From: Hymenobacter sp. BRD128
GTDB taxonomy: Bacteria; Bacteroidota; Bacteroidia; Cytophagales; Hymenobacteraceae
Direction of reading: 5' to 3'
Length of the DNA: 64,000 nt
NCBI RefSeq assembly: GCF_013256625.1
Contig: NZ_CP053908.1
Span: 3,038,001-3,102,000 of the forward strand
Positions 1 to 64,000 of the stretch are shown one piece after another. The notes below the pieces were generated by a model. It was given only the letters and a program-made list of their open reading frames with translations. It made no database searches and had not been told where the DNA came from. Made by a program: the position numbers and the translations under genes. Numbering within the stretch: position 1 is the stretch's first letter; every line of letters begins with the position of its first letter.

Positions 1-2
1 GC

Positions 3-548
3 ACCGGCCCCGCGCCGGGCTTGTCGGGCTTCACTACCCGCTATCGGCTCGATAGCCTCACGCTGGCCGCCAACCAGCGCGTGTTTGAGCTGCGCTACAA
101 GCCGCTGGTCAACGCTTTCGCCAACGGCGGGCTGGAGGCCGTGACCCTGGCCGATATTCCGCAGCGCTTTGGGGTGAGCGCGGGCTTGCAGTTTAGCGTG
201 TATCTGTTTGACGGGCACCAGCGCCAGACCAGCCGCGACCGCGCTAGGGTGCTGCTCGAAACCACCCGCGCCTACCAGCAGAACTTCGCCACCATCAACC
301 CCGTGCGCCAGCAGCGGCTGCTCTACGAAGTACGCCAGCTTGATGAGCGCCAGCGCCTGGCCCGCGAGCAGATTGCCAGCTACCGCCAGGTACTCGACTC
401 GTACAAGCGCGAGGTGATTGCCGGCCAGCTGTCGGTGGTAAACTACGTACAGGTGCTCAAAAACTACGCCGCCGCCGCCCGCGACCTGGTACTGCTGGAG
501 AATAACCGCCTGCTGTTGATTAATGCTTACAACTACTGGACGTGGTAG
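3..548 (+). CDS. TolC-like outer-membrane efflux protein, C-terminal part (5' end outside window)
   Basis: The reading frame is open at the left edge of the window, so this is the last ~180 residues of a longer protein; a TTG at 21 is not a credible start. What is seen is a long amphipathic helical stretch rich in Gln, Arg, Leu and Ala (LLYEVRQLDERQRLAREQ, then SVVNYVQVLKNYAAAARDL) ending in NAYNYWTW. This is the helical-hairpin and terminal-strand pattern of the outer-membrane factor family (OEP/TolC), trimeric channels that dock on RND pumps. It is followed by a periplasmic adaptor and an RND pump on the same strand, which supports its role as the exit duct of that system. A palindrome lies in the 175-base gap before the adaptor gene. 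Confidence 0.8.
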   Translation, partial: TGPAPGLSGFTTRYRLDSLTLAANQRVFELRYKPLVNAFANGGLEAVTLADIPQRFGVSAGLQFSVYLFDGHQRQTSRDRARVLLETTRAYQQNFATINPVRQQRLLYEVRQLDERQRLAREQIASYRQVLDSYKREVIAGQLSVVNYVQVLKNYAAAARDLVLLENNRLLLINAYNYWTW

Positions 549-560
549 TTGGAGGACGGT

Positions 561-699
561 GCCTCACCTCCCGGCCCCCTCTCCAAACAGGAGCGGGGGA
601 GCCGAACGATGGTTAAAAAACCTCTATTGAAAATCAAGATGTCGCCCACGCCGCCGTGGCTCCCCCGCTCCTGTTCGGAGAGGGGGCCGGGGGTGAGGC
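561..699. repeat. Long imperfect inverted repeat between efflux genes
   Basis: Left arm at 561-603 and right arm at 658-699 are reverse complements over about 42 bases, with one mismatch and one extra base. The spacer is 54 bases. The arms carry GGCCCCCTCTCC and CAGGAGCGGGGGAGCC. The CCCTCTCC/GGAGAGGG core is shared with the palindrome inside the macroglobulin gene (14469-14505), and a related GGAGAGGGGCC core occurs after the ferredoxin gene (11563-11619), so this appears to be a dispersed family. There is no T tract, so a terminator role inside the operon is uncertain. Confidence 0.85.
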
Positions 700-723
700 A
701 CCCCGCCTGAACGACTTATTATC

Positions 724-1638
724 ATGCGCTTATCCATCTATCTGGCCCTTTTGCTAGCCCTCACTGCCTGCCACGGCCCCGCCCCAGCCGAAGACGCTGC
801 CGGCCCGCCACCCCGCGCCCAGGTGCAGGCCGTCACGGTGAGCACGCAGAATCTGACGCAGTACCGCACCTTCCCGGCCACCTCGACCTACCCGCGCAAA
901 AGCACCGTCACGGCCCCGGTGGCGGCCTACGTCACGGCCGTGCGCGTGAAGCTCGGCGACCAGGTGCGGGCCGGGCAGGTGCTTTTCTCGCTCGAAACCA
1001 AGGAGCGCCGCGCCCTCGGCAACGATGCGCAACGCATCGACCCTAGCCTGAAAGGCTTCGGCCTGGTGTCGGTGACGGCACCGGCCAGCGGCATTGTGAG
1101 CGTGCTCAATATTCAGCAAGCGGGTGATTACTTGCTCGAAGGCGCGCCGCTGTGCACCGTGGCCGAGAGCAGTCAGCTCGTTTTCCAGCTCAACCTGCCC
1201 TACGAGTACCACGCGCTGGCGCAGGGCAACCCGAGCTGCACCATTGTGCTGCCCGATAGCACCCGTCTGACGGGTACGGTGCAGGCACCCCTGGCCAGCG
1301 TGAGCCCTGGGCAGTCGGAAGTGTACTTGGTGCGGCCGAACAACCCGCCGCGCGTGATTCCAGAGAATCTTATTGTGCAGGTGCGCCTCACCCAAACCAA
1401 GCAGCCCAACGCCCAGACGCTGCCCGCTAGCTGCGTGCTGGCCGATGAAACGCTGCATCATTTCTGGGTGATGAAGCTGGTGAACGACTCGACGGCCATC
1501 AAGGTACCCGTGACGCTGGGGGTGCAAAACCCGCAGGAAATCGAAATTAAGAGTCCGACGTTCCAGCCGAGCGACCGCATCCTGCGCACGGGCAACTACG
1601 GCCTGGCCGACACCGCTAAAGTGAAATTGGTACGATGA
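724..1638 (+). CDS. RND efflux periplasmic adaptor subunit (HlyD/MFP family), lipoprotein
   Basis: Probable membrane-fusion protein linking the inner-membrane RND pump to the outer-membrane channel. Residues 1-16 form a short hydrophobic signal ending in LTAC, a lipobox, so the mature protein should be anchored by lipid at Cys16. A lipoyl/barrel-sandwich half motif (VRVKLGDQVRAGQVLFSLET) is followed by only a short linker and then the second half (VSVTAPASGIVSVLNIQQAGDYL), and later beta-barrel segments. At 304 residues it is shorter than typical adaptors (350-400), because the coiled-coil hairpin between the lipoyl halves is very short. The stop codon overlaps the start of the pump gene (ATGA), showing translational coupling. 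Confidence 0.88.
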   Translation: MRLSIYLALLLALTACHGPAPAEDAAGPPPRAQVQAVTVSTQNLTQYRTFPATSTYPRKSTVTAPVAAYVTAVRVKLGDQVRAGQVLFSLETKERRALGNDAQRIDPSLKGFGLVSVTAPASGIVSVLNIQQAGDYLLEGAPLCTVAESSQLVFQLNLPYEYHALAQGNPSCTIVLPDSTRLTGTVQAPLASVSPGQSEVYLVRPNNPPRVIPENLIVQVRLTQTKQPNAQTLPASCVLADETLHHFWVMKLVNDSTAIKVPVTLGVQNPQEIEIKSPTFQPSDRILRTGNYGLADTAKVKLVR

Positions 1639-4600
1639 GTGCGCCCACGACTATCGAGCGGCCGGGCACGCCCGCGCCCCCTAGCCCGCCCCAGCCGGCT
1701 AGCCCGCCTACCCCCGCCGAGCCCGCCGAAAGCTCCTATTTCCACACGCTGCGCAAGCCCATCGTGCTCATTGGGCTGCTGCTGCTGGCGGCGGGGCTGT
1801 TTGCCTACTCGCGGATGCAAACGGCTTTGTTTCCGGAGGTTACCTTCCCCAAAATCACGCTCATCGCCGACGCCGGGCAGCAGCCCATCGACCGGATGAT
1901 GATAACCGTGACCAAGCCGCTGGAGGCCGCCGTGAAGCGGGTGAAGGGTGTTACCATCGTGAAAAGCAGCACCAGCCGGGGCTCGTGCGTGATTCAGGTA
2001 TTCCTGACCTGGAACGTGGACGTGTACAGCACCAAGGCCCAGCTTGAAAGCCGCGTCAACGAGATAAAAGGCCTGCTGCCGGCCGGCACCACCATCGCCA
2101 CCGAGGCCATGAACCAGTCGCTGTTCCCGGTGCTGGGCTACTCACTCGAAAGCAACTCGCGCTCGCCCATCGCCCTGCGCGACGCGGCCAATCTGCTGGC
2201 TAGGCCCCTGTTTTCGCAGGTATCGGGCGCTTCCAACGTGGTGGTGCGCGGGGGCAAGTCCAAGGAGTTTGTGGTGATACCCGACCCGGCCAAGCTGGCG
2301 GGGCAGCGCCTCACCACGAGCCAGTTGCAGGCCGCGTTTGCGAATACCAACTTCGTGCAGTCGGCCGGCAACCTGGCTAGCTTCCGGCGCCTCTACCTCA
2401 CCCTCACCGACACCCGGCTAGGGTCGCTCAACGACCTGAAGCAGGTGGTGGTGCGCGCCGACTCGGGCCGCGTGGTACGGGTGCAGGACGTGGCCACGGT
2501 GGACATTCAGGAGCAGCAGGAGTTCGTGCTCATCAATGCCAACGGCCACGACGCGGTGCTCATCGACCTGGTGAAGCAGCAGGGCGTGGACCTGGCCACC
2601 TTCTCGCGCGACGCCCACGCCAAGGCCGCCGAGCTGCGCCGCCTCCTACCCCCGGGCATGACGCTGAAGCCCTACTACGACCAGTCGGTGTTCGTGACGG
2701 ATAGCATTGACAGCGTGCTGCATAGCATCGTGGAAGGGCTGGCGCTGGCCATCCTGGTGATGATAGTCTTTCTGCGCTCGTGGCGGGCCAGCCTGGCGGT
2801 GCTGCTTACCATTCCGGTCACGGTCTGCTTCACGCTGCTGGTGCTCTACCTGTTTGGTATTACCCTGGATATCATGTCGCTAGGGGCCATCGCGGCCTCG
2901 GTGGGCTTGATTATCGACGACGCTATCGTCATCATCGAGCAGATATACCGCACCCACGAGGAGCACCCCGACCGCAGCAATGTGCAGGTGGTACGGGCGG
3001 CCATCGCGGGGCTGTTTCCGGCGATGGTGGCCTCGTCGCTAAGCACCATCGTCATCCACTTTCCCTTCCGGCTGATGAGCGGGCTAGCGGGTAGTTTTTT
3101 CAAGGAATTATCTGACACGATGCAGATTACGATGGTCTGCTCGTTTCTAGTGACGTGGCTGCTGCTGCCGGTGCTGCACCTGTTTATCGGCTACCGGGCG
3201 GGCAAAAACGCCCACGCCCACAATGCCGCCCAAGAGCAGGCTGACAAGCTGGGCTGGCTCACGGGGCTGTTTGCTAGGCCGCTACTGGCGGCGGCGCTGG
3301 TGCTGGGCCTGGGGGTAGGCGCCTGGCTGGCCGCCGGCCGGCTCGAAACGGGCTTTTTGCCCGACCTCGACGAAGGCACCATCGTGCTCGATTACCACGC
3401 GCCGCCCGGCACCGCCCAGGCCGAAGTAGACCGGATGCTGCGCCAGATTGAGCGCAACATCATCACCAAAAACCCGGAGGTGCAGAGCTACTCGCGGCGC
3501 ACCGGCATCGGGCTAGCCTTCGACACGCGCCCGCCCGAGTACGGCGACTACCTCATCCAGCTCAAGCGCGACCACAAGCTGAGTACACCCGAAGTTATCA
3601 ACCAATTGCGCCAGCAAATCGAGGCCACCCAGCCGGCACTCACCGTGGACTTTGGCCAGCGCATCGCCGACCTGCTGGGCGACCTCATGAGCAGCGCCAA
3701 GCCCATCGAAATCAAGATTTTTGGCGACGACCAGGCCACCCTCGAAAAGCTCTCGGAGCAGACCGGCAAGGTGCTGGCGAAGGTGCCCGGCGTGGCCGAC
3801 ATCAACGACGGGCTGGTGCCCTCCGGCCCGAGCATCGTGTTCCGGCCCGACGTGGCCAAGCTGGCCCGCTACGGCCTCACGCCGCTCGATTTTCAGGCCC
3901 AGCTCAGCAACCTGGTGGGCGGGCAGGTGCTGGCAGCCAGCGGCACGGCGCAGGCCAGTATTTCGCCGGCGCAGGCGGGCTCGCTAGGGGGTATTCAGGT
4001 GGGGCAGGTGCAGGATGGCGAGCAGTTGCGCCAGGTGCTGCTGCGCAACGTGGACTTCAGCCGCAACTCGCTGGCGCAGTTGCAGAAACAGGTTATTTTC
4101 CTGCCCAATGGCAGCCCTAGGCCGCTCCCGTTCTTCGCCGCTATCGATGTGGAGCCCGGCAATGTGGAGCTGCGCCGCGAGGACCTGAAATCGGTGGCCG
4201 TGCTCACGGCCCGCCTCGACGGGCGTGACCTGGGCTCGGCCGTGCAGGCCATTCGCCAGCAAGTAAGCCGACAGGTAACCTTACCCCCCGGCTACACCAT
4301 CGTGTACGGGGGAGCCTACGCCGAGCAGCAGGCCTCGTTCCGCGAGCTGGAGTTGATATTGCTCACGGCCAGCCTGTTGGTGTTCGCGGTGCTGCTGTTT
4401 TTGTTCCGCGAGTGGCTGATTTCGCTGCTCGTGCTTTTTATCTCCGTGATGGGCATCACGGGCTGCGTGCTCGGGCTGTTTCTGGCCGGTATCCCGCTGA
4501 ACGTGAGCTCCTACACGGGCATTATCATGATAGTGGGCATCATTGCCGAGAATGCCATTTTCACGGTGCACCAGTTCTACGAGTCCTTGCGCGAGACGGG

Positions 4601-4868
4601 CGACGTGGACACGGCTATTCGCTACGCCATTGCCCTGCGCATCCGGCCCAAGCTGATGACGGCCATCGGGGCCATTCTGGCGCTTTCGCCGCTCGCCCTC
4701 GGCATCGGCCTGGGCGCGCAGATGCAGCAGCCGCTGGCCGTGGCCGTCATTGGCGGCTTCGTGGTGGCGCTGCCCATGCTGCTGTTCGTGCTGCCCACCG
4801 GCATGCGGCTGATTTACCACCACATCCGCCCGCCCGAGGCGGTGACGGAGCACGCGCCGGTGGCGTAG
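1635..4868 (+). CDS. Efflux RND transporter permease (AcrB/MdtB-like, HAE family)
   Basis: Proton-driven inner-membrane pump of the resistance-nodulation-division superfamily, 1077 residues, a full length for the family. A proline-rich N-terminal extension (about residues 1-35) precedes the first transmembrane helix. The TM4 region carries the proton-relay acidic pair (LIIDDAIVIIEQ), and TM10-12 are seen near the C-terminus (NVSSYTGIIMIVGIIAENAIF; ALSPLALGIGLGAQMQQPLAVAVIGG). Two large periplasmic loops follow TM1 and TM7. The substrate cannot be told from sequence; a drug or lipid-like compound is more likely than a metal, because the TM4 motif has DD rather than the CzcA heavy-metal arrangement. 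It forms an operon with the upstream adaptor (4-base overlap) and TolC-like gene. Confidence 0.92.
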   Translation: MSAPTTIERPGTPAPPSPPQPASPPTPAEPAESSYFHTLRKPIVLIGLLLLAAGLFAYSRMQTALFPEVTFPKITLIADAGQQPIDRMMITVTKPLEAAVKRVKGVTIVKSSTSRGSCVIQVFLTWNVDVYSTKAQLESRVNEIKGLLPAGTTIATEAMNQSLFPVLGYSLESNSRSPIALRDAANLLARPLFSQVSGASNVVVRGGKSKEFVVIPDPAKLAGQRLTTSQLQAAFANTNFVQSAGNLASFRRLYLTLTDTRLGSLNDLKQVVVRADSGRVVRVQDVATVDIQEQQEFVLINANGHDAVLIDLVKQQGVDLATFSRDAHAKAAELRRLLPPGMTLKPYYDQSVFVTDSIDSVLHSIVEGLALAILVMIVFLRSWRASLAVLLTIPVTVCFTLLVLYLFGITLDIMSLGAIAASVGLIIDDAIVIIEQIYRTHEEHPDRSNVQVVRAAIAGLFPAMVASSLSTIVIHFPFRLMSGLAGSFFKELSDTMQITMVCSFLVTWLLLPVLHLFIGYRAGKNAHAHNAAQEQADKLGWLTGLFARPLLAAALVLGLGVGAWLAAGRLETGFLPDLDEGTIVLDYHAPPGTAQAEVDRMLRQIERNIITKNPEVQSYSRRTGIGLAFDTRPPEYGDYLIQLKRDHKLSTPEVINQLRQQIEATQPALTVDFGQRIADLLGDLMSSAKPIEIKIFGDDQATLEKLSEQTGKVLAKVPGVADINDGLVPSGPSIVFRPDVAKLARYGLTPLDFQAQLSNLVGGQVLAASGTAQASISPAQAGSLGGIQVGQVQDGEQLRQVLLRNVDFSRNSLAQLQKQVIFLPNGSPRPLPFFAAIDVEPGNVELRREDLKSVAVLTARLDGRDLGSAVQAIRQQVSRQVTLPPGYTIVYGGAYAEQQASFRELELILLTASLLVFAVLLFLFREWLISLLVLFISVMGITGCVLGLFLAGIPLNVSSYTGIIMIVGIIAENAIFTVHQFYESLRETGDVDTAIRYAIALRIRPKLMTAIGAILALSPLALGIGLGAQMQQPLAVAVIGGFVVALPMLLFVLPTGMRLIYHHIRPPEAVTEHAPVA

Positions 4869-4928
4869 AGCCGGGCTCTTTGGAAGCCAGCCTTCGAAGA
4901 ATGGGTGAGAGTCCTTACCCAAAGGCAT

Positions 4929-5014
4929 CCGTCATGCTGAGCTTGTCGAAGCATCTCTACCGAACGACACATGAACGACGCGGTAGAGATGCTTCGACAG
5001 GCTCAGCATGACGG
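4929..5014. repeat. Dispersed palindromic repeat, family A copy 1
   Basis: Arms of 34 bases at 4929-4962 and 4981-5014 are reverse complements with one mismatch, separated by 18 bases. The arms contain GTCATGCTGAGC and GAAGCATCTC. Related copies lie at 46718-46813, 55029-55135 and 61476-61578, all between genes or across a gene start. Here it sits between the convergent pump and PAP2 genes, where the RNA hairpin could stop transcription from both sides. Confidence 0.9.
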
Positions 5015-5058
5015 ATTAGTTGATTTATTGAAATTCAAAAACAAGGCTGAGGACTAGC

Positions 5059-5802
5059 TTATATAGCCTCCTCTACTTCCTCGCGCACCGTGTGCCCTAG
5101 CTGGCGCAGCTCGTTGAAATAGCGCAGGAGTACCATATCCAGGGTCCAGACCCAGCCAATGGTGGCTAGCCAGCCGGCCAGCACGTCGGAGGGGTAGTGG
5201 GCTGCCAGGTAGAGGCGCGACCAGGCCACGCCCAGCGCAAAAAGTAGCCCTAGCCCCCACACCAGCCAGCGCCCACGCGTGGGCCAAAATAAAATACCCA
5301 GCGCGAGGGCCAGCGCCAGCGAGGCCATCGTGTGCCCGCTTGGAAAGCTGGGGTCGGTGAGCAGCGTGGGCGTTTCGAAGCATATCTGGTGGTAAAAATT
5401 GGGCCGCAGACGCTCGAAGCGGTACTTGGCCAGCAGGTTGATGGCCATTGTGCCGCCTTCGGCACCCACCACGAAAGCCAGGGCCCGGTAGCGCCGCCGG
5501 TAGGCTAGCCAGCCCAGCACCAGCACCAGCAGCACGTAGCCGCCCAGCCACACCGGGCCGCCTAGCGCGCTCAGGTTGTCGGCCAGCGCACAAAGCTTGG
5601 GCGTGGGGTGCTGGTGCAGGTAGTCGAGAATGGGCCTATCGAAGGGAAAGCCGTGGTCGGGCTTGCGCTGGTCTTCGCGCAGCTCGTGGGCTACTTCGCC
5701 AAACAGCCCCCAAGCCCCTCCCACCACTACCAGCAGGAGCAGCAATAAGCGGTGGCGGCGAACCTGCTGGAAGACGCTAATAGCCTGGTTAGCAATACTC
5801 AT
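5059..5802 (-). CDS. PAP2-family membrane phosphatase
   Basis: Integral membrane phosphatase of the type 2 phosphatidic acid phosphatase family, 247 residues. All three catalytic motifs are visible and intact: KYRFERLRP (K-x6-RP), FPSGHT (PSGH) and SRLYLAAHYPSD (SR-x5-H-x3-D). Several hydrophobic helices surround them. The active site should face the periplasm and act on a lipid phosphate or undecaprenyl pyrophosphate; the exact substrate is not clear. It starts 36 bases after the histidine kinase stop and is on the same strand, so it is probably the last gene of the two-component operon and may be one of its functional outputs. Confidence 0.9.
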   Translation of the reverse strand: MSIANQAISVFQQVRRHRLLLLLLVVVGGAWGLFGEVAHELREDQRKPDHGFPFDRPILDYLHQHPTPKLCALADNLSALGGPVWLGGYVLLVLVLGWLAYRRRYRALAFVVGAEGGTMAINLLAKYRFERLRPNFYHQICFETPTLLTDPSFPSGHTMASLALALALGILFWPTRGRWLVWGLGLLFALGVAWSRLYLAAHYPSDVLAGWLATIGWVWTLDMVLLRYFNELRQLGHTVREEVEEAI

Positions 5803-5838
5803 TGAAAGAAATTAATTGGTAGCACACCAGTTGTGGCC

Positions 5839-7107
5839 CTACGCAAACTCGACCCGCAGCGTGTGGCGCGCCGGGCCAGCCGCATACGCATAGCGCACCC
5901 GAAAGCCGTAGTACGCGCAAATGTGCTGCACGATGCTTAGCCCCAGCCCCGGCGAGTCGGAGGCGGCGTTGTGCTTGCGGAAGCGCTCGAAAAACCGGCT
6001 CGGGTCGCCGGCCACGGCCGGGCCGGTATTGCTGACCTCGAAAGCGGACTGCGTGAGTGACACCACGATTTCGCCGCCCGGCAGGTTGTGCTTGATGGCG
6101 TTTTGCAGCAGGTTTTGGAGCAGCGAGTCGGCTAGCCCCAGGTGCAGGCGGCGGGCGGGCAGGTTGGGGGCCACGTGCAGGGTCAGGCGCAGGTTGCGGG
6201 CGTCGAGCAGCGGGGCCAGCATAGCCAGGCGGTCATGCAGCACCTGGTCGAGGTGCACGGGCACCGCCTGGGCGAGGGCAAACTGCTGGTTTTCGAGCTT
6301 GCTGAGCAAAGTGAGGGCCTGGTGCAGGCGCGAGAGGCGCTGGGCCGCCCGGCGGGCATCGCTCAGCAGCAGCATCGTGGCCTCGTCGTCCAGCAGGGCC
6401 GGGGCTTGCAGCGCCTGCTCCAGCTTGGCCTGCATGATGGCCAGGGGCGTTTGGGTTTCGTGGGCGGCGTTTTCGGTAAACTGGCGCAGGCTTTCGTAGT
6501 CGGCCACCAGCCGCTCGCTCAGTTGATTCAGGGCCTGATTAAGCTCGGCAAACTCGTTGATGGCGGGCGCGGGTAGCCCCAGCGGCTGGTGGCGGTGCAG
6601 GTCGTAGGCACGCAGCCGGCCCAGCGTGTGCTGAAACGGTGCCCACAGCCGCCGGGCTAGCCAGCGGTTCAGGCCCACCACACCTATCAGCAGCAGGCCC
6701 AGGGCGCCGAGCATTACTACCAGCACCACGCGCAGCAGGTCTTGGCTCTCTACTAATGACTTACGCACCGTAATCCACTCGGCGGTGCGCCCGCTGGCCG
6801 GCACCCGAAACGTGAGCTGCCGAAATGGCACCAGCTCGCGCTCGGCCGGGTCGAGCAGCAGCGTATCGCCGAAGCCCGTGGGCCGGGGCCGCGCGCTGCG
6901 GTCAAGCTGGTAGGCAAAGAGCCGGGCCGGCAGCGGCTGGCCCTGCGCCACGAGCTGCTGCACGTAGGTTTGCTCGCCCCGCAGCTGCTCTTCGGCCTCG
7001 TGGCGCAGGGCCCATTGCAGGCCCACGTACAGCAGGCCGCTGGCCAAGGCAAAGAGCCCGGCAGCGAGCAGCAGGTAGTAGCGGGTGGTGGCGGCCAGGA
7101 GCTTCAT
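5839..7107 (-). CDS. Two-component sensor histidine kinase
   Basis: Membrane sensor kinase of 422 residues. Two transmembrane helices (about residues 10-33 and 126-149) flank a small periplasmic domain of ~90 residues, followed by a linker and the kinase core. The H box is FTENAAHETQTPLAIMQ with the phosphorylated His at about residue 216. The N box is LLQNLLQNAIKHN and the G2 box GLGLSIV; the F box (SRFFERFRK) is present. It starts 6 bases after the response regulator stop, the usual order of an OmpR-type pair. The signal sensed is unknown; the compact periplasmic domain has no recognisable fold. Confidence 0.93.
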   Translation of the reverse strand: MKLLAATTRYYLLLAAGLFALASGLLYVGLQWALRHEAEEQLRGEQTYVQQLVAQGQPLPARLFAYQLDRSARPRPTGFGDTLLLDPAERELVPFRQLTFRVPASGRTAEWITVRKSLVESQDLLRVVLVVMLGALGLLLIGVVGLNRWLARRLWAPFQHTLGRLRAYDLHRHQPLGLPAPAINEFAELNQALNQLSERLVADYESLRQFTENAAHETQTPLAIMQAKLEQALQAPALLDDEATMLLLSDARRAAQRLSRLHQALTLLSKLENQQFALAQAVPVHLDQVLHDRLAMLAPLLDARNLRLTLHVAPNLPARRLHLGLADSLLQNLLQNAIKHNLPGGEIVVSLTQSAFEVSNTGPAVAGDPSRFFERFRKHNAASDSPGLGLSIVQHICAYYGFRVRYAYAAGPARHTLRVEFA

Positions 7108-7113
7108 GGGCCG

Positions 7114-7791
7114 CTACTCCAGGTTGAGCTTGTAGCCCACGCCGTAGAGCGTGCGGATGTAGTTGTCCACGCCGCGCTCCTGCAACTTCTTGCGCAGGTT
7201 TTTGAGGTAGGTGTAAATAAAGTCGAGCGAGTCGGCCGCATCGACCTGGTCGCCGCAGAGGTGCTCGGCAATGGCTTCCTTGGTGAGCACGCGGCCGGGG
7301 TTGGCCAGCAGATACAGCAGCAGGTCGTATTCCTTGCGCGTGAGGGCTAGCGGCTCGCCGTGCACCAGCACCTCGGCCTGCTCGGGCCGCACCACTAGGT
7401 CGCGAAACGTAATCTGAGTTTGCCCCTGAAACTGCCGCCGGCGAATAATGGCCAGCACCCGGGCGTTCAATTCGGAGAGGTGAAAGGGCTTCACCAGGTA
7501 GTCGTCGGCGCCCAGGTTGAGGCCCTTCACGCGGTCCTCCACGCCATCGCGGGCCGTGAGGATGAGCACGCCGGCCGACGAGTTTTCGGTTTTGAGCAGG
7601 CGTATCAGGTCCAGCCCGTCGCCGTCGGGTAGGGTCAGGTCTACCAGCACGCAGTCGTAGCTGTAAAGGGTCAGCTTTTCGTGCGCCTGGGCAAAGGTAG
7701 CCGCCGTTTCGACCACGTAGCCGTGCTGGCGCAGGGTTTCCAGCACCGTTTGGCGCAGCTCGGCTTCGTCTTCAACTAAGAGCAGCTTCAT
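7114..7791 (-). CDS. OmpR/PhoB-family response regulator
   Basis: 225 residues: receiver domain at 1-115 with acidic pocket (LLVEDEAE), phosphoacceptor Asp51 (CVLVDLTLPDGDG) and the conserved Lys (DDYLVKPF), then a winged-helix DNA-binding domain at ~125-225 (LTRKEYDLLLYLLANPGRVLTKEAI, and the terminal YIRTLYGVGYKL). First gene of a three-gene unit with its kinase and the PAP2 phosphatase. About 170 bases separate it from the epimerase gene upstream, which should hold the operon promoter; no exact TAnnTTTG box was found there. Confidence 0.95.
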   Translation of the reverse strand: MKLLLVEDEAELRQTVLETLRQHGYVVETAATFAQAHEKLTLYSYDCVLVDLTLPDGDGLDLIRLLKTENSSAGVLILTARDGVEDRVKGLNLGADDYLVKPFHLSELNARVLAIIRRRQFQGQTQITFRDLVVRPEQAEVLVHGEPLALTRKEYDLLLYLLANPGRVLTKEAIAEHLCGDQVDAADSLDFIYTYLKNLRKKLQERGVDNYIRTLYGVGYKLNLE

Positions 7792-7962
7792 ACCTGAAAA
7801 GTGAGTTCAGGCACAAAATAACCTGCCAATCCTAGGAAAATTCTGGCAGCTCACCTTTGAAAAATTCCGGCCAGCCGTCTCCTTCTCAAAAAAAGCCTTC
7901 AGCGTGTCCTGGGGCCTGGCAAGGCACTGAATTCTGGCCCGGCCACGCAAAGGCCAATGCGC

Positions 7963-8844
7963 TTACTGGTTAAAATAATGTCCCTGCTCCAGGTCGGCCA
8001 GCAGGCCGGGGTGCGTGGGCCGCCACCCCAGCCACTGCTGCGTGAGCGCGCTGGCAGCCGCCAGGTCGAGGGCGGCAAAGCGGGCCATCCAGCCAAAATG
8101 GTCGGCGGCCTGCTCGGGCGTTTTCGACACCACTGGCACGTGCAGGTGCCGGCCTATCACGGCCGCGATGTCGCGGAATGCGATGCCCTCGTCGGCCGCG
8201 CCGTGGTAGCGCGCGCCGGCCGGGGCCTGCTCCAAGGCTAGCCGAAACAGGCGGGCGGCATCGAGCCGGTGCACCGCCGGCCAGCGGTTCTGGCCTTCGC
8301 CGATGTAAGCCGCCTCGCCCTTCTGCCGGGCCAGCCCGATGAGGTAGGGCACAAAGCCGTGGTCGCCCACGTCGTGCACCGAGGCCGCCAGCCGTATCAC
8401 GGAGGCACGCACGCCCTGCGGCACCAGCGCCAGCGCCGCCGGCTCGGAAATGCGGGCACCGCCGGTGGGCACGTCTTCTTCGGTGGCCAGGCGGCCCTCG
8501 GCTAGCCCGGCCAGGCCTGAGGTCACCACCAGCGGCCGGTCGGAGCCGGCCAGCACGCGGCCCATTGCCTCAATGGCGCGCTGGTCGGCAACGGCGGCGG
8601 CCTGGTACTGCGAGAAGTCGTGGATAAACGCCAGGTGGATGACGCCATCGGCGGCGGCCGCGCCGCGCCCGAGGCTATCGAGGTCGTCGAGCGAGCCGCG
8701 GTGCACGGTGGCCCCGGCCGCCGCGAGCGCCCGCGCCGACGCGTCGGAACGGGCCAGGCCCAGCACCTGGTGGCCAGCTTGTTGCAGCTCCTGCACGACG
8801 GCGGCACCCACGAAACCCGAGGCGCCAGTTACAAAAACTTTCAT
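7963..8844 (-). CDS. NAD-dependent epimerase/dehydratase (atypical short-chain dehydrogenase)
   Basis: 293 residues with an N-terminal Rossmann fold (MKVFVTGASGFVGAAVVQEL, the GxxGxxG dinucleotide site of extended SDRs). The segment GVIHLAFIHDFSQY is the usual fourth strand, and PAVHRLDAARLFRLALE is the typical C-terminal substrate-domain motif of YeeZ/YbjT-like reductases. The canonical YxxxK catalytic pair is not evident, so a reductase or isomerase activity on a small substrate is only a guess. It stands alone, 170 bases from the regulator gene. A near-match to the -7 box (GACCTTTG, 8882-8889 on the minus strand) lies ~38 bases before the start. Confidence 0.85.
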   Translation of the reverse strand: MKVFVTGASGFVGAAVVQELQQAGHQVLGLARSDASARALAAAGATVHRGSLDDLDSLGRGAAAADGVIHLAFIHDFSQYQAAAVADQRAIEAMGRVLAGSDRPLVVTSGLAGLAEGRLATEEDVPTGGARISEPAALALVPQGVRASVIRLAASVHDVGDHGFVPYLIGLARQKGEAAYIGEGQNRWPAVHRLDAARLFRLALEQAPAGARYHGAADEGIAFRDIAAVIGRHLHVPVVSKTPEQAADHFGWMARFAALDLAAASALTQQWLGWRPTHPGLLADLEQGHYFNQ

Positions 8845-9255
8845 AAAATAGTCTATTTAGCCAAGGGGTGAAACTCCGGCGCAAAGGTCTGGTGGCCGCG
8901 TCCCGGCAGCACTGCGCCGGGCAAGCCATTTACTGTAAAAATCAAACAGTCATCATTTGATTTAGGATGATGTCCGGTCAATTGCTAAGCTGGCTTCTCA
9001 AAATAACCGGCTGCTAAACCCAGTCCTGCCTTACTACGCCCCGAATCTGCGCTAACCCGAGCCAGCACCCAGTTCTGAGGCCAGGCTGAGGAGGACCGAT
9101 GGGAAATGTGCAGAATGCCGGAACGCCCCCGGCTGAATTGGTGTTTAGTTGGGCCTGAAAAGTTCCGAAAAATTATTTATTTATTTTCTGCAGTATCTAA
9201 AACCGCCGCAACCAACCGGGCCGTAAGTCGGGCCCGTTCTACCTAGTTGCTGCTA
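8845..9255. other. Intergenic region, divergent promoters
   Basis: About 410 bases between the epimerase and the sigma factor gene, which point away from each other. It is AT-rich near 8930-8970 and again just before the sigma gene (9160-9200), where promoters are expected. No ORF with coding character, tRNA or clear palindrome was recognised. Confidence 0.5.
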
Positions 9256-9795
9256 ATGAAACTGCTTGAGCCAGACGCAGAAAACCAACTCGTCCAGCGT
9301 TTGTATGCGCGTGATGAGTCGGCGATGGCCTTCTTTTATAAGAACTACAAGCAGGCCTTGTACCATACTATTTGGCGCATTGTGCGCCAGAATGAGCTGG
9401 CGCAGGACATTCTGCAAGAAACCATGCTCAAGTTCTGGCTGACGTTTCCCAGCTACGACACCAGCAAGGGCCGGCTCTTTACCTGGGCGCTCGCCATCGG
9501 CCGCAACCTGGCCATCGACCGGCTGCGGGCAGTGCGGCGCATCTCGCAGCGCACCCATTCGCTCACCGAGGAAGATGCGCTGCACCTGGCCGCGCCCACT
9601 GGCTTCCGGCCCGAGCACGTGGGCGTGCGCGACTGGCTGGCCCTGCTCAACCCCGGCGACCGGCAGCTACTCGAACTACTTTACCTGCAAGGCTATACCC
9701 AGGCCGAGGCCGCCGACGAGCTCAAGCTGCCGCTGGGCACCATCAAGTCGCGGGGCCGGCGCATCATCCGGGCACTGGCCCGGCATATCAATTAA
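9256..9795 (+). CDS. ECF RNA polymerase sigma factor
   Basis: 179 residues from ATG 9256 (the frame opens three codons earlier at a TTG). Sigma region 2 is visible (ALYHTIWRIVRQNELAQDILQETMLKFW, then LFTWALAIGRNLAIDRLR) and region 4 at the C-terminus (LLELLYLQGYTQAEAADELKLPLGTIKSRGRRIIRAL), giving the extracytoplasmic-function layout with no region 1 or 3. ECF sigma factors usually have a cognate anti-sigma gene just downstream; here the next gene is a reductase 340 bases away and none is present. Regulation may be through its own promoter or an unlinked partner. Confidence 0.93.
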   Translation: MKLLEPDAENQLVQRLYARDESAMAFFYKNYKQALYHTIWRIVRQNELAQDILQETMLKFWLTFPSYDTSKGRLFTWALAIGRNLAIDRLRAVRRISQRTHSLTEEDALHLAAPTGFRPEHVGVRDWLALLNPGDRQLLELLYLQGYTQAEAADELKLPLGTIKSRGRRIIRALARHIN

Positions 9796-9837
9796 CACAT
9801 TCTTCCTTCTTCCGCCGAAAACGAGCTGCTACCACCT

Positions 9838-9873
9838 ACAAGGAGCCTGCGCCGGAGTGCGCAGGCTCCTTGT
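9838..9873 (+). terminator. Hairpin after the sigma factor gene
   Basis: Perfect 15-base arms (ACAAGGAGCCTGCGC and its reverse complement) around a 6-base loop, 43 bases after the sigma factor stop. There is no long T tract, but the stem is strong. The rest of the gap to 10140 shows no gene. Confidence 0.7.
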
Positions 9874-10097
9874 GGCGTAATGGGGGCTGGCCGGCGGGAG
9901 TCGGCAGTGATTTCCGACTCGAATAACTCACCCTTATCAGACCATGGCGGCCAGCAAGAAAACCCACTGTCAAATGAATCACGAATGACCTTGTTTTCAG
10001 AATCTTATCGATTACATAAGTGTTAACTCACCATCTAGCGCGTCGGATAGCTCGTTAAGGGTGCGCACCTTGTTCTCCGCACCCGGCGGGCTAGCCG

Positions 10098-10105
10098 TAC
10101 CTTTG
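10098..10105 (+). promoter_or_regulatory. Bacteroidota -7 promoter box (TACCTTTG)
   Basis: Exact match to TAnnTTTG, the -7 element used by the Bacteroidota primary sigma factor, 34 bases before the reductase start. No TTTG was seen at the ideal -33 spacing; the nearest TTG is about 25 bases upstream. Confidence 0.6.
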
Positions 10106-10139
10106 TACTCATTCTAAATACTAACGCTTACCCTCCTGA

Positions 10140-11156
10140 ATGTCCGCTGTAATTTCCACTGATATCTGCATCATCGGGGCTGGCCCGGTGGGGCTGTTCG
10201 CTGTTTTTGAAGCTGGTTTGTTGAAGCTGCGCTGCCACGTGGTCGACGCCCTGCCCCAGCCGGGCGGGCAGCTGTCCGAGATTTATCCCAAGAAGCCGAT
10301 TTACGACATCCCCGGCTACCCCGAGATTCTGGCCGGCGACCTCATCGACAATCTGATGAAGCAAATTGAGCCTTTCCACCCCACGTTCACGCTGGGCGAG
10401 CGCGTCGAACGCTTTGCGAAATTGGATGATGGCTCGTTTCAGCTCTACACCACCGATGGCACCGAGATTCAGTGCAAAGCCGTGGCCATCGCGGGCGGGC
10501 TAGGGTCGTTTGAGCCGCGCAAGCCGGCCGTGGAAAACCTGGAGCGCTTTGAGGGCGGCAAAGGCGTGCACTACATGGTGCGCGACCCCGAGCACTTCCG
10601 TGACAAGAAAATCGTGATTGCGGGCGGCGGCGACTCAGCCCTCGACTGGACTAACTTCCTGGCCAACGTGGCCTCGGAGGTGACGCTGGTGCACCGGGGT
10701 ACCACCTTCCGCGGCGCCGCCGACTCGGCCGAAAAGGTGAAAGCCTTGCACGACGCGGGCCGCATCAAGCTGGTGCTCAGCTCCAACGTGACGCACCTGC
10801 ACGGCAATGGCCACCTGGAGCAAGTAACTATTACCAACAACAACGGCACCACCGAGACGGTGCCGCTCGATGCGTTCGTGCCGCTGTTCGGCCTCACGCC
10901 CAAGCTCGGCCCCATCGGCGACTGGAACCTTGACCTCACCGACGATGCCATCGTGGTGAACACCGAGGACTACAGCACCTCGCTGCCCGGCGTGTACGCC
11001 ATCGGCGACATTAACACGTATCCGGGCAAGCTGAAGCTTATTTTGTGCGGCTTCCACGAGGCCGCGCTCATGTGCCAGGGCGCGTTCAAGTACATTTACC
11101 CCGACAAAAAATACACCCTCAAGTACACCACCGTCAACGGGGTACCGACCCTTTAA
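10140..11156 (+). CDS. Ferredoxin-NADP(+) reductase, thioredoxin-reductase type
   Basis: 338-residue FAD/NAD(P)H enzyme. The N-terminal FAD site is CIIGAGPVGLFAVFEAG, the central NADPH site is IVIAGGGDSALDW, and the second FAD motif is LPGVYAIGDINTYPGKLKLI. The redox-active CxxC of true thioredoxin reductases is absent, which together with the length and the C-terminal extension (FKYIYPDKKYTLKYTTVNG) places it with the TrxR-like ferredoxin-NADP reductases (YumC type). A [2Fe-2S] ferredoxin gene follows directly, so the pair probably shuttles electrons between NADPH and that ferredoxin. Own promoter box 34 bases upstream. Confidence 0.9.
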   Translation: MSAVISTDICIIGAGPVGLFAVFEAGLLKLRCHVVDALPQPGGQLSEIYPKKPIYDIPGYPEILAGDLIDNLMKQIEPFHPTFTLGERVERFAKLDDGSFQLYTTDGTEIQCKAVAIAGGLGSFEPRKPAVENLERFEGGKGVHYMVRDPEHFRDKKIVIAGGGDSALDWTNFLANVASEVTLVHRGTTFRGAADSAEKVKALHDAGRIKLVLSSNVTHLHGNGHLEQVTITNNNGTTETVPLDAFVPLFGLTPKLGPIGDWNLDLTDDAIVVNTEDYSTSLPGVYAIGDINTYPGKLKLILCGFHEAALMCQGAFKYIYPDKKYTLKYTTVNGVPTL

Positions 11157-11240
11157 GGGAGTTACGAGCTATGAGTTAAAAGCCCAGCTAGTTTACCGTG
11201 CTTTTGATTCATAATTCTTACTTCTTAACTCACAACTCTT
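11157..11240. repeat. Degenerate palindrome between reductase and ferredoxin genes
   Basis: The gap contains GAGTTACGAGCTATGAGTT near the left end and its decayed complement (CTTAACTCACAACTC) at the right end. It resembles the perfect GAGTTAAAAGTTATG palindrome at 49619-49691 and seems to be an eroded copy of the same family. Transcription probably reads through it to the ferredoxin gene. Confidence 0.5.
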
Positions 11241-11241
11241 T

Positions 11242-11565
11242 ATGAGTGATATTAGAATTTACGTAGAGGAAGCGCCCGGCCAGCGGCGCGAACTGGAAGC
11301 GCCAACCGACATGGGCCTGAGCTTGATGGAGCTGCTCAAGGCTAGCGACTATCCCATCCAGGCCACCTGCGGCGGCATGGCGCTGTGCGCCACCTGCCAT
11401 GTAGAAATTTTGGCCGGCCCGCCCCTGCCCGAGCCCAGCGACGACGAGTGGGCCATGCTCGATACGCTGCCCGTGCTGCACGAAACCAGTCGCCTCAGCT
11501 GCCAGATTCGCCTCGCCCCCAACCTTGATGGCCTAGTGGTGCGCGTGCTCGGCAGCGGCGAATAG
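11242..11565 (+). CDS. [2Fe-2S] ferredoxin
   Basis: 107-residue plant/adrenodoxin-type ferredoxin. The cluster ligands are in ATCGGMALCATCHVEI (C-x5-C-x2-C) with the fourth Cys about 36 residues later in SRLSCQIRL. It lies 85 bases downstream of a ferredoxin-NADP reductase on the same strand and is its likely redox partner. The stop codon TAG is the first part of a perfect 21-base palindrome arm. Confidence 0.93.
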   Translation: MSDIRIYVEEAPGQRRELEAPTDMGLSLMELLKASDYPIQATCGGMALCATCHVEILAGPPLPEPSDDEWAMLDTLPVLHETSRLSCQIRLAPNLDGLVVRVLGSGE

Positions 11566-11619
11566 CACGGCAGCCCCACCCCCTGCGGGAGAGGGGCCGG
11601 GGGTGGGGCTGCCGTGCTA
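11563..11619. repeat. Perfect palindrome overlapping the ferredoxin stop codon
   Basis: Perfect 21-base arms at 11563-11583 and 11599-11619 (starting TAGCACGGCAGCCCC) around a 15-base loop with CGGGAGAGGGGCC, the core shared with family B palindromes at 561 and 14469. The TAG at 11563 is the ferredoxin stop codon. It may act as an RNA-stabilising hairpin ahead of the terminator at 11644. Confidence 0.85.
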
Positions 11620-11643
11620 AAACGAGCTTTGTAATAACCTGGT

Positions 11644-11683
11644 AAAAACAGCAGCCCGGCCAATTGGCCGGGCTGCTGTTTTT
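11644..11683. terminator. Bidirectional intrinsic terminator
   Basis: Perfect 18-base arms (A5 then CAGCAGCCCGGCC, with the complement ending in T5) around an AATT loop. It has the flanking A and T tracts needed to work on both strands, and lies between the convergent ferredoxin gene and the Lys/Ser/His-rich protein gene. Confidence 0.93.
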
Positions 11684-11703
11684 GTAAAATAATCTATTGT
11701 AGC

Positions 11704-12393
11704 CTAGCGGCGGTGCTTGTGCTTGGTGCTGGCCTCCTTGTGCTTGCTTTTGGTTTTGGCCTTTTTCTCGGCCGTGTGGTGCTTGGCCTTGTGGGTCGTT
11801 TCCTTATGGCTCTTGTGCGAGGCCGATTTTTTGCTGCTGTGGTGGCGGCTGGCTTTTTCGCTGCTGTGGTGCTTGCTCTTGCTGCTGTGCTTGGCTTCGC
11901 GGGCGGCCTTGGCACGGCTGGCTTTGGTCGATTTGCTGCGGTGGCTAGCCTTGCTGCTGTGGCTCGATTTGCTGTTGTGGCGGGCGGCGCGGCGGGCTTC
12001 GGCCCGGCGCTCGGCGCGGGCTTCGGCGGCGCGCTCCTCGGCCCGCTCAATGGCCCGCAGGCGAGCCCGGCGGGCGGCGCGGCGGCTAGCGGCGCTTATT
12101 TCGTGGGCGGCGGCTACCTCCTCGGGGCGAGGGTCGGCGGCAGCCTCACTATAATGGGCAGTGGCGTCGATTTCGGGGGCAGCGGTAGCGAGCTGCTCGG
12201 CCGAAGCCGTGGGCTTGGATAATTCGGCGGCCTTCTTGCGGCGCACCGGCATCAGAAAGTCGCGCTCGGCCCGCTCGCGGGTGCTCAGGCTTTCTTCGCC
12301 GGGCAGCTTGGTAACGACTTGGGCTTTCTCGGCCTGGGCCCACGCCGCTGAAGTGCTCAGCGATAAGGCCAGTAATACAATTAGCTTCCTCAT
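11704..12393 (-). CDS. Secreted Lys/Ser/His-rich basic repeat protein
   Basis: 229 residues from the ATG at 12393 (the frame extends further upstream but the signal peptide begins here). Residues 1-18 are a classical signal peptide (RKLIVLLALSLSTSAAWAQ). The middle (~50-110) is Ala/Arg/Glu-rich and helical (RRAARRARLRAIERAEER). From ~115 to the end it is almost only Lys, Ser, His, Ala and Thr, with recurring units such as HSSKSKHHSSEKASRHHSSK and ending in KHKHRR. No enzyme domain is seen. The tail resembles histone H1-like basic tails but carries an export signal, so a role in binding envelope polyanions, extracellular DNA or metals through His is possible. Function unknown. The antisense frame across it is a shadow. 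Confidence 0.8.
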   Translation of the reverse strand: MRKLIVLLALSLSTSAAWAQAEKAQVVTKLPGEESLSTRERAERDFLMPVRRKKAAELSKPTASAEQLATAAPEIDATAHYSEAAADPRPEEVAAAHEISAASRRAARRARLRAIERAEERAAEARAERRAEARRAARHNSKSSHSSKASHRSKSTKASRAKAAREAKHSSKSKHHSSEKASRHHSSKKSASHKSHKETTHKAKHHTAEKKAKTKSKHKEASTKHKHRR

Positions 12394-12578
12394 CAATAAC
12401 TTACTGAATAAAATAGAAAAACAAAAATAGGCGCCACGGACTACCCGCGCAAGCCCCGGCGCGGCGGCCGGAGCCGTCGGCAAGCTGCTCGGTGGGGGCT
12501 GGCGGCCGGGCCAGCCCAGCCGCAATCGTTGCCGCACTTTCTGCCTGAATTTTGATTTGACGGTGCGCTGCTAGCCTT

Positions 12579-15500
12579 TTACTGCGGCGCAATGGCCAGC
12601 CGCTGCCCCGCCGAAGTAGCCCCAAACTCGGGCGCGTACAGGCACTGCACCTGGCTCAGGCCGCCCGAAAAATTTCCGGTCTGGCTAGCCCGCAGCCGGT
12701 ACTCGAACACGTGCGTGCCGCGCGGCACCTCGCTCAAAAAGAAGTTGGCCGCCGCATCGCGCGGGCTCTCGTAGTACCCTAGCCCGGCCTGGTAGCGGTA
12801 GCCGCTGAGCTGATTTATCGGCTCCAGGCCGGCGGCGCGCTGGTCTTTGAGGTGCACGTATTCGAGGGCGCGGTCGGTGCGCAGCACCAGGCGCACCACC
12901 AGGGCATCGCCCACGCGCAGGGGCGTGGCGGCGGTTATGCGCTCCAGTTGCGGGCCGGCGCCGGTGCGGGTTTCGCGGTAAAGCTGGCGCTCGACGCTGA
13001 GCGGCGAGGCGGCGGGCGTCACCTTATCGAGGTCTTCGAAATACTGCCAGTAGAGTGCCCCCCAGGCCGGGCCGGCGTCAGCTTTGGTGACCGTTACCTT
13101 GCCCTGGGCGGGCTGGATGTCGGCGGCGGGCCAGGTCTGCTTGTAGTAGCCGGTGCCCGCCTGCGTGGTCTCGGGCTTGATGGCTTGGCCGCCCACCGTC
13201 ACTTGCAAGGGCTGGGCGGGGGCTAGCCAGCTCGGGCCGCGCAGCAGCAGAGCGTAGCAGGCATCGGCGGTGGCGCGGGTGCTCTCCCAGCTGTGGGTTT
13301 GCTTGTGAGCCAGCAGCCAGAGTTTCAACTCATCGACTGACTTCTGGTCGTTCTTGATTTCGTCAAAGGCTTCGATAAGCGTGGCCTGGGTTTCGACGGG
13401 GGCCTCGCACCAGTAGTAGCCGGGCTGCACGTCTTTCCAATACATGCCCAGCTCAGAGCTGTGCAGGGCGTTTTCGGCGAGCGCCCGCATGACGGCCTGG
13501 GCAGCCGGGGCCTGGGCGTTTTCGCGAAACAGGGCTAGCGCGAGTTGCGCTTGCAGGTAGCGGGTTTGGCCGGTCCAGTGCGTAGCTGCCTGGGTGCGGT
13601 AGTAAGCGTAGGCCGTTTTGGCCTCGGCGGCTACGGGCTGGGCTAGCCAGAAGCTGCGGGCGTAGAGCGCCTGGATTTCGAGGTCGTCGAGGTGGTTGTC
13701 GGCCAGCTTCACGGCCTTTTGGCGGCGCAGCTCGGCATAGTCGCGGGCCAGGGCGCCGTCGAGGTAGTGCAGGGCGTGTTGCAGGATGTTGCGCGCCGTA
13801 TTATCTTGGCTGGCATCGAAGGCGCCGAGCTTTTGGAGCTTGCCGAAGCCGGCCACGATGAGCTGGGTGATGTAGCGGTCGGCGGGCATGTTCTCAAACC
13901 ACGGAAACGAGCCGTCGGGCAGCTGCATGGCTTGCAGCTTGGCCAGGGTGCGGGCGGTTTCGGCTTTGAGGCGCGCCTCGTCGAAGAGGGTACTGAGGCG
14001 GGCTAGCCGCTCGGCTTCGCCCTGGGCATCGCGCACCCAGGGGGTTTCTTGCAGCAGGATATTTTTCAGCTCCTGGTTTTGGGCGAGCTTGCCGGCCAGG
14101 GCGTTTTGCTGCGCCGCCGTGCCGCTCTGGGCCTGGCGCTGCCACTCGGCCAGCACGGTGCGGAAGCGCGGGTTGCTCTTGAGAATCTGAGCGGCCAGCA
14201 GGTTGGCGTAGAGGCGGGCGAAGGTCTGCTCCGAGCACTCGTAGGGGTATTCGAGCAGGTAGGGCAGGCTCTGCACGGCGTACCAGGCGGGGTTGGCCGT
14301 CAGTTCCAGCGTCAGCGAGTAGTTGCGCCGGGTGGGGCTAGCGGTGTTCGTGAGCTTCTTCAATTCAAACTCGCGGGTGGCCGGCCCGACTAGGGGCAGC
14401 GGCAGACTCTCGGTGATGAGGATGCGATTGGGCAGGACGGGCAGCGTGTTTTCCTCGCCGTCGGAGAACCTCACCCCCGACCCCTCTCCTTGGGAGAGGG
14501 GAGCCTGACGAATCTTCTTTTTGCTCTTTTTATCTGCTAACTGCTCACTGTTCACTGTTGACTGACTTTCAGCCACCACGCGGTAGGTCACGGCCACGGG
14601 GGCGAAGTCGGCCGGAATGGCTAGCTCCCACCCTAGCGCGGCGCTCTGGTGGGCGGCGGCGCTCACCGGCAGCTGGGCCGGGCCTTTGATGAGCTGACTG
14701 GTAATATCCTGGCCGGTGGCGGCGTCGAGCAAAAAGAGCTGGGCCGTGCCGCTGGTGGCGTGGTCGGTGAGGTTGGAGAACTTGGCGGGGAAGGTGAACG
14801 CGTCGCCGGGCCGCAGGAAGCGCGGGGCGTTGGGCGTAAGCTGAATTTCCTTCTGGGTCACGAGCTGGCGGGCCAGCTGGCCGGTGTGCAGGCTGCGGTC
14901 GTGGGCGAGGGCCAGCAGCTGCCAGCGCGTCACGGCCTCGGGCATCTGAAATTCGAGCACTACGTCGCCGGTTGCGTCGGCGCGCAGGGCGGGCTGCCAG
15001 AAGGCCGTTTCGCGGAAGTCGCGGCGGGCGGCGATGATGGAGAGGTCGGGGGCTGGCTTTGGCTGCGCGTTGCTATCGTCGGCATGAACATATCCGTTGC
15101 CCCTTATGACCAACCCAGAAACCTTGCCCTGCAAAGCCATCATTGGGGAAGCAGCCCTAGCTCGTGGGCTAGGCGCCGTGCCAGGAACTCCGTCCTCATC
15201 TCTCTTTACTACCGGCGCAGTAAATTTTACTGTCACCATTTTCGGTGGTGCCAAATGACTTTCCCAAGCATTCAAACTCGGGTACTGAATCGCCGTTGTT
15301 TCATCGGTTTCCTCATTCTCAAATAGATTTTCTGAATTCAGCTCCCCAAACTCTCCCTGCCAGCCAAACCGCGCCGGGAAATAATTACCGCCAAACTCCA
15401 GCCGCTCGAAGCTGTGCGGCCGGAACACGTCCAAACTCTGGTCATAGAGGGTGGCGAGCAGCTCGGCATCGGCGGGCTGGCCGTTGGCCTGGCGGATGGT

Positions 15501-18500
15501 GAGGCGCCAGGTTTCGCGCTGGCCGGGGGCTAGCCGGTCGCGGAAGGTGGCGAGGGCCAGGCGCAGCGGCTGGGGCTGCTCGGTTACCTGCACGGTGGCG
15601 TCATGGCGGTAGAGGCGGCCGTCGCGCACCTGCGTGGTGTGGAGGTAAAGCGGGCCGCGCGCCTCGGCCGGACCGCTGGCCACGGCCAGGCGGCGCTGCT
15701 CGCCGGCTTTCAAAGTCAGCCACTCGCGGCGCAGCAGCTGGCCGCCGCGCTCTACTTCGAGCAGGATGCGGGCGTCGGCCTCGCTGCTGCCCAGCAGCAG
15801 GCTGGCGGGCTGGCCGGGCGCCACGGTATCGGCGAGGGCCACAAACCAGTCGGGCGTGACGAAGGGAACGGTGGCGGCCTGGGAGTCGAAGAGCGTGAAG
15901 TCGAGACTGGCGCGGGCTGAGTCGGGGCCGGCGGCCTGGGCTTCGAGGCGGTAGCGGCCGGTGGGCAGGTTAGCCAGGGCGGCCTTCAGGTCGAGCACGG
16001 GGCTGGCGTGGGTGTCGAAGGGCTGGGTCTTGACCAGCTCGGCGGGCAGCTCGTGGTCGGTGGTTTCGGGGGCGGGGCCGGGCACGCCGGGCGGGTTGGG
16101 GCGGTAGCGGCGGGCCAGCAGACGTAGGGTACCGGTGGCAGGCAGCGGCTCGCCGGTGGCGTTGGTGCCGAGCAGCGTGAAGGCGGGCAGCTGGGCCTTA
16201 TCGGCCTGGGCGGGGCCGATGAGGCGCAGGCTGAGCGGGTTGCGGCCCATTACCACGTTGCGGGTGCCGGTGCGGGTTTCGCCGGCCGCGTCGGTCACGT
16301 CGGCGGTTACTTCGAAGAGGTAGCCTGGCTCCCAGCCACCGCGGCCCGGCTGGCGGGGTACCAGCGGCGGCGTGAAAGTAATGGCGAAGCGGCCCTCGGC
16401 ATCGGTGGTGGCGGTGCCGTGGGCAATTTCCTGGCTTCTGCCCCCGCCCGGGTACATAGCCCGGCTTCTATAAAGAGCAACATTGAAAAGTGGCAACAGT
16501 TCGCGGCGCGTGACGTGATACTTCACGCTGGCCCCGTCGGTGGCCTGGCCGGCGTAGGCGCGAGCGCGGCCATTTATTGTCAGCGGCTGGCCGAACTGCG
16601 GCCGGCCGGCCACCGAGTCTAGAGTCACCAAAAAGGTCGGCCGCTTGTAATCCTCCACCGCGAAAGCCAGGCTGCCGTGGTCGGTTTGCAGCTGCATTTC
16701 ACCATTTAGCAGGCTGGTGGGCAGCATCAGCGAGCCGTTGAAACTGCCGAAGTCGGAGGTAGTGAACGGCAGCGCTTGCACGGTCTGGCCGTTCACGTCC
16801 ACGAGGCGCAGGCTCACGGGCTGGCCCGTTAGCAGGCTAGCCTTGCCGCCGAGGCTTTGGGTCAGAATGCCTTTGAAATAGACTGTTTGGCCCGGCCGGT
16901 AAATGGCGCGGTCGGTGAAGAGAAACGTGCGGCGCTGCGGCTGCTCGATGCCATCGGTGCGGCCGGGGAAGTAGTAGGCGTTGAGCGGCGTGAATAACGT
17001 ATCGCGGCCTAGCCACGAGCGCACGCCGCTCAGCTGCTCGCGGCCCAGGGCGGCGCTGGCTTTGTTGGGGCCGGGGATTTCGACCTCGCCGGTGGCGCTG
17101 GTGGGCCGCACGTCGCCCAGGCGGCGGTCGTCGCGCTGGGTAGCGCGGTTGTAGACGTTGAAGGTAGCCTGGTTTTTCACGCCCGCCAGCGGGGCGCCGG
17201 TGGCCCGGTCGAGCAGCAGCAGCGCCGTGGCACCCGTAGCCGCATTGGTGCGATGCACCAGGCTGAGCTGGCTAGCCCCCAGCACGGCCCAGGCCGTGAC
17301 GGCGCCGGCCGGCGCGGCCTTTGCGGTTGGGTCAGTCGAAAGCTGGGCCTTATTACTGAGCAAAATGAGGTAGTAGCCGGCTGGCAGCGTAGCTCCGGCG
17401 GCGGCCAGCTTCTGCTCCTTATAATCAACAGGGCTAGCGGGCAACGGTACGGCCCAGGTGGCGGCCGGCGCGGCCCGTAGGGCGCGAGCAAAGCGCTTGG
17501 CTAGCGGGCGGTTTTGGGGGTCGTAGCCGGTGCCCCGCTGCCACTCGTTGGCCGTGATGCGGTAGGCCCAGGCGTGCAGCTCGGTCACATTGCGCGCCGT
17601 GAGGTCGAGGCGCCAGGGCTGGCCGGGCACCACCACATCGGCCGCTGAGAAGGCTAGCTCGGGCTGCTCGATACTGGCGCGCAGCTGCCGCGCCCGCGCC
17701 GCGCCGCGTGAGGCCGGGAAGCGGGTTTCGGCCGCCCGCGTAAGCGTCACGGCGGCTACGTTGTCATTGGCCGCGTGCCGGGCTTCGGCTTGCCGGGCGA
17801 TGAACTCGGCGCTGATGGGCAGCGCCTGATACTGCGCAGCCAGGCGGGCTAGCGCGGGCTCGTACTGGCTAGCCACATTGGTGCCCTCGGTGAGGCTGTG
17901 CAGATAGTCGAGGCGCTGCAAGTCCACGTCGGCCAGGGCGGCGGGGTTGCCCGCGGCTAGCCTAGCGGCGGTGAGGCGCTGCAACAGCCGCAACGCCAGC
18001 AGCTGGCCGTTCAGCGAGTCGGCGGCCGGGGCCGTTAGCTTGAGCGCCGCAAATTCCTGGGCGCTGCCGAAGAGCTTGGGGTCGGTGGGCTGCCACTGCT
18101 GCTCGGGCTTGGTGATGTACAGCTCCTGGTTTTGCAGGCCCGCGATGGCGCGCTGGGCTAGCAGGTCGTAGAGCGTGGGGCGCAGGGCGCGGCCTTCGGC
18201 GTCGCCGTTGGTGGCCAGGTCGCCGAGGTCGGCCAGGGTGGTTTTAAGCTGGCGCTGGGGCTCATCCTCAACCGACTGCTCGTAGTGCCGCACAATGGCG
18301 GCGGCCAGCCGGCCAGCGTCCCAGGTGGCGAGGCTGGTGCCGCCGTCGGCCCGGCCGGGCGTGGCCTGGTCGGTGGTGGGCGCTGCGCCGTTGGTGCGCT
18401 CGTAGAGTTGGTAGCGGTGCTCGTTGTAGTACGCACTATACAAGCCCCCTAGCAACGAGTGCAGAATGGGTCGGGCCGGAAACTGGGCCGTCTTCAGGTC

Positions 18501-18785
18501 CTTTTCCAGCAGGGCGATGGCCTTTTCGTCGGCATCATTTTCCTTGTTCTCGAGCAGCCTGATTTTGTAGAGCAGCGCCCGCACGTAGGCCGGGGTATTG
18601 TTTTCCTTTTTGGCCTGCTGGTAGATTTTCTCGACCAGCGGCGCGGCGCTGGCGGTTTGCTCCTTGGCCAGCAGGGCGTCAATCTTCTTCCACTGCGCGG
18701 CCAGCGGCGAGGGCGGGGTGGGCGCGGCCGAGTCGGCGAGAAAGGTGGTCATTAGCAGGCAGCAGAAAAGCAGAAGGTAGCGCAT
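12579..18785 (-). CDS. Alpha-2-macroglobulin family protein (very large, with thioester motif)
   Basis: 2068 residues from the ATG at 18785, which opens a signal peptide (RYLLLFCCLLMTTFLADSAA); the frame's extra 21 upstream codons look non-coding. Bacterial alpha-2-macroglobulins trap proteases in the periplasm. Residues ~1-600 are a helical and strand-rich N-terminal region common to Bacteroidota members. The MG2 motif (RAIYRPGQTVYFKG) lies near residue 620 and the macroglobulin domain AFWQPALRADATGDVVLEF near ~1250. The thioester segment EYPYECSEQTFARLY has Cys1517 and Gln1520 in the CxEQ pattern, followed by the helical thioester domain and a C-terminal receptor-like domain. Odd points: a repeat element is inserted in frame at 14469-14573, and a segment LQGKVSGLVIRG (~residue 1220) recalls SusC plug sequences. 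Confidence 0.9.
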   Translation of the reverse strand: MRYLLLFCCLLMTTFLADSAAPTPPSPLAAQWKKIDALLAKEQTASAAPLVEKIYQQAKKENNTPAYVRALLYKIRLLENKENDADEKAIALLEKDLKTAQFPARPILHSLLGGLYSAYYNEHRYQLYERTNGAAPTTDQATPGRADGGTSLATWDAGRLAAAIVRHYEQSVEDEPQRQLKTTLADLGDLATNGDAEGRALRPTLYDLLAQRAIAGLQNQELYITKPEQQWQPTDPKLFGSAQEFAALKLTAPAADSLNGQLLALRLLQRLTAARLAAGNPAALADVDLQRLDYLHSLTEGTNVASQYEPALARLAAQYQALPISAEFIARQAEARHAANDNVAAVTLTRAAETRFPASRGAARARQLRASIEQPELAFSAADVVVPGQPWRLDLTARNVTELHAWAYRITANEWQRGTGYDPQNRPLAKRFARALRAAPAATWAVPLPASPVDYKEQKLAAAGATLPAGYYLILLSNKAQLSTDPTAKAAPAGAVTAWAVLGASQLSLVHRTNAATGATALLLLDRATGAPLAGVKNQATFNVYNRATQRDDRRLGDVRPTSATGEVEIPGPNKASAALGREQLSGVRSWLGRDTLFTPLNAYYFPGRTDGIEQPQRRTFLFTDRAIYRPGQTVYFKGILTQSLGGKASLLTGQPVSLRLVDVNGQTVQALPFTTSDFGSFNGSLMLPTSLLNGEMQLQTDHGSLAFAVEDYKRPTFLVTLDSVAGRPQFGQPLTINGRARAYAGQATDGASVKYHVTRRELLPLFNVALYRSRAMYPGGGRSQEIAHGTATTDAEGRFAITFTPPLVPRQPGRGGWEPGYLFEVTADVTDAAGETRTGTRNVVMGRNPLSLRLIGPAQADKAQLPAFTLLGTNATGEPLPATGTLRLLARRYRPNPPGVPGPAPETTDHELPAELVKTQPFDTHASPVLDLKAALANLPTGRYRLEAQAAGPDSARASLDFTLFDSQAATVPFVTPDWFVALADTVAPGQPASLLLGSSEADARILLEVERGGQLLRREWLTLKAGEQRRLAVASGPAEARGPLYLHTTQVRDGRLYRHDATVQVTEQPQPLRLALATFRDRLAPGQRETWRLTIRQANGQPADAELLATLYDQSLDVFRPHSFERLEFGGNYFPARFGWQGEFGELNSENLFENEETDETTAIQYPSLNAWESHLAPPKMVTVKFTAPVVKRDEDGVPGTAPSPRARAASPMMALQGKVSGLVIRGNGYVHADDSNAQPKPAPDLSIIAARRDFRETAFWQPALRADATGDVVLEFQMPEAVTRWQLLALAHDRSLHTGQLARQLVTQKEIQLTPNAPRFLRPGDAFTFPAKFSNLTDHATSGTAQLFLLDAATGQDITSQLIKGPAQLPVSAAAHQSAALGWELAIPADFAPVAVTYRVVAESQSTVNSEQLADKKSKKKIRQAPLSQGEGSGVRFSDGEENTLPVLPNRILITESLPLPLVGPATREFELKKLTNTASPTRRNYSLTLELTANPAWYAVQSLPYLLEYPYECSEQTFARLYANLLAAQILKSNPRFRTVLAEWQRQAQSGTAAQQNALAGKLAQNQELKNILLQETPWVRDAQGEAERLARLSTLFDEARLKAETARTLAKLQAMQLPDGSFPWFENMPADRYITQLIVAGFGKLQKLGAFDASQDNTARNILQHALHYLDGALARDYAELRRQKAVKLADNHLDDLEIQALYARSFWLAQPVAAEAKTAYAYYRTQAATHWTGQTRYLQAQLALALFRENAQAPAAQAVMRALAENALHSSELGMYWKDVQPGYYWCEAPVETQATLIEAFDEIKNDQKSVDELKLWLLAHKQTHSWESTRATADACYALLLRGPSWLAPAQPLQVTVGGQAIKPETTQAGTGYYKQTWPAADIQPAQGKVTVTKADAGPAWGALYWQYFEDLDKVTPAASPLSVERQLYRETRTGAGPQLERITAATPLRVGDALVVRLVLRTDRALEYVHLKDQRAAGLEPINQLSGYRYQAGLGYYESPRDAAANFFLSEVPRGTHVFEYRLRASQTGNFSGGLSQVQCLYAPEFGATSAGQRLAIAPQ
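14469..14573. repeat. Composite palindromic repeat inserted in frame in the macroglobulin gene
   Basis: Two repeat families lie side by side inside the coding region. 14469-14505 carries CCCTCTCC-TTGG-GAGAGGG (family B), and 14534-14573 carries CTGCTAACTGCTCACTG, the same type as the arms at 22458-22544. The segment I delimit is 105 bases, a multiple of three, and has no stop in the gene's frame, so it adds ~35 residues (reading about QSTVNSEQLADKKSKKK and then APLSQGEGSGVRF) that look unlike the rest of the protein. Confidence 0.75.
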
Positions 18786-18923
18786 AAAGGCGGGCCGCAC
18801 GGCCGGGGTTATCGCTCCAAAGATGCCAGAACCAAGCCAAGTGCACACGGCCTTCGGGGGCTGGTGGCCAGTGCGCGGCCATTACTGCTTTGCCGACATA
18901 AAGATACTTCGTTGTTTTTTGCC

Positions 18924-18968
18924 TATGTCGCAAACATACGGCATGGTGTGTCGTATGTTTGCGACATA
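18924..18968. promoter_or_regulatory. Palindromic operator for ArsR
   Basis: Perfect 17-base arms, TATGTCGCAAACATACG at 18924-18940 and its reverse complement at 18952-18968, with an 11-base spacer. It lies 15 bases before the GTG start of an ArsR-type repressor and spans where the promoter should be. This fits autoregulation: the dimer binds without metalloid and is released by it. Confidence 0.85.
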
Positions 18969-18983
18969 AAAACCTCAGAGCCC

Positions 18984-19334
18984 GTGTCGCACGCCAAAAC
19001 CGCCGCCTTCACTACCGAGCAGCAGCAGCTGGCGCGCGTCGCCAAAGCCCTGGCCCACCCGGCGCGCGTGGCCATTGTGCAGCTGCTGGCCAGCAAGCAA
19101 ACCTGCATTTCGGGCGATATCGCCGCCGAGCTGCCGCTCTCCCGGACCACCGTTTTCCAGCACTTGCAGGAGTTAAAGGCGCTCGACCTCATTCGGGGCG
19201 AAATCGAGGGCCTCACCGTCTGCTATTGCCTCAATACTGAACTGCTGCGCCAGGTGCAGCAGCAGTTTGCCACCTTTTTTGCCGCCGCCACCGCTAGCCC
19301 TGCCTGCGGGCCGGGCACGGCCTGCGCCGCCTAA
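18984..19334 (+). CDS. arsR: ArsR-family metalloid-responsive repressor
   Basis: 116 residues from GTG 18984. The frame is open back to an ATG at 18864, but that would place the operator inside the gene, so the internal GTG after the operator is chosen. Winged-helix fold: VAKALAHPARVAIVQLLASKQTC, then GDIAAELPLSRTTVFQHLQELKALDLI and the wing REGEIEGLTVCYC-like segment. Cys residues at the start of helix 3 (KQTCISGD), in the wing region and at the C-terminus (SPACGPGTAC) could bind arsenite. First gene of a four-gene arsenic operon. Bacteroidota ArsR proteins linked to DUF6428 and ArsC commonly have this form. Confidence 0.88.
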   Translation: MSHAKTAAFTTEQQQLARVAKALAHPARVAIVQLLASKQTCISGDIAAELPLSRTTVFQHLQELKALDLIRGEIEGLTVCYCLNTELLRQVQQQFATFFAAATASPACGPGTACAA

Positions 19335-19358
19335 TCTTTTTACTTTTTCTTGCTCATC

Positions 19359-19817
19359 ATGCTTATCTCCGAAATGAAGCAGGCCCTGACCGGGCTGGCG
19401 GCCGTCAACTTTCGCCTGCCCGGTGGCACCTACCTACCCAGCCACTTTCACGTGACGGAGGTGGGCCTGGTAACCAAGCACTTCATCGACTGCGGCGGCG
19501 TGGAGCGCCGCGAAACCGTGGCCAATTTCCAGCTCTGGGAGGCCGGCGACTACGACCACCGGCTAGCCCCGCAAAAATTTCTGCACATCCTGCAGCTGTC
19601 GGAGCGCATTTTGGGTAGCGAAGAACTACCCATTGAAGTAGAGTACCAGCAGGCCACCATCGGCAAGTTTGGGCTAGCCTTCGACGGCACCGATTTTGTG
19701 CTCACGCCCAAGCAAACGGCCTGCCTGGCGCAGGATGCGTGCGGAATTCCCGGTTTCAGCCTGGAGTTGCCGCAGTTGCAAACCGTTGGCTGCACGCCCG
19801 GCGGCGGGTGCTGCTAG
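19359..19817 (+). CDS. DUF6428 family protein of arsenic operons
   Basis: 152 residues from ATG 19359 (a TTG lies three codons upstream). It matches what I know of DUF6428: the N-terminal LPGGTYLPSHFHVTEVGLVTKHFIDCGG contains a His pair (HFH) that looks like a cupin-type metal site, and the C-terminus is Cys-rich (TACLAQDACGIPG and CTPGGGCC). The family is found next to arsR and arsC in Bacteroidota and some Proteobacteria, but its biochemical role is not established to my knowledge. The Cys/His content fits binding of metal or arsenite; that is inference. It lies 24 bases after arsR and 39 before the acetyltransferase, in one operon. Confidence 0.82.
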   Translation: MLISEMKQALTGLAAVNFRLPGGTYLPSHFHVTEVGLVTKHFIDCGGVERRETVANFQLWEAGDYDHRLAPQKFLHILQLSERILGSEELPIEVEYQQATIGKFGLAFDGTDFVLTPKQTACLAQDACGIPGFSLELPQLQTVGCTPGGGCC

Positions 19818-19856
19818 CCTGAGAACTGGCTTTTACTTCGTATTTCTTGCCTGGTG

Positions 19857-20366
19857 ATGTCACCCTCTGCTCCGCTACTTATTGAGCCGCTGGCCGCCGC
19901 GCACTGGCCGGCCGTGCGGGCCATCTACGAAGCCGGCATTGCTACCGGCCAGGCCACTTTCACCACCGAGGCCCCCACCTGGGGCGCCTGGGATGCCGGC
20001 CACCTGGCCCACTGCCGCCTGGTAGCCACCGATGCCGCCGGCCAGGTATTGGGCTGGGCGGCGCTCTCGCCGGTGTCGAGCCGCTGCGTGTACGCGGGCG
20101 TGGCCGAGGTGAGCATCTACATCGCGGCCGAGGCCCGGGGCCGGGGCGTGGGCCGGCAGCTGCTGGCCGCCCTGGTGGCCGCGTCGGAGCAGCACGGCCT
20201 GTGGACGCTGCAGGCGGGTATTTTTCCGGAGAACGCGGCTAGCCTGGCGCTGCACGCTGGCCAAGGCTTCCGCACGGTGGGACGGCGCGCGCGCATCAGC
20301 CAGCTGCGCGGCCAGTGGCGCGATACGCTGCTGCTGGAGCGCCGCAGCGCCGTGGTGGGCGTTTGA
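19857..20366 (+). CDS. GNAT acetyltransferase, ArsN/phosphinothricin acetyltransferase type
   Basis: 169 residues from ATG 19857 (GTG one codon earlier is possible). GNAT fold: the substrate motif IYEAGIATGQATFTTEAPTW and the acetyl-CoA loop YIAAEARGRGVGRQLLAAL, ending in GQWRDTLLLERR, are the hallmarks of the phosphinothricin/methionine-sulfoximine acetyltransferase branch. Members inside ars operons (ArsN1) acetylate the arsenic antibiotic arsinothricin; the position between DUF6428 and arsC supports that role here. An alternative substrate is phosphinothricin or an amino-acid analogue. Confidence 0.87.
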   Translation: MSPSAPLLIEPLAAAHWPAVRAIYEAGIATGQATFTTEAPTWGAWDAGHLAHCRLVATDAAGQVLGWAALSPVSSRCVYAGVAEVSIYIAAEARGRGVGRQLLAALVAASEQHGLWTLQAGIFPENAASLALHAGQGFRTVGRRARISQLRGQWRDTLLLERRSAVVGV

Positions 20367-20459
20367 CTATTTGCTGCTACTGTACCTGCCTCGGGCGGGC
20401 GGCCTAAAAGCGTGGCTCGGGGCGGCCGTGGGTATTCTCATCAGTTTTTTATCTTTATA

Positions 20460-20888
20460 ATGACGACCCTTCCCAACATTCTGGTGCTATGCACCGGCAA
20501 CTCGTGCCGCAGCCAGCTGCTGCACGGCTACCTGGAGCAATTGCTAGGCGGGCGCGCGGCCGTGTACTCGGCCGGCGTCGAAACCCACGGCCTCAACCCG
20601 CGCGCCGTGCGGGTGATGGCCGAGGACGGCATTAACATCTCGCACCACACCAGCAACCACGTGGATGAGTACGCGGCCATACCATTCACTTATGTGCTCA
20701 CCGTGTGCGACCACGCCAAGGAGGTGTGCCCGGTTTTTCCGTCTTCAGCCAAGCGGCTGCACCATAATTTTCCCGACCCGGCCAAGGCTACGGGCAGCGA
20801 GGAAGCAGTAATGCAGCAGTTTCGGGCCGTGCGCGACCAGGTGAAAGCCTACGCGCAAGACTTCACCCGGCAGTACTTTCCGGGCTAA
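20460..20888 (+). CDS. arsC: Arsenate reductase, thioredoxin-coupled low-molecular-weight phosphatase type
   Basis: 142 residues from ATG 20460; 16 upstream codons in frame look non-coding. The P-loop is CTGNSCRS (C-x5-R-S; Cys11, Arg17) and the disulfide relay is TVCDHAKEVCP (Cys83 and Cys90), matching the Cys10/82/89 triad of the staphylococcal enzyme. It should reduce arsenate to arsenite with thioredoxin. It is the last gene of the operon, yet no arsenite exporter (Acr3 or ArsB) follows: the next gene is convergent mreD, whose stop codon shares bases with this one. Confidence 0.92.
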   Translation: MTTLPNILVLCTGNSCRSQLLHGYLEQLLGGRAAVYSAGVETHGLNPRAVRVMAEDGINISHHTSNHVDEYAAIPFTYVLTVCDHAKEVCPVFPSSAKRLHHNFPDPAKATGSEEAVMQQFRAVRDQVKAYAQDFTRQYFPG

Positions 20889-21412
20889 CTGCGGCCGCGA
20901 CGCACCGGAAAAAACAACAGCTGCACAATCAACAGCGCGGTGCTCGTGAACACGATGCTCACCCCTACCCGAGCCAGCGTGAGCAGCGGGTGCTGAAACG
21001 AGCCTAGCTCCAGGAAAAAATAGGCGGCGTGGTGCAGGCTTACCAGCAGCAGCAGGTACACCATAAACCACTGCCAGCCCATCTGGTGTACGTTCACGGT
21101 ATCCTGGGCGTCGTAGCCATCGCGCGGGGTAAGCAGGCGCAGCACCCAGGGGCGCAGGTAGGCCAGCAGCACGGCCGCCGCCGCGTGCAGCCCGCCGGTG
21201 TCGTAGCTGATATCCATGGCTAGCCCCATGCCGAAGCCCAGCAGCAGCTGCAGCGAAATGGGCGTAGCCAGCGGCAAAAACAGCACGAAGCCCAGATATA
21301 GAAAACACCAGCCCAGCCCAAACAGCGAGAGCTGCCCCACCAGCAGCACCTGCACCGCCGCGTACAGCCCAAAACGCAGCAACTGCCGCACGAGTACCCC
21401 TAGCACACTCAT
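20885..21412 (-). CDS. mreD: Rod shape-determining protein MreD
   Basis: 175-residue hydrophobic protein from ATG 21412 (ATGA overlap with mreC); the longer frame upstream is antisense to nothing useful and overlaps mreC. About five membrane helices (FGLYAAVQVLLVGQLSLFG; LLLGFGMGLAMDISYDTGG; FMVYLLLLVSLHHAAYFF; VGVSIVFTSTALLIVQLLF). Length, helix pattern, the GLAMDxxYDTxGLHA motif and the position after mreB and mreC identify MreD, the membrane partner of the elongasome. Its stop overlaps the stop of convergent arsC. Confidence 0.9.
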   Translation of the reverse strand: MSVLGVLVRQLLRFGLYAAVQVLLVGQLSLFGLGWCFLYLGFVLFLPLATPISLQLLLGFGMGLAMDISYDTGGLHAAAAVLLAYLRPWVLRLLTPRDGYDAQDTVNVHQMGWQWFMVYLLLLVSLHHAAYFFLELGSFQHPLLTLARVGVSIVFTSTALLIVQLLFFPVRRGRS

Positions 21413-22452
21413 CGATTGGGGCGCGTGGGCTGTTTGGCGGGGGCCTTCACCGGGGCCGGCTCGGGCGCCGTGAGGGCCGTTTCGAGCGAGTCGCGCTCGG
21501 TGCGGGGGCGGTTGTGCACCACGTATACGTAGGTGAGGCGGCTGAAATCGACCCCTAGCCGCAGCCGCACGGTCCAGAAATTCTTGTCCGGCTCCTTCAC
21601 AAACGACTCGACGGTGCCCACAAATACGCCCTCCGGATACACGGCGTTGTAGCCCGACGTCACCACCGTGTCGCCGCGCACCAGGCGGTTCTGGCGCGGA
21701 ATGTAGTCGAGCAGCGCGTGGCTGTAGTCGTCGCCGGGCCATTTCACGCTGCCAAAGGTACCGTCGCGCTTTATTTTGGCCGCCACCGCCATCTTCGAGT
21801 GCAGCAGCGAGAACACCGTGGCGTAGTGCGCGCTGGCCGATTTTACCTGGCCTACCACGCCGGCCGCGCTCACCACCCCTAGCCCCGGCTGCACGCCATC
21901 GGCGGTGCCCACGTTCAGGGTCAAGTAGTTATCCACGGCGCGCAGCGAGTTATTAAGCACCCGCGCTGCCACCAGCGGGTATTCCACGTCGCGGGTAGCC
22001 AGCTTGGCGCCGCCCAGCAGCAGCGTGTCGGGGCGGGCCAGCGCACTCGGTTTTTTGAGCTTGGTATTCTGCACCAATCCGGGCACCGTGGTAGTGGCCG
22101 CCAGCGCCTGGCCAGGGTCGGGCCGCAGGTGGCGGTAGATGATATTGCCCAGCGTGTCGCGGCCCACGGGCAGCGAGTCGGCCTCGCGGCGCGTGAAGTC
22201 GGGTGGATAGAGCTGCTGGCGCAGCCGGGCATTGTCGGCCAGCAGCTGCCGGTTCAGCTCATCGAGCCGAAAGTAGTCGGTTATCTGGGTGCGGCGGGCC
22301 AGCACGGCGCCCGCGTAGGCATTGGCCGAGTTGAAAAACGCCGCCCGCTGGTACGAGCTATTGGTAACAAACAGAAATAAGCTCACCACTTCCAGCAGCA
22401 CAAAGAGCATCACCCCCTGGAAGCGCAGCAGAAACGCGATGAGATTACGCAT
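21409..22452 (-). CDS. mreC: Rod shape-determining protein MreC
   Basis: 347 residues: short cytoplasmic start, one transmembrane helix (~13-30, GVMLFVLLEVVSLFLFV), a coiled coil (~60-85, YFRLDELNRQLLADNARLRQQ) and the periplasmic two-barrel domain (ARVLNNSLRAVDNYLTLNVGTADGV; GVVGQVKSASAHYATVFSLLHSKMAVAAKI; VVTSGYNAVYPEGVFVGTVESF). The protein links cytoplasmic MreB to cell-wall synthases. A Pro/Lys-rich tail (APVKAPAKQPTRPNR) ends the protein. Its stop overlaps the mreD start. Confidence 0.95.
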   Translation of the reverse strand: MRNLIAFLLRFQGVMLFVLLEVVSLFLFVTNSSYQRAAFFNSANAYAGAVLARRTQITDYFRLDELNRQLLADNARLRQQLYPPDFTRREADSLPVGRDTLGNIIYRHLRPDPGQALAATTTVPGLVQNTKLKKPSALARPDTLLLGGAKLATRDVEYPLVAARVLNNSLRAVDNYLTLNVGTADGVQPGLGVVSAAGVVGQVKSASAHYATVFSLLHSKMAVAAKIKRDGTFGSVKWPGDDYSHALLDYIPRQNRLVRGDTVVTSGYNAVYPEGVFVGTVESFVKEPDKNFWTVRLRLGVDFSRLTYVYVVHNRPRTERDSLETALTAPEPAPVKAPAKQPTRPNR

Positions 22453-22457
22453 GAGTT

Positions 22458-22544
22458 AACTGACAGTGAGCAGCAAGCAGTGAGCAGTGAACAAGTAGCG
22501 AACTCCTTCTTCAACTGCCCACTGCTTGCTGCTCATTACTCATT
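22458..22544. repeat. Palindrome between mreB and mreC
   Basis: Imperfect arms at about 22458-22488 and 22514-22544, sharing TGAGCAGCAAGCAGTG with a single mismatch nearby. The sequence type (repeated AGCAGTGAGCAGTGA) is the same as 14534-14573 in the macroglobulin gene. It abuts the mreB stop and mreC start, so it could tune expression between the two genes through an RNA hairpin. Confidence 0.85.
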
Positions 22545-23568
22545 AAGTCAGAAGAACGCCCCGGAAGCCCTGAATGTCCTTGATGGCTTTGCCGGTGCCG
22601 CGCACCACGGCGCGCAGCGGGTCTTCGGCAATGTGGATGGGCAGCTTGGTTTTGGCGGCCAGGCGCTTGTCGAGGCCGCGCAGCAGCGCGCCGCCGCCCG
22701 TGAGGTGAATGCCGTTCTCGTAAATGTCGGCCGACAGCTCGGGCGGGCTGATTTCCAGCGCCTTCAGCACGGCTTCCTCGATTTTAGCCACTGATTTGTC
22801 AAGGGCGATGGCGATTTCCGACGAGGTTACTTTTATCACTTTCGGAATGCCCGTCATCAGGTCGCGGCCGCGCACCTCGTAGTCGGGCGGCGAATTGTCG
22901 AGCTCGGTGAGGGCCGCGCCTACTTCAATCTTGATGCGCTCGGCCGAGCGCTCGCCAATGAGCAGGTTGTGCTGCCGGCGCATGTAGTCGAGAATATCCT
23001 GGTTGAACACGTCGCCGGCCGTCTTAATTGACTGGTCGCACACGATGCCCGAAAGCGCGATAACCGCAATTTCGGTGGTGCCACCCCCGATGTCGATAAT
23101 CATCGAGCCCACGGGCTGCTCCACATCAATACCGATGCCAATGGCGGCGGCCATCGGCTCCTGAATCATCCACACTTCCTTAGCGCCGGCGTGCTCGGCC
23201 GAGTCGCGCACGGCGCGCTTCTCCACTTCCGTGATGCCGCTCGGAATGCAGATAACCATGCGGTGCGAGGGCTGAAACAGTCGGTTGCGGGTATCGATGA
23301 GCCGGATGAGGCCCTTTATCATTTCCTCGGCGGCGTGGAAGTCGGCAATTACCCCGTCTTTCAGCGGCCGGATGGTCTTGATATTGTCGTGCGTCTTTTC
23401 GTGCATCTGCTGGGCCTTGCTGCCGACAGCGATGACTTTATTGGTGGTGCGGTCCTTGGCAATGATGCTCGGCTCGTCCACCACAATCTTGTCATTGTGA
23501 ATGATTAGCGTATTGGCAGTGCCCAGGTCAATGGCAATGTCGCTGGTCAGGAAATTGAAGAACCCCAT
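22543..23568 (-). CDS. mreB: Rod shape-determining protein MreB (actin homologue)
   Basis: 341 residues, normal length. Phosphate-binding motifs of the actin fold are visible: DLGTANTLI near the start, MIIDIGGGTTEIAVI in the middle, and LTGGGALLRGLDKRL near the C-terminus. MreB filaments position the cell-wall elongation machinery in rod-shaped cells. First gene of the mreBCD unit, with a promoter box about 40 bases upstream. The N-terminus (GFFNFLTSDIAIDLG) retains the usual membrane-binding hydrophobic start. Confidence 0.97.
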   Translation of the reverse strand: MGFFNFLTSDIAIDLGTANTLIIHNDKIVVDEPSIIAKDRTTNKVIAVGSKAQQMHEKTHDNIKTIRPLKDGVIADFHAAEEMIKGLIRLIDTRNRLFQPSHRMVICIPSGITEVEKRAVRDSAEHAGAKEVWMIQEPMAAAIGIGIDVEQPVGSMIIDIGGGTTEIAVIALSGIVCDQSIKTAGDVFNQDILDYMRRQHNLLIGERSAERIKIEVGAALTELDNSPPDYEVRGRDLMTGIPKVIKVTSSEIAIALDKSVAKIEEAVLKALEISPPELSADIYENGIHLTGGGALLRGLDKRLAAKTKLPIHIAEDPLRAVVRGTGKAIKDIQGFRGVLLT

Positions 23569-23608
23569 TTAGATAGCTTAGCCAGGAATAGGAAGCGGTA
23601 GCAAGAAA

Positions 23609-23616
23609 CAAAGGTA
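23609..23616 (-). promoter_or_regulatory. Bacteroidota -7 promoter box upstream of mreB
   Basis: TACCTTTG on the minus strand, about 40 bases before the mreB start. It gives a leader of about 35 nucleotides. No clear -33 TTTG was found. Confidence 0.65.
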
Positions 23617-23624
23617 CAATAGAA

Positions 23625-23656
23625 CGAAGCCGGAATAAGTACAGTATCCGGCTTCG
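23625..23656 (-). terminator. Hairpin terminator after purH
   Basis: Nine-base arms (CGAAGCCGG and CCGGCTTCG) with a 14-base loop, about 20 bases after the purH stop and followed on the minus strand by TTCTATT. It separates purH from the mreB promoter. Confidence 0.75.
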
Positions 23657-23675
23657 CCCTACCCTAGCCACTTGC

Positions 23676-25220
<1,545 letters not shown>

Positions 25221-25311
25221 CGGCAGGGAAAGTTTAGGGGGTAAAATGCTGTGCGGAGTGCAAAAGCTGCCTCGCCCCTACCCGGCCAACCGCGGTAAGG
25301 GCTTGGCGCTG

Positions 25312-25319
25312 CAAAGGTA
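25312..25319 (-). promoter_or_regulatory. Bacteroidota -7 promoter box upstream of purH
   Basis: TACCTTTG on the minus strand, 92 bases before the purH start, giving a leader of ~85 nucleotides. A purine riboswitch was looked for in the leader and not recognised. Confidence 0.6.
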
Positions 25320-25446
25320 GCCCCATTGCCGGGGGCGGCGGCTTTTTTCAAAAACATAACTTGCCCCCCAAATGCGGCCGGCAACTTGCCGGCCCCGTTT
25401 GGAGTTATGCTAGCTTAACCGTTTGCTCACGCTTGCGCCCGTTTTA

Positions 25447-26739
25447 ATGACCGAATTCACGCCCGCCGACCAGCCCATCCATTCCATTCCCGAAGCACCT
25501 GGCCTCGTGGTGCCCACTCCGGCCGGGGTGGTGACTGCGGCGGCCCAGCTGGCCCCCCGCCTGCTGGCCCAGGCCGCCGCCACCGACACCGTAGGCGGCT
25601 TTCCGACCCAGGAAATGAGCTGGCTGCGCGAGGCGGGCCTGCTCTCAGCCGCCCTGCCCACCAGCCTGGGCGGCGCGGGACTGGGCGAGCCGGGTGCCGC
25701 GCTGGCCCTCTTGCAGGCGCTCTACCACATCGGGCGGGGCAACCTGGCGGTGGGCCGTCTCTGGGAAGGCCACGTGAATGCGCTGCTGCTCATTCGCTGC
25801 TTCGGTAGTCCGGCGCAGGTGGCCCGCGCCGCCGCCGATGCCCGCGCCGGCCACCTGTTTGGCGTCTGGAATACCGAAAACCCGGCCGATGGCGTGCGCC
25901 TGGAGCCGGCGCCCGGCGCGCTAGGCCGCTACCGCCTGCGCGGGGCCAAAACGTTTGCCTCGGGCGCGGGGCACATTACGCGGCCGGTGCTCACCGGGGC
26001 GCTGCCGGCGCCGGCAGCGCCCGTGGTGCGCCTCGACCAGGGGCCTATTCGGCCCGCCGTGCCTGGCCCGCCCGCGCCGCCCAGTGGCTGGCAGTTGGTG
26101 CTGCTGCGCGCCGATGAGCAGTCGCCGGTGCTGGACCGCAGCTTTTGGCGGCCGCTCGGCATGCGCGCCACGGCTAGCTTCCGGGCCGATTTTACGGGCC
26201 AGGAAGTCGGGGCCGATGACCTCATTGGCAAGCCTAATGACTACTACCGGGCACCGTGGTTTGGGGGCGGGGCGGCACGCTTCGCGGCCGTGCAGCTCGG
26301 CGGAGCCGCCGCCGTACTCGACGAAACGCGCCGCTTTTTGCGCCGCCTCGGCCGCACCGACGACCCCTACCAGCGCCAGCGCCTGGGCGAAATGCTGACC
26401 CTGCACGAAACCGGCCAGCGCTGGCTGCGCGGCGCCGCCGAAGTAGCGGCCCTGCCCGCCACGCCCACCGAGCCGCTGCCCGCGGCCCGCGCCGAGGCGC
26501 TGGCGGCGGCTTATGTAAACGCCCTGCGCACCACTACCGAAGACCTTTGCCTGCAAACCCTGCGCCTGGCTGAGCGTAGCGTAGGAGCGCGCGGACTGCT
26601 CCAGCCCGAGCCCTTCGAGCGCCTGCACCGCGACCTCACGCACTACCTGCGCCAGCCTGCGCCCGATGCCGCGCTGGCCGACGTGGGCCGTTTTGCCTTG
26701 GCCTCCGACAAGCCCGCTTACCAGCTTTTTCAGGGCTAG
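25447..26739 (+). CDS. Acyl-CoA dehydrogenase-like flavoprotein
   Basis: 430 residues from ATG 25447 (an upstream TTG at 25423 is less likely). The N-terminal helical domain (LREAGLLSAALPTSLGGAGLGEPGAAL; YHIGRGNLAVGRLWEGHVNAL) and the middle beta-domain (HLFGVWNTENPADGV; YRLRGAKTFASGAGHITRPVL) follow the acyl-CoA dehydrogenase pattern, with a C-terminal helical domain ending in ALASDKPAYQLF. The catalytic Glu cannot be placed with confidence and substrate is unknown. It begins a tight operon with a PIG-L deacetylase (27-base gap) and a NodS-like methyltransferase, so it more likely acts on an acyl chain or amine in a biosynthetic route than in bulk fatty-acid breakdown. Confidence 0.8.
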   Translation: MTEFTPADQPIHSIPEAPGLVVPTPAGVVTAAAQLAPRLLAQAAATDTVGGFPTQEMSWLREAGLLSAALPTSLGGAGLGEPGAALALLQALYHIGRGNLAVGRLWEGHVNALLLIRCFGSPAQVARAAADARAGHLFGVWNTENPADGVRLEPAPGALGRYRLRGAKTFASGAGHITRPVLTGALPAPAAPVVRLDQGPIRPAVPGPPAPPSGWQLVLLRADEQSPVLDRSFWRPLGMRATASFRADFTGQEVGADDLIGKPNDYYRAPWFGGGAARFAAVQLGGAAAVLDETRRFLRRLGRTDDPYQRQRLGEMLTLHETGQRWLRGAAEVAALPATPTEPLPAARAEALAAAYVNALRTTTEDLCLQTLRLAERSVGARGLLQPEPFERLHRDLTHYLRQPAPDAALADVGRFALASDKPAYQLFQG

Positions 26740-26766
26740 CCCGCTTTTTATCGCTTATTTTTTTGC

Positions 26767-27516
26767 ATGTCTGCCCTTCCTTTTGATGCTTACCCGGTGC
26801 GGCCGGCCAGCTACGCTGCCTCGCTGGGCCGCACGGTTATCGTCATTCCGCACCCCGATGATGAGGCCCTGGGCTGCGGCGGGCTGCTGGCCCTGCTGCG
26901 GCAGGCCGGCCAGCCGGTGGCGGCCGTGCAGGTCAGCGACGGCACGATGTCGCACCCGCACTCAGTCGATTTTTCGCCCGTTGCCCGGCGCGAGCTGCGC
27001 TACGCCGAGCTGCGCCACGCGCTGGCCGTGCTGAACGTAGATGCGTATGACGTGCTGTACCTCGGCTTGCCCGATGGCCAGGTGCCCAGCGATGGGCCGG
27101 CCTTCGACGAGGCCGCTGCCCGGCTGGCCGGCTTTATTATTGAGCAGCAGGCCGATACCGTACTCACACCCTGGCGGCGCGACCCCCACCCCGACCACCG
27201 TGCCACCAGCCGGCTCACGGCCGCCGCGCTGGCTAGCCTGCCCCAGCCCCCGCGTCGCCTTGAGTACGTGGTGTGGGCCTGGGAGCGCGCCGCCCCCGAC
27301 GACTTGCCCCAAGCGCACGAAGGCACGGGTTTCCGGCTCGACGTTGGGCCGGTGCTGGCCCAAAAGCAGCGGGCCATTGCGGCGCACCGCTCGCAGCTGG
27401 CGCCGGGCATCATCACCGACGACCCGAGCGGCTTCTTGCTTTCTGAGCACATGCTGGCGCATTTTGCGCAGCCAACGGAAGTCTTTATCGAAGCCCCACC
27501 CACGCCTGCCCCATGA
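26767..27516 (+). CDS. PIG-L family N-acetylglucosamine-type deacetylase
   Basis: 249 residues. The zinc motif VIPHPDDEALGCGG (HPDDE) lies near residue 25-38, and the second metal ligand region is TPWRRDPHPDHRATSRL. These define the PIG-L/LmbE fold, which removes N-acetyl groups from sugars such as GlcNAc linked to lipid or small molecules (MshB, BshB and PIG-L families). No signal peptide, so it is cytoplasmic. It overlaps the methyltransferase gene by 4 bases (ATGA), a sign of coupled translation. The probable substrate is an N-acetylated amino sugar made by the neighbouring glycosyltransferase; this is inference. Confidence 0.9.
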   Translation: MSALPFDAYPVRPASYAASLGRTVIVIPHPDDEALGCGGLLALLRQAGQPVAAVQVSDGTMSHPHSVDFSPVARRELRYAELRHALAVLNVDAYDVLYLGLPDGQVPSDGPAFDEAAARLAGFIIEQQADTVLTPWRRDPHPDHRATSRLTAAALASLPQPPRRLEYVVWAWERAAPDDLPQAHEGTGFRLDVGPVLAQKQRAIAAHRSQLAPGIITDDPSGFLLSEHMLAHFAQPTEVFIEAPPTPAP

Positions 27517-28109
27517 ATACTAACCAGCCCAATACCCTCGCGCCCGGTTATTTTGATGATGTGTACCGGGCCAATGAAGACCCCTGGGCCTTCACCAGCA
27601 GCCCCTATGAGCGGCAGAAATACGCCGATACCCTAGCCGCGCTGCCCAAGCCGCGCTACGAGCGGGCCTTCGAAATCGGCAGCTCTATCGGGGTGCTCAC
27701 GGCGCAGCTGGCGCTGCGCTGCGGCCAGCTGCTGAGCGTGGATGTGAGCGAGGCGGCCCTGACCCAGGCCCGCCAGCGCTGCGCCAAGCTGCCGCAGGTA
27801 GAGCTGCGCAAGATGCAGGTACCCGCCGAGTTTCCCGATGGGCAATTTGACCTGATTCTTCTTTCCGAAGTGGGCTACTACTGGGCGCCCGCCGACCTGG
27901 CCCGCGCCGCCGACCTCATGGTGGCCGCGCTGCCCACGGGCGCCCAGCTGCTGCTGGTGCACTGGACGCCCGTGGTGCCCGACTACCCGCAGACCGGCGA
28001 CGAGGTGCACGAGTTTTTTCTGCAAAAAGCTACGCCCGCAGGTCCGCTAGCCCACCTGCACGGTCATCGCGCCGAGAAATACCGCCTCGACTTACTTGCG
28101 AAGCGCTAG
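27513..28109 (+). CDS. SAM-dependent methyltransferase, NodS-like
   Basis: 198 residues. The N-terminal YFDDVYRANEDPWAFTSSPYERQKY and FEIGSSIGVLTAQLA (SAM motif I) closely recall rhizobial NodS, which N-methylates the deacetylated glucosamine of Nod-factor precursors. Further motifs are LLSVDVSEAALTQAR (motif II) and LILLSEVGYYW (motif III), with HWTPVVPDYPQTGDEVHEFFL near the end, also as in NodS. Coupled to the deacetylase gene, so it may methylate the amine freed by that enzyme. The gene ends 3 bases before the convergent glycosyltransferase remnant frame. Confidence 0.87.
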   Translation: MNTNQPNTLAPGYFDDVYRANEDPWAFTSSPYERQKYADTLAALPKPRYERAFEIGSSIGVLTAQLALRCGQLLSVDVSEAALTQARQRCAKLPQVELRKMQVPAEFPDGQFDLILLSEVGYYWAPADLARAADLMVAALPTGAQLLLVHWTPVVPDYPQTGDEVHEFFLQKATPAGPLAHLHGHRAEKYRLDLLAKR

Positions 28110-28112
28110 CGG

Positions 28113-28395
28113 CTAGCTGCCCTCCACACCTTCGCGCAGGTACGTGCGCAGGTCGCGCAGGGCGCCGGTGAGGGGCACGGGCAGCACGGCGCCGCGCGTG
28201 GCTTCGACCCATTGCCAGAATCGGCCGAAGGTAGTGGCCTGCCGGGCTTGTTTGAGCAAATCATTCATGGGTACTTCCACGGCGCGGGCTAGCCGGGCCA
28301 GCTCGGGGCCGGCAGTTTTGGCGCCGGCCTGCCACCAGGCGCGCAGGCGGCGGCGCGCGCGCCACACCCGTACTAGCTCGTGGGGCAGGGCACCA
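28113..28395 (-). pseudogene. Out-of-frame C-terminal part of the glycosyltransferase
   Basis: The -1 frame continues past the glycosyltransferase stop with coding-like sequence: LPHELVRVWRARRRLRAWW, then ARAVEVPMNDLLKQARQA, FWQWVEATRGAVLPVPL and LRDLRTYLRE. It ends 3 bases from the convergent methyltransferase stop, a natural gene boundary. Adding one C to the four-C run (GGGG on the plus strand, 28396-28399) would join it to the upstream frame and give a ~410-residue protein. An independent small gene from an ATG at 28445 is possible but less likely. Confidence 0.7.
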
Positions 28396-29350
28396 GGGGC
28401 TCGCGCTGCTGGGTAGTCAGGCTTTCCCACTCGCGCAGCTGCCACGACAGGCCTACCTCTACCCGCCCACAGCGGCGAGCTGAGGTATACACCTGCACGT
28501 GCGGGCTATGGCGCACCGGCAAGTCGTACTGCAGCAATAGCTGCCACAGCTGTTCATCTTCCAGATACGGTACTGCCGGCAGGCCGCCCACCTGCCGGTA
28601 GGCCCGCACTGTGAGGGCCAGGCTAGCCCCGTAGTGCTGGTGGTGGCAGGGCCAACGGTCGGCGGTGCGGGGGTCAATTTTGTCTTCGAGCTGGCGCAGC
28701 AGCACGCGGTAGGCGGCATCGCGCAGCTGCACGCGCCGCACCGGGCAGGGCTCTACCGCCACGGGCGTTTGGGTCAGAATGCGGCCACCCACGGCTTCAG
28801 CGCCATTTTCAATTTCGTGCAGCGTGGCGGCCAGCCAGGTCGAAGCCACCAGCGTATCGGCGTCGGTGCTGAGCAGCACGCCGGTGGGCCCAATGGTGCT
28901 TTCGAGGCGCCGGGCGGCCTCGTCGAGCAGCAGGCGGCGGGCGCGGCCCACGTGGGCCTGGGAGCGCGGCAGCTGCACCTCGGCCACGTGCACGGCCAGG
29001 CTAGGGTGGCGCCGGGCAGCCTGGCGCACGGCGGCGGCTGTACGGTCGAGGCAGTTATTGGCCAGCACGATTACTTCAATCATGCCCGCGGGCAGTGCCT
29101 GGCCACCAAGGGTAGTCTGGGCGGCGAGCGCAGCGAGCGTGGCGGGCAGCGTCGAAGCTTCGTCCTTGGCCGGAATGATGACGCAGGCTTGCAGCGCGGC
29201 CGAAGGCGGTGGCAGCTGGCGGCGCAAGGCGCGCTCAGCCTGCTGTAGCAGTTGCTCTTCGGTAGGCGGCTGTAAAAGAAGGGCCGGTGGGGCGGTAGCC
29301 GTGGCCTCACGCGTGGCGTGGAAGCGAACCGGCTGGGCTAGTTGGTCCAT
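28373..29350 (-). CDS. Family 2 glycosyltransferase, probably truncated by a frameshift
   Basis: 325 residues as read. GT-A fold nucleotide-sugar transferase: the N-terminal ACVIIPAKDEASTLPATLAAL, the LANNCLDRTAAAVRQAA segment, the metal-binding STDADTLVASTWL, and the acceptor region YLEDEQLW (ED). A ~45-residue N-terminal extension precedes the catalytic core. It belongs by position to the group with acyl-CoA dehydrogenase, PIG-L and NodS-like genes, though on the opposite strand. The reading ends at 28373 in PLVPCPTS, but coding-like sequence continues in the -1 frame to 28113, so the last ~90 residues appear to be lost. Confidence 0.85.
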   Translation of the reverse strand: MDQLAQPVRFHATREATATAPPALLLQPPTEEQLLQQAERALRRQLPPPSAALQACVIIPAKDEASTLPATLAALAAQTTLGGQALPAGMIEVIVLANNCLDRTAAAVRQAARRHPSLAVHVAEVQLPRSQAHVGRARRLLLDEAARRLESTIGPTGVLLSTDADTLVASTWLAATLHEIENGAEAVGGRILTQTPVAVEPCPVRRVQLRDAAYRVLLRQLEDKIDPRTADRWPCHHQHYGASLALTVRAYRQVGGLPAVPYLEDEQLWQLLLQYDLPVRHSPHVQVYTSARRCGRVEVGLSWQLREWESLTTQQREPLVPCPTS

Positions 29351-29510
29351 AAGGAAACCTATGTACGCCCCGGCCCCGCGAAGGATAGGAAATGCGGCCC
29401 AAAATTTTCATTCTCTTTCAATAATTCATCGTAAAAACATTTTTCAAAACAGGTAATTTATTTTATTACAGTATTTTACAAATCAATAAGTTTAGCTAAT
29501 TCATTTAGTT

Positions 29511-29557
29511 AAAAAAGGTAGCCAGCCTTCCATTTAGGAAGGCTGGCCACCTTTTTT
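29511..29557. terminator. Hairpin terminator near the outer-membrane gene
   Basis: Stem with arms GGTAGCCAGCCTTCC and GAAGGCTGGCCACC around a short loop, flanked by A6 on the left and T6 on the right, so it can act in both directions. It lies downstream of the barrel gene at 29629. The remainder of the 278-base gap (29351-29628) is AT-rich, especially 29400-29510, and probably holds the glycosyltransferase promoter. Confidence 0.85.
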
Positions 29558-29628
29558 AACTACGTACTAGCGCAGTTTCCAAGCCGGTAGCTCGCCCTGT
29601 CCACCAACTTAGAAACCGCGCCACTAGC

Positions 29629-30810
29629 CTAAAACGCCTCCCCAATGGCGAAATAGAAGCCGGGGTCGGTGCCAAACGCGTAGTCGAAGCGCAGGTTCAC
29701 GCGGTCGCGGCGAATAAAATTGAAGCGCGCCCCGAAGCCCCCGGCCGCGTGAATACCATTAAACGTGTAATCACTCAGGTTGTAGCCCACCTGGCCGGCG
29801 CCCACGAAAGCGGCCCCGTCGATGCGCCAAAATAAGTGCTGGCGCAGCTCGGCCTGGGCCGATACCAGCTGCCGGTCGCGGAAGCGCTGCTCGTAGATGC
29901 CGCGCATAACGTTTGCATTGTCGTAGAGCGTACCGCCCAGGTTAGCCCCAATGCCGGCCAACCCGTACCACGGCACATCGCCCGAGTGAAACTGCCCCAG
30001 AAATTGCAGCGCCAGCACCGTCTTGCTGTTGAAGATGGTTTGAAAGTGACGCGCATCAATCTGATAGCGCACAAAATTATAGTCAGAGCCCACAAAGCCG
30101 CCGTTGAACAGTACCTGCAAGTCGAGCAGGTTGCCCTTGGTAGCGGCCAGGGCCACGTCGCGGCTGTCGAGGGTATACACCGGCCCAATACCCGAGAGGC
30201 TGAAATTGCCCCGCTGGCGCTGGTCAACGCGCGGGTCTTGCAGAAAGTAGTTGGTTTGGCTCTGAATGGCGTCGCCGTTGTCGTCTACCCGGCCCTGCTC
30301 GGGGTTGAGGTTATACACGCGCGACAAGCGGTACTGCAAGCCCAAAAACTGGTTGCGGGCAATGCTTTTCTGGAAGCGCTGGTTGATAATAAACAGCTGA
30401 AAATCGAGAAACGAGCGGTTGCTGGTTTGCACCTGCGGCGCGTTGTTGCCGGTGCCAAAATAGTAGAGCCGGTTTTTGTAGGCGCTAATTTCCCCGTTCA
30501 GGTAATATTTCTCGCCCGGCGAATAGATGGTGTGCACAAACTGGAGCAGCGACTGGCTTTTCTGGGTGGTCCAGAACTGCACGCGGGCGTTGGAGGCGCG
30601 GGTGAGGGTATCATCGCCTAGCCGGCCGCTGAGCAGGCCGCCGAGGCCGTAGCCGGCCCCGGTTTCCTGCTGATAAAACAGCACCGGTACCGGCAGGATG
30701 GTAATTCGTTTAGGAGGTTTGGTAGCTTTAGTCTCACCCGACGGCAAGCCCTGGCCGAAGCCGATAGTAGCACAACCCAATAACCCTAACAGGAGCGGAA
30801 AAAAGCGCAT
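29629..30810 (-). CDS. BamA/TamA-type outer-membrane beta-barrel protein
   Basis: 393 residues with a signal peptide (residues 1-19, RFFPLLLGLLGCATIGFGQ). The rest is alternating polar/aromatic strands ending in DYAFGTDPGFYFAIGEAF, a terminal-Phe signature for insertion by the BAM machine. The layout FYQQETGAGYGLGGLLSGRL followed by ~16 strands matches the Omp85 C-terminal barrel (bacterial surface antigen D15), with no POTRA domains. Standalone Omp85 barrels of this size are common in Bacteroidota; substrate or role is unknown. It is transcribed alone. Confidence 0.82.
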   Translation of the reverse strand: MRFFPLLLGLLGCATIGFGQGLPSGETKATKPPKRITILPVPVLFYQQETGAGYGLGGLLSGRLGDDTLTRASNARVQFWTTQKSQSLLQFVHTIYSPGEKYYLNGEISAYKNRLYYFGTGNNAPQVQTSNRSFLDFQLFIINQRFQKSIARNQFLGLQYRLSRVYNLNPEQGRVDDNGDAIQSQTNYFLQDPRVDQRQRGNFSLSGIGPVYTLDSRDVALAATKGNLLDLQVLFNGGFVGSDYNFVRYQIDARHFQTIFNSKTVLALQFLGQFHSGDVPWYGLAGIGANLGGTLYDNANVMRGIYEQRFRDRQLVSAQAELRQHLFWRIDGAAFVGAGQVGYNLSDYTFNGIHAAGGFGARFNFIRRDRVNLRFDYAFGTDPGFYFAIGEAF

Positions 30811-30995
30811 ATAGTAAAAAAGAGGAAGCGTGTTGGGAACCTCAACGGATTTTACCCCCTAGCGGTTGGCCCGGCCGCCGCTGCCGGCTTCACCTTCCCT
30901 CCAGAATGCCCGCCGCTTTTGGTAAGCACTCGTTTTTGCTACCCGTAACTAGCTACCTCGCGCGCCGGCCGGGCAAGCGCTTATTTTCAAACTGC

Positions 30996-31931
30996 TCACA
31001 CCAGCAGCATACTCAGAATGCCGGCCAGCATGATGCCCTTGCACCAGGCGCTGAGCTGCCGGAAGTGGCGGCGGCGGTCGGCGCGGGCTAGCTGCCGGGC
31101 CAGCTCCAGCAGGGGCAGCAGCACCAGGGCCAGCAGCCAGGCGGTCAGCGGCCAGCGGCCCCAGGCCAGCAGCTGCCAAGCGGCGCCCAGCACCAGCACC
31201 AGCAGGCAGGCCAGAAAAAAACCGGCTACCCACTTGCTGCGCGCCACGCCCCACACCAGCGGCAGGGTGCGGCAGCCGTGCTGGGCATCGCCGCGCATAT
31301 CCTCGATGTCTTTGATAATCTCGCGCACTACCGTGAGCAGAAAAGCCGCCAGCGCGTAGAGCCACACCGCTTCGCGGCCGGTCAGCAGCTGCAATTCGGG
31401 CAGCAGCACCAGCGCCGCCGTGAGCGTGCCGATGCTGACGTTGCCCACCAGCGCCACCCGCTTGAAGCGCGCCGAGTAGCCCCAGAGCAGGGCGGCCGCC
31501 CCCATCGTGACGAAGCCCAGGCGGCACGAGAGGGCCATAGCCAGCAGCACCCCCAGCCCGCTCAGCAGCACGTGGGCCAGCATGGCGTGGCGCCGCCGCA
31601 GCAGCCGCCCCACCACCAGCCGGTCGGGCCGGTTGATGGCGTCAATCTTAACGTCGTAGTAGTCGTTGATGATATAGCCGGCCGCTGCCACCAGCAGCGC
31701 ACCCAGCACCAGCAGCCCAAACTGCGGCGCCAGCACCACCCCCAGCGGCTGGCCGGGCAGCAGCATGGCCCGCACCAGCACCATGCTTAGCAGCATAATG
31801 GCGAGGTTGGGCCAGCGCACCAGGCCGGGCACGGCGCTGGCCAGGCGGCCACCCTGGCCGGGCAGCAGCTCGTCGGCCCCACCCGGCGGGGGTGGCTCCG
31901 GAGCGGGCACGGGCAGCGGGGCAGTGGGCAT
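30996..31931 (-). CDS. UbiA-family prenyltransferase
   Basis: 311 residues from ATG 31931 (a further 25 upstream codons are Gly/Arg-rich and doubtful). About eight membrane helices. The first Asp-rich motif is INDYYDVKIDAINRPDR (NDxxDxxxD), binding the prenyl diphosphate, and the second is REIIKDIEDMRGDAQHG (DxxxD). The sequence resembles the Bacteroidota geranylgeranylglycerol-phosphate transferase-like members of UbiA, but a quinone or other aromatic acceptor cannot be excluded. A Pro-rich N-terminus (about residues 1-20) is unusual. Confidence 0.85.
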   Translation of the reverse strand: MPTAPLPVPAPEPPPPGGADELLPGQGGRLASAVPGLVRWPNLAIMLLSMVLVRAMLLPGQPLGVVLAPQFGLLVLGALLVAAAGYIINDYYDVKIDAINRPDRLVVGRLLRRRHAMLAHVLLSGLGVLLAMALSCRLGFVTMGAAALLWGYSARFKRVALVGNVSIGTLTAALVLLPELQLLTGREAVWLYALAAFLLTVVREIIKDIEDMRGDAQHGCRTLPLVWGVARSKWVAGFFLACLLVLVLGAAWQLLAWGRWPLTAWLLALVLLPLLELARQLARADRRRHFRQLSAWCKGIMLAGILSMLLV

Positions 31932-31986
31932 GGCAGCGACAGTAAGTAGCACCGCAAGGTACGGCCGGGGCTGCCCGCCCCCACGC

Positions 31987-32023
31987 AAAGCGCCCCCGCC
32001 GGCCAAGCCAGCGGGGGCGCTTT
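31987..32023 (-). terminator. GC-rich hairpin after the cold-shock gene
   Basis: Perfect 13-base arms (AAAGCGCCCCCGC and its complement) with an 11-base loop, 40 bases after the cspA stop on the minus strand. The T tract is short (CTTT). Confidence 0.65.
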
Positions 32024-32062
32024 CAGGTCACCAAATTCTTCTAGTTAGTGAGGCCCTGGGCC

Positions 32063-32257
32063 TCACACGCGGCGCACGTTCACGGCATTCACGCCCTTGC
32101 GGCCTTCCTGGGTTTCAAACTCCACGCGGTCGTTTTGCTGAATCTGGCCGCCGTTGAGGCCGGTAATATGCACGAAGAAGTCTTCCTTCGTGGCATCGTC
32201 GGTGATAAAGCCAAAGCCTTTGGCTTCGTTAAAAAATTTTACGGTCCCGGTTTTCAT
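32063..32257 (-). CDS. Cold-shock domain protein (CspA family)
   Basis: 64 residues, one cold-shock domain. RNP1 is KGFGFI and RNP2 is DFFVHI, with conserved GTVKFFNEAKGFGFI at the N-terminus. It binds single-stranded RNA/DNA and melts RNA structure. The leader upstream of the start is ~100 bases with T-rich segments, where cold-shock genes often carry a regulatory leader; none was resolved. Confidence 0.96.
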   Translation of the reverse strand: MKTGTVKFFNEAKGFGFITDDATKEDFFVHITGLNGGQIQQNDRVEFETQEGRKGVNAVNVRRV

Positions 32258-32359
32258 GTAATCGGCAAAAAGGAGAAATGGGCCGGGCCGCTGCTCCTGA
32301 GTGGGGCTAGCCGGGCCGGCGTTGTCATACGCAGGGCCGGCGGCGGGGTTTAAGCGGGG

Positions 32360-32596
32360 CTATTGGTGGTCGCGCCACTCGTATACCCACTTGGCCTGAA
32401 TCTGCTCGAGGTGGCCTTCGTTGGCCTGCTCACGGGTACCTGCAAAGTTGGGCAGGCTCAGCACCCACTCCAGCAGCTCGGTAAAGCGAATGCGGTAGAT
32501 TTTAGCTTCCGTAAAGTCATCACCAAACTTCTCGTAGAGGGCGATGGCCACGTCTTCGTGGTCGGCCCATTGGATGGGCGGCTCGTAGTGGTTCAC
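32360..32596 (-). CDS. iscX: Fe-S cluster assembly accessory protein IscX
   Basis: 78 residues, the usual size for IscX (YfhJ). The conserved features are IQWADHEDVAIALYEKFGDDF, the acidic/aromatic IRFTELLEWVLSLPNF and the end AKWVYEWRD. IscX binds IscS and iron and modulates cluster assembly. It lies 25 bases after the [2Fe-2S] ferredoxin, the same fdx-iscX order found at the end of the proteobacterial isc operon; the other isc genes are not in this window. Confidence 0.9.
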   Translation of the reverse strand: MNHYEPPIQWADHEDVAIALYEKFGDDFTEAKIYRIRFTELLEWVLSLPNFAGTREQANEGHLEQIQAKWVYEWRDHQ

Positions 32597-32621
32597 TTGC
32601 GTTGAATTATGAATTAAAAAA

Positions 32622-32954
32622 CTAGTGGCCCAGGAAGTGCTGGGGCGGAATGGTAACCACGACTTCGAGGCGCTCGTTGGGCAGCACGCACTGGCAGGCC
32701 AGGCGCGAAGTGAGACGGGGGTTGATGGCGCGGTCGATAAAGTCTTCCTCCTTATCCGAAATCTCGGGTAGCTGGTCGCCGCCCTGGTCGATGTACACGT
32801 GGCAGGTGCTGCACCCGCACACGCCGCCGCAGTTGTGCTGGAGCTGAATGCCGTTGTTGAGGGCCACGTCGAGTACCGACTCGCCGCTGGCGGCCACGTG
32901 GGTTTGGGCGGGCTGGCCGTCCTGAAACTGAAAAATTATCGTCGAGGGAGTCAA
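32622..32954 (-). CDS. fdx: [2Fe-2S] ferredoxin (Isc/adrenodoxin type)
   Basis: 110 residues taking TTG 32954 as start (TPSTIIFQFQDG). The longer open frame upstream overlaps the -7 box and looks non-coding. Cluster ligands are in HNCGGVCGCSTCHVYI (C-x5-C-x2-C, with an extra Cys in the loop) and the fourth Cys in SRLACQCVL. Conserved LDVALNNGIQLQHNCGG and the C-terminal PPQHFLGH suit the Isc-type ferredoxin. It supplies electrons for Fe-S assembly. Forms an operon with iscX. Confidence 0.9.
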   Translation of the reverse strand: MTPSTIIFQFQDGQPAQTHVAASGESVLDVALNNGIQLQHNCGGVCGCSTCHVYIDQGGDQLPEISDKEEDFIDRAINPRLTSRLACQCVLPNERLEVVVTIPPQHFLGH

Positions 32955-32987
32955 AATACGGTTGCCGCTGGGGCCTGATGCAAAGCA

Positions 32988-32995
32988 CAAAGTTA
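32988..32995 (-). promoter_or_regulatory. Bacteroidota -7 promoter box upstream of fdx
   Basis: TAACTTTG on the minus strand, about 34 bases before the TTG start chosen for the ferredoxin. It supports that start, because the longer frame would begin well upstream of the promoter. Confidence 0.6.
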
Positions 32996-33078
32996 AGGCA
33001 CCCCCTTGGGGAATGCGTAACAGGCATCGGAGAATGCGCAATGAGTAACAACGCAGGCCTTTCTTTGATTGGCAGTGC

Positions 33079-33891
33079 CTATTCGCCGCTCGCCGCCTGA
33101 ATGCTGGCCGTGAGCTGGGTGTAGAGCGCCTGCCAGGCCGGATGGGCCGCCAAAGCGGCCTCGTGGGCGGCCAGGGTGGGCGCATCGCGGCGCACGGCGG
33201 GGCCGGTTTGCACCGCGTAGGGCGAGGGCTGGGCGGCCAGGGCCTTGTCTATGGTTTCGCGCACCAGCGGGTGCAGCAGCTCGAAAGGCAGGTCGGCTTC
33301 GGCCAGCAGCGCGTGGGCCACACCCAAGAGGTGATTGGTGAAGTTGCTGGCCCACACGGCGCCCAGGTGCAGGCGCAGCCGCTGGGCCGAATCGAGCAGC
33401 GCCACCCGCTGGCTAAGGCTGCGGGCCAGGGCTAGCAGCGTAGCCTCGGCGGCGGCGGCGGTGGCTTCTACAAACAGCGGCACCGTGGGCCAGTCGATGC
33501 GGCGGCCGGGGCTGAAGGTCTGGAGTGGATAAAGCACGCCGCCGCCCACCAGTGGCCGGGCGGCAAACACGGCTAGCGGCAGGGCACCGGCCACGTGCAC
33601 CAGCAGGGCACCGGCTGGCCAGTGGCCAGCCGCCAGCAGCGCGGGCACGGCCGCATCGGGCACGGCCAGCAGGTATACATCGGCCGGGGGCGGGCTAGCC
33701 AGGGCCGCTTCCTGAGCCAGGGCCGGGCAGCCGGGCAGGCTAGCGGCCAGTACCTGCGCCGGGCCCGGGGTGCGGCTGGCTACGAAGGCCACGCGGTGGC
33801 CGGCCGCCACCAGTGCCGGCGCCAGGGCCGAGGCCACGCGCCCCGCGCCAAACAGCCCCACGCGCAACGTACTAGTAGTAAAAGGTGACAT
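33079..33891 (-). CDS. Rossmann-like and DUF2520 domain protein
   Basis: 270 residues. The N-terminal Rossmann dinucleotide motif is VGLFGAGRVASALAPALVAAGH, followed by YLLAVPDAAVPALL and VHVAGALPL, as in NADP-binding 6-phosphogluconate-type domains. The C-terminal half (LHLGAVWASNFTNHLLGVAHALL; PLVRETIDKAL; GPAVRRDAPTLAAHEAAL) is the DUF2520 helical domain. The family resembles pyrroline-carboxylate and ketopantoate reductases in fold, but its substrate is not known. It is on the same strand as fdx-iscX, 124 bases upstream of fdx, with a promoter between them, so cotranscription is unlikely to be essential. Confidence 0.88.
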   Translation of the reverse strand: MSPFTTSTLRVGLFGAGRVASALAPALVAAGHRVAFVASRTPGPAQVLAASLPGCPALAQEAALASPPPADVYLLAVPDAAVPALLAAGHWPAGALLVHVAGALPLAVFAARPLVGGGVLYPLQTFSPGRRIDWPTVPLFVEATAAAAEATLLALARSLSQRVALLDSAQRLRLHLGAVWASNFTNHLLGVAHALLAEADLPFELLHPLVRETIDKALAAQPSPYAVQTGPAVRRDAPTLAAHEAALAAHPAWQALYTQLTASIQAASGE

Positions 33892-34116
33892 GCAGCGCCA
33901 AAGGTCGGGCCGAAAGGCGCATGCCTACCCACCCGCTGCAACCGGATTAGGGGCCTTACGTGTAAAAAATTTGGCTTAGCCCGCCGCAAATTCAGCAAAA
34001 AAGTGGCATCTTGTACACCTAAGCCCGACTGCCCATGCTTTGCTCAAAAAAATGATACGCTACTGGCCAGGGCTTTAAAAGTATTTTCTTCTCTTATTTT
34101 ATTTTCCTTTTCTCAC

Positions 34117-35721
34117 ATGGCAAACCCTTACAAGCGGGTAATTTCCTGGGGTAAACAACTGCGGCGCATTGGCTTGGCAACACTACTCGTGGGCGGAGCG
34201 TCAGCTGCGCAAGCCCAGACCCTGAACTACACCACTACTTCGGCCACCAATGTTGCGGGCACTTACACCGACCTGAGCACCTCGGGCACGGTCATCGCCA
34301 CGGCCAATACGGATGATGCCAATTCGACGGCCCAGGATATTGGCTTCACCTTCTCTTTCAACGGCAGCAGCTTTACGCAGTTCGTACTAAACACCAACGG
34401 GTTTATCAAGCTGGGTAGCGCGGCGCCTTCAGCCGCCGCCATGTTTATTGATGAAACGGCCAACTCTACTATTGTTGACCCATTTGAGAGCGCTGGCGAC
34501 CCCAATATTATCGCTCCGCTCAACGTCGACCTAACGGCCGGAGCTACGGGCGGCACCGAGTATCGGGTGGCTACTACCGGCGCCACTGGCAAGCGCGTAT
34601 GCACTATTCAGTGGAAAAACGTGCAGGACAAAGCCAACGTCCGGCCAACGCAGTACACCAACATCAGCTTTCAGGTACGGCTATACGAAACCACCAACGT
34701 TATCGAACTGGTATACGGCACGGCCGTTGCCGGCACTACGAACTCCTACCGGTTTACGCAGGCCGGTCTTAAAGGCACTTCCTTTACCAGCGGCCAGCTG
34801 GTACAGGTAGTGAAGCAGCCTGCTACATCGTGGGCTGCTGCCACCTTCGCCGATTTTTCTGCCGTTGCGTCGTCCAACAACCTTAATACGTTCATTATTA
34901 GCCGGGCAGCGCTGCCCGATGCGGGGCGCACCTACCGCTTTGTACCAGCGCTCCCTACCGACGTAGCACTCCGCGCCATTTATACACTGGGCGAGATTGC
35001 AACCCCCACCGCCCTGCCCCACTCGGTGCAGGCGGTAGTGACAAATACTGGCTACCAGGCCCTCACCAACGTGGCCGTGGCCCTGCGCGTAACGGGTGCT
35101 AACACTTTCAGTGATAATCAGACCGTGGCGTCGCTGGCACCGGGGGCCTCAACCACCATAACGTTTGCCGCCTACCCCGCCACGCTAAACCTTGGCGCCA
35201 ATACCGTTACGGCCACGGCCACCGTGGCGGGCGATGGCAACGCAGCCAATAATACCGCCTCCTACGGCCAGCAGGTAACGACCAATCAGCTATCGTACAT
35301 TGACCCTACGAATAATCAGTTTTATTACTCGAATGTCGATAGCTCGGCGGCGGGCGGCGTGCAGGCCGTTAAATTCACGCTTCCCAAACCTACTACCCTT
35401 ACCAACGCCGTGGTGCTGCTAGCTGGCCTAGCCAGCAACGTGACGCAACCCGTTACCTATAAAATACTTGTGTATGATGCCAGTGGCACGAACGGTGCGC
35501 CTGGCAACGTCCTCTATACCTCGCCCAACCAAACGCGGCCGGCTACGCAGGGCGCCGTTTCGGTGAGCCTGGGTGGCTTGCAGGTGCCCGCCGGCTCATT
35601 CTACATCGGCATGCAGGAAACCAGCACGGGGGGTGCGGGCCTGCTGCTGCAAAAGGAAGAGCCGCCGCGCACCGGCACCTACTATATTTCTTTTGCGGGC
35701 AGCGCCCCTGGTACGATTTAA
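34117..35721 (+). CDS. Type IX secretion cargo protein, N-terminal part (frameshifted)
   Basis: 534 residues from ATG 34117, with a signal peptide (RRIGLATLLVGGASAAQAQ). The N-terminal domain (TAGTYTDLSTSGTV; FSFNGSSFTQFVLNTNGFIKLG; TEYRVATTGATGKRVCTIQWKNVQ) is shared with the tandem gene at 37076. A CARDB-like adhesion repeat follows (~300-400). The frame stops at 35719-35721, but one extra C in the four-C run at 35705-35708 restores reading into the next frame (PWYDLSNYDLPFRYAIEVQ), which carries a fibronectin type III repeat and the sorting domain. As it stands, the product would be exported to the periplasm but lacks the sorting signal. Confidence 0.85.
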   Translation: MANPYKRVISWGKQLRRIGLATLLVGGASAAQAQTLNYTTTSATNVAGTYTDLSTSGTVIATANTDDANSTAQDIGFTFSFNGSSFTQFVLNTNGFIKLGSAAPSAAAMFIDETANSTIVDPFESAGDPNIIAPLNVDLTAGATGGTEYRVATTGATGKRVCTIQWKNVQDKANVRPTQYTNISFQVRLYETTNVIELVYGTAVAGTTNSYRFTQAGLKGTSFTSGQLVQVVKQPATSWAAATFADFSAVASSNNLNTFIISRAALPDAGRTYRFVPALPTDVALRAIYTLGEIATPTALPHSVQAVVTNTGYQALTNVAVALRVTGANTFSDNQTVASLAPGASTTITFAAYPATLNLGANTVTATATVAGDGNAANNTASYGQQVTTNQLSYIDPTNNQFYYSNVDSSAAGGVQAVKFTLPKPTTLTNAVVLLAGLASNVTQPVTYKILVYDASGTNGAPGNVLYTSPNQTRPATQGAVSVSLGGLQVPAGSFYIGMQETSTGGAGLLLQKEEPPRTGTYYISFAGSAPGTI

Positions 35722-36875
35722 GCAATTATGACCTGCCGTTTCGCTACGCCATCGAGGTGCAGCTAGGTGCAGCACCCGCCTGTGACCCGCCCACGGCCGT
35801 GACAGCCACCAGCACGGGCACAACTACGGCCACCGTCGGCTTTACGGCAGTGGCTGGCAATACTGGCTACCAAGTGGTGTATGGGCCGGCTGGCTTTAAT
35901 CCTAGTTCGGGTGGCACTACCATCACCACTACTACCTCGCCCGTGATGCTGACCGGGCTCAGCCCGGCTACCACCTACAATGTATACGTGCGCAGCAACT
36001 GCACCAGCGGGGGCAACAGCTTATTTACGGCTGTGGCCACCTTCGTGACGAACTGCGATGCCACGGCACCCATCACGGCCTTCCCTTATAATCAGAACTT
36101 TGATACCATTTTGCCGGGCCAGGCCTTACCCTGCGGCATTACGGTACTCGATGCCAATAATGACGGCGTCACCTGGGCCATTACCAAGACTACCCCCAGC
36201 TCCAGCCCCAACGTACTGCGCTACACCAGTGCCATCAGGAATAGCGTAGCGGCCAATGACTGGTTTTTTAGCCCGGCCCTGACTACGGCGGCCAATACGC
36301 GCTACCAAGTGGCTTTTCGCTACCGCGGCGAGGGTATTACGGGCAGCCCCTCCAACTATACCGAGAAGCTTGAGGTAAAGGTGGGTGCCAGCGCTACCCC
36401 GGCCGGCCAAATCACCACGCTTTATACCAATACAGCCATCACCAACACCAGCTACGCGCTGGCCAATGCCACCTCTACACCGGCCGTAGCCGTGTTTACG
36501 CCCGGTGCGGGCACGCAGTACGTAGGGTTTCACGTGTTTAGCGATGCCAACCAGGGTAACCTCTACATCGACGACCTCAGCATCACGGCCAGCGTGGTAA
36601 CGGCTACGTCTTCGGCGGCGCTGCTGCGCGCCGTCACGGTATTTCCGAATCCTTCGGCTACTGGCTTATTTGACCTCGAAATTCACGGCGCGCAGGCTAA
36701 AAGCAGCCTTGGCGTGCTGGTGACTAATACCCTTGGCCAGCAGGTGTACGTGGGCACCGCCCGCGACAACTACACCAACCGCCTCGACCTGAGCGGCCTG
36801 GCTCCCGGCCTCTACCACCTGCAGGTGCGCAACGGCGACGAAACCATGACTCGGCAGCTAGCCATCGTGAAGTAA
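35709..36875 (+). pseudogene. Type IX secretion cargo protein, C-terminal part (out of frame with start)
   Basis: Continuation of the preceding gene in the -1 frame. It contains a fibronectin type III repeat (CDPPTAVTATSTGTTTATV to TYNVYVRSNC, ~95 residues), a concanavalin-like or MAM-like beta domain with PYNQNFDTILPGQALP and LYIDDLSIT, and the C-terminal type IX sorting domain (AVTVFPNPSATGLFDLEI to LYHLQVRNGDETMTRQLAIVK). No start codon or promoter of its own was seen. With repair the full protein would have about 918 residues. Confidence 0.8.
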
Positions 36876-36920
36876 TACCGGCGCCCCCTGGCCAGGCAGG
36901 CCTGCTCCTGGCCCGGCCTC

Positions 36921-36958
36921 AAACCGGCTGCCCTCCCTGGGGCGGCCGGTTTTTTTTT
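36921..36958 (+). terminator. Intrinsic terminator after the first cargo gene
   Basis: Stem AAACCGGC-GCCC pairing with GGGGC-GGCCGGTTT, followed by a run of nine T, 45 bases after the stop codon. The remaining gap to 37076 has no gene. Confidence 0.85.
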
Positions 36959-37075
36959 GGCGCGGGTGCCACGCTTTGCGCCAGAAAATGCCTCCTGCTT
37001 TGTAGAAAGGTTTTTGCATGAGCCTTATCTTCAGGGCTTCGTATTAAAATCTCATTGCTTTTTCCTGTTTTTTGC

Positions 37076-39040
37076 ATGATAAAAATATATTCTATAAATC
37101 TATTGGCACGCTATCCGTGTTTTTGCCTGCTAGCCACTTTGCTCGTGGGAATAACGACAACGGTTGATGCGCAGGCTATTAATTATTTTGCGGTAAACGC
37201 GCAAACTACCGCCGGCACTTACACCGACCTGGGCAGCGCAGGCACGGCCATTACCACCCCCGACTTCGACGATTCCAATTCGGACCCGCAGCCGCTGGGG
37301 TTTACTTTTTTATTTGGCGGGAGCAGCTTTACGCAGTTTGTACTTAATACCAATGGCTACCTCAAGCTGGGCAGCACGGCTCCGGTAGCGCCTTATTTCA
37401 GCAACGGCTCGCAGGACGTGGGCGGCGGGCCACTTAATTCGGCCGATACTAACCTGCTGCTGCCCTTTAACACGGACCTGGAGGCTGGCCTCGGCGGCAC
37501 CGAGTACCGGGTGGCAACTACCGGCGCGGTGGGCAGCCGCATCGCTACCATTCAGTGGAAAAACGTGAGCGACAAGGCCCGGCTCGCTACGCCGGGCAGC
37601 GGGACTATGACGCCCAAGCAGTACGCCAGCTTAAACTTCCAGGTACGGCTCTACGAAGGCACCAATACCATTGAGTTTGTGTATGGTTCCGCCACGGCTT
37701 CGACTAGCATCTCGGCCCTCAACGCCATTAGCGTGGGGCTGAAAGGCAATGGGACGGCCAGCAACCAGCTCACGACCATCTATAAATACGTGGGCATGGC
37801 CTGGAATACGGCTGCTTTTCAAGATGGCAACTACTCCTCAAAAAACGACAGCGGCTATGGATTCGGGATTCGCAGCACAATACTGCCCGATGCCGGCCGC
37901 ACCTATCACTTCAACGCCGCTATTGCCAATGACCTGACACTGGCGGCGCTCTACAATATCGAGCAGCTGCCAGCGGGCCAGGGATATAGCTACCGGTCGC
38001 TGGTCATCAACAAGGGCTCGACTACCGAAACTAATCTGGTGGCGACCCTGACTATCAGCGGGGCCAACTCGGCTACACTTACGCAGACCATTGCCAGCCT
38101 GGTGCCCAGCGCTACCAGCTTGCTGACGTGGCCCCTGCTGGCCCTGCCCAATGCGGGGATTAATACCATCGTCGCCACTATTCCGCCAGATGCCACGCCC
38201 ACCGACAACAGCCAGACGGCGGCCACCCTCACTACCGTGGGCAGCGTAGCGGCGCCGGCCATCTTCTCGTACCTGAAGTCGGGCGCGGCTATCGACGGGT
38301 CCTATGGCTTCGGCACCAGCACGGCGGCATACGTTAGCGCTTGCTGCGCGGCCTATACCACGGCCAGCCCACTCACGTTCAGCGTAGTGCGGGCGCAGCT
38401 TGGCACCAATGCGGCCAACGTAGGCCAAAAGGTTTACGGCCTGCTGGCCGACCTGAATGGCAATGTGCTGGCCCAATCGGCCGAGTATACTATTCAGGCC
38501 AGCGACCTGGGCACGCTGCACACATTTGTGCTAACCACGCCCGTGCTGGTGCCGGCGGGCACGGTGCTGGCCGGCATGGCGCAGGAAGTAAATACGGTAC
38601 TGTTTTTTGCCAATGCGCTCCAGACTGAAACGCCGGGCCGGCTCGGCACCTTCTACACCCTCAACTCTATTTCGGCGGCGGGCGTGGGCACCCTCCGTGA
38701 TATTAATGCCGGCACTACCAATAGTATTCGCTTCCTGGTAGAAACCGGCAGCTACGACACTACCCTCGCAACGGCTTCTCCGCTGCTGGCGCAGGCGCTG
38801 GCAGTGTACCCCAACCCATCGGCTACGGGCCGCTTCAGCCTCGCCGTGCGCGGCGCCAATGCTCCGGCTGGCCTTGCCGTTTTGGTACTCAACCAGCTCG
38901 GGCAGGTAGTATATACCGGCACCGCCCGCGACAATGCCATTACTTCCCTCGACCTAGGCTACCTCCGCACCGGCCTCTACTACTTGCAGCTGCGCAATGG
39001 CGGCGCCTTTACGAGCCGGGCGCTCAGCATTGGCCACTAG
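37076..39040 (+). CDS. Type IX secretion cargo protein with C-terminal sorting domain
   Basis: 654 residues from ATG 37076, with a signal peptide (LLATLLVGITTTVDAQ). Its N-terminal domain (TAGTYTDLGSAGTAI; FGGSSFTQFVLNTNGYLKLGST; GTEYRVATTGAVGSRIATIQWKN) is clearly paralogous to the gene at 34117. A CARDB-like repeat and a beta-rich domain with a Cys pair (SACCAAYTTASPLTFSV) follow. The C-terminal ~80 residues (LAVYPNPSATGRFSLAV to LYYLQLRNGGAFTSRALSIGH) are the type A sorting domain that PorU removes at the cell surface. Probably a surface adhesin or structural protein; no enzyme motif seen. Confidence 0.9.
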   Translation: MIKIYSINLLARYPCFCLLATLLVGITTTVDAQAINYFAVNAQTTAGTYTDLGSAGTAITTPDFDDSNSDPQPLGFTFLFGGSSFTQFVLNTNGYLKLGSTAPVAPYFSNGSQDVGGGPLNSADTNLLLPFNTDLEAGLGGTEYRVATTGAVGSRIATIQWKNVSDKARLATPGSGTMTPKQYASLNFQVRLYEGTNTIEFVYGSATASTSISALNAISVGLKGNGTASNQLTTIYKYVGMAWNTAAFQDGNYSSKNDSGYGFGIRSTILPDAGRTYHFNAAIANDLTLAALYNIEQLPAGQGYSYRSLVINKGSTTETNLVATLTISGANSATLTQTIASLVPSATSLLTWPLLALPNAGINTIVATIPPDATPTDNSQTAATLTTVGSVAAPAIFSYLKSGAAIDGSYGFGTSTAAYVSACCAAYTTASPLTFSVVRAQLGTNAANVGQKVYGLLADLNGNVLAQSAEYTIQASDLGTLHTFVLTTPVLVPAGTVLAGMAQEVNTVLFFANALQTETPGRLGTFYTLNSISAAGVGTLRDINAGTTNSIRFLVETGSYDTTLATASPLLAQALAVYPNPSATGRFSLAVRGANAPAGLAVLVLNQLGQVVYTGTARDNAITSLDLGYLRTGLYYLQLRNGGAFTSRALSIGH

Positions 39041-39062
39041 TGCATAAGTGCTTGTATAAAGT

Positions 39063-39092
39063 AAAAAGGCTACCCTAGCGGGTAGCCTTTTT
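39063..39092. terminator. Bidirectional intrinsic terminator
   Basis: Perfect 13-base arms (A5 then GGCTACCC, complement ending in T5) with a 4-base loop. It serves the convergent cargo gene and ccmF. Confidence 0.93.
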
Positions 39093-39134
39093 GGTGTCTG
39101 GCCTTTCCTGCTTGGCCGGGCACAGTTGGGTGGG

Positions 39135-41726
39135 CTATGCCACGGCCTGGGGGCGGGCGGCCCCGGCGCGGCCGATGGCCTCGGCGGGGCTAGCCACGGC
39201 GGCAGCCCGGCTAGCCTTGCGCTGGCGCATGCTCAGCACCAGGCCCAGGCCCATGAGCAGCGTGCCGCCCCAGAGCAGGTTGATGAACGGCTTTTCGGTG
39301 GCTTTCAGGATAATGTAGTCCTTGCCGGTGGTGGCGATGGCGAAGGTGAACTTGCCTTTTACCGGGTCAATCTGGTCGAGGCTGATTTTGAGGCCCAGGT
39401 CTTCGATGATTTCGGGCACGCGGCCCACCTGGCGGTCGCGCAGCAGAAATACGGGGTGGGCGTGGTACTGGCGTCCCTTCTCACCGGTAATAATCATGTC
39501 GGCCTGCAAGGCGATGTCGCCCTTTTCGAGCTTGATGCCCGGCACGTCGTGGGCCTGCTCGATGGCCCGGAACACGGCGAAGTAGTCGTTCAAAAACAGC
39601 GTATCGCCCACGCTCAACTCGTGCGGCACGGCGGCGCTCCACGGAATCTCCTTGCGCGGGTCGGGCACCGAGGAGATGTGCGAGTAGATGTCGTGGTCCC
39701 AGAAGCGCTGCAAGGCCGGCGAGGCGAGCAGGCCGCCCATCTCCTCGTTGACTTGGGCGCGGGGGAAGAGCGTGAATTTCTGCCCGGTCTTCTTGTCGTT
39801 GTACTCGACGCGGTAGTAGGTGTTTTCGGGGCGGATAGTGAGCGAGTCGCCGGTGTGGAAGTACGTCTTGTCGCCCTGCTTGATTTCCCCCCTAGCCACG
39901 GCTTTGTACTCGTCGTCGGTACGGTAGAGCAGCTGGGTATTCACGTAGTCGGGCAGGCCGGGCACGTCGAGGTACTGGCCGGTGTAGGTCACGTCGTAGC
40001 CGTTCATGGCGCCGGTTTCATTGCGCCACAGCAGCACGTTGTTCTCGTTGTCGGCGGCCGACATCTCGCGCGAAATCAGTTTGCCGCTGTTATTGCGCGA
40101 AATGGTGTTGGAGTAGCCTGCCGAGGCCAGAATGCCCAGCAGCATGAGCGCGATACCCAGGTGCGACACTGCCCCGCCCGAGAGCTGCACCCGGCGGCGC
40201 CACAGCCCGAAAATGGCGCTGGCATTGGTCATGATGCCAAACAAGCCGGCGAGCAGCAGCGTCACGTAGGGCGCCGACATGGTGTGCCCGAAGTAGCGCG
40301 TGAGCAGCACCACGAGCGCCGTGGTGAGCAAGGCCAGCATGGTCGGGGTGGCTAGCGAGTTGAGCACCGACTCCTTGGCCGGGCGCCACCACAGAATTTG
40401 GGCGATGCCCGAGCACAGCCCGATGAGCACGCCCGCCCACAGCTGAATGCGGGTGTAGTGCTGAATCTGGTCGGCCGGCAGGGCCAGGTTCGACTTGATG
40501 CCGATGAAGCCCAGGAAGGAATTATAGACCGGAATGCTGGTGGTGGCGACCACCTGGAAGGCGGCCAAGCACAGCACCGTGGCCCCCACGAATATCCACA
40601 GTTCGGGGCTGTAGGCCGTCAGCTCTTTCTCCGAAACCGGGATGCTTTTCCAGCGGCTAGCCAGCAGCGCGATGGCCCCGACGGTGAAGAACGCCAGGTA
40701 GATAATGAGCTGCCCCGACAAGCCCAGGTCGGTAAACGAGTGCACTGAGGCATTGCCCAGCACGCCGCTGCGCGTGAGGAACGTGGCGTAGAGAATGAGC
40801 ACGAACGTGGCCACCACCAGCGCATAGGCGGTGCGCAGGCCGGTGCGGCGGCGCTGCCACAGCACCATGCCGTGCAGGGCCGCGATGAGCACCAGCCACG
40901 GAATGTACACGGCATTCTCGACGGGGTCCCAGTTCCAGAAGCCGCCGAAGTTCAGGGTTTCGTAAGCCCAGTAGGCGCCCATCATAATGCCGACCCCAAG
41001 CACGGCACCGCCGAGAGCGGTCCAGGGCAGGGCGGGCTTGACCCAGGTTGTGATTTCTTTTTTCCAGAGGCCGGCGATGGCGAAGGCAAACGGCACCAGC
41101 GTGAGCGCGAAGCCCAGAAACAGCGTGGGCGGGTGAATCACCATCCAATAGTTTTGGAGCAGGGCGTTGAGGCCCGAGCCATCTTTGGGCACGAAGTTGG
41201 GGTTGAGTTTCCACACCGGCAGGTCGACCATGAAGTCGCGCAGCAGGATAAACGGCGACGAGCCGATTTTGACACCGGCTACCACCACGCCCAGAATCAT
41301 ACTCACCAGGAACGCCTGCACCGTGGCAAACACGGCCAGCACCGGCGCTTCCCACTGCCGGTTAAATTTCATGATACCTAGCCCCAGCACCACGTGCCAG
41401 AATATCCAGAGCAGGAACGAGCCCTCCTGGCCTTCCCAGAAGCAGGAAATCATGTACTGCACCGGCAGGTGGTTTGAGGAGTGCGACCAGGCGTAGTAAT
41501 ACTCGTAGCGGTGCGCGTGAATAATGTTGAACAGGCAGCACACTACTGCCAGTACCGCCGCGCCGTGCACAAAGAAGGCGCCCCGCGCCAGCCGCAGCCA
41601 GCTCGCGTCGGCCTGGCCCAGCGCCCGGCCGCGCGCCGCCTGAAAGTAGCCGTAGGCGGCCACCGCCGCCGCCACGAAGGCCAGAATGACGCTGGCCTGA
41701 CCGAGGTTTCCGATAAGTAAATTCAC
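39135..41726 (-). CDS. ccmF: Cytochrome c heme lyase CcmF (CcsA-like)
   Basis: 863 residues from a GTG start, with many membrane helices. The WWD heme-handling motif is GGFWNWDPVENAVYIPWL, and conserved His residues flank it (HPPTLFLGFAL; LTRSGVLGNASVHSFTDLG). This is the System I synthetase that attaches heme to apocytochrome c. The C-terminal third is a periplasmic domain (NNSGKLISREMSAADNENN to LLRDRQVGRVPEIIEDLG), also typical of CcmF. It is separated from the other ccm genes by a kinase, a regulator and a secreted protein. A TACCTTTG box is 20 bases before the start. Confidence 0.93.
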   Translation of the reverse strand: MNLLIGNLGQASVILAFVAAAVAAYGYFQAARGRALGQADASWLRLARGAFFVHGAAVLAVVCCLFNIIHAHRYEYYYAWSHSSNHLPVQYMISCFWEGQEGSFLLWIFWHVVLGLGIMKFNRQWEAPVLAVFATVQAFLVSMILGVVVAGVKIGSSPFILLRDFMVDLPVWKLNPNFVPKDGSGLNALLQNYWMVIHPPTLFLGFALTLVPFAFAIAGLWKKEITTWVKPALPWTALGGAVLGVGIMMGAYWAYETLNFGGFWNWDPVENAVYIPWLVLIAALHGMVLWQRRRTGLRTAYALVVATFVLILYATFLTRSGVLGNASVHSFTDLGLSGQLIIYLAFFTVGAIALLASRWKSIPVSEKELTAYSPELWIFVGATVLCLAAFQVVATTSIPVYNSFLGFIGIKSNLALPADQIQHYTRIQLWAGVLIGLCSGIAQILWWRPAKESVLNSLATPTMLALLTTALVVLLTRYFGHTMSAPYVTLLLAGLFGIMTNASAIFGLWRRRVQLSGGAVSHLGIALMLLGILASAGYSNTISRNNSGKLISREMSAADNENNVLLWRNETGAMNGYDVTYTGQYLDVPGLPDYVNTQLLYRTDDEYKAVARGEIKQGDKTYFHTGDSLTIRPENTYYRVEYNDKKTGQKFTLFPRAQVNEEMGGLLASPALQRFWDHDIYSHISSVPDPRKEIPWSAAVPHELSVGDTLFLNDYFAVFRAIEQAHDVPGIKLEKGDIALQADMIITGEKGRQYHAHPVFLLRDRQVGRVPEIIEDLGLKISLDQIDPVKGKFTFAIATTGKDYIILKATEKPFINLLWGGTLLMGLGLVLSMRQRKASRAAAVASPAEAIGRAGAARPQAVA

Positions 41727-41745
41727 GAGCTAGCTAGTTTTTTGG

Positions 41746-41753
41746 CAAAGGTA
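41746..41753 (-). promoter_or_regulatory. Bacteroidota -7 promoter box upstream of ccmF
   Basis: TACCTTTG on the minus strand, leaving about 20 bases to the GTG start, so the leader is short. Shows that ccmF has its own promoter apart from the ccmB-E genes. Confidence 0.65.
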
Positions 41754-41853
41754 CCGCCTGGCGGGCGGGGGTGCACCGGACTGGGTAACCGTAACAGCCA
41801 AGCACCAGGCCGGTTTGTTGGCTACCTTGAGCGCTGGTTTAGTGCTACACCTT

Positions 41854-44601
41854 ATGTCGGCTCCTGGTTCCTCTTCTACTGCTAGCCCCGTGGCGGCGGC
41901 CCCACCCAAACAAACCCTGGCGCAGGCCCGCGCCGAAGCGGCCAGGGCTAGCCAGCACCTGGCGGCCCTGGCCAGCGGGCTGCGCGAGGGCATTTTATTA
42001 CTCGATGCCGACCAGCGGGTGCTGCTGGCCAACGAGCAGTTTTGCACTTTGCTAGGGCTGCCCATGCAGGCTAGCCAGTGCCTGGGGCTGCACACCAGCC
42101 AGCTCACGGCCATGCTGCAGCCTTACCTGGCCGACCCCGCTGCCTACGCCGCCGAGCTGGCCGGCCGACCCAACGACCACATTCCCAGCACGCTGCTAGC
42201 GCTGCGCGACGGCCGCACGCTGGAGCGCGATGCCCGGCCCGTGGCCCTGGGCGACACCATCGGCTGGCTGCTGAGCTACCGCGACGTGACGCAGCAGCAC
42301 CAGGCCGATACGCAGCGCGATGCCCAGCGCAAGTTTTATGAAACCATCCTCGACGAGGTGCCCGTCGAGATTGCCGTGCTCGACGAGCAGCGCCGCTACG
42401 TGTACGTGAACCCCCAGGCCGTGCCCGACCCCGAGCACCGCGCCTGGCTGCCGGGCCGCACCCTGGCCGAGTACTGCGCCCGCTACGGCTTTCCGCTGGA
42501 GCTGGCCGACTACCGCGACCGCATGTTTGAGCTGGCCGAGGCCAGCGCCGAGCCCGTGAGCTGGGACGACCGCACCCCGGTGTCGGGCGGCGAGGTGCAC
42601 CACCAGCGGCAGTTCAAGCTGCTGTCGGGCGCGGGCAAAGGCCTCCCCTACATGCTGGGCAGCGGCCTCGACGTGACGGCCCGCGTGCAAGCCGAGGAGC
42701 GCAGCCAGCGCAGCGAGCTGGAGCGCCGCGAGCAGCAGGAATTTATGCAGCAGGTGCTCGACACTATTCCGAGCCCGGTGTACGTGCGCGACGTGGCCGG
42801 CGAAGTGGTGTTTGGCAACCGAGCATTGTTCAAACTTGATGAGCAGGCGGCGCTTTTCGCCCCCACCGAGCAGGTGCTACGGGCCAAGGAGCGCGAAGCT
42901 GCCGAGTACGCCGCCATCGACGCCCAGGTGCTGGCTACCGGCCGCGAGGTAGTAGCCGAGGAGCGCTCGACCTCGCCCACCGGGGAGGAGCGCTGGTTTT
43001 ATAGCATTAAGCGGCCCCTGGTGCGGCCCGATGGCGCGGTGCAGGTGCTGGGGGTGAGCACCGACATTACGGCCCTGAAAGCGGCCCAGCTCGCGGCCGA
43101 AGACGCCGCCAAGGCCCGCGAAAACTTCCTGGCCAATATGAGCCACGAAATCCGGACGCCCATGAACGGCGTGCTGGGCATGGCCGCCCTGCTGGCCAAA
43201 ACCCGCCTCAGCCCGCAGCAGCAGGAGTTTGTGCGCACTATCCGCAGCTCGGGCACGCACCTGCTAGGGGTGCTGAACGACGTGCTCGACGTGTCGAAAA
43301 TCCACTCGGGCAAGCTGGAGATGGAGGCCGTGGCTTTTCACCTGCACGACTCGATGCAGCAGGCCGTGGCCACGCTCACACTGCAGGCCCAGGAAAAGGG
43401 ACTGGTGTTCGGCTTCAAGCCTTTTGCCACTGATGAGGCGCCCTGGGTGCGCAGCGACCCGTTTCGGCTCAACCAGATTCTACTCAATCTGCTTTCCAAC
43501 GCCATCAAGTTCACCACCAACGGCAGCGTGTGGCTGCGCAGCTTTCTGGTTGATGAAACCGACGAGGAGCTGCTCGTGCGCTTCACGGTGCAGGATACCG
43601 GCATCGGCATTGGCGACGAAGCGCTGGAGCGCATTTTCGAGAGTTTCACCCAGGCCTACGCCGATACCACGCGGCGCTATGGTGGCACCGGGCTAGGCCT
43701 CACCATCAGCCGGGCGCTGGTAACGCAGCTGGGCGGCGAGCTCAGTGTGGCTAGCAAGCTAGGCCAGGGCAGCACGTTTTCGTTCACCATTCCGCTGCGC
43801 AAAACCGAGCAGCCCACGCCGACCGTGGTCGATGCTTTCGACACCGGGCAGCTGCGCGGCATTCGGGTGCTGCTGGCCGAAGACAACCCCATCAACCGCA
43901 CCGTGGCGCGCCTGCACCTGCTGCAATGGGGCGTGGAGGTCGATGAGGCCGAGGACGGCCGCGTGGCGCTGCAAAAGCTGCTCGACAACGTCTACGATGT
44001 GGTGCTAATGGACATTCAGATGCCGCACCTGAGCGGCATCGAGGTGACGCAGCAGCTGCGCCAGCTACCCGATGCCGCCCGGGCCGCCGTGCCGGTGCTG
44101 GCGCTCACGGCCAACGTTTTCAGGAGCGATAACGAGAAGTACCTGGCCGCCGGCATGGACGACTACCTCGCCAAGCCTTTTGCCGAGGAGCACCTGTACG
44201 CCAAGCTCCTGAATCTGCTGCGCCCGCCCGCCGGCACCACCGCTAGCCTGGCTCCGGCGCCCGCCTACGACCTAACCCGCCTGCACCACGAGGCGCGCGG
44301 CAATCCCGCCTTCGTGGCGGGCATGGTCAACTCGTTTTTGACGCATATGCCCCCTAGCCTGCAAAAAATTCGGGCCGCCGCCGAGGCCCGCGACTGGCTG
44401 CTGGTGGCCGAGCTGGTGCATCACATCAAGCCTAATCTACTCACCCTCAGTATTGAGGGCGCCATTGCGGCCATGCACATCCTGGAGCCACCGCCTACCT
44501 TACTGCCCACACCTGACGAGCCGGCCCGCCTGCTAGCTACCTCGCAGCTACTGGCTGCCGTCGAGGCCGTATTGCTGGAGCTGCCCGGTGAGTTGACTTG
44601 A
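41854..44601 (+). CDS. Hybrid sensor histidine kinase (PAS-PAS-PAS-HisKA-HATPase-REC-HPt)
   Basis: 915 residues from ATG 41854; no membrane helix or signal peptide, so cytoplasmic. Three PAS-like domains occupy about 45-165, 165-295 and 300-420 (VLLANEQFCTLLGLP; RRYVYVNPQAVPDP; VVFGNRALFKLDE). The H box is NMSHEIRTPMNGVLGM with His431. N box: ILLNLLSNAIKFTTN; G2: GTGLGLTISRAL. The receiver domain has Asp720 (VVLMDIQMPHLSG), and a C-terminal HPt domain has His856 (LVHHIKPNL). All relay residues are present, so it can run a full phosphorelay. Its likely partner is the convergent LytTR regulator, whose stop is only 53 bases away. The stop codon lies in a perfect palindrome. Confidence 0.93.
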   Translation: MSAPGSSSTASPVAAAPPKQTLAQARAEAARASQHLAALASGLREGILLLDADQRVLLANEQFCTLLGLPMQASQCLGLHTSQLTAMLQPYLADPAAYAAELAGRPNDHIPSTLLALRDGRTLERDARPVALGDTIGWLLSYRDVTQQHQADTQRDAQRKFYETILDEVPVEIAVLDEQRRYVYVNPQAVPDPEHRAWLPGRTLAEYCARYGFPLELADYRDRMFELAEASAEPVSWDDRTPVSGGEVHHQRQFKLLSGAGKGLPYMLGSGLDVTARVQAEERSQRSELERREQQEFMQQVLDTIPSPVYVRDVAGEVVFGNRALFKLDEQAALFAPTEQVLRAKEREAAEYAAIDAQVLATGREVVAEERSTSPTGEERWFYSIKRPLVRPDGAVQVLGVSTDITALKAAQLAAEDAAKARENFLANMSHEIRTPMNGVLGMAALLAKTRLSPQQQEFVRTIRSSGTHLLGVLNDVLDVSKIHSGKLEMEAVAFHLHDSMQQAVATLTLQAQEKGLVFGFKPFATDEAPWVRSDPFRLNQILLNLLSNAIKFTTNGSVWLRSFLVDETDEELLVRFTVQDTGIGIGDEALERIFESFTQAYADTTRRYGGTGLGLTISRALVTQLGGELSVASKLGQGSTFSFTIPLRKTEQPTPTVVDAFDTGQLRGIRVLLAEDNPINRTVARLHLLQWGVEVDEAEDGRVALQKLLDNVYDVVLMDIQMPHLSGIEVTQQLRQLPDAARAAVPVLALTANVFRSDNEKYLAAGMDDYLAKPFAEEHLYAKLLNLLRPPAGTTASLAPAPAYDLTRLHHEARGNPAFVAGMVNSFLTHMPPSLQKIRAAAEARDWLLVAELVHHIKPNLLTLSIEGAIAAMHILEPPPTLLPTPDEPARLLATSQLLAAVEAVLLELPGELT

Positions 44602-44653
44602 GAACGGGGGACTGAGAAGTACCTACTTCTCAGTCCCCCGTTCTCAAGTCAAC
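44592..44653. terminator. Perfect 30-base palindrome at convergent gene ends
   Basis: Two perfect 30-base arms (44592-44621 and 44624-44653, starting GTTGACTTGAGAACGGGGG) with only a CC loop. It contains the kinase stop codon (44599-44601) and ends just before the LytTR stop codon at 44654. It probably terminates both transcripts. Such perfect arms with a 2-base loop suggest recent formation or active maintenance. Confidence 0.85.
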
Positions 44654-45436
44654 CTAAATGCCTCGCAGGCGCTTAAAAAAGCCATCCTGGTAGGCTTTGG
44701 CTACGGGCACTTCGTGGCCGCCAGGTAGTTGCAGCTGGTTGTCTTCGACAGCCTCGATGAGCTGGGTATTTACCATGTAGGAGCGGTGCACGCGCACGAA
44801 GTGCGCGAAAGGCAGCCGCTCTTCGAAGGTTTTGAGCGTGGCGTACACAATGTGCTTGTGCTTGAGCGTGACGAGCACCGAGTACATCGACATGGCTTCG
44901 ATGTAGAGCACCTCGTCGAAGTTGACGCGCATCAGGCGGTTGTTGATTTTCAAGAACAACGAGTTGCCATCGGCTCCAAACATGGCTTCGGCGGCCTCAT
45001 CGGGGCTAGCGGGCGGGGCCAGGGACGCCCGCTGGCTCCGAATGCGGTCGACGGTGCGGCTGAAGCGGGCGTAGTCGAGGGGCTTCACCAGGTAGTCGGT
45101 CACGCGCAACTCGAAGGCATCGACGGCGTAGTCGCGGTGCGAGGTCACGAGCACCACGTCGGGCAACGGCTCGGGCAGGATGCGCACCAGGTCGAGGCCC
45201 GTGAGCTCGGGCATGTTAATGTCGAGCAGCAGAATATCGGCCCGGCCGCCCTTGCGGAAATAATTCAGGCAGGCCACGCCGTCGGCAAACGTGCCCGCCA
45301 GAGCAAGCCCTTCCGTAATGCTCACGTAGTGTTCCAGCGTGAGTCGGTTCATCTCATTGTCATCTACCACCACGCAGGCCAGCTGAGACAGAGGCACTAC
45401 GGTATTAGCGGAAGAGCTCATAATAGAGGAAGGCAT
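44654..45436 (-). CDS. LytTR-family response regulator
   Basis: 260 residues if the ATG at 45436 is used; an ATG at 45418 is equally possible and 23 more codons are open upstream. Receiver domain with CVVVDDNEMNRL, phosphoacceptor Asp in ADILLLDINMPELTG, and Lys in TDYLVKPLDYARF. The C-terminal LytTR DNA-binding domain has LKINNRLMRVNFDEVLYIEAM, HIVYATLKTFEERL and FVRVHRSYMVNTQ. Likely target of the hybrid kinase next door. A near-match to the -7 box (TATCTTTC) lies ~15 bases before 45436. Confidence 0.9.
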   Translation of the reverse strand: MPSSIMSSSANTVVPLSQLACVVVDDNEMNRLTLEHYVSITEGLALAGTFADGVACLNYFRKGGRADILLLDINMPELTGLDLVRILPEPLPDVVLVTSHRDYAVDAFELRVTDYLVKPLDYARFSRTVDRIRSQRASLAPPASPDEAAEAMFGADGNSLFLKINNRLMRVNFDEVLYIEAMSMYSVLVTLKHKHIVYATLKTFEERLPFAHFVRVHRSYMVNTQLIEAVEDNQLQLPGGHEVPVAKAYQDGFFKRLRGI

Positions 45437-45641
45437 AACAGAAACAGGCTGAAAGATAGGGCTAAAAGCGCTACTACCAAGCTTACTATCCTTTGGCAGC
45501 TTCACGGGTTGCCGGGTTGGCTCAGCAAGCCAACTTCCTACTAACTCCAGCCCCGCAAGCTACTTAGGCACTAGTCAAGCAGGCTTAACTGGCTTACTAA
45601 CGAGACCATTGGCGCTACCACCAACAGCCTTAAATCAGAGG

Positions 45642-46724
45642 CTAGGGCTCGGCGGCGAGCGGCAGTAGCAATTGCTCGGTATAAGCTGGCTTGCCGGGCG
45701 GGTAGCACGTAACATCCACGGTTACCCGCCGGATGCCGGCATCGAACCAGGACTGCGCATAAATGCGCCCCTGGCCCGGCCCGGCTGCCTGCGGGGCTAG
45801 CGGCAGGCGGCGCAGCACGTGGCCGTTTTCGGGGTTGCTGACAATAATCGCCAGCTGGGCGCCCCGCGGGTAGCGGGCCAGCGGCAGCGTCAGAAAAACA
45901 ACCCCAGACGCTACCGCACCCGGCATAATGGGGCGCAGCTGGCTATAGGCGGCCCAGCGCAGCAGCAGCAGCGTGGGCGGGCCGTCGGCGGGCTCACCCT
46001 CAGCCACCACCTGGTAGAGGTATTGCCCCGGCGCGGCCAGGGTATCCGTAAGGGTATAGACTAGCTGACGCTGCCCATAGGTGTTGATTGCCAGGGGCTG
46101 ACGCCAGATTTCGCGGGCTCGAAACTCGTGCAGCTCGCGGCGCAGCACCCGGCAGTAACGGGCAGTAGTGAGCGAGTCGGGCACTTGCCAGGCTAGAGTC
46201 ACCACGCGACTCATGGCGGGCGGGCCCTGGGGCACGGCGGGGGCAGGCACCACCGGCAGGCCCCGCGCCCGCCCGCTCACCTGCAGCGTAAAGCTGCAAT
46301 AATCTTTCAGATAGCCATCGATATCGAGCAAGTAGGGCTGGCCGGCTTGCAGATTGGGTAGCGGCACAAACAGGTCGTCCTGGGTGCCTAGCGAGGTACA
46401 CGACAGGATGCGATACGTAGCCAGCTGGCAGGGCGTGCCCGTGAGCACCACCAGCTGCACGCCGCGCACGTCGCGGCAGCGCTGCCCGCCAATATTGACG
46501 TAGTACGTGCCCGTGGCCGGCGGCCGAAACTCAAACCACTGGTCGTTGTGGTACTCGATGCACTTGCCGGTCAGGCGCTCATCGACGCAGGCGCGCTGCA
46601 CCGTGCAGCCCACGGTGCTGGAAGTAACGGTTTCTTCAGCGCGCAGCTGGCGGCGATTTTCAATGTCGTCGTTGGGCACTTGGGCATGAGCTGCTGCGAA
46701 AGCCAGTACCAAACAGAGCGTCAT
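45642..46724 (-). CDS. Secreted protein of unknown function, Cys-containing
   Basis: 360 residues from ATG 46724, which opens a signal peptide (TLCLVLAFAAAHAQ). The N-terminal domain (~30-190) has several Cys (TVGCTVQRACVDERLTGKC; GGQRCRDVRG; GTPCQLATYRILSC; KDYCSF) and a jelly-roll-like pattern (WFEFRPPATGTYYVNIGGQ), similar to the pre-peptidase or proprotein-convertase-like domains found in Bacteroidota surface proteins. A fibronectin-like region follows. No sorting domain is evident. The start codon is contributed by a family A palindrome (46718-46813), and the frame upstream is just the translated repeat. I do not recognise a specific function. Confidence 0.7.
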   Translation of the reverse strand: MTLCLVLAFAAAHAQVPNDDIENRRQLRAEETVTSSTVGCTVQRACVDERLTGKCIEYHNDQWFEFRPPATGTYYVNIGGQRCRDVRGVQLVVLTGTPCQLATYRILSCTSLGTQDDLFVPLPNLQAGQPYLLDIDGYLKDYCSFTLQVSGRARGLPVVPAPAVPQGPPAMSRVVTLAWQVPDSLTTARYCRVLRRELHEFRAREIWRQPLAINTYGQRQLVYTLTDTLAAPGQYLYQVVAEGEPADGPPTLLLLRWAAYSQLRPIMPGAVASGVVFLTLPLARYPRGAQLAIIVSNPENGHVLRRLPLAPQAAGPGQGRIYAQSWFDAGIRRVTVDVTCYPPGKPAYTEQLLLPLAAEP

Positions 46725-46813
46725 GCCGAGCTTGCCGAAGCATTTCGCTCGCCTCGGCAGGATTAGTACCCTAGCGGCGCGAGCGAGATGCTTCGGCAAG
46801 CTCAGCATGACGT
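46718..46813. repeat. Dispersed palindromic repeat, family A copy 2
   Basis: Arms near 46718-46753 and 46779-46813 carry GTCATGCCGAGCTTGCCGAAG and the near complement, with a loop containing ACCCTAGCGGCGCGAG. The loop sequence recurs almost unchanged in the copy at 61476. The left end supplies the ATG of the secreted protein gene. Confidence 0.88.
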
Positions 46814-46840
46814 TCTGTTTATTTTTTATAAGGCAGTAGC

Positions 46841-47287
46841 CTATCGGGTAGTAGTCATGGCCGTGGCGGGCGGGCCAGTTTTGCCCAGGTCTTTCTCCAC
46901 GTACTTGCTGGGGCACTTGGTCAGAATCTGGTCGGCTTCGAATACGCCGTCTTTCATGGCGCCCACGATGACCACCTGCTCCGATTTGTCGAGGTCCTGG
47001 GGCTTGGGGTTGCGGTACACCACGCGCTGGGCCACGTGCAGAGTATCGACCATCGTGAACGCGAAGTAGTTGGGGTTCACCATTGGGTCATACTCCAGGC
47101 CCACGGGGCGCTTGTCGGCATCGCGGGGCAGAGTACCTACCACGTGCACCTTGGCCAGGTTGCCGGCCGCGGCCTGCTGGCGGGCAATGGTGAAGGTCGA
47201 ATACGTGCTGGCATCCGACATGGTGCTGATAATGATGCCTACCGCCGCGGCGATGACCACCAAAACGAAAATGTGCGACTTCTTCAT
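46841..47287 (-). CDS. ccmE: Cytochrome c maturation protein CcmE, Cys variant
   Basis: 148-residue periplasmic heme chaperone with one N-terminal membrane anchor (HIFVLVVIAAAVGIIIS). The OB-fold segment runs VHVVGTLPRD to VIVGAMKDGVFEADQILTKCPSKY. In the classical protein the heme-binding residue is His in an HxxxY motif; here the same place reads CPSKY, a CxxxY form known from archaea and some bacteria with variant System I. It carries heme from the CcmC complex to CcmF. Confidence 0.92.
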   Translation of the reverse strand: MKKSHIFVLVVIAAAVGIIISTMSDASTYSTFTIARQQAAAGNLAKVHVVGTLPRDADKRPVGLEYDPMVNPNYFAFTMVDTLHVAQRVVYRNPKPQDLDKSEQVVIVGAMKDGVFEADQILTKCPSKYVEKDLGKTGPPATAMTTTR

Positions 47288-47328
47288 AGGAAAATAGCTA
47301 ACAAAACTGCCCGAAAAGACGTGCCGAC

Positions 47329-47586
47329 TTAGCGGCCTTCTATCTCGCGCTCGAGGCGGCTCACCTTGCGGTCGAGGCGCACCAAATATAACAGCAAGCC
47401 ACTGAGGATGATAACGATAACGAGCACCACCACGTAGATTTTGCCGCTGGCCCGCAGGGCGTCGGCCATTTCGGGCTGGTCGGTGGCTACGGCCGGAGCC
47501 TGGGCCAGAACCGCGCCGGCTAGCAGCAGCAGCGGCAAAAGCAGGGCGAAGGCGCGACTAAGCAAGTTGTTTGTCTTGTTTTTCAT
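47329..47586 (-). CDS. ccmD: CcmD family protein
   Basis: 85 residues from ATG 47586. Hydrophobic N-terminus (ALLLPLLLLAGAVLAQ), likely a signal peptide, then a single transmembrane helix (KIYVVVLVIVIILSGLLLYLV) and a short charged tail (RLDRKVSRLEREI). This is the CcmD pattern; the protein helps release holo-CcmE from the CcmABC complex. It overlaps the ccmC gene by 29 bases, so translation is coupled. Confidence 0.82.
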   Translation of the reverse strand: MKNKTNNLLSRAFALLLPLLLLAGAVLAQAPAVATDQPEMADALRASGKIYVVVLVIVIILSGLLLYLVRLDRKVSRLEREIEGR

Positions 47587-48235
47587 ATACTTTCTCTTGA
47601 ACAAAAGCAAAGCGGCAGGCCACTTCCGTAATCCAGACGCCGAGCAGCGTCCAGCCAATTACGGCCGGGTAAAACACCATCCGCATGGCGCTGTCGAGGT
47701 CATATTTCGAGAAGCCCGGGTTGCCGCCCATGCCGGGGTGCAGCGAGGCCGAGGCTAGCCGGGGCATAATGAACAACAGCGGAATGGCCGCCGCAAACGC
47801 AAAAATATTGTAGATGGCCGAGAGGCGCGCGCGCTGCTGCTCATCTTGCACGGCGCCGCGCAGCACCAGGTAGGCCAGGTAGATGAGCATGGTTACGGCC
47901 GCGCCGTTGAGCTTCACGTCGGTCGTCCACCAGGTGCCCCAGGTATAGCGCGCCCACAAGCTGCCGGTCATTAACCCCAAGACCCCGAGCAAGATGCCCG
48001 TTTTGGCCGACTCGTGGGCCAGGATGTCGAGGCGGGGGCTAGGGGTACGCAGGTAGCGAATGGAGTTGACTACCGAGGCTAGCAGGATGATGGTCATCCC
48101 GAACCACATGGGCACGTGGAAGTAGAGGTTGCGCTCCGTTTCGTTGAGAATGGCCAGGCGCGGCACGTGGCCCAGCAGGCCCATCACGGCGGTGTAGAGC
48201 AGCAGCCCGATGGTCAGGTATTTCCACCACTTCAT
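47558..48235 (-). CDS. ccmC: Heme exporter/transfer protein CcmC
   Basis: 225 residues, six membrane helices. The tryptophan-rich heme motif is WGTWWTTDVKLNG and the conserved periplasmic His residues are in RNLYFHVPMWFGM and ASLHPGMGGN. It loads heme onto CcmE. It lies in the ccmB-methyltransferase-ccmC-ccmD-ccmE series and overlaps ccmD. Confidence 0.93.
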   Translation of the reverse strand: MKWWKYLTIGLLLYTAVMGLLGHVPRLAILNETERNLYFHVPMWFGMTIILLASVVNSIRYLRTPSPRLDILAHESAKTGILLGVLGLMTGSLWARYTWGTWWTTDVKLNGAAVTMLIYLAYLVLRGAVQDEQQRARLSAIYNIFAFAAAIPLLFIMPRLASASLHPGMGGNPGFSKYDLDSAMRMVFYPAVIGWTLLGVWITEVACRFAFVQEKVYEKQDKQLA

Positions 48236-48256
48236 AGTTAAATTATGAATTAGGAG

Positions 48257-48898
48257 TTAGAAATTGGCAGGCGCGCGCGCCACTACGCCGTAGAGCGGGT
48301 CGCCGTACTTGGGGCGGTGGGCGTACACTTCGGCGGGGCCGAAGCCGGCGGCGGCAAAATAATGCTTGACCAGGCCGGCGTGGCCGGCGTCGTCGAGGGC
48401 CTGCCAGGCATACACGGCTTTGTCGGGAAAGCAGCGGTTGGAGAACGTGACCACCAGCGGCGCGCCCGGCCGCAGCACCCTAGCCAGCTCCTTAAAAACC
48501 TCCACCGGCTGCGTGAGGTACTGCACCGACACGCAGATGGCGGCGCCATCAAACTCCGCATCGTGGTAGGGCAGGCGCGGGTTCTCGTTGAGATTCTGCA
48601 CGGTGCCCGGCTCGGTGAGGCGGGGGTTGTGGGCCAGCTCGCGGGCATTCATGCCGAGCGCGGCCACGCGGCTATACTGCACCTCGGCGGGCAGGTGGCT
48701 GACCCAGCTGCTCATCAAATCGAGGATGACACCACCGGCCGGAAAATACTGCCGGTAGAGCTGCGTAACGGCCGCCACCGCCGCCGGGTCGATATGCGTC
48801 ACGAGGCGCTCGACGCGGTAAAACTCCCCGTCGGGCGCTTCGTCGCGGCGGGCGAACGCCTGCGGCGGCAACTGCAACGGGCTAGCGGAATCGAGCAT
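48257..48898 (-). CDS. SAM-dependent methyltransferase inside the ccm cluster
   Basis: 213 residues from ATG 48898 (13 more codons upstream are doubtful). A class I methyltransferase-like pattern: GGVILDLMSSWVSHLP (motif I region, degenerate), VAALGMNARELAHNP (motif II), PYHDAEFDGAAICVSVQYLTQ and LRPGAPLVVTFSNRCFP (motif IV/V). The glycine-rich loop is replaced by DLMSSWVSH, as in a small group of UbiE/COQ5-like proteins that I recall from Bacteroidota and Cyanobacteria. It lies between ccmB and ccmC; a link to heme handling is not known. Confidence 0.75.
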   Translation of the reverse strand: MLDSASPLQLPPQAFARRDEAPDGEFYRVERLVTHIDPAAVAAVTQLYRQYFPAGGVILDLMSSWVSHLPAEVQYSRVAALGMNARELAHNPRLTEPGTVQNLNENPRLPYHDAEFDGAAICVSVQYLTQPVEVFKELARVLRPGAPLVVTFSNRCFPDKAVYAWQALDDAGHAGLVKHYFAAAGFGPAEVYAHRPKYGDPLYGVVARAPANF

Positions 48899-48924
48899 AG
48901 TGTATCGGTAAAAACGGGCAGGCC

Positions 48925-49602
48925 TTAGCTGCGCCACAGAAATGGAAACAACAGATAAGACACCGCGCCCACGATAAAGTTCAGGGCCACCAGGGTAATA
49001 ATGGAGCTTTGGCTAGCCTCCCAGGGCAGGCCGTCGAGGGCGTTTTTGCTTACCTTCACCAGCAGCAGCAGCACGGGCACCAACACCGGCAAACCCAGCA
49101 CCGCCAGCAGCGTGCCACCCCCACCCTGCCCGGCCCGCGCCGCAATGCCCGCCACCAGCGTCAGCGACGAGGCCAGACTGACCGCCCCCAGCCCGATGCT
49201 AAGCGCGTAGGTGGGCCAGTCCTGCACCGGGTTGCCGAGCAGCAGCGTGTAGAGCAGCAGCCCCGGCGCGGCTAATGCCAACAGCAACAATGCATTATAG
49301 ATAATCTTGGCTAGCACCACGGCCTCAGGCCGCGCCACGGTGTAGTAGTACAGCCGCAGGCCGGCCGACTCCTGGGCCAGCCCGCGCCCGGCCGCGCCCA
49401 GCGCCGCAAAGAGCAGAATAACCCAGAACAGCGCGTTCCAGGCCGGGGCCGGCGGCGCGCCCCCGCGAAAGCTGAAGCTGAGGTAGCTCACGTACACCGT
49501 GCCACCCACGTAAAGCAGCAAGCCCCCTAGCGCGCTGCGCTGCCGCCACTCCAGGCGCAGGTCTTTCAGCAGCAACAACCAAATTTCAGCGGGCAGCGAC
49601 AC
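48925..49602 (-). CDS. ccmB: Heme exporter protein CcmB
   Basis: 225 residues from GTG 49602, six membrane helices. Family features: IWLLLLKDLRLEWRQRSALGG near the start, then FWVILLFAALGAAGRGLAQESAGLRLYY and a C-terminal NFIVGAVSYLLFPFLW. CcmB is the membrane part of the CcmABC ABC transporter that releases CcmE; ccmA is not in the window. The GTG is only 5 bases after a TACCTTTG box, so the mRNA appears leaderless. First gene of the ccmB-E run. Confidence 0.92.
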   Translation of the reverse strand: MSLPAEIWLLLLKDLRLEWRQRSALGGLLLYVGGTVYVSYLSFSFRGGAPPAPAWNALFWVILLFAALGAAGRGLAQESAGLRLYYYTVARPEAVVLAKIIYNALLLLALAAPGLLLYTLLLGNPVQDWPTYALSIGLGAVSLASSLTLVAGIAARAGQGGGGTLLAVLGLPVLVPVLLLLVKVSKNALDGLPWEASQSSIITLVALNFIVGAVSYLLFPFLWRS

Positions 49603-49607
49603 GGGCG

Positions 49608-49615
49608 CAAAGGTA
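49608..49615 (-). promoter_or_regulatory. Bacteroidota -7 promoter box 5 bases before the ccmB start (leaderless)
   Basis: TACCTTTG on the minus strand, followed by five bases and the GTG start. Transcription starts about 5-7 bases after this box in Bacteroidota, so it should begin at or next to the start codon. Identical geometry to the box at 54353. Confidence 0.7.
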
Positions 49616-49618
49616 GGT

Positions 49619-49691
49619 AGGAGTTAAAAGTTATGCGTGATGAGTTGGTGATTCTTGACCGCTAGCTCATCACGCATAACTTTTAACTCCT
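49619..49691. repeat. Perfect 26-base inverted repeat between ccmB and the barrel gene
   Basis: Arms AGGAGTTAAAAGTTATGCG.. at 49619-49644 and the exact complement at 49666-49691, with a 21-base spacer. Related to the degenerate copy at 11157-11240. It lies just upstream of the ccmB promoter box and 8 bases after the barrel gene stop, and may terminate or regulate. Confidence 0.9.
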
Positions 49692-49699
49692 CCCTTTTT

Positions 49700-50971
49700 C
49701 TAAAAATCGTGGCCGAGCGTGAAGTAAGGTTTAGGCTTGGTAGTCACGTAGTTTTCGCGGGCCCAGGCCAGGTCAAACTTGGTGTAAAAGCCCAGCACCG
49801 TGGAGCGGATGCCCACGCCGTAGCCCATCAGCAGGGGGCTGGTGTAGCTGGTAACAGTGCCCGAGAAGGGATTGCCGTTGCCGCCAAATTTCACCGTGGA
49901 GTTGGAGTTGTCTTCGCCAAACGGGTTGGTGCCCCGGTAGGCCGTACCGGCATCGAAAAAGCCCGCGAGCTGCAAGTTGCGAAAGAAGCCCGAATAGATG
50001 GGCTTATTCGAGAAATACTGCACAATCGGGAATCGCAACTCACTATTCAGCAGCACGTAGCGCGTACCCGTTTGCCGGCTCAAGTCGTAGCCGCGCAGGT
50101 TGGTCACGAATTGCTGATAAAAGATGCTGGTGGGGTCGGGCACAGTCTGGCCAGCTGGTGTGAGCAGGCGCTGGTCGTAGTACTGCTGGTTGGCCCAGTT
50201 GTCCATACCGCCCAGGCGGAACACCTGCTGCGGGCTGTCGCCAGCCTCGGCGGCCCCGAAAAACTGTCCGTAGCTGACGCGGTTGGCCCAGACCAGCGAG
50301 CGGTGAATTTTCTGGTAGTGGCGCAGGTCGATGTAAAACTTCCCGAAGTTGTTGCCCTTGGTAGCTACGTCGTTCATTTGCAGCACACCGGCTTTCAGGC
50401 GCGTGCCCAGCAGCATGTTGACGCCGGTAGCCCGCGAGTTGTCAAACACCAGCTCAGCATTGAAGCCCACGTAGTTGCGGGTTAGGTCGTAGTCGGTCGA
50501 GGCCACGCCCGTGAGTGAGCGGGCAATGTTGTCGTAGCGCGGGCCACCGCGCAAGCTCAGGCTGTGGGTGAGCGGGTAGGCGATGGTGGGCGCCAGCGAG
50601 TGGCGGCCGTAGCGAAACTGCTGGCCCAGCCCACCGGCATCGAAGAAGTAGGCCTGCTTCTGATACGCCACCGACCAGTCGAAGCGCCGCGTCACGTTGG
50701 TATATGACACGTTGATATTGCTCGTGCGCAGGTCGAGCTGGGCAAATACGCTAGCCTGAAATCGCTGATTCTCAAATGCATCCGACAAATTGGCCTGGAG
50801 CGAGAAGCCGAAGCCCAGCAGCGGGTCGATGGCCACGCCCGTCACCAGGTTGTCGGCCATGAAGCGCGTGTCGTAGCGGTAGGGGCCGGCCACGGTGGGC
50901 GTTACGGCGCGCGTGGCCGCCGAGGTGGCCGGCGTGGCGCGGGCGCTGCGGCGGGGTCGCACCGGCGTCAC
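49700..50971 (-). CDS. BamA-like outer-membrane barrel, C-terminal part of a TolB/BamA-like protein
   Basis: 423 residues from a GTG at 50971 as read, but its frame is coding-like further upstream (PRRSSTAPLNPNNYQFEEDED), without a start codon in a good position. The domain is an outer-membrane barrel: a plug-like MADNLVTGVAIDPLLGFGFSLQANLSD, many strands, and the terminal KPYFTLGHDF with C-terminal Phe. This makes a separate gene improbable: it looks like the barrel end of the upstream protein, cut by a -1 frameshift. The frames overlap at ATGA. If a true separate gene, it would lack a signal peptide, which makes export implausible. Confidence 0.82.
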   Translation of the reverse strand: MTPVRPRRSARATPATSAATRAVTPTVAGPYRYDTRFMADNLVTGVAIDPLLGFGFSLQANLSDAFENQRFQASVFAQLDLRTSNINVSYTNVTRRFDWSVAYQKQAYFFDAGGLGQQFRYGRHSLAPTIAYPLTHSLSLRGGPRYDNIARSLTGVASTDYDLTRNYVGFNAELVFDNSRATGVNMLLGTRLKAGVLQMNDVATKGNNFGKFYIDLRHYQKIHRSLVWANRVSYGQFFGAAEAGDSPQQVFRLGGMDNWANQQYYDQRLLTPAGQTVPDPTSIFYQQFVTNLRGYDLSRQTGTRYVLLNSELRFPIVQYFSNKPIYSGFFRNLQLAGFFDAGTAYRGTNPFGEDNSNSTVKFGGNGNPFSGTVTSYTSPLLMGYGVGIRSTVLGFYTKFDLAWARENYVTTKPKPYFTLGHDF

Positions 50972-53070
50972 ATCCTCATCTTCCTCAAACTGATAGTTGT
51001 TCGGGTTAAGCGGGGCCGTGCTGCTGCGGCGCGGGCCGTGGGGCTAGCCGGCGTAGGAACGGCCGGCGTGGCTGCTGCGGGCGAAGCACCTGCGGCGGCC
51101 GGCGCACCCTCGGCAGCCGAAGTAGTGGCGGTGGCCGTAGCCGGCGCGGCAGGAGCCGTGGCAGCGGGCCGCACCGGGGTAGGCGCGGGCTGCGAGCGGT
51201 TTTCCAGGATGCGCTGGCGCGAGGTTTTGCCCACGGTCAGGTCGGTCGGCAGCGGGAACTGCGGGTACAGGTACAGCAGGTCGCGGGCCTGCACCTGCGG
51301 AATGAAGGCCAGCGCGCCCGAAGGCTGGCTCAGGTCAAAATCCTGAATATTGTTGGCGAAGTTGCTCACCGGCTGGTGCTGGCCGGTTTTGCGCGAGTAG
51401 CGGAACAGGCCCCGTATACCATTTTCCTCGCCCAGGTACACCAGCTCGTCGTCGGAAAGCGGCCGGGGCCGGGTTTCGTTCGAGATGGTACTTACAAGCG
51501 ACTCGATGGGAATGGGCCGCCCGTCGAGGTGGCAGAGGAAGATGTCGTAATTATTCACCACGTTGGGGAACGTGGCGGGCCGGGCGCGGCCCGTCGAGTC
51601 GAGGTAGCGGTTCGAGCTGAAGGCGATTTCCTGGCCGTTGGGCAAAAACACCGCCTGCTGGTCGTCGAACAGGTCGTTGGTGAGGCGCTCGGGCTGGCGG
51701 CTGCCGGCCCGCAGCAGGTAAATATCGTTCTGCCCCTTCTGCACCGCCGTGAATACTAAGGCCTTGCCATCGGCCGAGTAGTTCATATCCAGCACCTGGT
51801 CGTAGGGCGCGAAAATGGTGGTAGGCGGGTGCAGGCGCAACGTGCGGCTGAGGCGGCCGGCCAGGTCGAGGCTCAGGGCCTCGTGCAGGCGCAGCACCAT
51901 GCGGCCGTGCAGCATTTCGGCCACGGCGAGCTGCGAGCTGCCGCGCCAGGCCAGCACCGGCAGGCGGTTTTCGATTTGCTGGTCGGGGGTGCGGTAGCCG
52001 CCGTGCAGAATGGTACGGCGGTGCGAGCCGTCGCGATTGGCCACCACCACGCGGTAGCGGCCCTGGTCGTTCACGGCGTAGGCCAGGTGCTGGCCGTCGG
52101 GGCTGAACACAGGCTGCGAAAACACGTCGAGGCCGCGCTTATTGCGGGTGCTGATGCGGTTGGCCTCGGTGGGTACCACCAGGCTAGCCAGCGAGCCGCC
52201 GGTATTGATGTCGCGGTAGTAGCTTACCCAATTGCGCAAAAAGACCTTGAACGGCACATTCAGCGACGACGAGATGCCCACCTCCACATCGCGGGTAATA
52301 CGCGTGAGATTCAGCACGTTCTGCACCGTACCGTAGCCGTAGCGCTCGGCAATGTAGTTCCAGATGCTGTGGCCGGCCAGGCGCGGGTTGCGCAGGAAGA
52401 ACGGCGCCGTGCGGTTGCCGGTGGGGTACTCGCGCACCATGTCGCGCATATAGGCGTCCATGTCTACGCTCCAGCCCTCAGCGGCGTAGGCCGAGGCGCC
52501 GTCCACAAACCAGCTGGGCAGCTGCAGCAAGTAGTTGCTTTGCAGCACTTCGCGCAGCGAGCCGCCGTACATCATGTCATTGAGCAGCACCTGGGTTATC
52601 TGGTAGCTCAGGTCGCGCTTAAAGTCGGTTTGGCGGCCGGTGAAGGCTACTTCGACCTTGGTTTGGCGGGCTAGCTGGGCCTCGCCGCCGCTCACGGCAT
52701 TGGCCACGGGCAAGTTGATGTTGCTCTGCCGCAGGTCGCCCACCGAGTTGTAGAGCATGAGCGTGGTCTTGCTGTAGGGGAAGTATCCCACCAGCGCCGT
52801 AATGCGCTGCAATTCCTGCTCGGCGTACTGGGCCGTGCGGCGCGCGCTGGCCTCACCCCCGGCGTAGAAGTAGACGTTGAAATTCTGGGTTGAAAACTGC
52901 TCCCACTGGAATTTTTTGTACTGAATGCGCACCCGGCCAAACGGCTCCTGCGCGGTTTGGGCGCGGGCCGGCGCGGCCGCCAACACCCCGAGTAGCCCCA
53001 CTGCCAGCGCTAAATTTTTATCCCGAAGAGAGCCAGCCGGTCGCCGGCCAAAGAGTTGGAAGAAATTCAC
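50968..53070 (-). CDS. TolB-like WD40/PD40 repeat protein with peptidase-like N-terminal domain (frameshifted from barrel)
   Basis: 700 residues taking GTG 53070 as start, with signal peptide (NLALAVGLLGVLAAAPARAQ). Residues ~50-300 resemble a gluzincin-type peptidase domain without an intact HExxH (WFVDGASAYAAEGWSVDMDAYMRD). Residues ~320-620 form a beta-propeller with TolB-type PD40 repeats (VFSPDGQHLAYAVNDQG; NYSADGKALVFTAVQKGQ; VFLPNGQEIAFSSNRY). An Ala/Pro/Thr-rich linker ends the frame. Adding one C to the four-C run (GGGG on plus at 51040-51043) joins it to the barrel frame, giving a single protein of about 1140 residues. Such N-peptidase/TolB/barrel proteins occur in Bacteroidota; function unknown. 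Confidence 0.82.
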   Translation of the reverse strand: MNFFQLFGRRPAGSLRDKNLALAVGLLGVLAAAPARAQTAQEPFGRVRIQYKKFQWEQFSTQNFNVYFYAGGEASARRTAQYAEQELQRITALVGYFPYSKTTLMLYNSVGDLRQSNINLPVANAVSGGEAQLARQTKVEVAFTGRQTDFKRDLSYQITQVLLNDMMYGGSLREVLQSNYLLQLPSWFVDGASAYAAEGWSVDMDAYMRDMVREYPTGNRTAPFFLRNPRLAGHSIWNYIAERYGYGTVQNVLNLTRITRDVEVGISSSLNVPFKVFLRNWVSYYRDINTGGSLASLVVPTEANRISTRNKRGLDVFSQPVFSPDGQHLAYAVNDQGRYRVVVANRDGSHRRTILHGGYRTPDQQIENRLPVLAWRGSSQLAVAEMLHGRMVLRLHEALSLDLAGRLSRTLRLHPPTTIFAPYDQVLDMNYSADGKALVFTAVQKGQNDIYLLRAGSRQPERLTNDLFDDQQAVFLPNGQEIAFSSNRYLDSTGRARPATFPNVVNNYDIFLCHLDGRPIPIESLVSTISNETRPRPLSDDELVYLGEENGIRGLFRYSRKTGQHQPVSNFANNIQDFDLSQPSGALAFIPQVQARDLLYLYPQFPLPTDLTVGKTSRQRILENRSQPAPTPVRPAATAPAAPATATATTSAAEGAPAAAGASPAAATPAVPTPASPTARAAAARPRLTRTTISLRKMRM

Positions 53071-53194
53071 AGCAAATAGCGTCAGATTATGGCAGAAAGG
53101 GCGGGAGCAAAACCGAGTAAACCCCGCAAAAAGGGTTATTCGGCGGGTTTCTATTCTTAACGCAGCCAGGGGCCGGTCTGGTGTCCGGGCTGGC

Positions 53195-54283
53195 CTAGCG
53201 CGCCGCAAAAAGCGGGTAGTAGCGGGCTAAGGTAACATCGGGCCACAGCTCGCCGCTACCGTCCAGGTAGTCGGCCAGCAGGCTAGCCAGGCGCGGGGCC
53301 AGGCTCACGCCCTTCGAGCCAAAGCCCCCGAAGAGGCTGAGCCAGGGCAGCGCCGGGTGGCGGCCCAGCAGCGGGCGGCGGTCGCGCACGGCGGGCCGCA
53401 CACCGCGCCGCTCGCCCAGCACCTCGAAAGGCAAAGGCGTAAGGCTAGCCAGCCGCCCGGCCAGCTCGCGCCGGTCGTCGTCGGTAGGCGCTTCGGCAAA
53501 GGGCGGCCAGCGGTAGGTGGCGCCTACCCTGAATTGCCCTTCGGCCACGGCCGGCACCACGTAGGCTCCCCGATTGAGAACCTGCGCCGCGCTGAGGCCG
53601 GGCACCGCTACGTCGAGCACCGCGCCCTGGTTGGGGGTGAGCGGCAACCAGCCGAAGTACGGGCTAGCCAGCGCCGCCGCGCCCGCGCAGCACACCACCT
53701 GGCGCGCTCGCAACCGGCCCGGCGCGTAGGTGGCGCCCGTGCCGTCGGCAACGAGCAGCTGCCAGTTAAAAGTTTCTTCGCGCAGCCAGCCTTCGGCGCG
53801 GGCGCGGCTAGCCAGGGCCGCCAGCAGCGCTTCTACCCGCAGGTGGCCGCCGCCGCGCAGCCACGCGCCGCCGTGCGGGGCCAGCAGGCCGGGCCGCGCG
53901 ATGGGCGCGGTTTCAATTTTCTCTACGAAGCCCTGCCAGGGGTCGCCCTCGGCGGCGCGGGCTAGCAGCTGGGCCTGCTCCTGCGCCGAGCCGAAGACCT
54001 TGAGAATGGGGCTAGCCAGAAAAAATTCTTCGCCCAATTCTTCGTTAAGCTGTTGGTAATAAGCCACGGCCGTGGGCAGGGTTTCGTGGGCGCGCCAGGT
54101 GAGGGCAAAGCGTTTGCCGGCCACGGGGTTCATCAGGCCAGCGGCCACGCGCGAGGCTGCGTCGGGCCGCGGCTCGTCGTAGACGAGCACGCGCTGGCCC
54201 CGGCCGCGCAGCTCGCGGGCCAGCACCGCCCCGGCAATGCCGTGGCCAATGAGCAGGTAATCGTAGTCGGTAAAATCAGTCAT
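53195..54283 (-). CDS. FAD-dependent oxidoreductase (D-amino-acid-oxidase/ThiO fold)
   Basis: 362 residues from ATG 54283. The FAD dinucleotide motif is YDYLLIGHGIAGAVLARELRGRG, then RVLVYDEPRPDAASRVAAGLMNPVAGKRF, the pattern of glycine and D-amino-acid oxidases. The C-terminal FAD motif is GLFGGFGSKGVSLAP-like (LSLFGGFGSKGVSLAPRLASLL). Substrate unknown. Transcribed divergently from the MBL hydrolase gene, with ~80 bases between starts. Confidence 0.88.
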   Translation of the reverse strand: MTDFTDYDYLLIGHGIAGAVLARELRGRGQRVLVYDEPRPDAASRVAAGLMNPVAGKRFALTWRAHETLPTAVAYYQQLNEELGEEFFLASPILKVFGSAQEQAQLLARAAEGDPWQGFVEKIETAPIARPGLLAPHGGAWLRGGGHLRVEALLAALASRARAEGWLREETFNWQLLVADGTGATYAPGRLRARQVVCCAGAAALASPYFGWLPLTPNQGAVLDVAVPGLSAAQVLNRGAYVVPAVAEGQFRVGATYRWPPFAEAPTDDDRRELAGRLASLTPLPFEVLGERRGVRPAVRDRRPLLGRHPALPWLSLFGGFGSKGVSLAPRLASLLADYLDGSGELWPDVTLARYYPLFAAR

Positions 54284-54352
54284 TCGCAGCAGCAAAGTAC
54301 GCCGCTAGCCCTGGCCGGCGGGTGAGGCCCGGCCCCGATGGGCCGGGGCTAA

Positions 54353-54360
54353 TACCTTTG
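54353..54360 (+). promoter_or_regulatory. Bacteroidota -7 promoter box 5 bases before the MBL gene start (leaderless)
   Basis: TACCTTTG followed by CCGCC and the ATG at 54366. The transcription start should fall on or next to the ATG, so the mRNA would have no leader. The same arrangement occurs at ccmB (49608). Confidence 0.72.
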
Positions 54361-54365
54361 CCGCC

Positions 54366-55010
54366 ATGCTCCGGATTGTTCCTTTTACTTTCAACGCGTT
54401 CAGCGAAAACACCTATCTGCTCATTGACGAGGCTACCCGCGCCACGGCCATCGTGGACCCGGGCGCCTACTCGCCGGCCGAGCAGCACACGCTGCGCGCC
54501 TACATCGAGCAGGAAAAGCTGGACGTGCAGTTTTTGCTCAACACCCACGCCCACATCGACCACGTGCTCGGCAATGCCTTCGTGCTGAAGCAGTACCCCG
54601 GCATTCCCTTTTTGCTGCACACCGCCGACCTGCCCACGCTGCGCGCCGTGGCTACCTATGCCGGACCCTACGGCTTTTCGGCCTACGAGCCGGCCGAGCC
54701 CACCGGCGAGCTGGCCGCCGGCCAGGTAGTCGAGCTGGGCGAGAGCGAGTTGCAGGTGCGCTTCGCGCCCGGCCACGCGCCGGGCCACGTGGTGCTCTAC
54801 GATGCGGCGGGCGGCCAGCTAGTGGGCGGCGATGTGCTCTTCAAAGGCAGCATCGGCCGCACTGACCTGCCGGGGGGCGACTACAACACGCTCATTCAAA
54901 GCATTACCAGCGAGCTGCTAACCTTGCCCGATGAAACGGTGGTGTACCCCGGCCACGGCCCGAGCACGACTATTGGGGCCGAGCGGCGCGGCAACCCGTT
55001 TTTGACATAA
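54366..55010 (+). CDS. MBL-fold metallo-hydrolase (glyoxalase II-like)
   Basis: 214 residues. The metal motif is NTHAHIDHVLGN (HxHxDH), with later ligands in FAPGHAPGHVVLYD (His), GGDVLFKGSIGRTDLPGGD (Asp) and VYPGHGPST (His). This is a full hydrolase site, likely hydrolysing thioesters such as glutathione-linked or other small substrates. No signal peptide. It starts 6 bases from a promoter box and appears to be translated from a leaderless mRNA. Confidence 0.92.
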   Translation: MLRIVPFTFNAFSENTYLLIDEATRATAIVDPGAYSPAEQHTLRAYIEQEKLDVQFLLNTHAHIDHVLGNAFVLKQYPGIPFLLHTADLPTLRAVATYAGPYGFSAYEPAEPTGELAAGQVVELGESELQVRFAPGHAPGHVVLYDAAGGQLVGGDVLFKGSIGRTDLPGGDYNTLIQSITSELLTLPDETVVYPGHGPSTTIGAERRGNPFLT

Positions 55011-55028
55011 GCTCCAGCTCTACCTCCG

Positions 55029-55135
55029 GTCATGCTGACGAAGGAAGCATCTTATCACGGCTTCGCTCGTCGGCAATCAGTAATCCTAGTCTTGCGAATG
55101 TGATAAGATGCTTCGCAAGCTCATCTTGACATGAC
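55029..55135. repeat. Dispersed palindromic repeat, family A copy 3 (diverged)
   Basis: Left arm GTCATGCTGACGAAG with GAAGCATCTTATCAC and right arm TGATAAGATGCTTCGCAAGC with GACATGAC, imperfectly complementary. It lies between the MBL gene and pssA and ends just before the pssA start. Confidence 0.75.
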
Positions 55136-55141
55136 TCGCTC

Positions 55142-55900
55142 TTGAAAAGACATATCCCCAACGCCGTTACCTGCCTCAACCTGCTGTGCGGGTGCCTTGC
55201 GCTCACGTTCATCTTCCGGGGCGAGCTGGTGATGGGCGCCTACCTGGTGGGCGTGGCCGCCGTGGCCGACTTTTTCGACGGGCTGCTGGCGCGGGCGTTG
55301 CGCGTGTCTTCACCCATCGGCAAAGACCTTGACTCGCTGGCTGATATGGTGTCGTTTGGGGTGGTGCCAGGAGCGATAATGTTTAAATTACTTAGCCAAG
55401 CCGTCGCACCTAGGCCTGAAGAATCGGATTTTGTACTGCCTAGCCTGTGGGTTCTCGCGCCTTGTTTGGGCTTCATCATCACTATCTTCTCCGCACTACG
55501 CTTAGCCAAGTTTAATAACGATACCCGGCAGACTACTTCCTTTATTGGCCTGCCTACACCGGCCTGCACGCTGGTCGTAGCATCATTGCCGCTTATTTTG
55601 GCTAACGACCAATTTGGATTAGAAAATATAATGCTGAGGCCCTGGTTATTGCTAGGTCTCACAATCCTTCTTTCCAGCTTATTAGTGGCCGAATTGCCCC
55701 TTTTCGCCCTCAAATTCAAGAACCTGAAGTGGCTAGGCAACCGGCGGCGGTTCATTTTTGTGGCCCTAGCGCTGGTGCTGGTACTCACGCTGCGGGCGGC
55801 GGGAATTCCGCTGGCGGTGCTGCTGTATGTGCTGCTGTCGGTGCCGGGCCGGGTGCGCAGCCGTGAGGGCCTGGAGCCCAGCCCCCCGGCGCCGCAATAA
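55142..55900 (+). CDS. pssA: CDP-diacylglycerol-serine O-phosphatidyltransferase
   Basis: 252 residues from a TTG at 55142; no ATG or GTG in frame is nearer, and KRHIPNAVTCLNLLCGC is the normal N-terminus. The CDP-alcohol phosphotransferase motif is DGLLARALRVSSPIGKDLDSLAD (DG-x2-AR-x8-G-x3-D-x3-D). Makes phosphatidylserine for phosphatidylethanolamine. Membrane helices throughout. The middle of the gene (about 55380-55700) looks less GC-rich than its ends and neighbours. Confidence 0.93.
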   Translation: MKRHIPNAVTCLNLLCGCLALTFIFRGELVMGAYLVGVAAVADFFDGLLARALRVSSPIGKDLDSLADMVSFGVVPGAIMFKLLSQAVAPRPEESDFVLPSLWVLAPCLGFIITIFSALRLAKFNNDTRQTTSFIGLPTPACTLVVASLPLILANDQFGLENIMLRPWLLLGLTILLSSLLVAELPLFALKFKNLKWLGNRRRFIFVALALVLVLTLRAAGIPLAVLLYVLLSVPGRVRSREGLEPSPPAPQ

Positions 55901-55949
55901 GCGGGGCCGCCGCGCACGCTACCGGTGCAATAATGCGCGGGCGGCAGCG

Positions 55950-55957
55950 TATTTTTG
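55950..55957 (+). promoter_or_regulatory. Bacteroidota -7 promoter box upstream of porU
   Basis: TATTTTTG, an exact TAnnTTTG match, 33 bases before the porU ATG at 55991. Confidence 0.6.
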
Positions 55958-55990
55958 AGTAGTGCCCACGGGCCTAAGCTGGTTGTATTT

Positions 55991-58900
55991 ATGCGAAACC
56001 TTTTCTCGATGCTGCTGCTGGGGGTGCTGGCTAGCTTCGTGCTGCCCGCCCGCGCCCAGGGCAGCAGCGCGCAAACGGTGCCCGTAACCCTCAGTTGGAC
56101 TACCTACGCCAGCCTGCGCAACCCCGCCGCCGACCCCGATGCGGAGCCGCGCCGGGTGCCCAGCTTCCAAGGCGCCTACCACGGCCCCAACCAGGTAATC
56201 GGCACCTACACCCTGCGCCTGCCCGGCACCGTAGCCAGCGGCGAGCTGCGCGATGCCGTGTACGAAGCCTTCCCGGCGGCCGACGTTAAGCTTCTGGGGA
56301 ATATTGTCTTGCCGGCCGCGCCGGCCGTGCAGGTGCGCACCGGCCTCGAAGCGCGGCGGCCCTATTCCTACGTACTCGTGCAGCCGGTGCGCCGCAACCC
56401 GCAGACCGGCCAGGCCGAGCGCCTGCTATCGTTCACCTACGCCTACCAAACGGCGGCCAGTCCGGCCGCCACCGCCCGCACCGCCGCCCGCGGCCACCTC
56501 GATACGTCGGTGCTGAGCAGCGGCGACTGGTATAAAATCGGCGTGCCGCGCAGCGGCGTGTATAAGCTCGACCAGACGGCCCTCAAAAATCTAGGCTTAC
56601 CGGTGGCTAGCCTCGACCCACGCCGCATTCAGCTCTACGGCAACGCGATGGGGCTGCTGCCCCAGGCCAACTCGGCCCCGCGCCCCGACGACCTGGCGGA
56701 GAATACTATCCTTTTCGTGGGCAATAACGACGGAGTTTTCGACGCCAACGAGTACTTCTTGTTTTATGCCAAAGGGCCGCACACCTGGCGGGCCAGCCAG
56801 CCGGCGCGGGCGGCGGCCCTGGCGCAGCCGGGCCTGTATGGGCTGCTGGGCGAAGGCGGGCGCTTTAAGCACCTCAACAATTTTTTTTCTGATACAGCCT
56901 ATTATTTCGTGCGGGTAGGCCCTGCCAACGGGCGGCGCATTGCCACGGCGGCGGCCCCTAGCCGGGCGGCCACGGGCGCGGCCATTACCACGTTTCTGGA
57001 CCGTCGCTTCTACGAGCACGACCTCGTGAACGTGCTGCGCTCGGGCCGGCGCTGGCTGGGCGAGTCGTTTACAAACAGTACTAACCCCTCGCGCGACTTC
57101 ACTTTCAGTGCCGATGGCTACCCGGCGCTAACCGACCTGGTAGCCGGCGACACCCTGCGCCTGACCGTGGCCGTGGCCAGCACGGCCCTGCAAAACAGTA
57201 CTTTTACGGCATCGCTGAGCGGCGTGCAGCTGGGTACGCAGTCGCTGCCAGGCCTGCCCACGGGCTCGTTTAATTCGGTGGCGGTCAATGATTTTCGCAC
57301 TTTTACTACCCTTACCCCGACTGGCCTCACCGACCCGAAGGTGACGCTAGCCTTCTCTTCTTTCGACCCCACCGGCACTGGCTATCTCGACTACCTGGAG
57401 CTGGTGGTGAAGCGCCAGCTGCGACTCAGCGGCTCGTACCTCGAATTTAATTCTCTAAACTACCAGCGCGGGGCGGGCACGGTGGGCACCTTCACCCTAG
57501 CCAACGCCAGTGGCGCGCAAGTATGGGACGTGACTAACCCACGCCGCCCGCTAGGCCAAGCCCTCGATGCCAGCGGCAACTTCTTGGCTTACACCGACTC
57601 GCTACGCGAGTTTGTGGCCGTGCAGCCTACCGGCACCTTCGACGCACCCCGGCTTTTTGGCAAAATCGCCAACCAGAACCTGCACGCTTTTAACAAAGAC
57701 GGCAAGCTCGATTTGGTGATTGTGACCTACCCGCCCTTCCGGGCCCAGGCCGAGCGGCTGGCCCAGCACCGCCGCGACTACAACGGCCTGCAAGTGGCCG
57801 TGGCCACGACCCAGGAGGTGTACAACGAATTCAGCTCGGGCGGGCAGGATGGCACGGCCATCCGCGACCTGATGAAGCAGGTGTACGACCGCAACCCCGA
57901 CCCCACCAGCCGCCGCAACTACCTGCTGCTCTTCGGCGATGCCTCGTATGACTACAAGGCGTCGCCCTACAACGATGCCGCCCAGGAACCCGCGTGGTGG
58001 GCTAGCCGCCGACCCTTCACGACCAGCAACAATCCCGACGCGGCCAACCAGAACTTCGTGCCTACTTACGAGTCGCGCGAGTCGTTTTTGCCGGTGCAGC
58101 AGTATACCGGGCGCAACAATATCGAAGGCGAAAGCAGCTATTCCTCAGAGGATTACTATGGCCTGCTCGACGACAGCGAGGGCGAATGGCTCGAAACTTA
58201 CAACGCCACGTTTGAGGCTACCGACATCGGCATTGGGCGCCTGCCGGTGCGCACCATCGTGGGGCAGCGCACCGACGACAGCCAGGCCCGGCAGGTGGTT
58301 GATAAACTGATTGCCTACGACGCGCCGGCTAGCTTCGGCAAGTGGCGCAACTACGTCACGCTCACCGCCGACGACACCGACGTGGAGAAAACCAACGAGT
58401 TTGCCGTAGAATCGGAAACGATTTTCGCCCCCACTATCAAGCAGGCCGAGCCGGCCTACAACCTGCGTAAAGACTACCTCGACTTGTTTCCGCAGGTGAG
58501 CCTGGCGGCCGGGCAGCGCTCGCCGGCCGCCACGGCTGCCATCGACGAGTCCATCGAGCAGGGCTCGCTCATGGTGGGCTACACCGGCCACGGCAGTCCA
58601 AATTATCTGGCTGATGAGCAGCTTATTACCCGGGCCTCGCTGCTGGCGCTCCACAACCAGAACCGGCTCACATTCTTCGTGACCGGCACCTGCGACCTGA
58701 GCACGTATGATAACCCCGACCTAACCTCGGCCGGCGAGCTGGTGCTGACCGACAATGCCACTGGTGGCGCGGTGGGCCTGTTTACGACCACGCGCGTAGT
58801 GTACTCTACCTTCAACACTCAGGTAGTAAACAACTTCTACACCCAAGTGCTGGCCCGCAACGCGGCCGGCGCGCTGCCCTACCTAGGCTTTGCGGCCAGC

Positions 58901-60103
58901 ACCGCCAAGAACCAATCGCCGGGCGGCGACATCAATAACCGCAACTATACTCTGCTGGCCGACCCTACCACGCGGCTCGCCTACCCTAGCCAGCGCGTGG
59001 TGCTCGACTCTATTAACGGCCGCCGGGTGCAGGCGGGCGTGGCCAGCACCGATACCTTGCAGGCGCTCCAGGCGCTGGGCCAGGTGCGGCTGAGCGGCCA
59101 CATCGAAAACGCTGGCGTGCTGAATACCACCTTCGGCGGCACGGCCGACATCACGATTTTCGACAAGCCCGTGACCGTAACGACCCTCGGCGACATGGGC
59201 TCGGCGAGAGTGCCGGTCCAGACGCAGGAAAACGTTATTTACGGCGGGCAGGCTACGGTGCGCGCGGGTCGCTTCTCGGTCAAGTTTGTGGTGCCCAAGG
59301 ACATTGCCTATAATGTGGGGGCGGGCAAAATCAGCCTCTACGCCCAGGATATGGTCAACAAGGTCGATGCCCAGGGCTACCAGCCGGCCCTGGTGGGCGG
59401 GGCCTCGCGCCGGGCCCCTAGCGACACTACCCCGCCGGTGGTGCAGCTCTTTATGACCGACGAAACGTTCGTGTCGGGCGGCATCACGGGGCTGAGCCCG
59501 CTGCTCATTGCCCACCTCACCGACAAGTCGGGCATTAATACGTCGAGCGCCGGCATCGGGCACGACATCACGGCCACGCTCGACAACGACCCGACCAAGG
59601 TCGTAACCGTAAATGAATCATACACGGCTGACGTTGACAATTTTATGTCGGGCCGCGTGCGCTACCTCTACAAAGACCTGGCGCCCGGCCCGCACACAAT
59701 TCGCTTAAAAGCGTGGGACACCTACAATAATTCGGCGGAAGGAACGATTGACTTTATTGCGGAGCAATCGGCTCAGCTAGCCCTCGACCACGTACTGAAC
59801 TATCCTAATCCGTTCAGTAACATCACCACGTTTCATTTTGACCAGTCGCGGCCGGGCGTGGAGCTCGACGTGCAGGTGCAGATTTTTACGGTGGCGGGCC
59901 GCCTAGTAAAAACGTTGCGCGCCACAATCCCGGTGAGCACCAGCCACGTACCTAGCACGCTGCAAGACCCTTCGCTGACCTGGAATGGCCGCGACGACTA
60001 CAACGACCAGCTGGCGCGGGGCGTGTACGTGTACCGCGTGAGTGTGCGCACTCCCGACGGCCAGGCCGCCACCAAGTTTGAGAAGCTAGTTTTGTTGAAT
60101 TAA
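55991..60103 (+). CDS. porU: Type IX secretion system sortase PorU
   Basis: 1370 residues from ATG 55991, with signal peptide (RNLFSMLLLGVLASFVLPARAQ); 12 more codons are open upstream. Gingipain-like C25 cysteine protease domain: His867 in YTGHGSPNYLADEQL and Cys901 in VTGTCDLSTYDNPDLTSAGE, the catalytic pair. The C-terminal region has NYPNPFSNITTFHF and GRLVKTL and ends in ATKFEKLVLLN, the usual PorU end. PorU removes the sorting domain of type IX cargo at the cell surface and links the protein to the outer lipid. Adjacent porV and the cargo proteins elsewhere in the window agree with this. Confidence 0.95.
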   Translation: MRNLFSMLLLGVLASFVLPARAQGSSAQTVPVTLSWTTYASLRNPAADPDAEPRRVPSFQGAYHGPNQVIGTYTLRLPGTVASGELRDAVYEAFPAADVKLLGNIVLPAAPAVQVRTGLEARRPYSYVLVQPVRRNPQTGQAERLLSFTYAYQTAASPAATARTAARGHLDTSVLSSGDWYKIGVPRSGVYKLDQTALKNLGLPVASLDPRRIQLYGNAMGLLPQANSAPRPDDLAENTILFVGNNDGVFDANEYFLFYAKGPHTWRASQPARAAALAQPGLYGLLGEGGRFKHLNNFFSDTAYYFVRVGPANGRRIATAAAPSRAATGAAITTFLDRRFYEHDLVNVLRSGRRWLGESFTNSTNPSRDFTFSADGYPALTDLVAGDTLRLTVAVASTALQNSTFTASLSGVQLGTQSLPGLPTGSFNSVAVNDFRTFTTLTPTGLTDPKVTLAFSSFDPTGTGYLDYLELVVKRQLRLSGSYLEFNSLNYQRGAGTVGTFTLANASGAQVWDVTNPRRPLGQALDASGNFLAYTDSLREFVAVQPTGTFDAPRLFGKIANQNLHAFNKDGKLDLVIVTYPPFRAQAERLAQHRRDYNGLQVAVATTQEVYNEFSSGGQDGTAIRDLMKQVYDRNPDPTSRRNYLLLFGDASYDYKASPYNDAAQEPAWWASRRPFTTSNNPDAANQNFVPTYESRESFLPVQQYTGRNNIEGESSYSSEDYYGLLDDSEGEWLETYNATFEATDIGIGRLPVRTIVGQRTDDSQARQVVDKLIAYDAPASFGKWRNYVTLTADDTDVEKTNEFAVESETIFAPTIKQAEPAYNLRKDYLDLFPQVSLAAGQRSPAATAAIDESIEQGSLMVGYTGHGSPNYLADEQLITRASLLALHNQNRLTFFVTGTCDLSTYDNPDLTSAGELVLTDNATGGAVGLFTTTRVVYSTFNTQVVNNFYTQVLARNAAGALPYLGFAASTAKNQSPGGDINNRNYTLLADPTTRLAYPSQRVVLDSINGRRVQAGVASTDTLQALQALGQVRLSGHIENAGVLNTTFGGTADITIFDKPVTVTTLGDMGSARVPVQTQENVIYGGQATVRAGRFSVKFVVPKDIAYNVGAGKISLYAQDMVNKVDAQGYQPALVGGASRRAPSDTTPPVVQLFMTDETFVSGGITGLSPLLIAHLTDKSGINTSSAGIGHDITATLDNDPTKVVTVNESYTADVDNFMSGRVRYLYKDLAPGPHTIRLKAWDTYNNSAEGTIDFIAEQSAQLALDHVLNYPNPFSNITTFHFDQSRPGVELDVQVQIFTVAGRLVKTLRATIPVSTSHVPSTLQDPSLTWNGRDDYNDQLARGVYVYRVSVRTPDGQAATKFEKLVLLN

Positions 60104-60225
60104 GCGGCAAGCGGCCGTTCTCTTATTCGCTTTGTTTTGATGCCCATCGGCGCATTCTTTTTTCTTCATTTTGCAACCCTTCGCCGGGTGCCAATTCTCT
60201 TATAAATAGTTCTTTACCAAACCAT

Positions 60226-61452
60226 ATGACCTTTCTTCGTACGCTAGGCGCAGCGTCGGCCCTGCTAGCACTAGCTGCCCCGGCTGCCCTAGCCCAGGTA
60301 GCCAACTCCCAAACGCATACCATTACCACGGCGGTACCCATTCTCACGCTCAGCCCCGATGCCCGGGGCGCGGCGCTCGGTGATGCCGGGGTGGCTACCT
60401 CGCCCGATGCCAACGGAGCTTTCTACAACCCTGGTAAGCTGGGCTTTGTAGATTATAAATACGCTGTTTCGCCCTCTTACTCGCCCTGGCTGCGTCAGAT
60501 AACCGACGACATGAGCCTGAGCTACCTCTCGGGCTACGGCAAGGTGGGCGAGCGCGGGGCCATCGGGGCTTCACTGATGTATTTCAGCCTGGGCCAGATT
60601 GACTACCGCGACGGCAGCAACCTGCCCAATGGCTCGTTCAACCCCAAGGAGTATGCCTTTACGGTGTCGTATGGCCAGAAGCTGGGCGAGGCGTTTGGCG
60701 TGGGCATCTCGGCCCGCTACGTGCGCTCAAACCTGGTGGGCAACTACTCCGGCAACGACGCGCAGGCTGGTAATTCTTTCGCCGCCGACCTGGGTTTATA
60801 CTACACCAAGGACGCCACCATCGGCACGGGCGTGTACAACCTGGCCTTCGGCGCCGCCATCACCAATATCGGCAACAAGATGGTGTATGGCGACCCTACC
60901 AACGCCAGCTTCCTGCCCACCCAGCTACGCCTGGGCACGGCCCTGACCCGCGAAATCGACACCTACAATAAGATTACGCTGGTTTTCGACGCGACCAAGC
61001 TGCTCGTGCCTTCGCCCTACTACGAGGACCCTTATAATGCTCAAGACATTACGCAGGTAAATCGAGTGACTCAAACCAATAAGGAGCGCCAGCAGCAGGG
61101 CATTGTGTCGGGTATTTTCAACTCGTTCAGCGATGCACCGAGCGGCTTTAAAGGTGAGTTGCAGGAAATTAACCTCCACGGTGGCCTCGAATACTGGTAC
61201 AATAATACCATCGCGGCGCGCGTGGGCTACTTCTACGAGAACCCGCATACCGGCGACCGTCAGTACCTGAGCTTTGGACTGGGCGCCAAGCTCTCGGTGT
61301 TTGGCGTAGATGGCACCTACCTGGTGCCCAACTCGCAGGCTAATCCGCTGGCCCAGACCATCCGGGTATCGTTGCACTTCAACCTGAACAAGCTAGCCGA
61401 TGCCTTCGACGAGAAGGGCGCCGGCGGCACCCAGGGCACGCTACCGAATTAA
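60226..61452 (+). CDS. porV: Type IX secretion outer-membrane channel protein PorV (LptO)
   Basis: 408 residues with signal peptide (FLRTLGAASALLALAAPAALAQ). Outer-membrane barrel of the FadL-like PorV family: ILTLSPDARGAALGDAGVATSPDANGAFYNPGK, GYGKVGERGAIGASLMYFSLGQ and the terminal LGAKLSVFGVDGTYLV to LHFNLNKL. PorV shuttles cargo from the translocon to PorU, and follows porU by 122 bases, the usual porU-porV order. Confidence 0.95.
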   Translation: MTFLRTLGAASALLALAAPAALAQVANSQTHTITTAVPILTLSPDARGAALGDAGVATSPDANGAFYNPGKLGFVDYKYAVSPSYSPWLRQITDDMSLSYLSGYGKVGERGAIGASLMYFSLGQIDYRDGSNLPNGSFNPKEYAFTVSYGQKLGEAFGVGISARYVRSNLVGNYSGNDAQAGNSFAADLGLYYTKDATIGTGVYNLAFGAAITNIGNKMVYGDPTNASFLPTQLRLGTALTREIDTYNKITLVFDATKLLVPSPYYEDPYNAQDITQVNRVTQTNKERQQQGIVSGIFNSFSDAPSGFKGELQEINLHGGLEYWYNNTIAARVGYFYENPHTGDRQYLSFGLGAKLSVFGVDGTYLVPNSQANPLAQTIRVSLHFNLNKLADAFDEKGAGGTQGTLPN

Positions 61453-61475
61453 TAGCGCTGCCAGCAGCGTTTAGC

Positions 61476-61578
61476 AAGAACGTCGTGCTGAACTGGCCGT
61501 AGCAGCTTGCTCGCATCGTTGGGGGGTGACCCTAGCGGCACGAGAAAGCTGCTGCAGCCAGCTCAGCATGACGTTCTT
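61476..61578. repeat. Dispersed palindromic repeat, family A copy 4
   Basis: 38-base arms at 61476-61513 and 61541-61578 with a few mismatches (AAGAACGTC and GTTCTT at the ends, GCTCAGCATGACG in the right arm). The loop has ACCCTAGCGGCACGAG, nearly the same as copy 2. It lies between porV and the peptidase gene and may end the porUV transcript. Confidence 0.88.
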
Positions 61579-61612
61579 TATGTTTTAATAGCCGCTATTT
61601 TCTCCTTAGCCC

Positions 61613-62911
61613 GTGCTCAACCGCCTTCAGCCCCCGCCCACTTTTCCGCTTACCCAGCTTGTGCTGCCCACGCCCACGGTCAGCCACCTGCCCAACGGCG
61701 CCCGCCTGCACCTACTGGCCCACCATGCCCAGCCCGTGCTGCGCCTGCAAGTGGTGCTGCCCGCCGGCAAGCGCCAGGAGCCGCAGCCGGGCCTGGCGCA
61801 GCTAGCCGCCCGCATGCTTACCGAGGGTACCGCCACGCACTCGGCCCGCGAAATTGCCGATACGGTGGCCTTTTACGGCGCCTCGCTCGACTGCGAGGCC
61901 GGCCCCGACCGCGCCACTTTCACGCTCTACTGCCTGGCCCGCCACCTGCCCGCGCTGCTGCCGCTGGTGCAGGAAGTGCTGGCTAGCCCCAGCTTTCCCG
62001 AAACCGAGCTGCGCCAGATGCAGCAGCGCATCGGCCAGAATATGCGCGTGGAGCGCCAGAAAACCAGCTTCCGGGCCAGCGAAGAAATGAACCGCCAGCT
62101 TTTTGGCGAAAACTCGGCCTACGGCCGGCCCTTCGATGACGCCTCGTTCAACCAACTCACGGCCGCCGAGCTGCGCGCCTTTCACGCCACGGCTTACGCG
62201 CCGGCCGGCGCCGAGATTTTTCTGAGCGGCGACGTGGCTGCCAGCGCCGCCGAGGTAGCCGCCGCGCTGGGCGCGTGGCAACCGGCCGCCGCTAGCCTAG
62301 CGGTGGCGGGGGCTCCGGCCGCTAGCCCGGCCGCCGCGCCGGCTAGCCTGGTTACGGTGCCGGTCGAGGGCAGCATTCAGGCTTCGCTACGGGTGGGGCG
62401 GCGCTGGCCGGCCCTCACCGAGGCCCAAACGCCCGAACTGCTGCTGCTGGTGAAGGTGCTGGGCGGCTACTTCGGCTCGCGCCTGATGCGCAACATCCGG
62501 GAAGACAAGGGCTTTACTTACGGCATTCATGCCAGCGTGGTGGCTCGCGAGCAGGCGGCTTCGCTGGTTATTGGCACCGATGTGAACGGCGAGCAGGCCG
62601 ACGCCACCCGCCAGGAAATCGCCTACGAGCTGACCCGCCTCCAAACTGAGCCGCTGGGCAGCGATGAGCTCGAAACCGTGAAAAATTTTACCATCGGCAA
62701 GCTGCTGGGCGAAACTGCCACCGTGTTTGAGCAGGCCGACCGCTACCGCTACGTGGTGCTGCACGGCCTGCGCCCCGACTACTACGCCGAGTTGGTGCGC
62801 CGCACCCAGGCCGCCACCGCCGCAGAGCTGCAAGCGCTGGCCCGCACTTACCTAAGCCCCGCCGATATGCTGACCGTGGTGGCGGGCGGCGCGGTGCCGC
62901 AGCCTGCCTAG
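61613..62911 (+). CDS. M16 (insulinase-like) peptidase homologue without zinc motif
   Basis: 432 residues from GTG 61613. M16 fold: GLAQLAARMLTEGTATHSAREIADTVAFYGASL is the region that holds HxxEH in active members, but here neither His nor Glu is present. The second half has GGYFGSRLMRNIREDKGFTYGIHASV, the R/Y pair of the M16 C-domain, which is normal. So it resembles the inactive partner of a two-subunit M16 protease (as in mitochondrial MPP alpha or bacterial paired M16 proteins). The active partner is not adjacent: porV precedes and a lipoprotein gene on the opposite strand follows. Three GCTAGC palindromes lie within 70 bases at 62290-62347. Confidence 0.87.
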   Translation: MLNRLQPPPTFPLTQLVLPTPTVSHLPNGARLHLLAHHAQPVLRLQVVLPAGKRQEPQPGLAQLAARMLTEGTATHSAREIADTVAFYGASLDCEAGPDRATFTLYCLARHLPALLPLVQEVLASPSFPETELRQMQQRIGQNMRVERQKTSFRASEEMNRQLFGENSAYGRPFDDASFNQLTAAELRAFHATAYAPAGAEIFLSGDVAASAAEVAAALGAWQPAAASLAVAGAPAASPAAAPASLVTVPVEGSIQASLRVGRRWPALTEAQTPELLLLVKVLGGYFGSRLMRNIREDKGFTYGIHASVVAREQAASLVIGTDVNGEQADATRQEIAYELTRLQTEPLGSDELETVKNFTIGKLLGETATVFEQADRYRYVVLHGLRPDYYAELVRRTQAATAAELQALARTYLSPADMLTVVAGGAVPQPA

Positions 62912-62979
62912 CCGCTGACCTTGAGCTTATTATAGCTTTGTCATGGCGCTCGCCACGACAAACATTGAATCACTATGCC

Positions 62980-63921
62980 CTACCGCGACAGGTTGGGGAT
63001 GCGGAACTGCACCCCCAGCGACGGGATAAACGTGACGCCCGAGAGCGAGGCAGTGCTGCCGTCGAGCAGCATGTAGTCGCCATAATTCTGATAGTAGATA
63101 CTCACGGCGGGCACTACGTACACGTATTTGTAGCCCAGCTTGAGGTTGAGAAACAGGCCGTAGGACGAGAAATTGCGGCTCTGGTTTTCGAGCGTGGGCA
63201 GCCGGCCGGTACCAGCGCGGTTATAAAGATTACTGGGCTGAAAACCATAGCTCACCCACGAGTGCGCGTATACGGCGCCGTAGCTGATGGCCCCGATGCT
63301 TTCCTCCGGCCCAAGCGACTGGCTGATAGTGAGCGGAATCAGAATGTCGTGGCGCGAGGCCGAGAGGCCCAGCAGGTTGTTGGCATCCGACAAAAACGGC
63401 AGGTTGGGTATCGACGCCCGCTGGATGGCGTATTGCAGCCCGATGCTGGCATAGGTAGTGCCACCAGCCGCCCCGCGCTCGGGGTTTTCGACCGAGCCGG
63501 TGGGGCCGAGCAGCTGGTACTGCGTATCGAACACGTGCGAGCCGAATGCAAACTTGTAGCCCACGTCGAGGCGCGGCACCACGCCGTAGCGGATGCTGAA
63601 GTCGGCGGTGGTTTGCAAGGGGTCAAGCAAATACGCCAGCGCCGCCGTTTGCAAGCTGCTTACCGAGCCCGAGTAGCGCACGGTGTCGCCGCTGGCAGCC
63701 CGGCCGCCGAGCTGGCTAGCCGCGCTTTTCACGGCCGAGCCAGCCTTGCTTAAAGGAGCCGAGCCCACGTTGAAGCCCTGGTTGTAGGCTAGCCGAAACT
63801 CGCCCTGCGGCGTTACCTTGCCCGAGGTAGTGATGCCGCGCGGCGCGGTGCAGGCCGTGGCCGCCAAAGCCAGCAGGGCTGCCGCCCGGCCCAACCAAAA
63901 AGTAGGTGCAGAAGTATGCAT
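62980..63921 (-). CDS. Outer-membrane lipoprotein of unknown function
   Basis: 313 residues; the frame is open further upstream towards the window edge, but ATG 63921 starts a signal (ALLALAATACTAPRG) with lipobox Cys. The rest is beta-rich with alternating aromatic residues (YKFAFGSHVFDTQYQLLG; FLNLKLGYKYVYVVPAVSIYYQ; VTFIPSLGVQFRIPNL), suggesting a barrel or lipid-anchored beta structure. I do not recognise a named family. Confidence 0.75.
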   Translation of the reverse strand: MHTSAPTFWLGRAAALLALAATACTAPRGITTSGKVTPQGEFRLAYNQGFNVGSAPLSKAGSAVKSAASQLGGRAASGDTVRYSGSVSSLQTAALAYLLDPLQTTADFSIRYGVVPRLDVGYKFAFGSHVFDTQYQLLGPTGSVENPERGAAGGTTYASIGLQYAIQRASIPNLPFLSDANNLLGLSASRHDILIPLTISQSLGPEESIGAISYGAVYAHSWVSYGFQPSNLYNRAGTGRLPTLENQSRNFSSYGLFLNLKLGYKYVYVVPAVSIYYQNYGDYMLLDGSTASLSGVTFIPSLGVQFRIPNLSR

Positions 63922-64000
63922 ATAAGCAACAAGAAAAACGGGAGCGAGGCCGAAGCTACCGCCGCGCTGTACGAAAACCGGGCCAACCCCGCCGCCGCGC
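63922..64000. other. Right-edge sequence, no supported gene
   Basis: The plus strand is open from ATG 63916 to the edge, and the minus strand is open as an extension of the lipoprotein frame. Neither is long enough to call. It probably holds the lipoprotein promoter. Confidence 0.4.

Follow-up and report, generated by a model that had tools for sequence, protein, structure and literature searches.

The window, a 64,000-nt stretch of the genome of Hymenobacter sp. BRD128, contains a compact group of four genes, three of them on the plus strand. The first (25447–26739) encodes a flavoenzyme with the acyl-CoA dehydrogenase fold that is probably a flavin monooxygenase of group D (DszC-like). It is separated by 27 bases from the second (26767–27516), which encodes a PIG-L/LmbE-family zinc de-N-acetylase with HPDDE and HPDH motifs. 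The third (27513–28109) encodes a NodS-like SAM-dependent methyltransferase, and its start overlaps the PIG-L stop by an ATGA. The coordinates thus bear out the tight packing described in the original prediction. The fourth gene, on the minus strand (28373–29350), encodes a GT2 glycosyltransferase of the GT-A fold with an STDADT motif. All four family assignments agree with Pfam.

The GT2 gene is convergent with the other three, as predicted, but it does not end 3 bases past the methyltransferase gene: the frame from 29350 stops at 28373, earlier than in its relatives. A second, shifted minus-strand frame (28113–28445) accounts for the end at 28113 and corresponds to the ~90 C-terminal residues found in the relatives’ GT2. 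In the relatives, GT2 is one continuous frame; in BRD128, the switch between the main frame and the tail lies at 28382–28385, by a short C run. The GT2 frame of BRD128 is therefore broken, really or through sequencing error. Possibly the cluster is being lost in this strain, with the truncated GT2 a step toward the decayed remnant, with stops, that is carried by another genome (G029); this would be compatible with the other readings considered below. This is supported by a comparison with the ORFs of four related loci, in which GT2 alone of the syntenic genes was seen broken across frames, and by a GH-like homologue that BRD128 carries, which is likewise split. However, the shifted tail remains 76–86% identical to three relatives, and the switch position adjoins the short C run, so an error in sequencing or a very recent change is just as likely as loss.

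A neighborhood search of same-genus, phylum, genome, and plasmid loci confirms the prediction that the four genes are associated in distant bacteria. Within the genus, scored by similarity, the four genes are complete in 31 of 37 genomes (BRD128 included), partial in three, and absent from three; the matched PIG-L stretches of G007, G014, G017, and G026 and the matched dehydrogenase-like stretch of G034 hold a stop codon. The dehydrogenase-like protein is found at E ≤ 1e-70 in 8 of 395 genomes drawn from the phylum, and all four of those outside the genus carry the four genes together. Among the best 80 of at least 446 confirmed genome loci (58 of the 80 being Hymenobacter), the dehydrogenase-like/PIG-L/methyltransferase order is kept in 77, from Hymenobacter, cyanobacteria, and one Puniceicoccaceae bacterium, while GT2 lies within the fetched stretch in 69. 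Each of five Calothrix-type genomes that have no linked GT2 has one strong GT2 elsewhere. The neighbors of this unlinked GT2 include a family, judged by eye to be a PLP-type enzyme, that is present in four of the five genomes, probably reflecting shared synteny of related strains.

The three-gene order is also kept in 23 of 28 plasmid loci (Deinococcus, Nostoc, proteobacteria, and Kitasatospora), which were hand-picked for diversity from match lists and are not independent. Four of the ordered loci (L036, L039, L151, and L160) showed no GT2-type gene nearby; plasmid annotation is incomplete, and it was the only basis for L151 and L160. Three fusions were found: GT2 to the dehydrogenase-like protein in Methylobacterium aquaticum, PIG-L to the methyltransferase in a Gloeobacterales MAG, and a HAD domain to the methyltransferase in Calothrix-type loci (Pfam run on one). 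Exceptions include dehydrogenase-like genes that stand alone (L154; L055, with a methyltransferase elsewhere and no GT2 at E ≤ 1e-30 in the genome), a locus with only the methyltransferase and a glycosyltransferase (L043), and loci where PIG-L lies apart (L150), the methyltransferase lies elsewhere on the plasmid (L152), or PIG-L is missing (L161). No family beyond the module occurs in more than 4 of the 32 non-Hymenobacter loci, and no acyltransferase was recognized by eye among their recurrent families. Because the genes are co-inherited and their order is kept, the clustering is more than a chance neighborhood.

The C-terminal EGT motif provides the catalytic Glu of acyl-CoA dehydrogenases. 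In the dehydrogenase-like protein, HYLRQPAPD occupies the region of EGTSEIQ in the host’s other members of the family. The genome’s two top PF00441 proteins read GEGTSEIQ and YEGTSEIQ, and the cluster family reads YLRQPAPD, in which P403 is unchanged in all 34 proteins compared. The catalytic Glu is thus absent from the aligned site of this family. The alignment has a gap of four residues next to this site, and the adjoining Asp (D406) hardly varies, so an acidic base may still be present. The best profile and structure matches are the monooxygenases DszC, TdsC, and MsuC. Specifically, DszC is matched with an E-value of 4e-32, compared with 5.4e-19 for 4u83 (titled butyryl-CoA dehydrogenase), and the best structure match is TdsC (Z 40.2, RMSD 2.3, 364 residues aligned). 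The margin in structure is small, with Z of 40.2–38.8 for monooxygenases versus 38.2 for the best acyl-CoA dehydrogenase, a butyryl-CoA dehydrogenase (RMSD 2.5, 350 residues aligned); the sugar N-oxygenase KijD3 (Z 36.2) ranks below ordinary acyl-CoA dehydrogenases. The structure prediction thus places monooxygenases first by Z, by a small gap. By fold and closest similarity the protein is probably a group D flavin monooxygenase, scoring far below the curated NCBIfam cut-offs for DszC (64.6 versus 850 bits) and SfnB (59.1 versus 430.9 bits). A true acyl-CoA dehydrogenase is unlikely on the Glu site and the profile scores; fold scores alone do not decide.

The GT2 protein scores 32.7 bits in Pfam (cut-off 23.3), and STDADT/STDGDS and ED are conserved in 31 relatives. 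The fold is GT-A, with a match of one relative (L045) to WrtF (Z 23.0, RMSD 2.2, 181 residues aligned), and the GT2 model shows no membrane helix by eye. The structure matches span GT-A enzymes with widely differing specificities, including membrane synthases, and so do not name a donor or acceptor. The PIG-L protein scores 89.2 bits (cut-off 28.2), and H29, D31, D32, E33, H141, D143, and H144 of HPDDE...HPDH, which we take to be zinc ligands and base, are invariant in 10 of 10 sequences. Its named solved relatives include deacetylases of diacetylchitobiose and of the bacillithiol and teicoplanin pathways. The methyltransferase belongs to the wider Pfam NodS family (52.6 versus 24) and falls far below the NCBIfam NodS equivalog cut-off (63.6 versus 300 bits). 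An anti-phage role was rejected: PADLOC matched the methyltransferase to mad2 in part only, which was put down to a shared methyltransferase fold.

In Rubrobacter, relatives of three of the genes occur together with a NodB-like deacetylase. Its gene lies 44 bases upstream of the one for the dehydrogenase-like protein, and the plasmid yields no match to PIG-L. The deacetylase scores 113.4 against a NodB equivalog cut-off of 240 and shows no secretion signal by eye. A NodB-like enzyme in the place of PIG-L supports sugar de-N-acetylation. This replacement and the PIG-L–methyltransferase fusion strengthen the deacetylation and methylation logic of the original prediction.

In several lineages, the module lies among oxidative or desiccation stress genes, and in some it adjoins catalase, trehalose, and end-joining genes. 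The product may therefore be a stress protectant. The link is lineage-specific, because no KatE-type catalase was found at the 79 genome loci searched (among the best 80 of at least 446 confirmed) and catalase lies far from the module in three A. baumannii records. The catalase baseline used for plasmids mixes all plasmid hosts.

We propose, with a probability of roughly 0.6, that the four genes form a self-contained pathway to a modified amino-sugar glycoside, probably cytosolic. GT2 would place an N-acetylhexosamine, most likely GlcNAc, on a putative small, possibly phosphorylated acceptor. PIG-L would then strip off the N-acetyl group. Next, the dehydrogenase-fold enzyme, working as a monooxygenase that uses reduced flavin, would oxidize the product, perhaps at the amine thus freed. 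Finally, the NodS-like enzyme would methylate it, probably on nitrogen. The analysis establishes the gene order, co-inheritance, fusions, deacetylase replacement, motif state, and predicted folds; each reaction, the reaction order, the donor, the acceptor, the product, and the location are inferred. On the best reading, the product would be a glycoside of a deacetylated, oxidized, and methylated amino sugar, perhaps a stress protectant.

Instead of producing a free small molecule, the enzymes could decorate a surface or capsular polysaccharide, with GT2 attaching a hexosamine to a glycan for the other three to deacetylate, oxidize, and methylate. We consider this rather unlikely. A group 1 glycosyltransferase, a UDP-galactopyranose mutase, and a GH-like domain or protein join the module in Deinococcus (D. 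gobiensis, AJ005) and in a distant Bacteroidota genome (G287), and BRD128 has that glycosyltransferase and mutase side by side elsewhere in its genome. Four glycosyltransferase genes lie at each of the Novosphingobium, Sphingobium, and Paracoccus loci. Export is possible: of the 26 annotated plasmid stretches, 8 have an MFS transporter, and three loci (L039, L146, and L159) have RND efflux genes. However, neither a fixed flippase or polymerase partner nor any other recurrent fifth gene was seen in the 32 non-Hymenobacter loci compared, and the Rubrobacter deacetylase carries no secretion signal by eye.

The original prediction raised a possible amino-sugar lipid made by Nod-factor-like chemistry; in this reading, the dehydrogenase would desaturate an acyl chain destined for the deacetylated amine. 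PIG-L, the NodS-like enzyme, and GT2 resemble Nod chemistry, and the amino-sugar part is supported by the NodB-like replacement and the PIG-L–methyltransferase fusion. The lipid part is weak, because the catalytic Glu is absent from the aligned site (with the gap and neighboring Asp as a caveat) and DszC-type monooxygenases are the nearest relatives; nor was a recurrent acyltransferase recognized by eye in the 32 non-Hymenobacter loci or a membrane helix seen in the GT2 model. The lipid reading is very improbable. A bacillithiol- or mycothiol-like redox cofactor, built on a GlcN-acceptor scaffold and then given a redox-active group, would fit the stress setting in some lineages and the best NCBIfam matches of PIG-L, BshB2 and BshB1, but is hardly credible given scores far below the curated cut-offs (65.5 versus 195.25 and 56.5 versus 182.5; the MshB cut-off is also missed), a GT2 where BshA and MshA are GT4, and no cysteine-adding enzyme among the four genes.

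A bolder form of the glycoside pathway, which we regard as a long shot, is that the module makes a new metabolite class, an N-oxygenated, N-methylated glucosamine glycoside of the hydroxylamine or nitrone type, protecting the cell against desiccation or by radical trapping, with horizontal exchange among Bacteroidota, Cyanobacteriota, Deinococcota, Pseudomonadota, Actinomycetota, and Verrucomicrobiota. Such a compound would be a nitrogen–oxygen counterpart to low-molecular-weight thiols. The conservation of the enzyme set as a unit, from Hymenobacter through to Acinetobacter plasmids, is a sign of a widespread metabolite, and the neighbors of the set in some lineages suggest a missing part of bacterial stress survival. 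The pathway is short enough for reconstruction and a direct readout of its product. A full-text literature search, with partial coverage of the matching papers, found no published description of the four-gene cluster. The EcfG table of the Sphingomonas melonis stress regulon (PMC6599016), as far as available, includes glycosyltransferase genes, none shown to be this cluster, and the available portions of PMC13118837 and PMC12647597 do not concern this cluster.

The cluster resembles several known systems in part. DszC, TdsC, and MsuC share the acyl-CoA dehydrogenase fold with the dehydrogenase-like protein, at ~20–25% identity to group D monooxygenases. Group D monooxygenases have a separate flavin reductase; a partner of this kind was rarely seen nearby (candidates were noticed beside the cluster only in Rubrobacter and Roseomonas), and a housekeeping reductase could serve. 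The N-oxygenases KijD3, DnmZ, and the Micromonospora nitrososynthase rank below DszC and ordinary acyl-CoA dehydrogenases. The methyltransferase shares the NodS-like family and a DPW...YE-like start with NodS, but none of the four genes is a NodA- or NodC-type partner as in the nodulation system. Bacillithiol and mycothiol biosynthesis have as core logic a glycosyltransferase (BshA, MshA) and an LmbE/PIG-L deacetylase (BshB, MshB), thought to act on a GlcNAc glycoside. The cluster shares this pairing, but with a different glycosyltransferase family, no thiol-adding enzyme, and additional monooxygenase-like and methyltransferase steps.

The window carries three tightly packed plus-strand genes. 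At 25447-26739 is a gene for a dehydrogenase-fold enzyme, at 26767-27516 one for a PIG-L deacetylase, and at 27513-28109 one for a NodS-like methyltransferase, whose start overlaps the PIG-L end. A minus-strand gene for a GT2 glycosyltransferase (28373-29350) faces the trio. The spacing and overlap of the trio are as claimed in the original prediction. GT2 is also on the minus strand and faces the trio, but the end claimed for it, 3 bases past the methyltransferase, does not stand: the frame from 29350 stops at 28373. Its conserved tail lies in another minus-strand frame (28113-28445). In three close relatives GT2 is a single frame of 411-429 aa, to which the window aligns as two pieces joining at 28382-28385, and compared with four related loci GT2 is the sole syntenic gene seen split between frames. 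Among 69 GT2 reading frames taken from genome loci, 65 span 383-436 aa; the other four are of 586, 464, 459 and 215 aa, the last close to a contig end. Because a short C run adjoins the frame switch, a sequencing error and a real breakage or recent loss of GT2 are both possible. Between GT2 and the next gene, a long hairpin with a T run (29521-29547) resembles a terminator, and may mean nothing, with 5 such sites observed in the scan versus 4.4 in shuffles.

The original prediction placed the same four-gene association in distant bacteria. It holds there, and the module is wider than that prediction could know. A one-genome-per-species scan gave at least 446 loci, the best 80 of which are hosted by 58 Hymenobacter, 21 cyanobacteria and one Puniceicoccaceae bacterium. 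The order dehydrogenase-like, PIG-L, methyltransferase on one strand is found in 77 of these best 80. Locus L098 stops inside the first gene and L056 stops 462 bases past PIG-L, while L055 is a true exception. GT2 lies within the fetched stretch in 69 of the same 80 (66 convergent, 3 co-directional), in some loci ~3 kb distant. Five Calothrix-type loci have no linked GT2, and in each of these five genomes a single strong GT2 is present at another site; no GT2 at E <= 1e-30 is found anywhere in the genome of L055. The unlinked GT2 adjoins a PLP-dependent-enzyme-like gene in four of the five Calothrix-type genomes (L169-L172).

Among 37 Hymenobacter genomes, the window's own included, the complete four-gene set is present in 31. 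A strong GT2 match, of E 1e-90 or better, occurs in 32 genomes. With the cut-off at E <= 1e-20, PIG-L is found in 34, and the dehydrogenase-like gene and the methyltransferase in 33 each. Similarity search found none of the four genes in G010, G012 and G015; G025 lacks the dehydrogenase-like gene, a contig edge falls inside the methyltransferase of G028, and G029 retains stop-containing remnants and lacks the methyltransferase. Five matches scored as present contain a stop codon (G007, G014, G017, G026 and G034), and the module genes of G004 and G036 are spread over two contigs. Beyond the genus, 22 same-order genomes were compared: G052 carries all four genes, in pieces across two contigs, and G037 no more than a distant relative of the dehydrogenase (30% identity). 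The dehydrogenase-like protein is found at E <= 1e-70 in eight of 395 genomes drawn from the phylum, four in the genus and four outside it, each of the latter with all four genes together. The patchy occurrence fits horizontal spread.

The three-gene order recurs in 23 of 28 plasmid loci, a partly interrelated sample that we picked; two of the 23 are interrupted, in D. radiodurans by a helicase gene (L036:4246-6858) and in D. wulumuqiensis by one of the TnpB family (L160:9010-10362). L038 and L044 carry no annotation, and their gene order was read without it. The ordered 23 come from plasmids of Deinococcus, Nostoc, Methylobacterium, Roseomonas, Novosphingobium, Sphingobium, Sphingomonas, Sulfitobacter, Paracoccus, Jiella, Bradyrhizobium, Komagataeibacter, Pandoraea, Acinetobacter and Kitasatospora. 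A short Acinetobacter glycosyltransferase (E 5.5e-21) and a Sulfitobacter one (E 2.6e-25) are related to the GT2 family of the window, and the Acinetobacter dehydrogenase-like protein is likewise a relative (E 4.1e-20).

The dehydrogenase-like protein is probably a flavin monooxygenase. A profile built from 34 members of the family hits DszC with E 4e-32, versus E 5.4e-19 for 4u83, titled butyryl-CoA dehydrogenase. The nearest folds to its AlphaFold2 model (pLDDT 85.9) are TdsC (Z 40.2, rmsd 2.3, 364 aligned), DszC and MsuC. The Z scores differ little: butyryl-CoA dehydrogenase reaches 38.2 (rmsd 2.5, 350 aligned), and the sugar N-oxygenase KijD3 (Z 36.2, rmsd 2.8, 366 aligned) ranks under ordinary acyl-CoA dehydrogenases. 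The catalytic-region sequence is a stronger sign against an acyl-CoA dehydrogenase than the fold scores. Specifically, at the place where the cluster family reads YLRQPAPD, the genome's two best PF00441 proteins read EGTSEIQ; with or without a 4-residue alignment gap there, the Glu aligns to a non-acidic residue, which a nearly invariant Asp adjoins. The motif is weaker in far relatives (FIRQS in Acinetobacter, ILLQH in Rubrobacter). Thus, the lipid part of the original prediction gains no support, since the enzyme is DszC-like and lacks the aligned Glu. Group D monooxygenases have a domain in common with acyl-CoA dehydrogenases and include N-hydroxylating members, according to a review (PMC6165268). 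N-oxidation of the freed amine by the dehydrogenase-like enzyme is our guess.

The product of the module is most likely a modified amino-sugar glycoside. Rubrobacter indicoceani has relatives of the dehydrogenase-like protein (E 7.6e-28), the methyltransferase (E 4.1e-54) and GT2 (E 4.4e-42), and a NodB-like polysaccharide deacetylase stands where PIG-L would be; no PIG-L at E <= 1e-10 is among the matches listed for the plasmid. The TFDDGP motif of this deacetylase is intact, and no signal peptide was seen on inspection by eye. Two unrelated deacetylase families filling one slot give the strongest evidence here that an N-acetyl sugar is de-N-acetylated, and they lend support to the amino-sugar part of the original prediction. 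Around the three shared genes, the Rubrobacter region (L161:5948-13773) holds the NodB-like deacetylase, an FAD oxidoreductase, a HAD hydrolase and a large protein with weak glycosyltransferase matches; arsenic genes lie downstream.

Module enzymes are also found fused. GT2 and the dehydrogenase-like enzyme share one frame in Methylobacterium aquaticum, and a Gloeobacterales MAG encodes PIG-L and the methyltransferase as a single protein. In Calothrix-type and related cyanobacteria (L105, L109, L111, L113 and L122; Pfam confirmation for L105), a HAD-like domain precedes the methyltransferase in the same frame, which hints at a phosphorylated intermediate. The Deinococcus dehydrogenase-like protein has an extra N-terminal ~400 aa of GH-like look, with Pfam matches that are all sub-threshold. 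The module of Deinococcus and of a distant Bacteroidota genome (G287) is accompanied by a group 1 glycosyltransferase, a UDP-galactopyranose mutase and either a GH-like protein or such a domain. Of the 26 plasmid stretches with annotation, 8 include an annotated MFS transporter. These accessory genes leave room for a larger glycan, galactofuranose-bearing or exported. Elsewhere in the host genome, a group 1 glycosyltransferase adjoins a UDP-galactopyranose mutase (L179:6256-8721; G000:C1, about 4494255-4496720), 52% and 68% identical, respectively, to module partners in the distant Bacteroidota genome. The GH-like protein of the L135 module also has a homologue in the host genome, where it is split over two frames (L180:4301-5505; G000:C1, about 4246300-4247504).

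The glycoside is possibly protective. KatE-type catalase occurs in 10 of 28 plasmid stretches, one of which (L153) has a weak match at its edge. It is absent from the 79 genome loci examined, L056 being left out as too short; L043 and L158 have additional genes annotated as catalase. For all plasmids, hosts mixed, the background is 549 places in 7.3 billion bases, which by arithmetic is about 0.001 per 16.5 kb. In two Acinetobacter plasmids catalase and DUF2171 genes flank one end of the module and otsAB the opposite end; three A. baumannii records have their catalase away from the module. In A. baumannii, one study reports joint lowering of otsB, katE, a DUF2171 gene and a trehalose-6-phosphate synthase in a tagP mutant (PMC11348943), and another reports lower katE and otsAB in a dksA mutant (PMC10325922). 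Ku and LigD are close by in the Bradyrhizobium locus. Because the plasmid loci are partly related and hand-picked, we state the stress association as lineage-specific, not universal.

Among the papers listed by a full-text literature search, with most subscription journals outside its reach, none appeared to describe the cluster, which is not proof of novelty. The GT2 model, built for the Hymenobacter relative L045 (pLDDT 87.9), is a GT-A enzyme with no evident membrane helix. Because its structural matches cover many donors, the structure does not name the donor; from the PIG-L partner, we infer GlcNAc. The methyltransferase is NodS-like, yet scores well under the NodS cut-off, and among solved structures it is nearest to 4isc, whose title is simply 'Methyltransferase'. 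PIG-L has the motifs HPDDE and HPDH in 10 of 10 sequences compared, and its named solved relatives include the diacetylchitobiose, bacillithiol-pathway and teicoplanin-pathway deacetylases.
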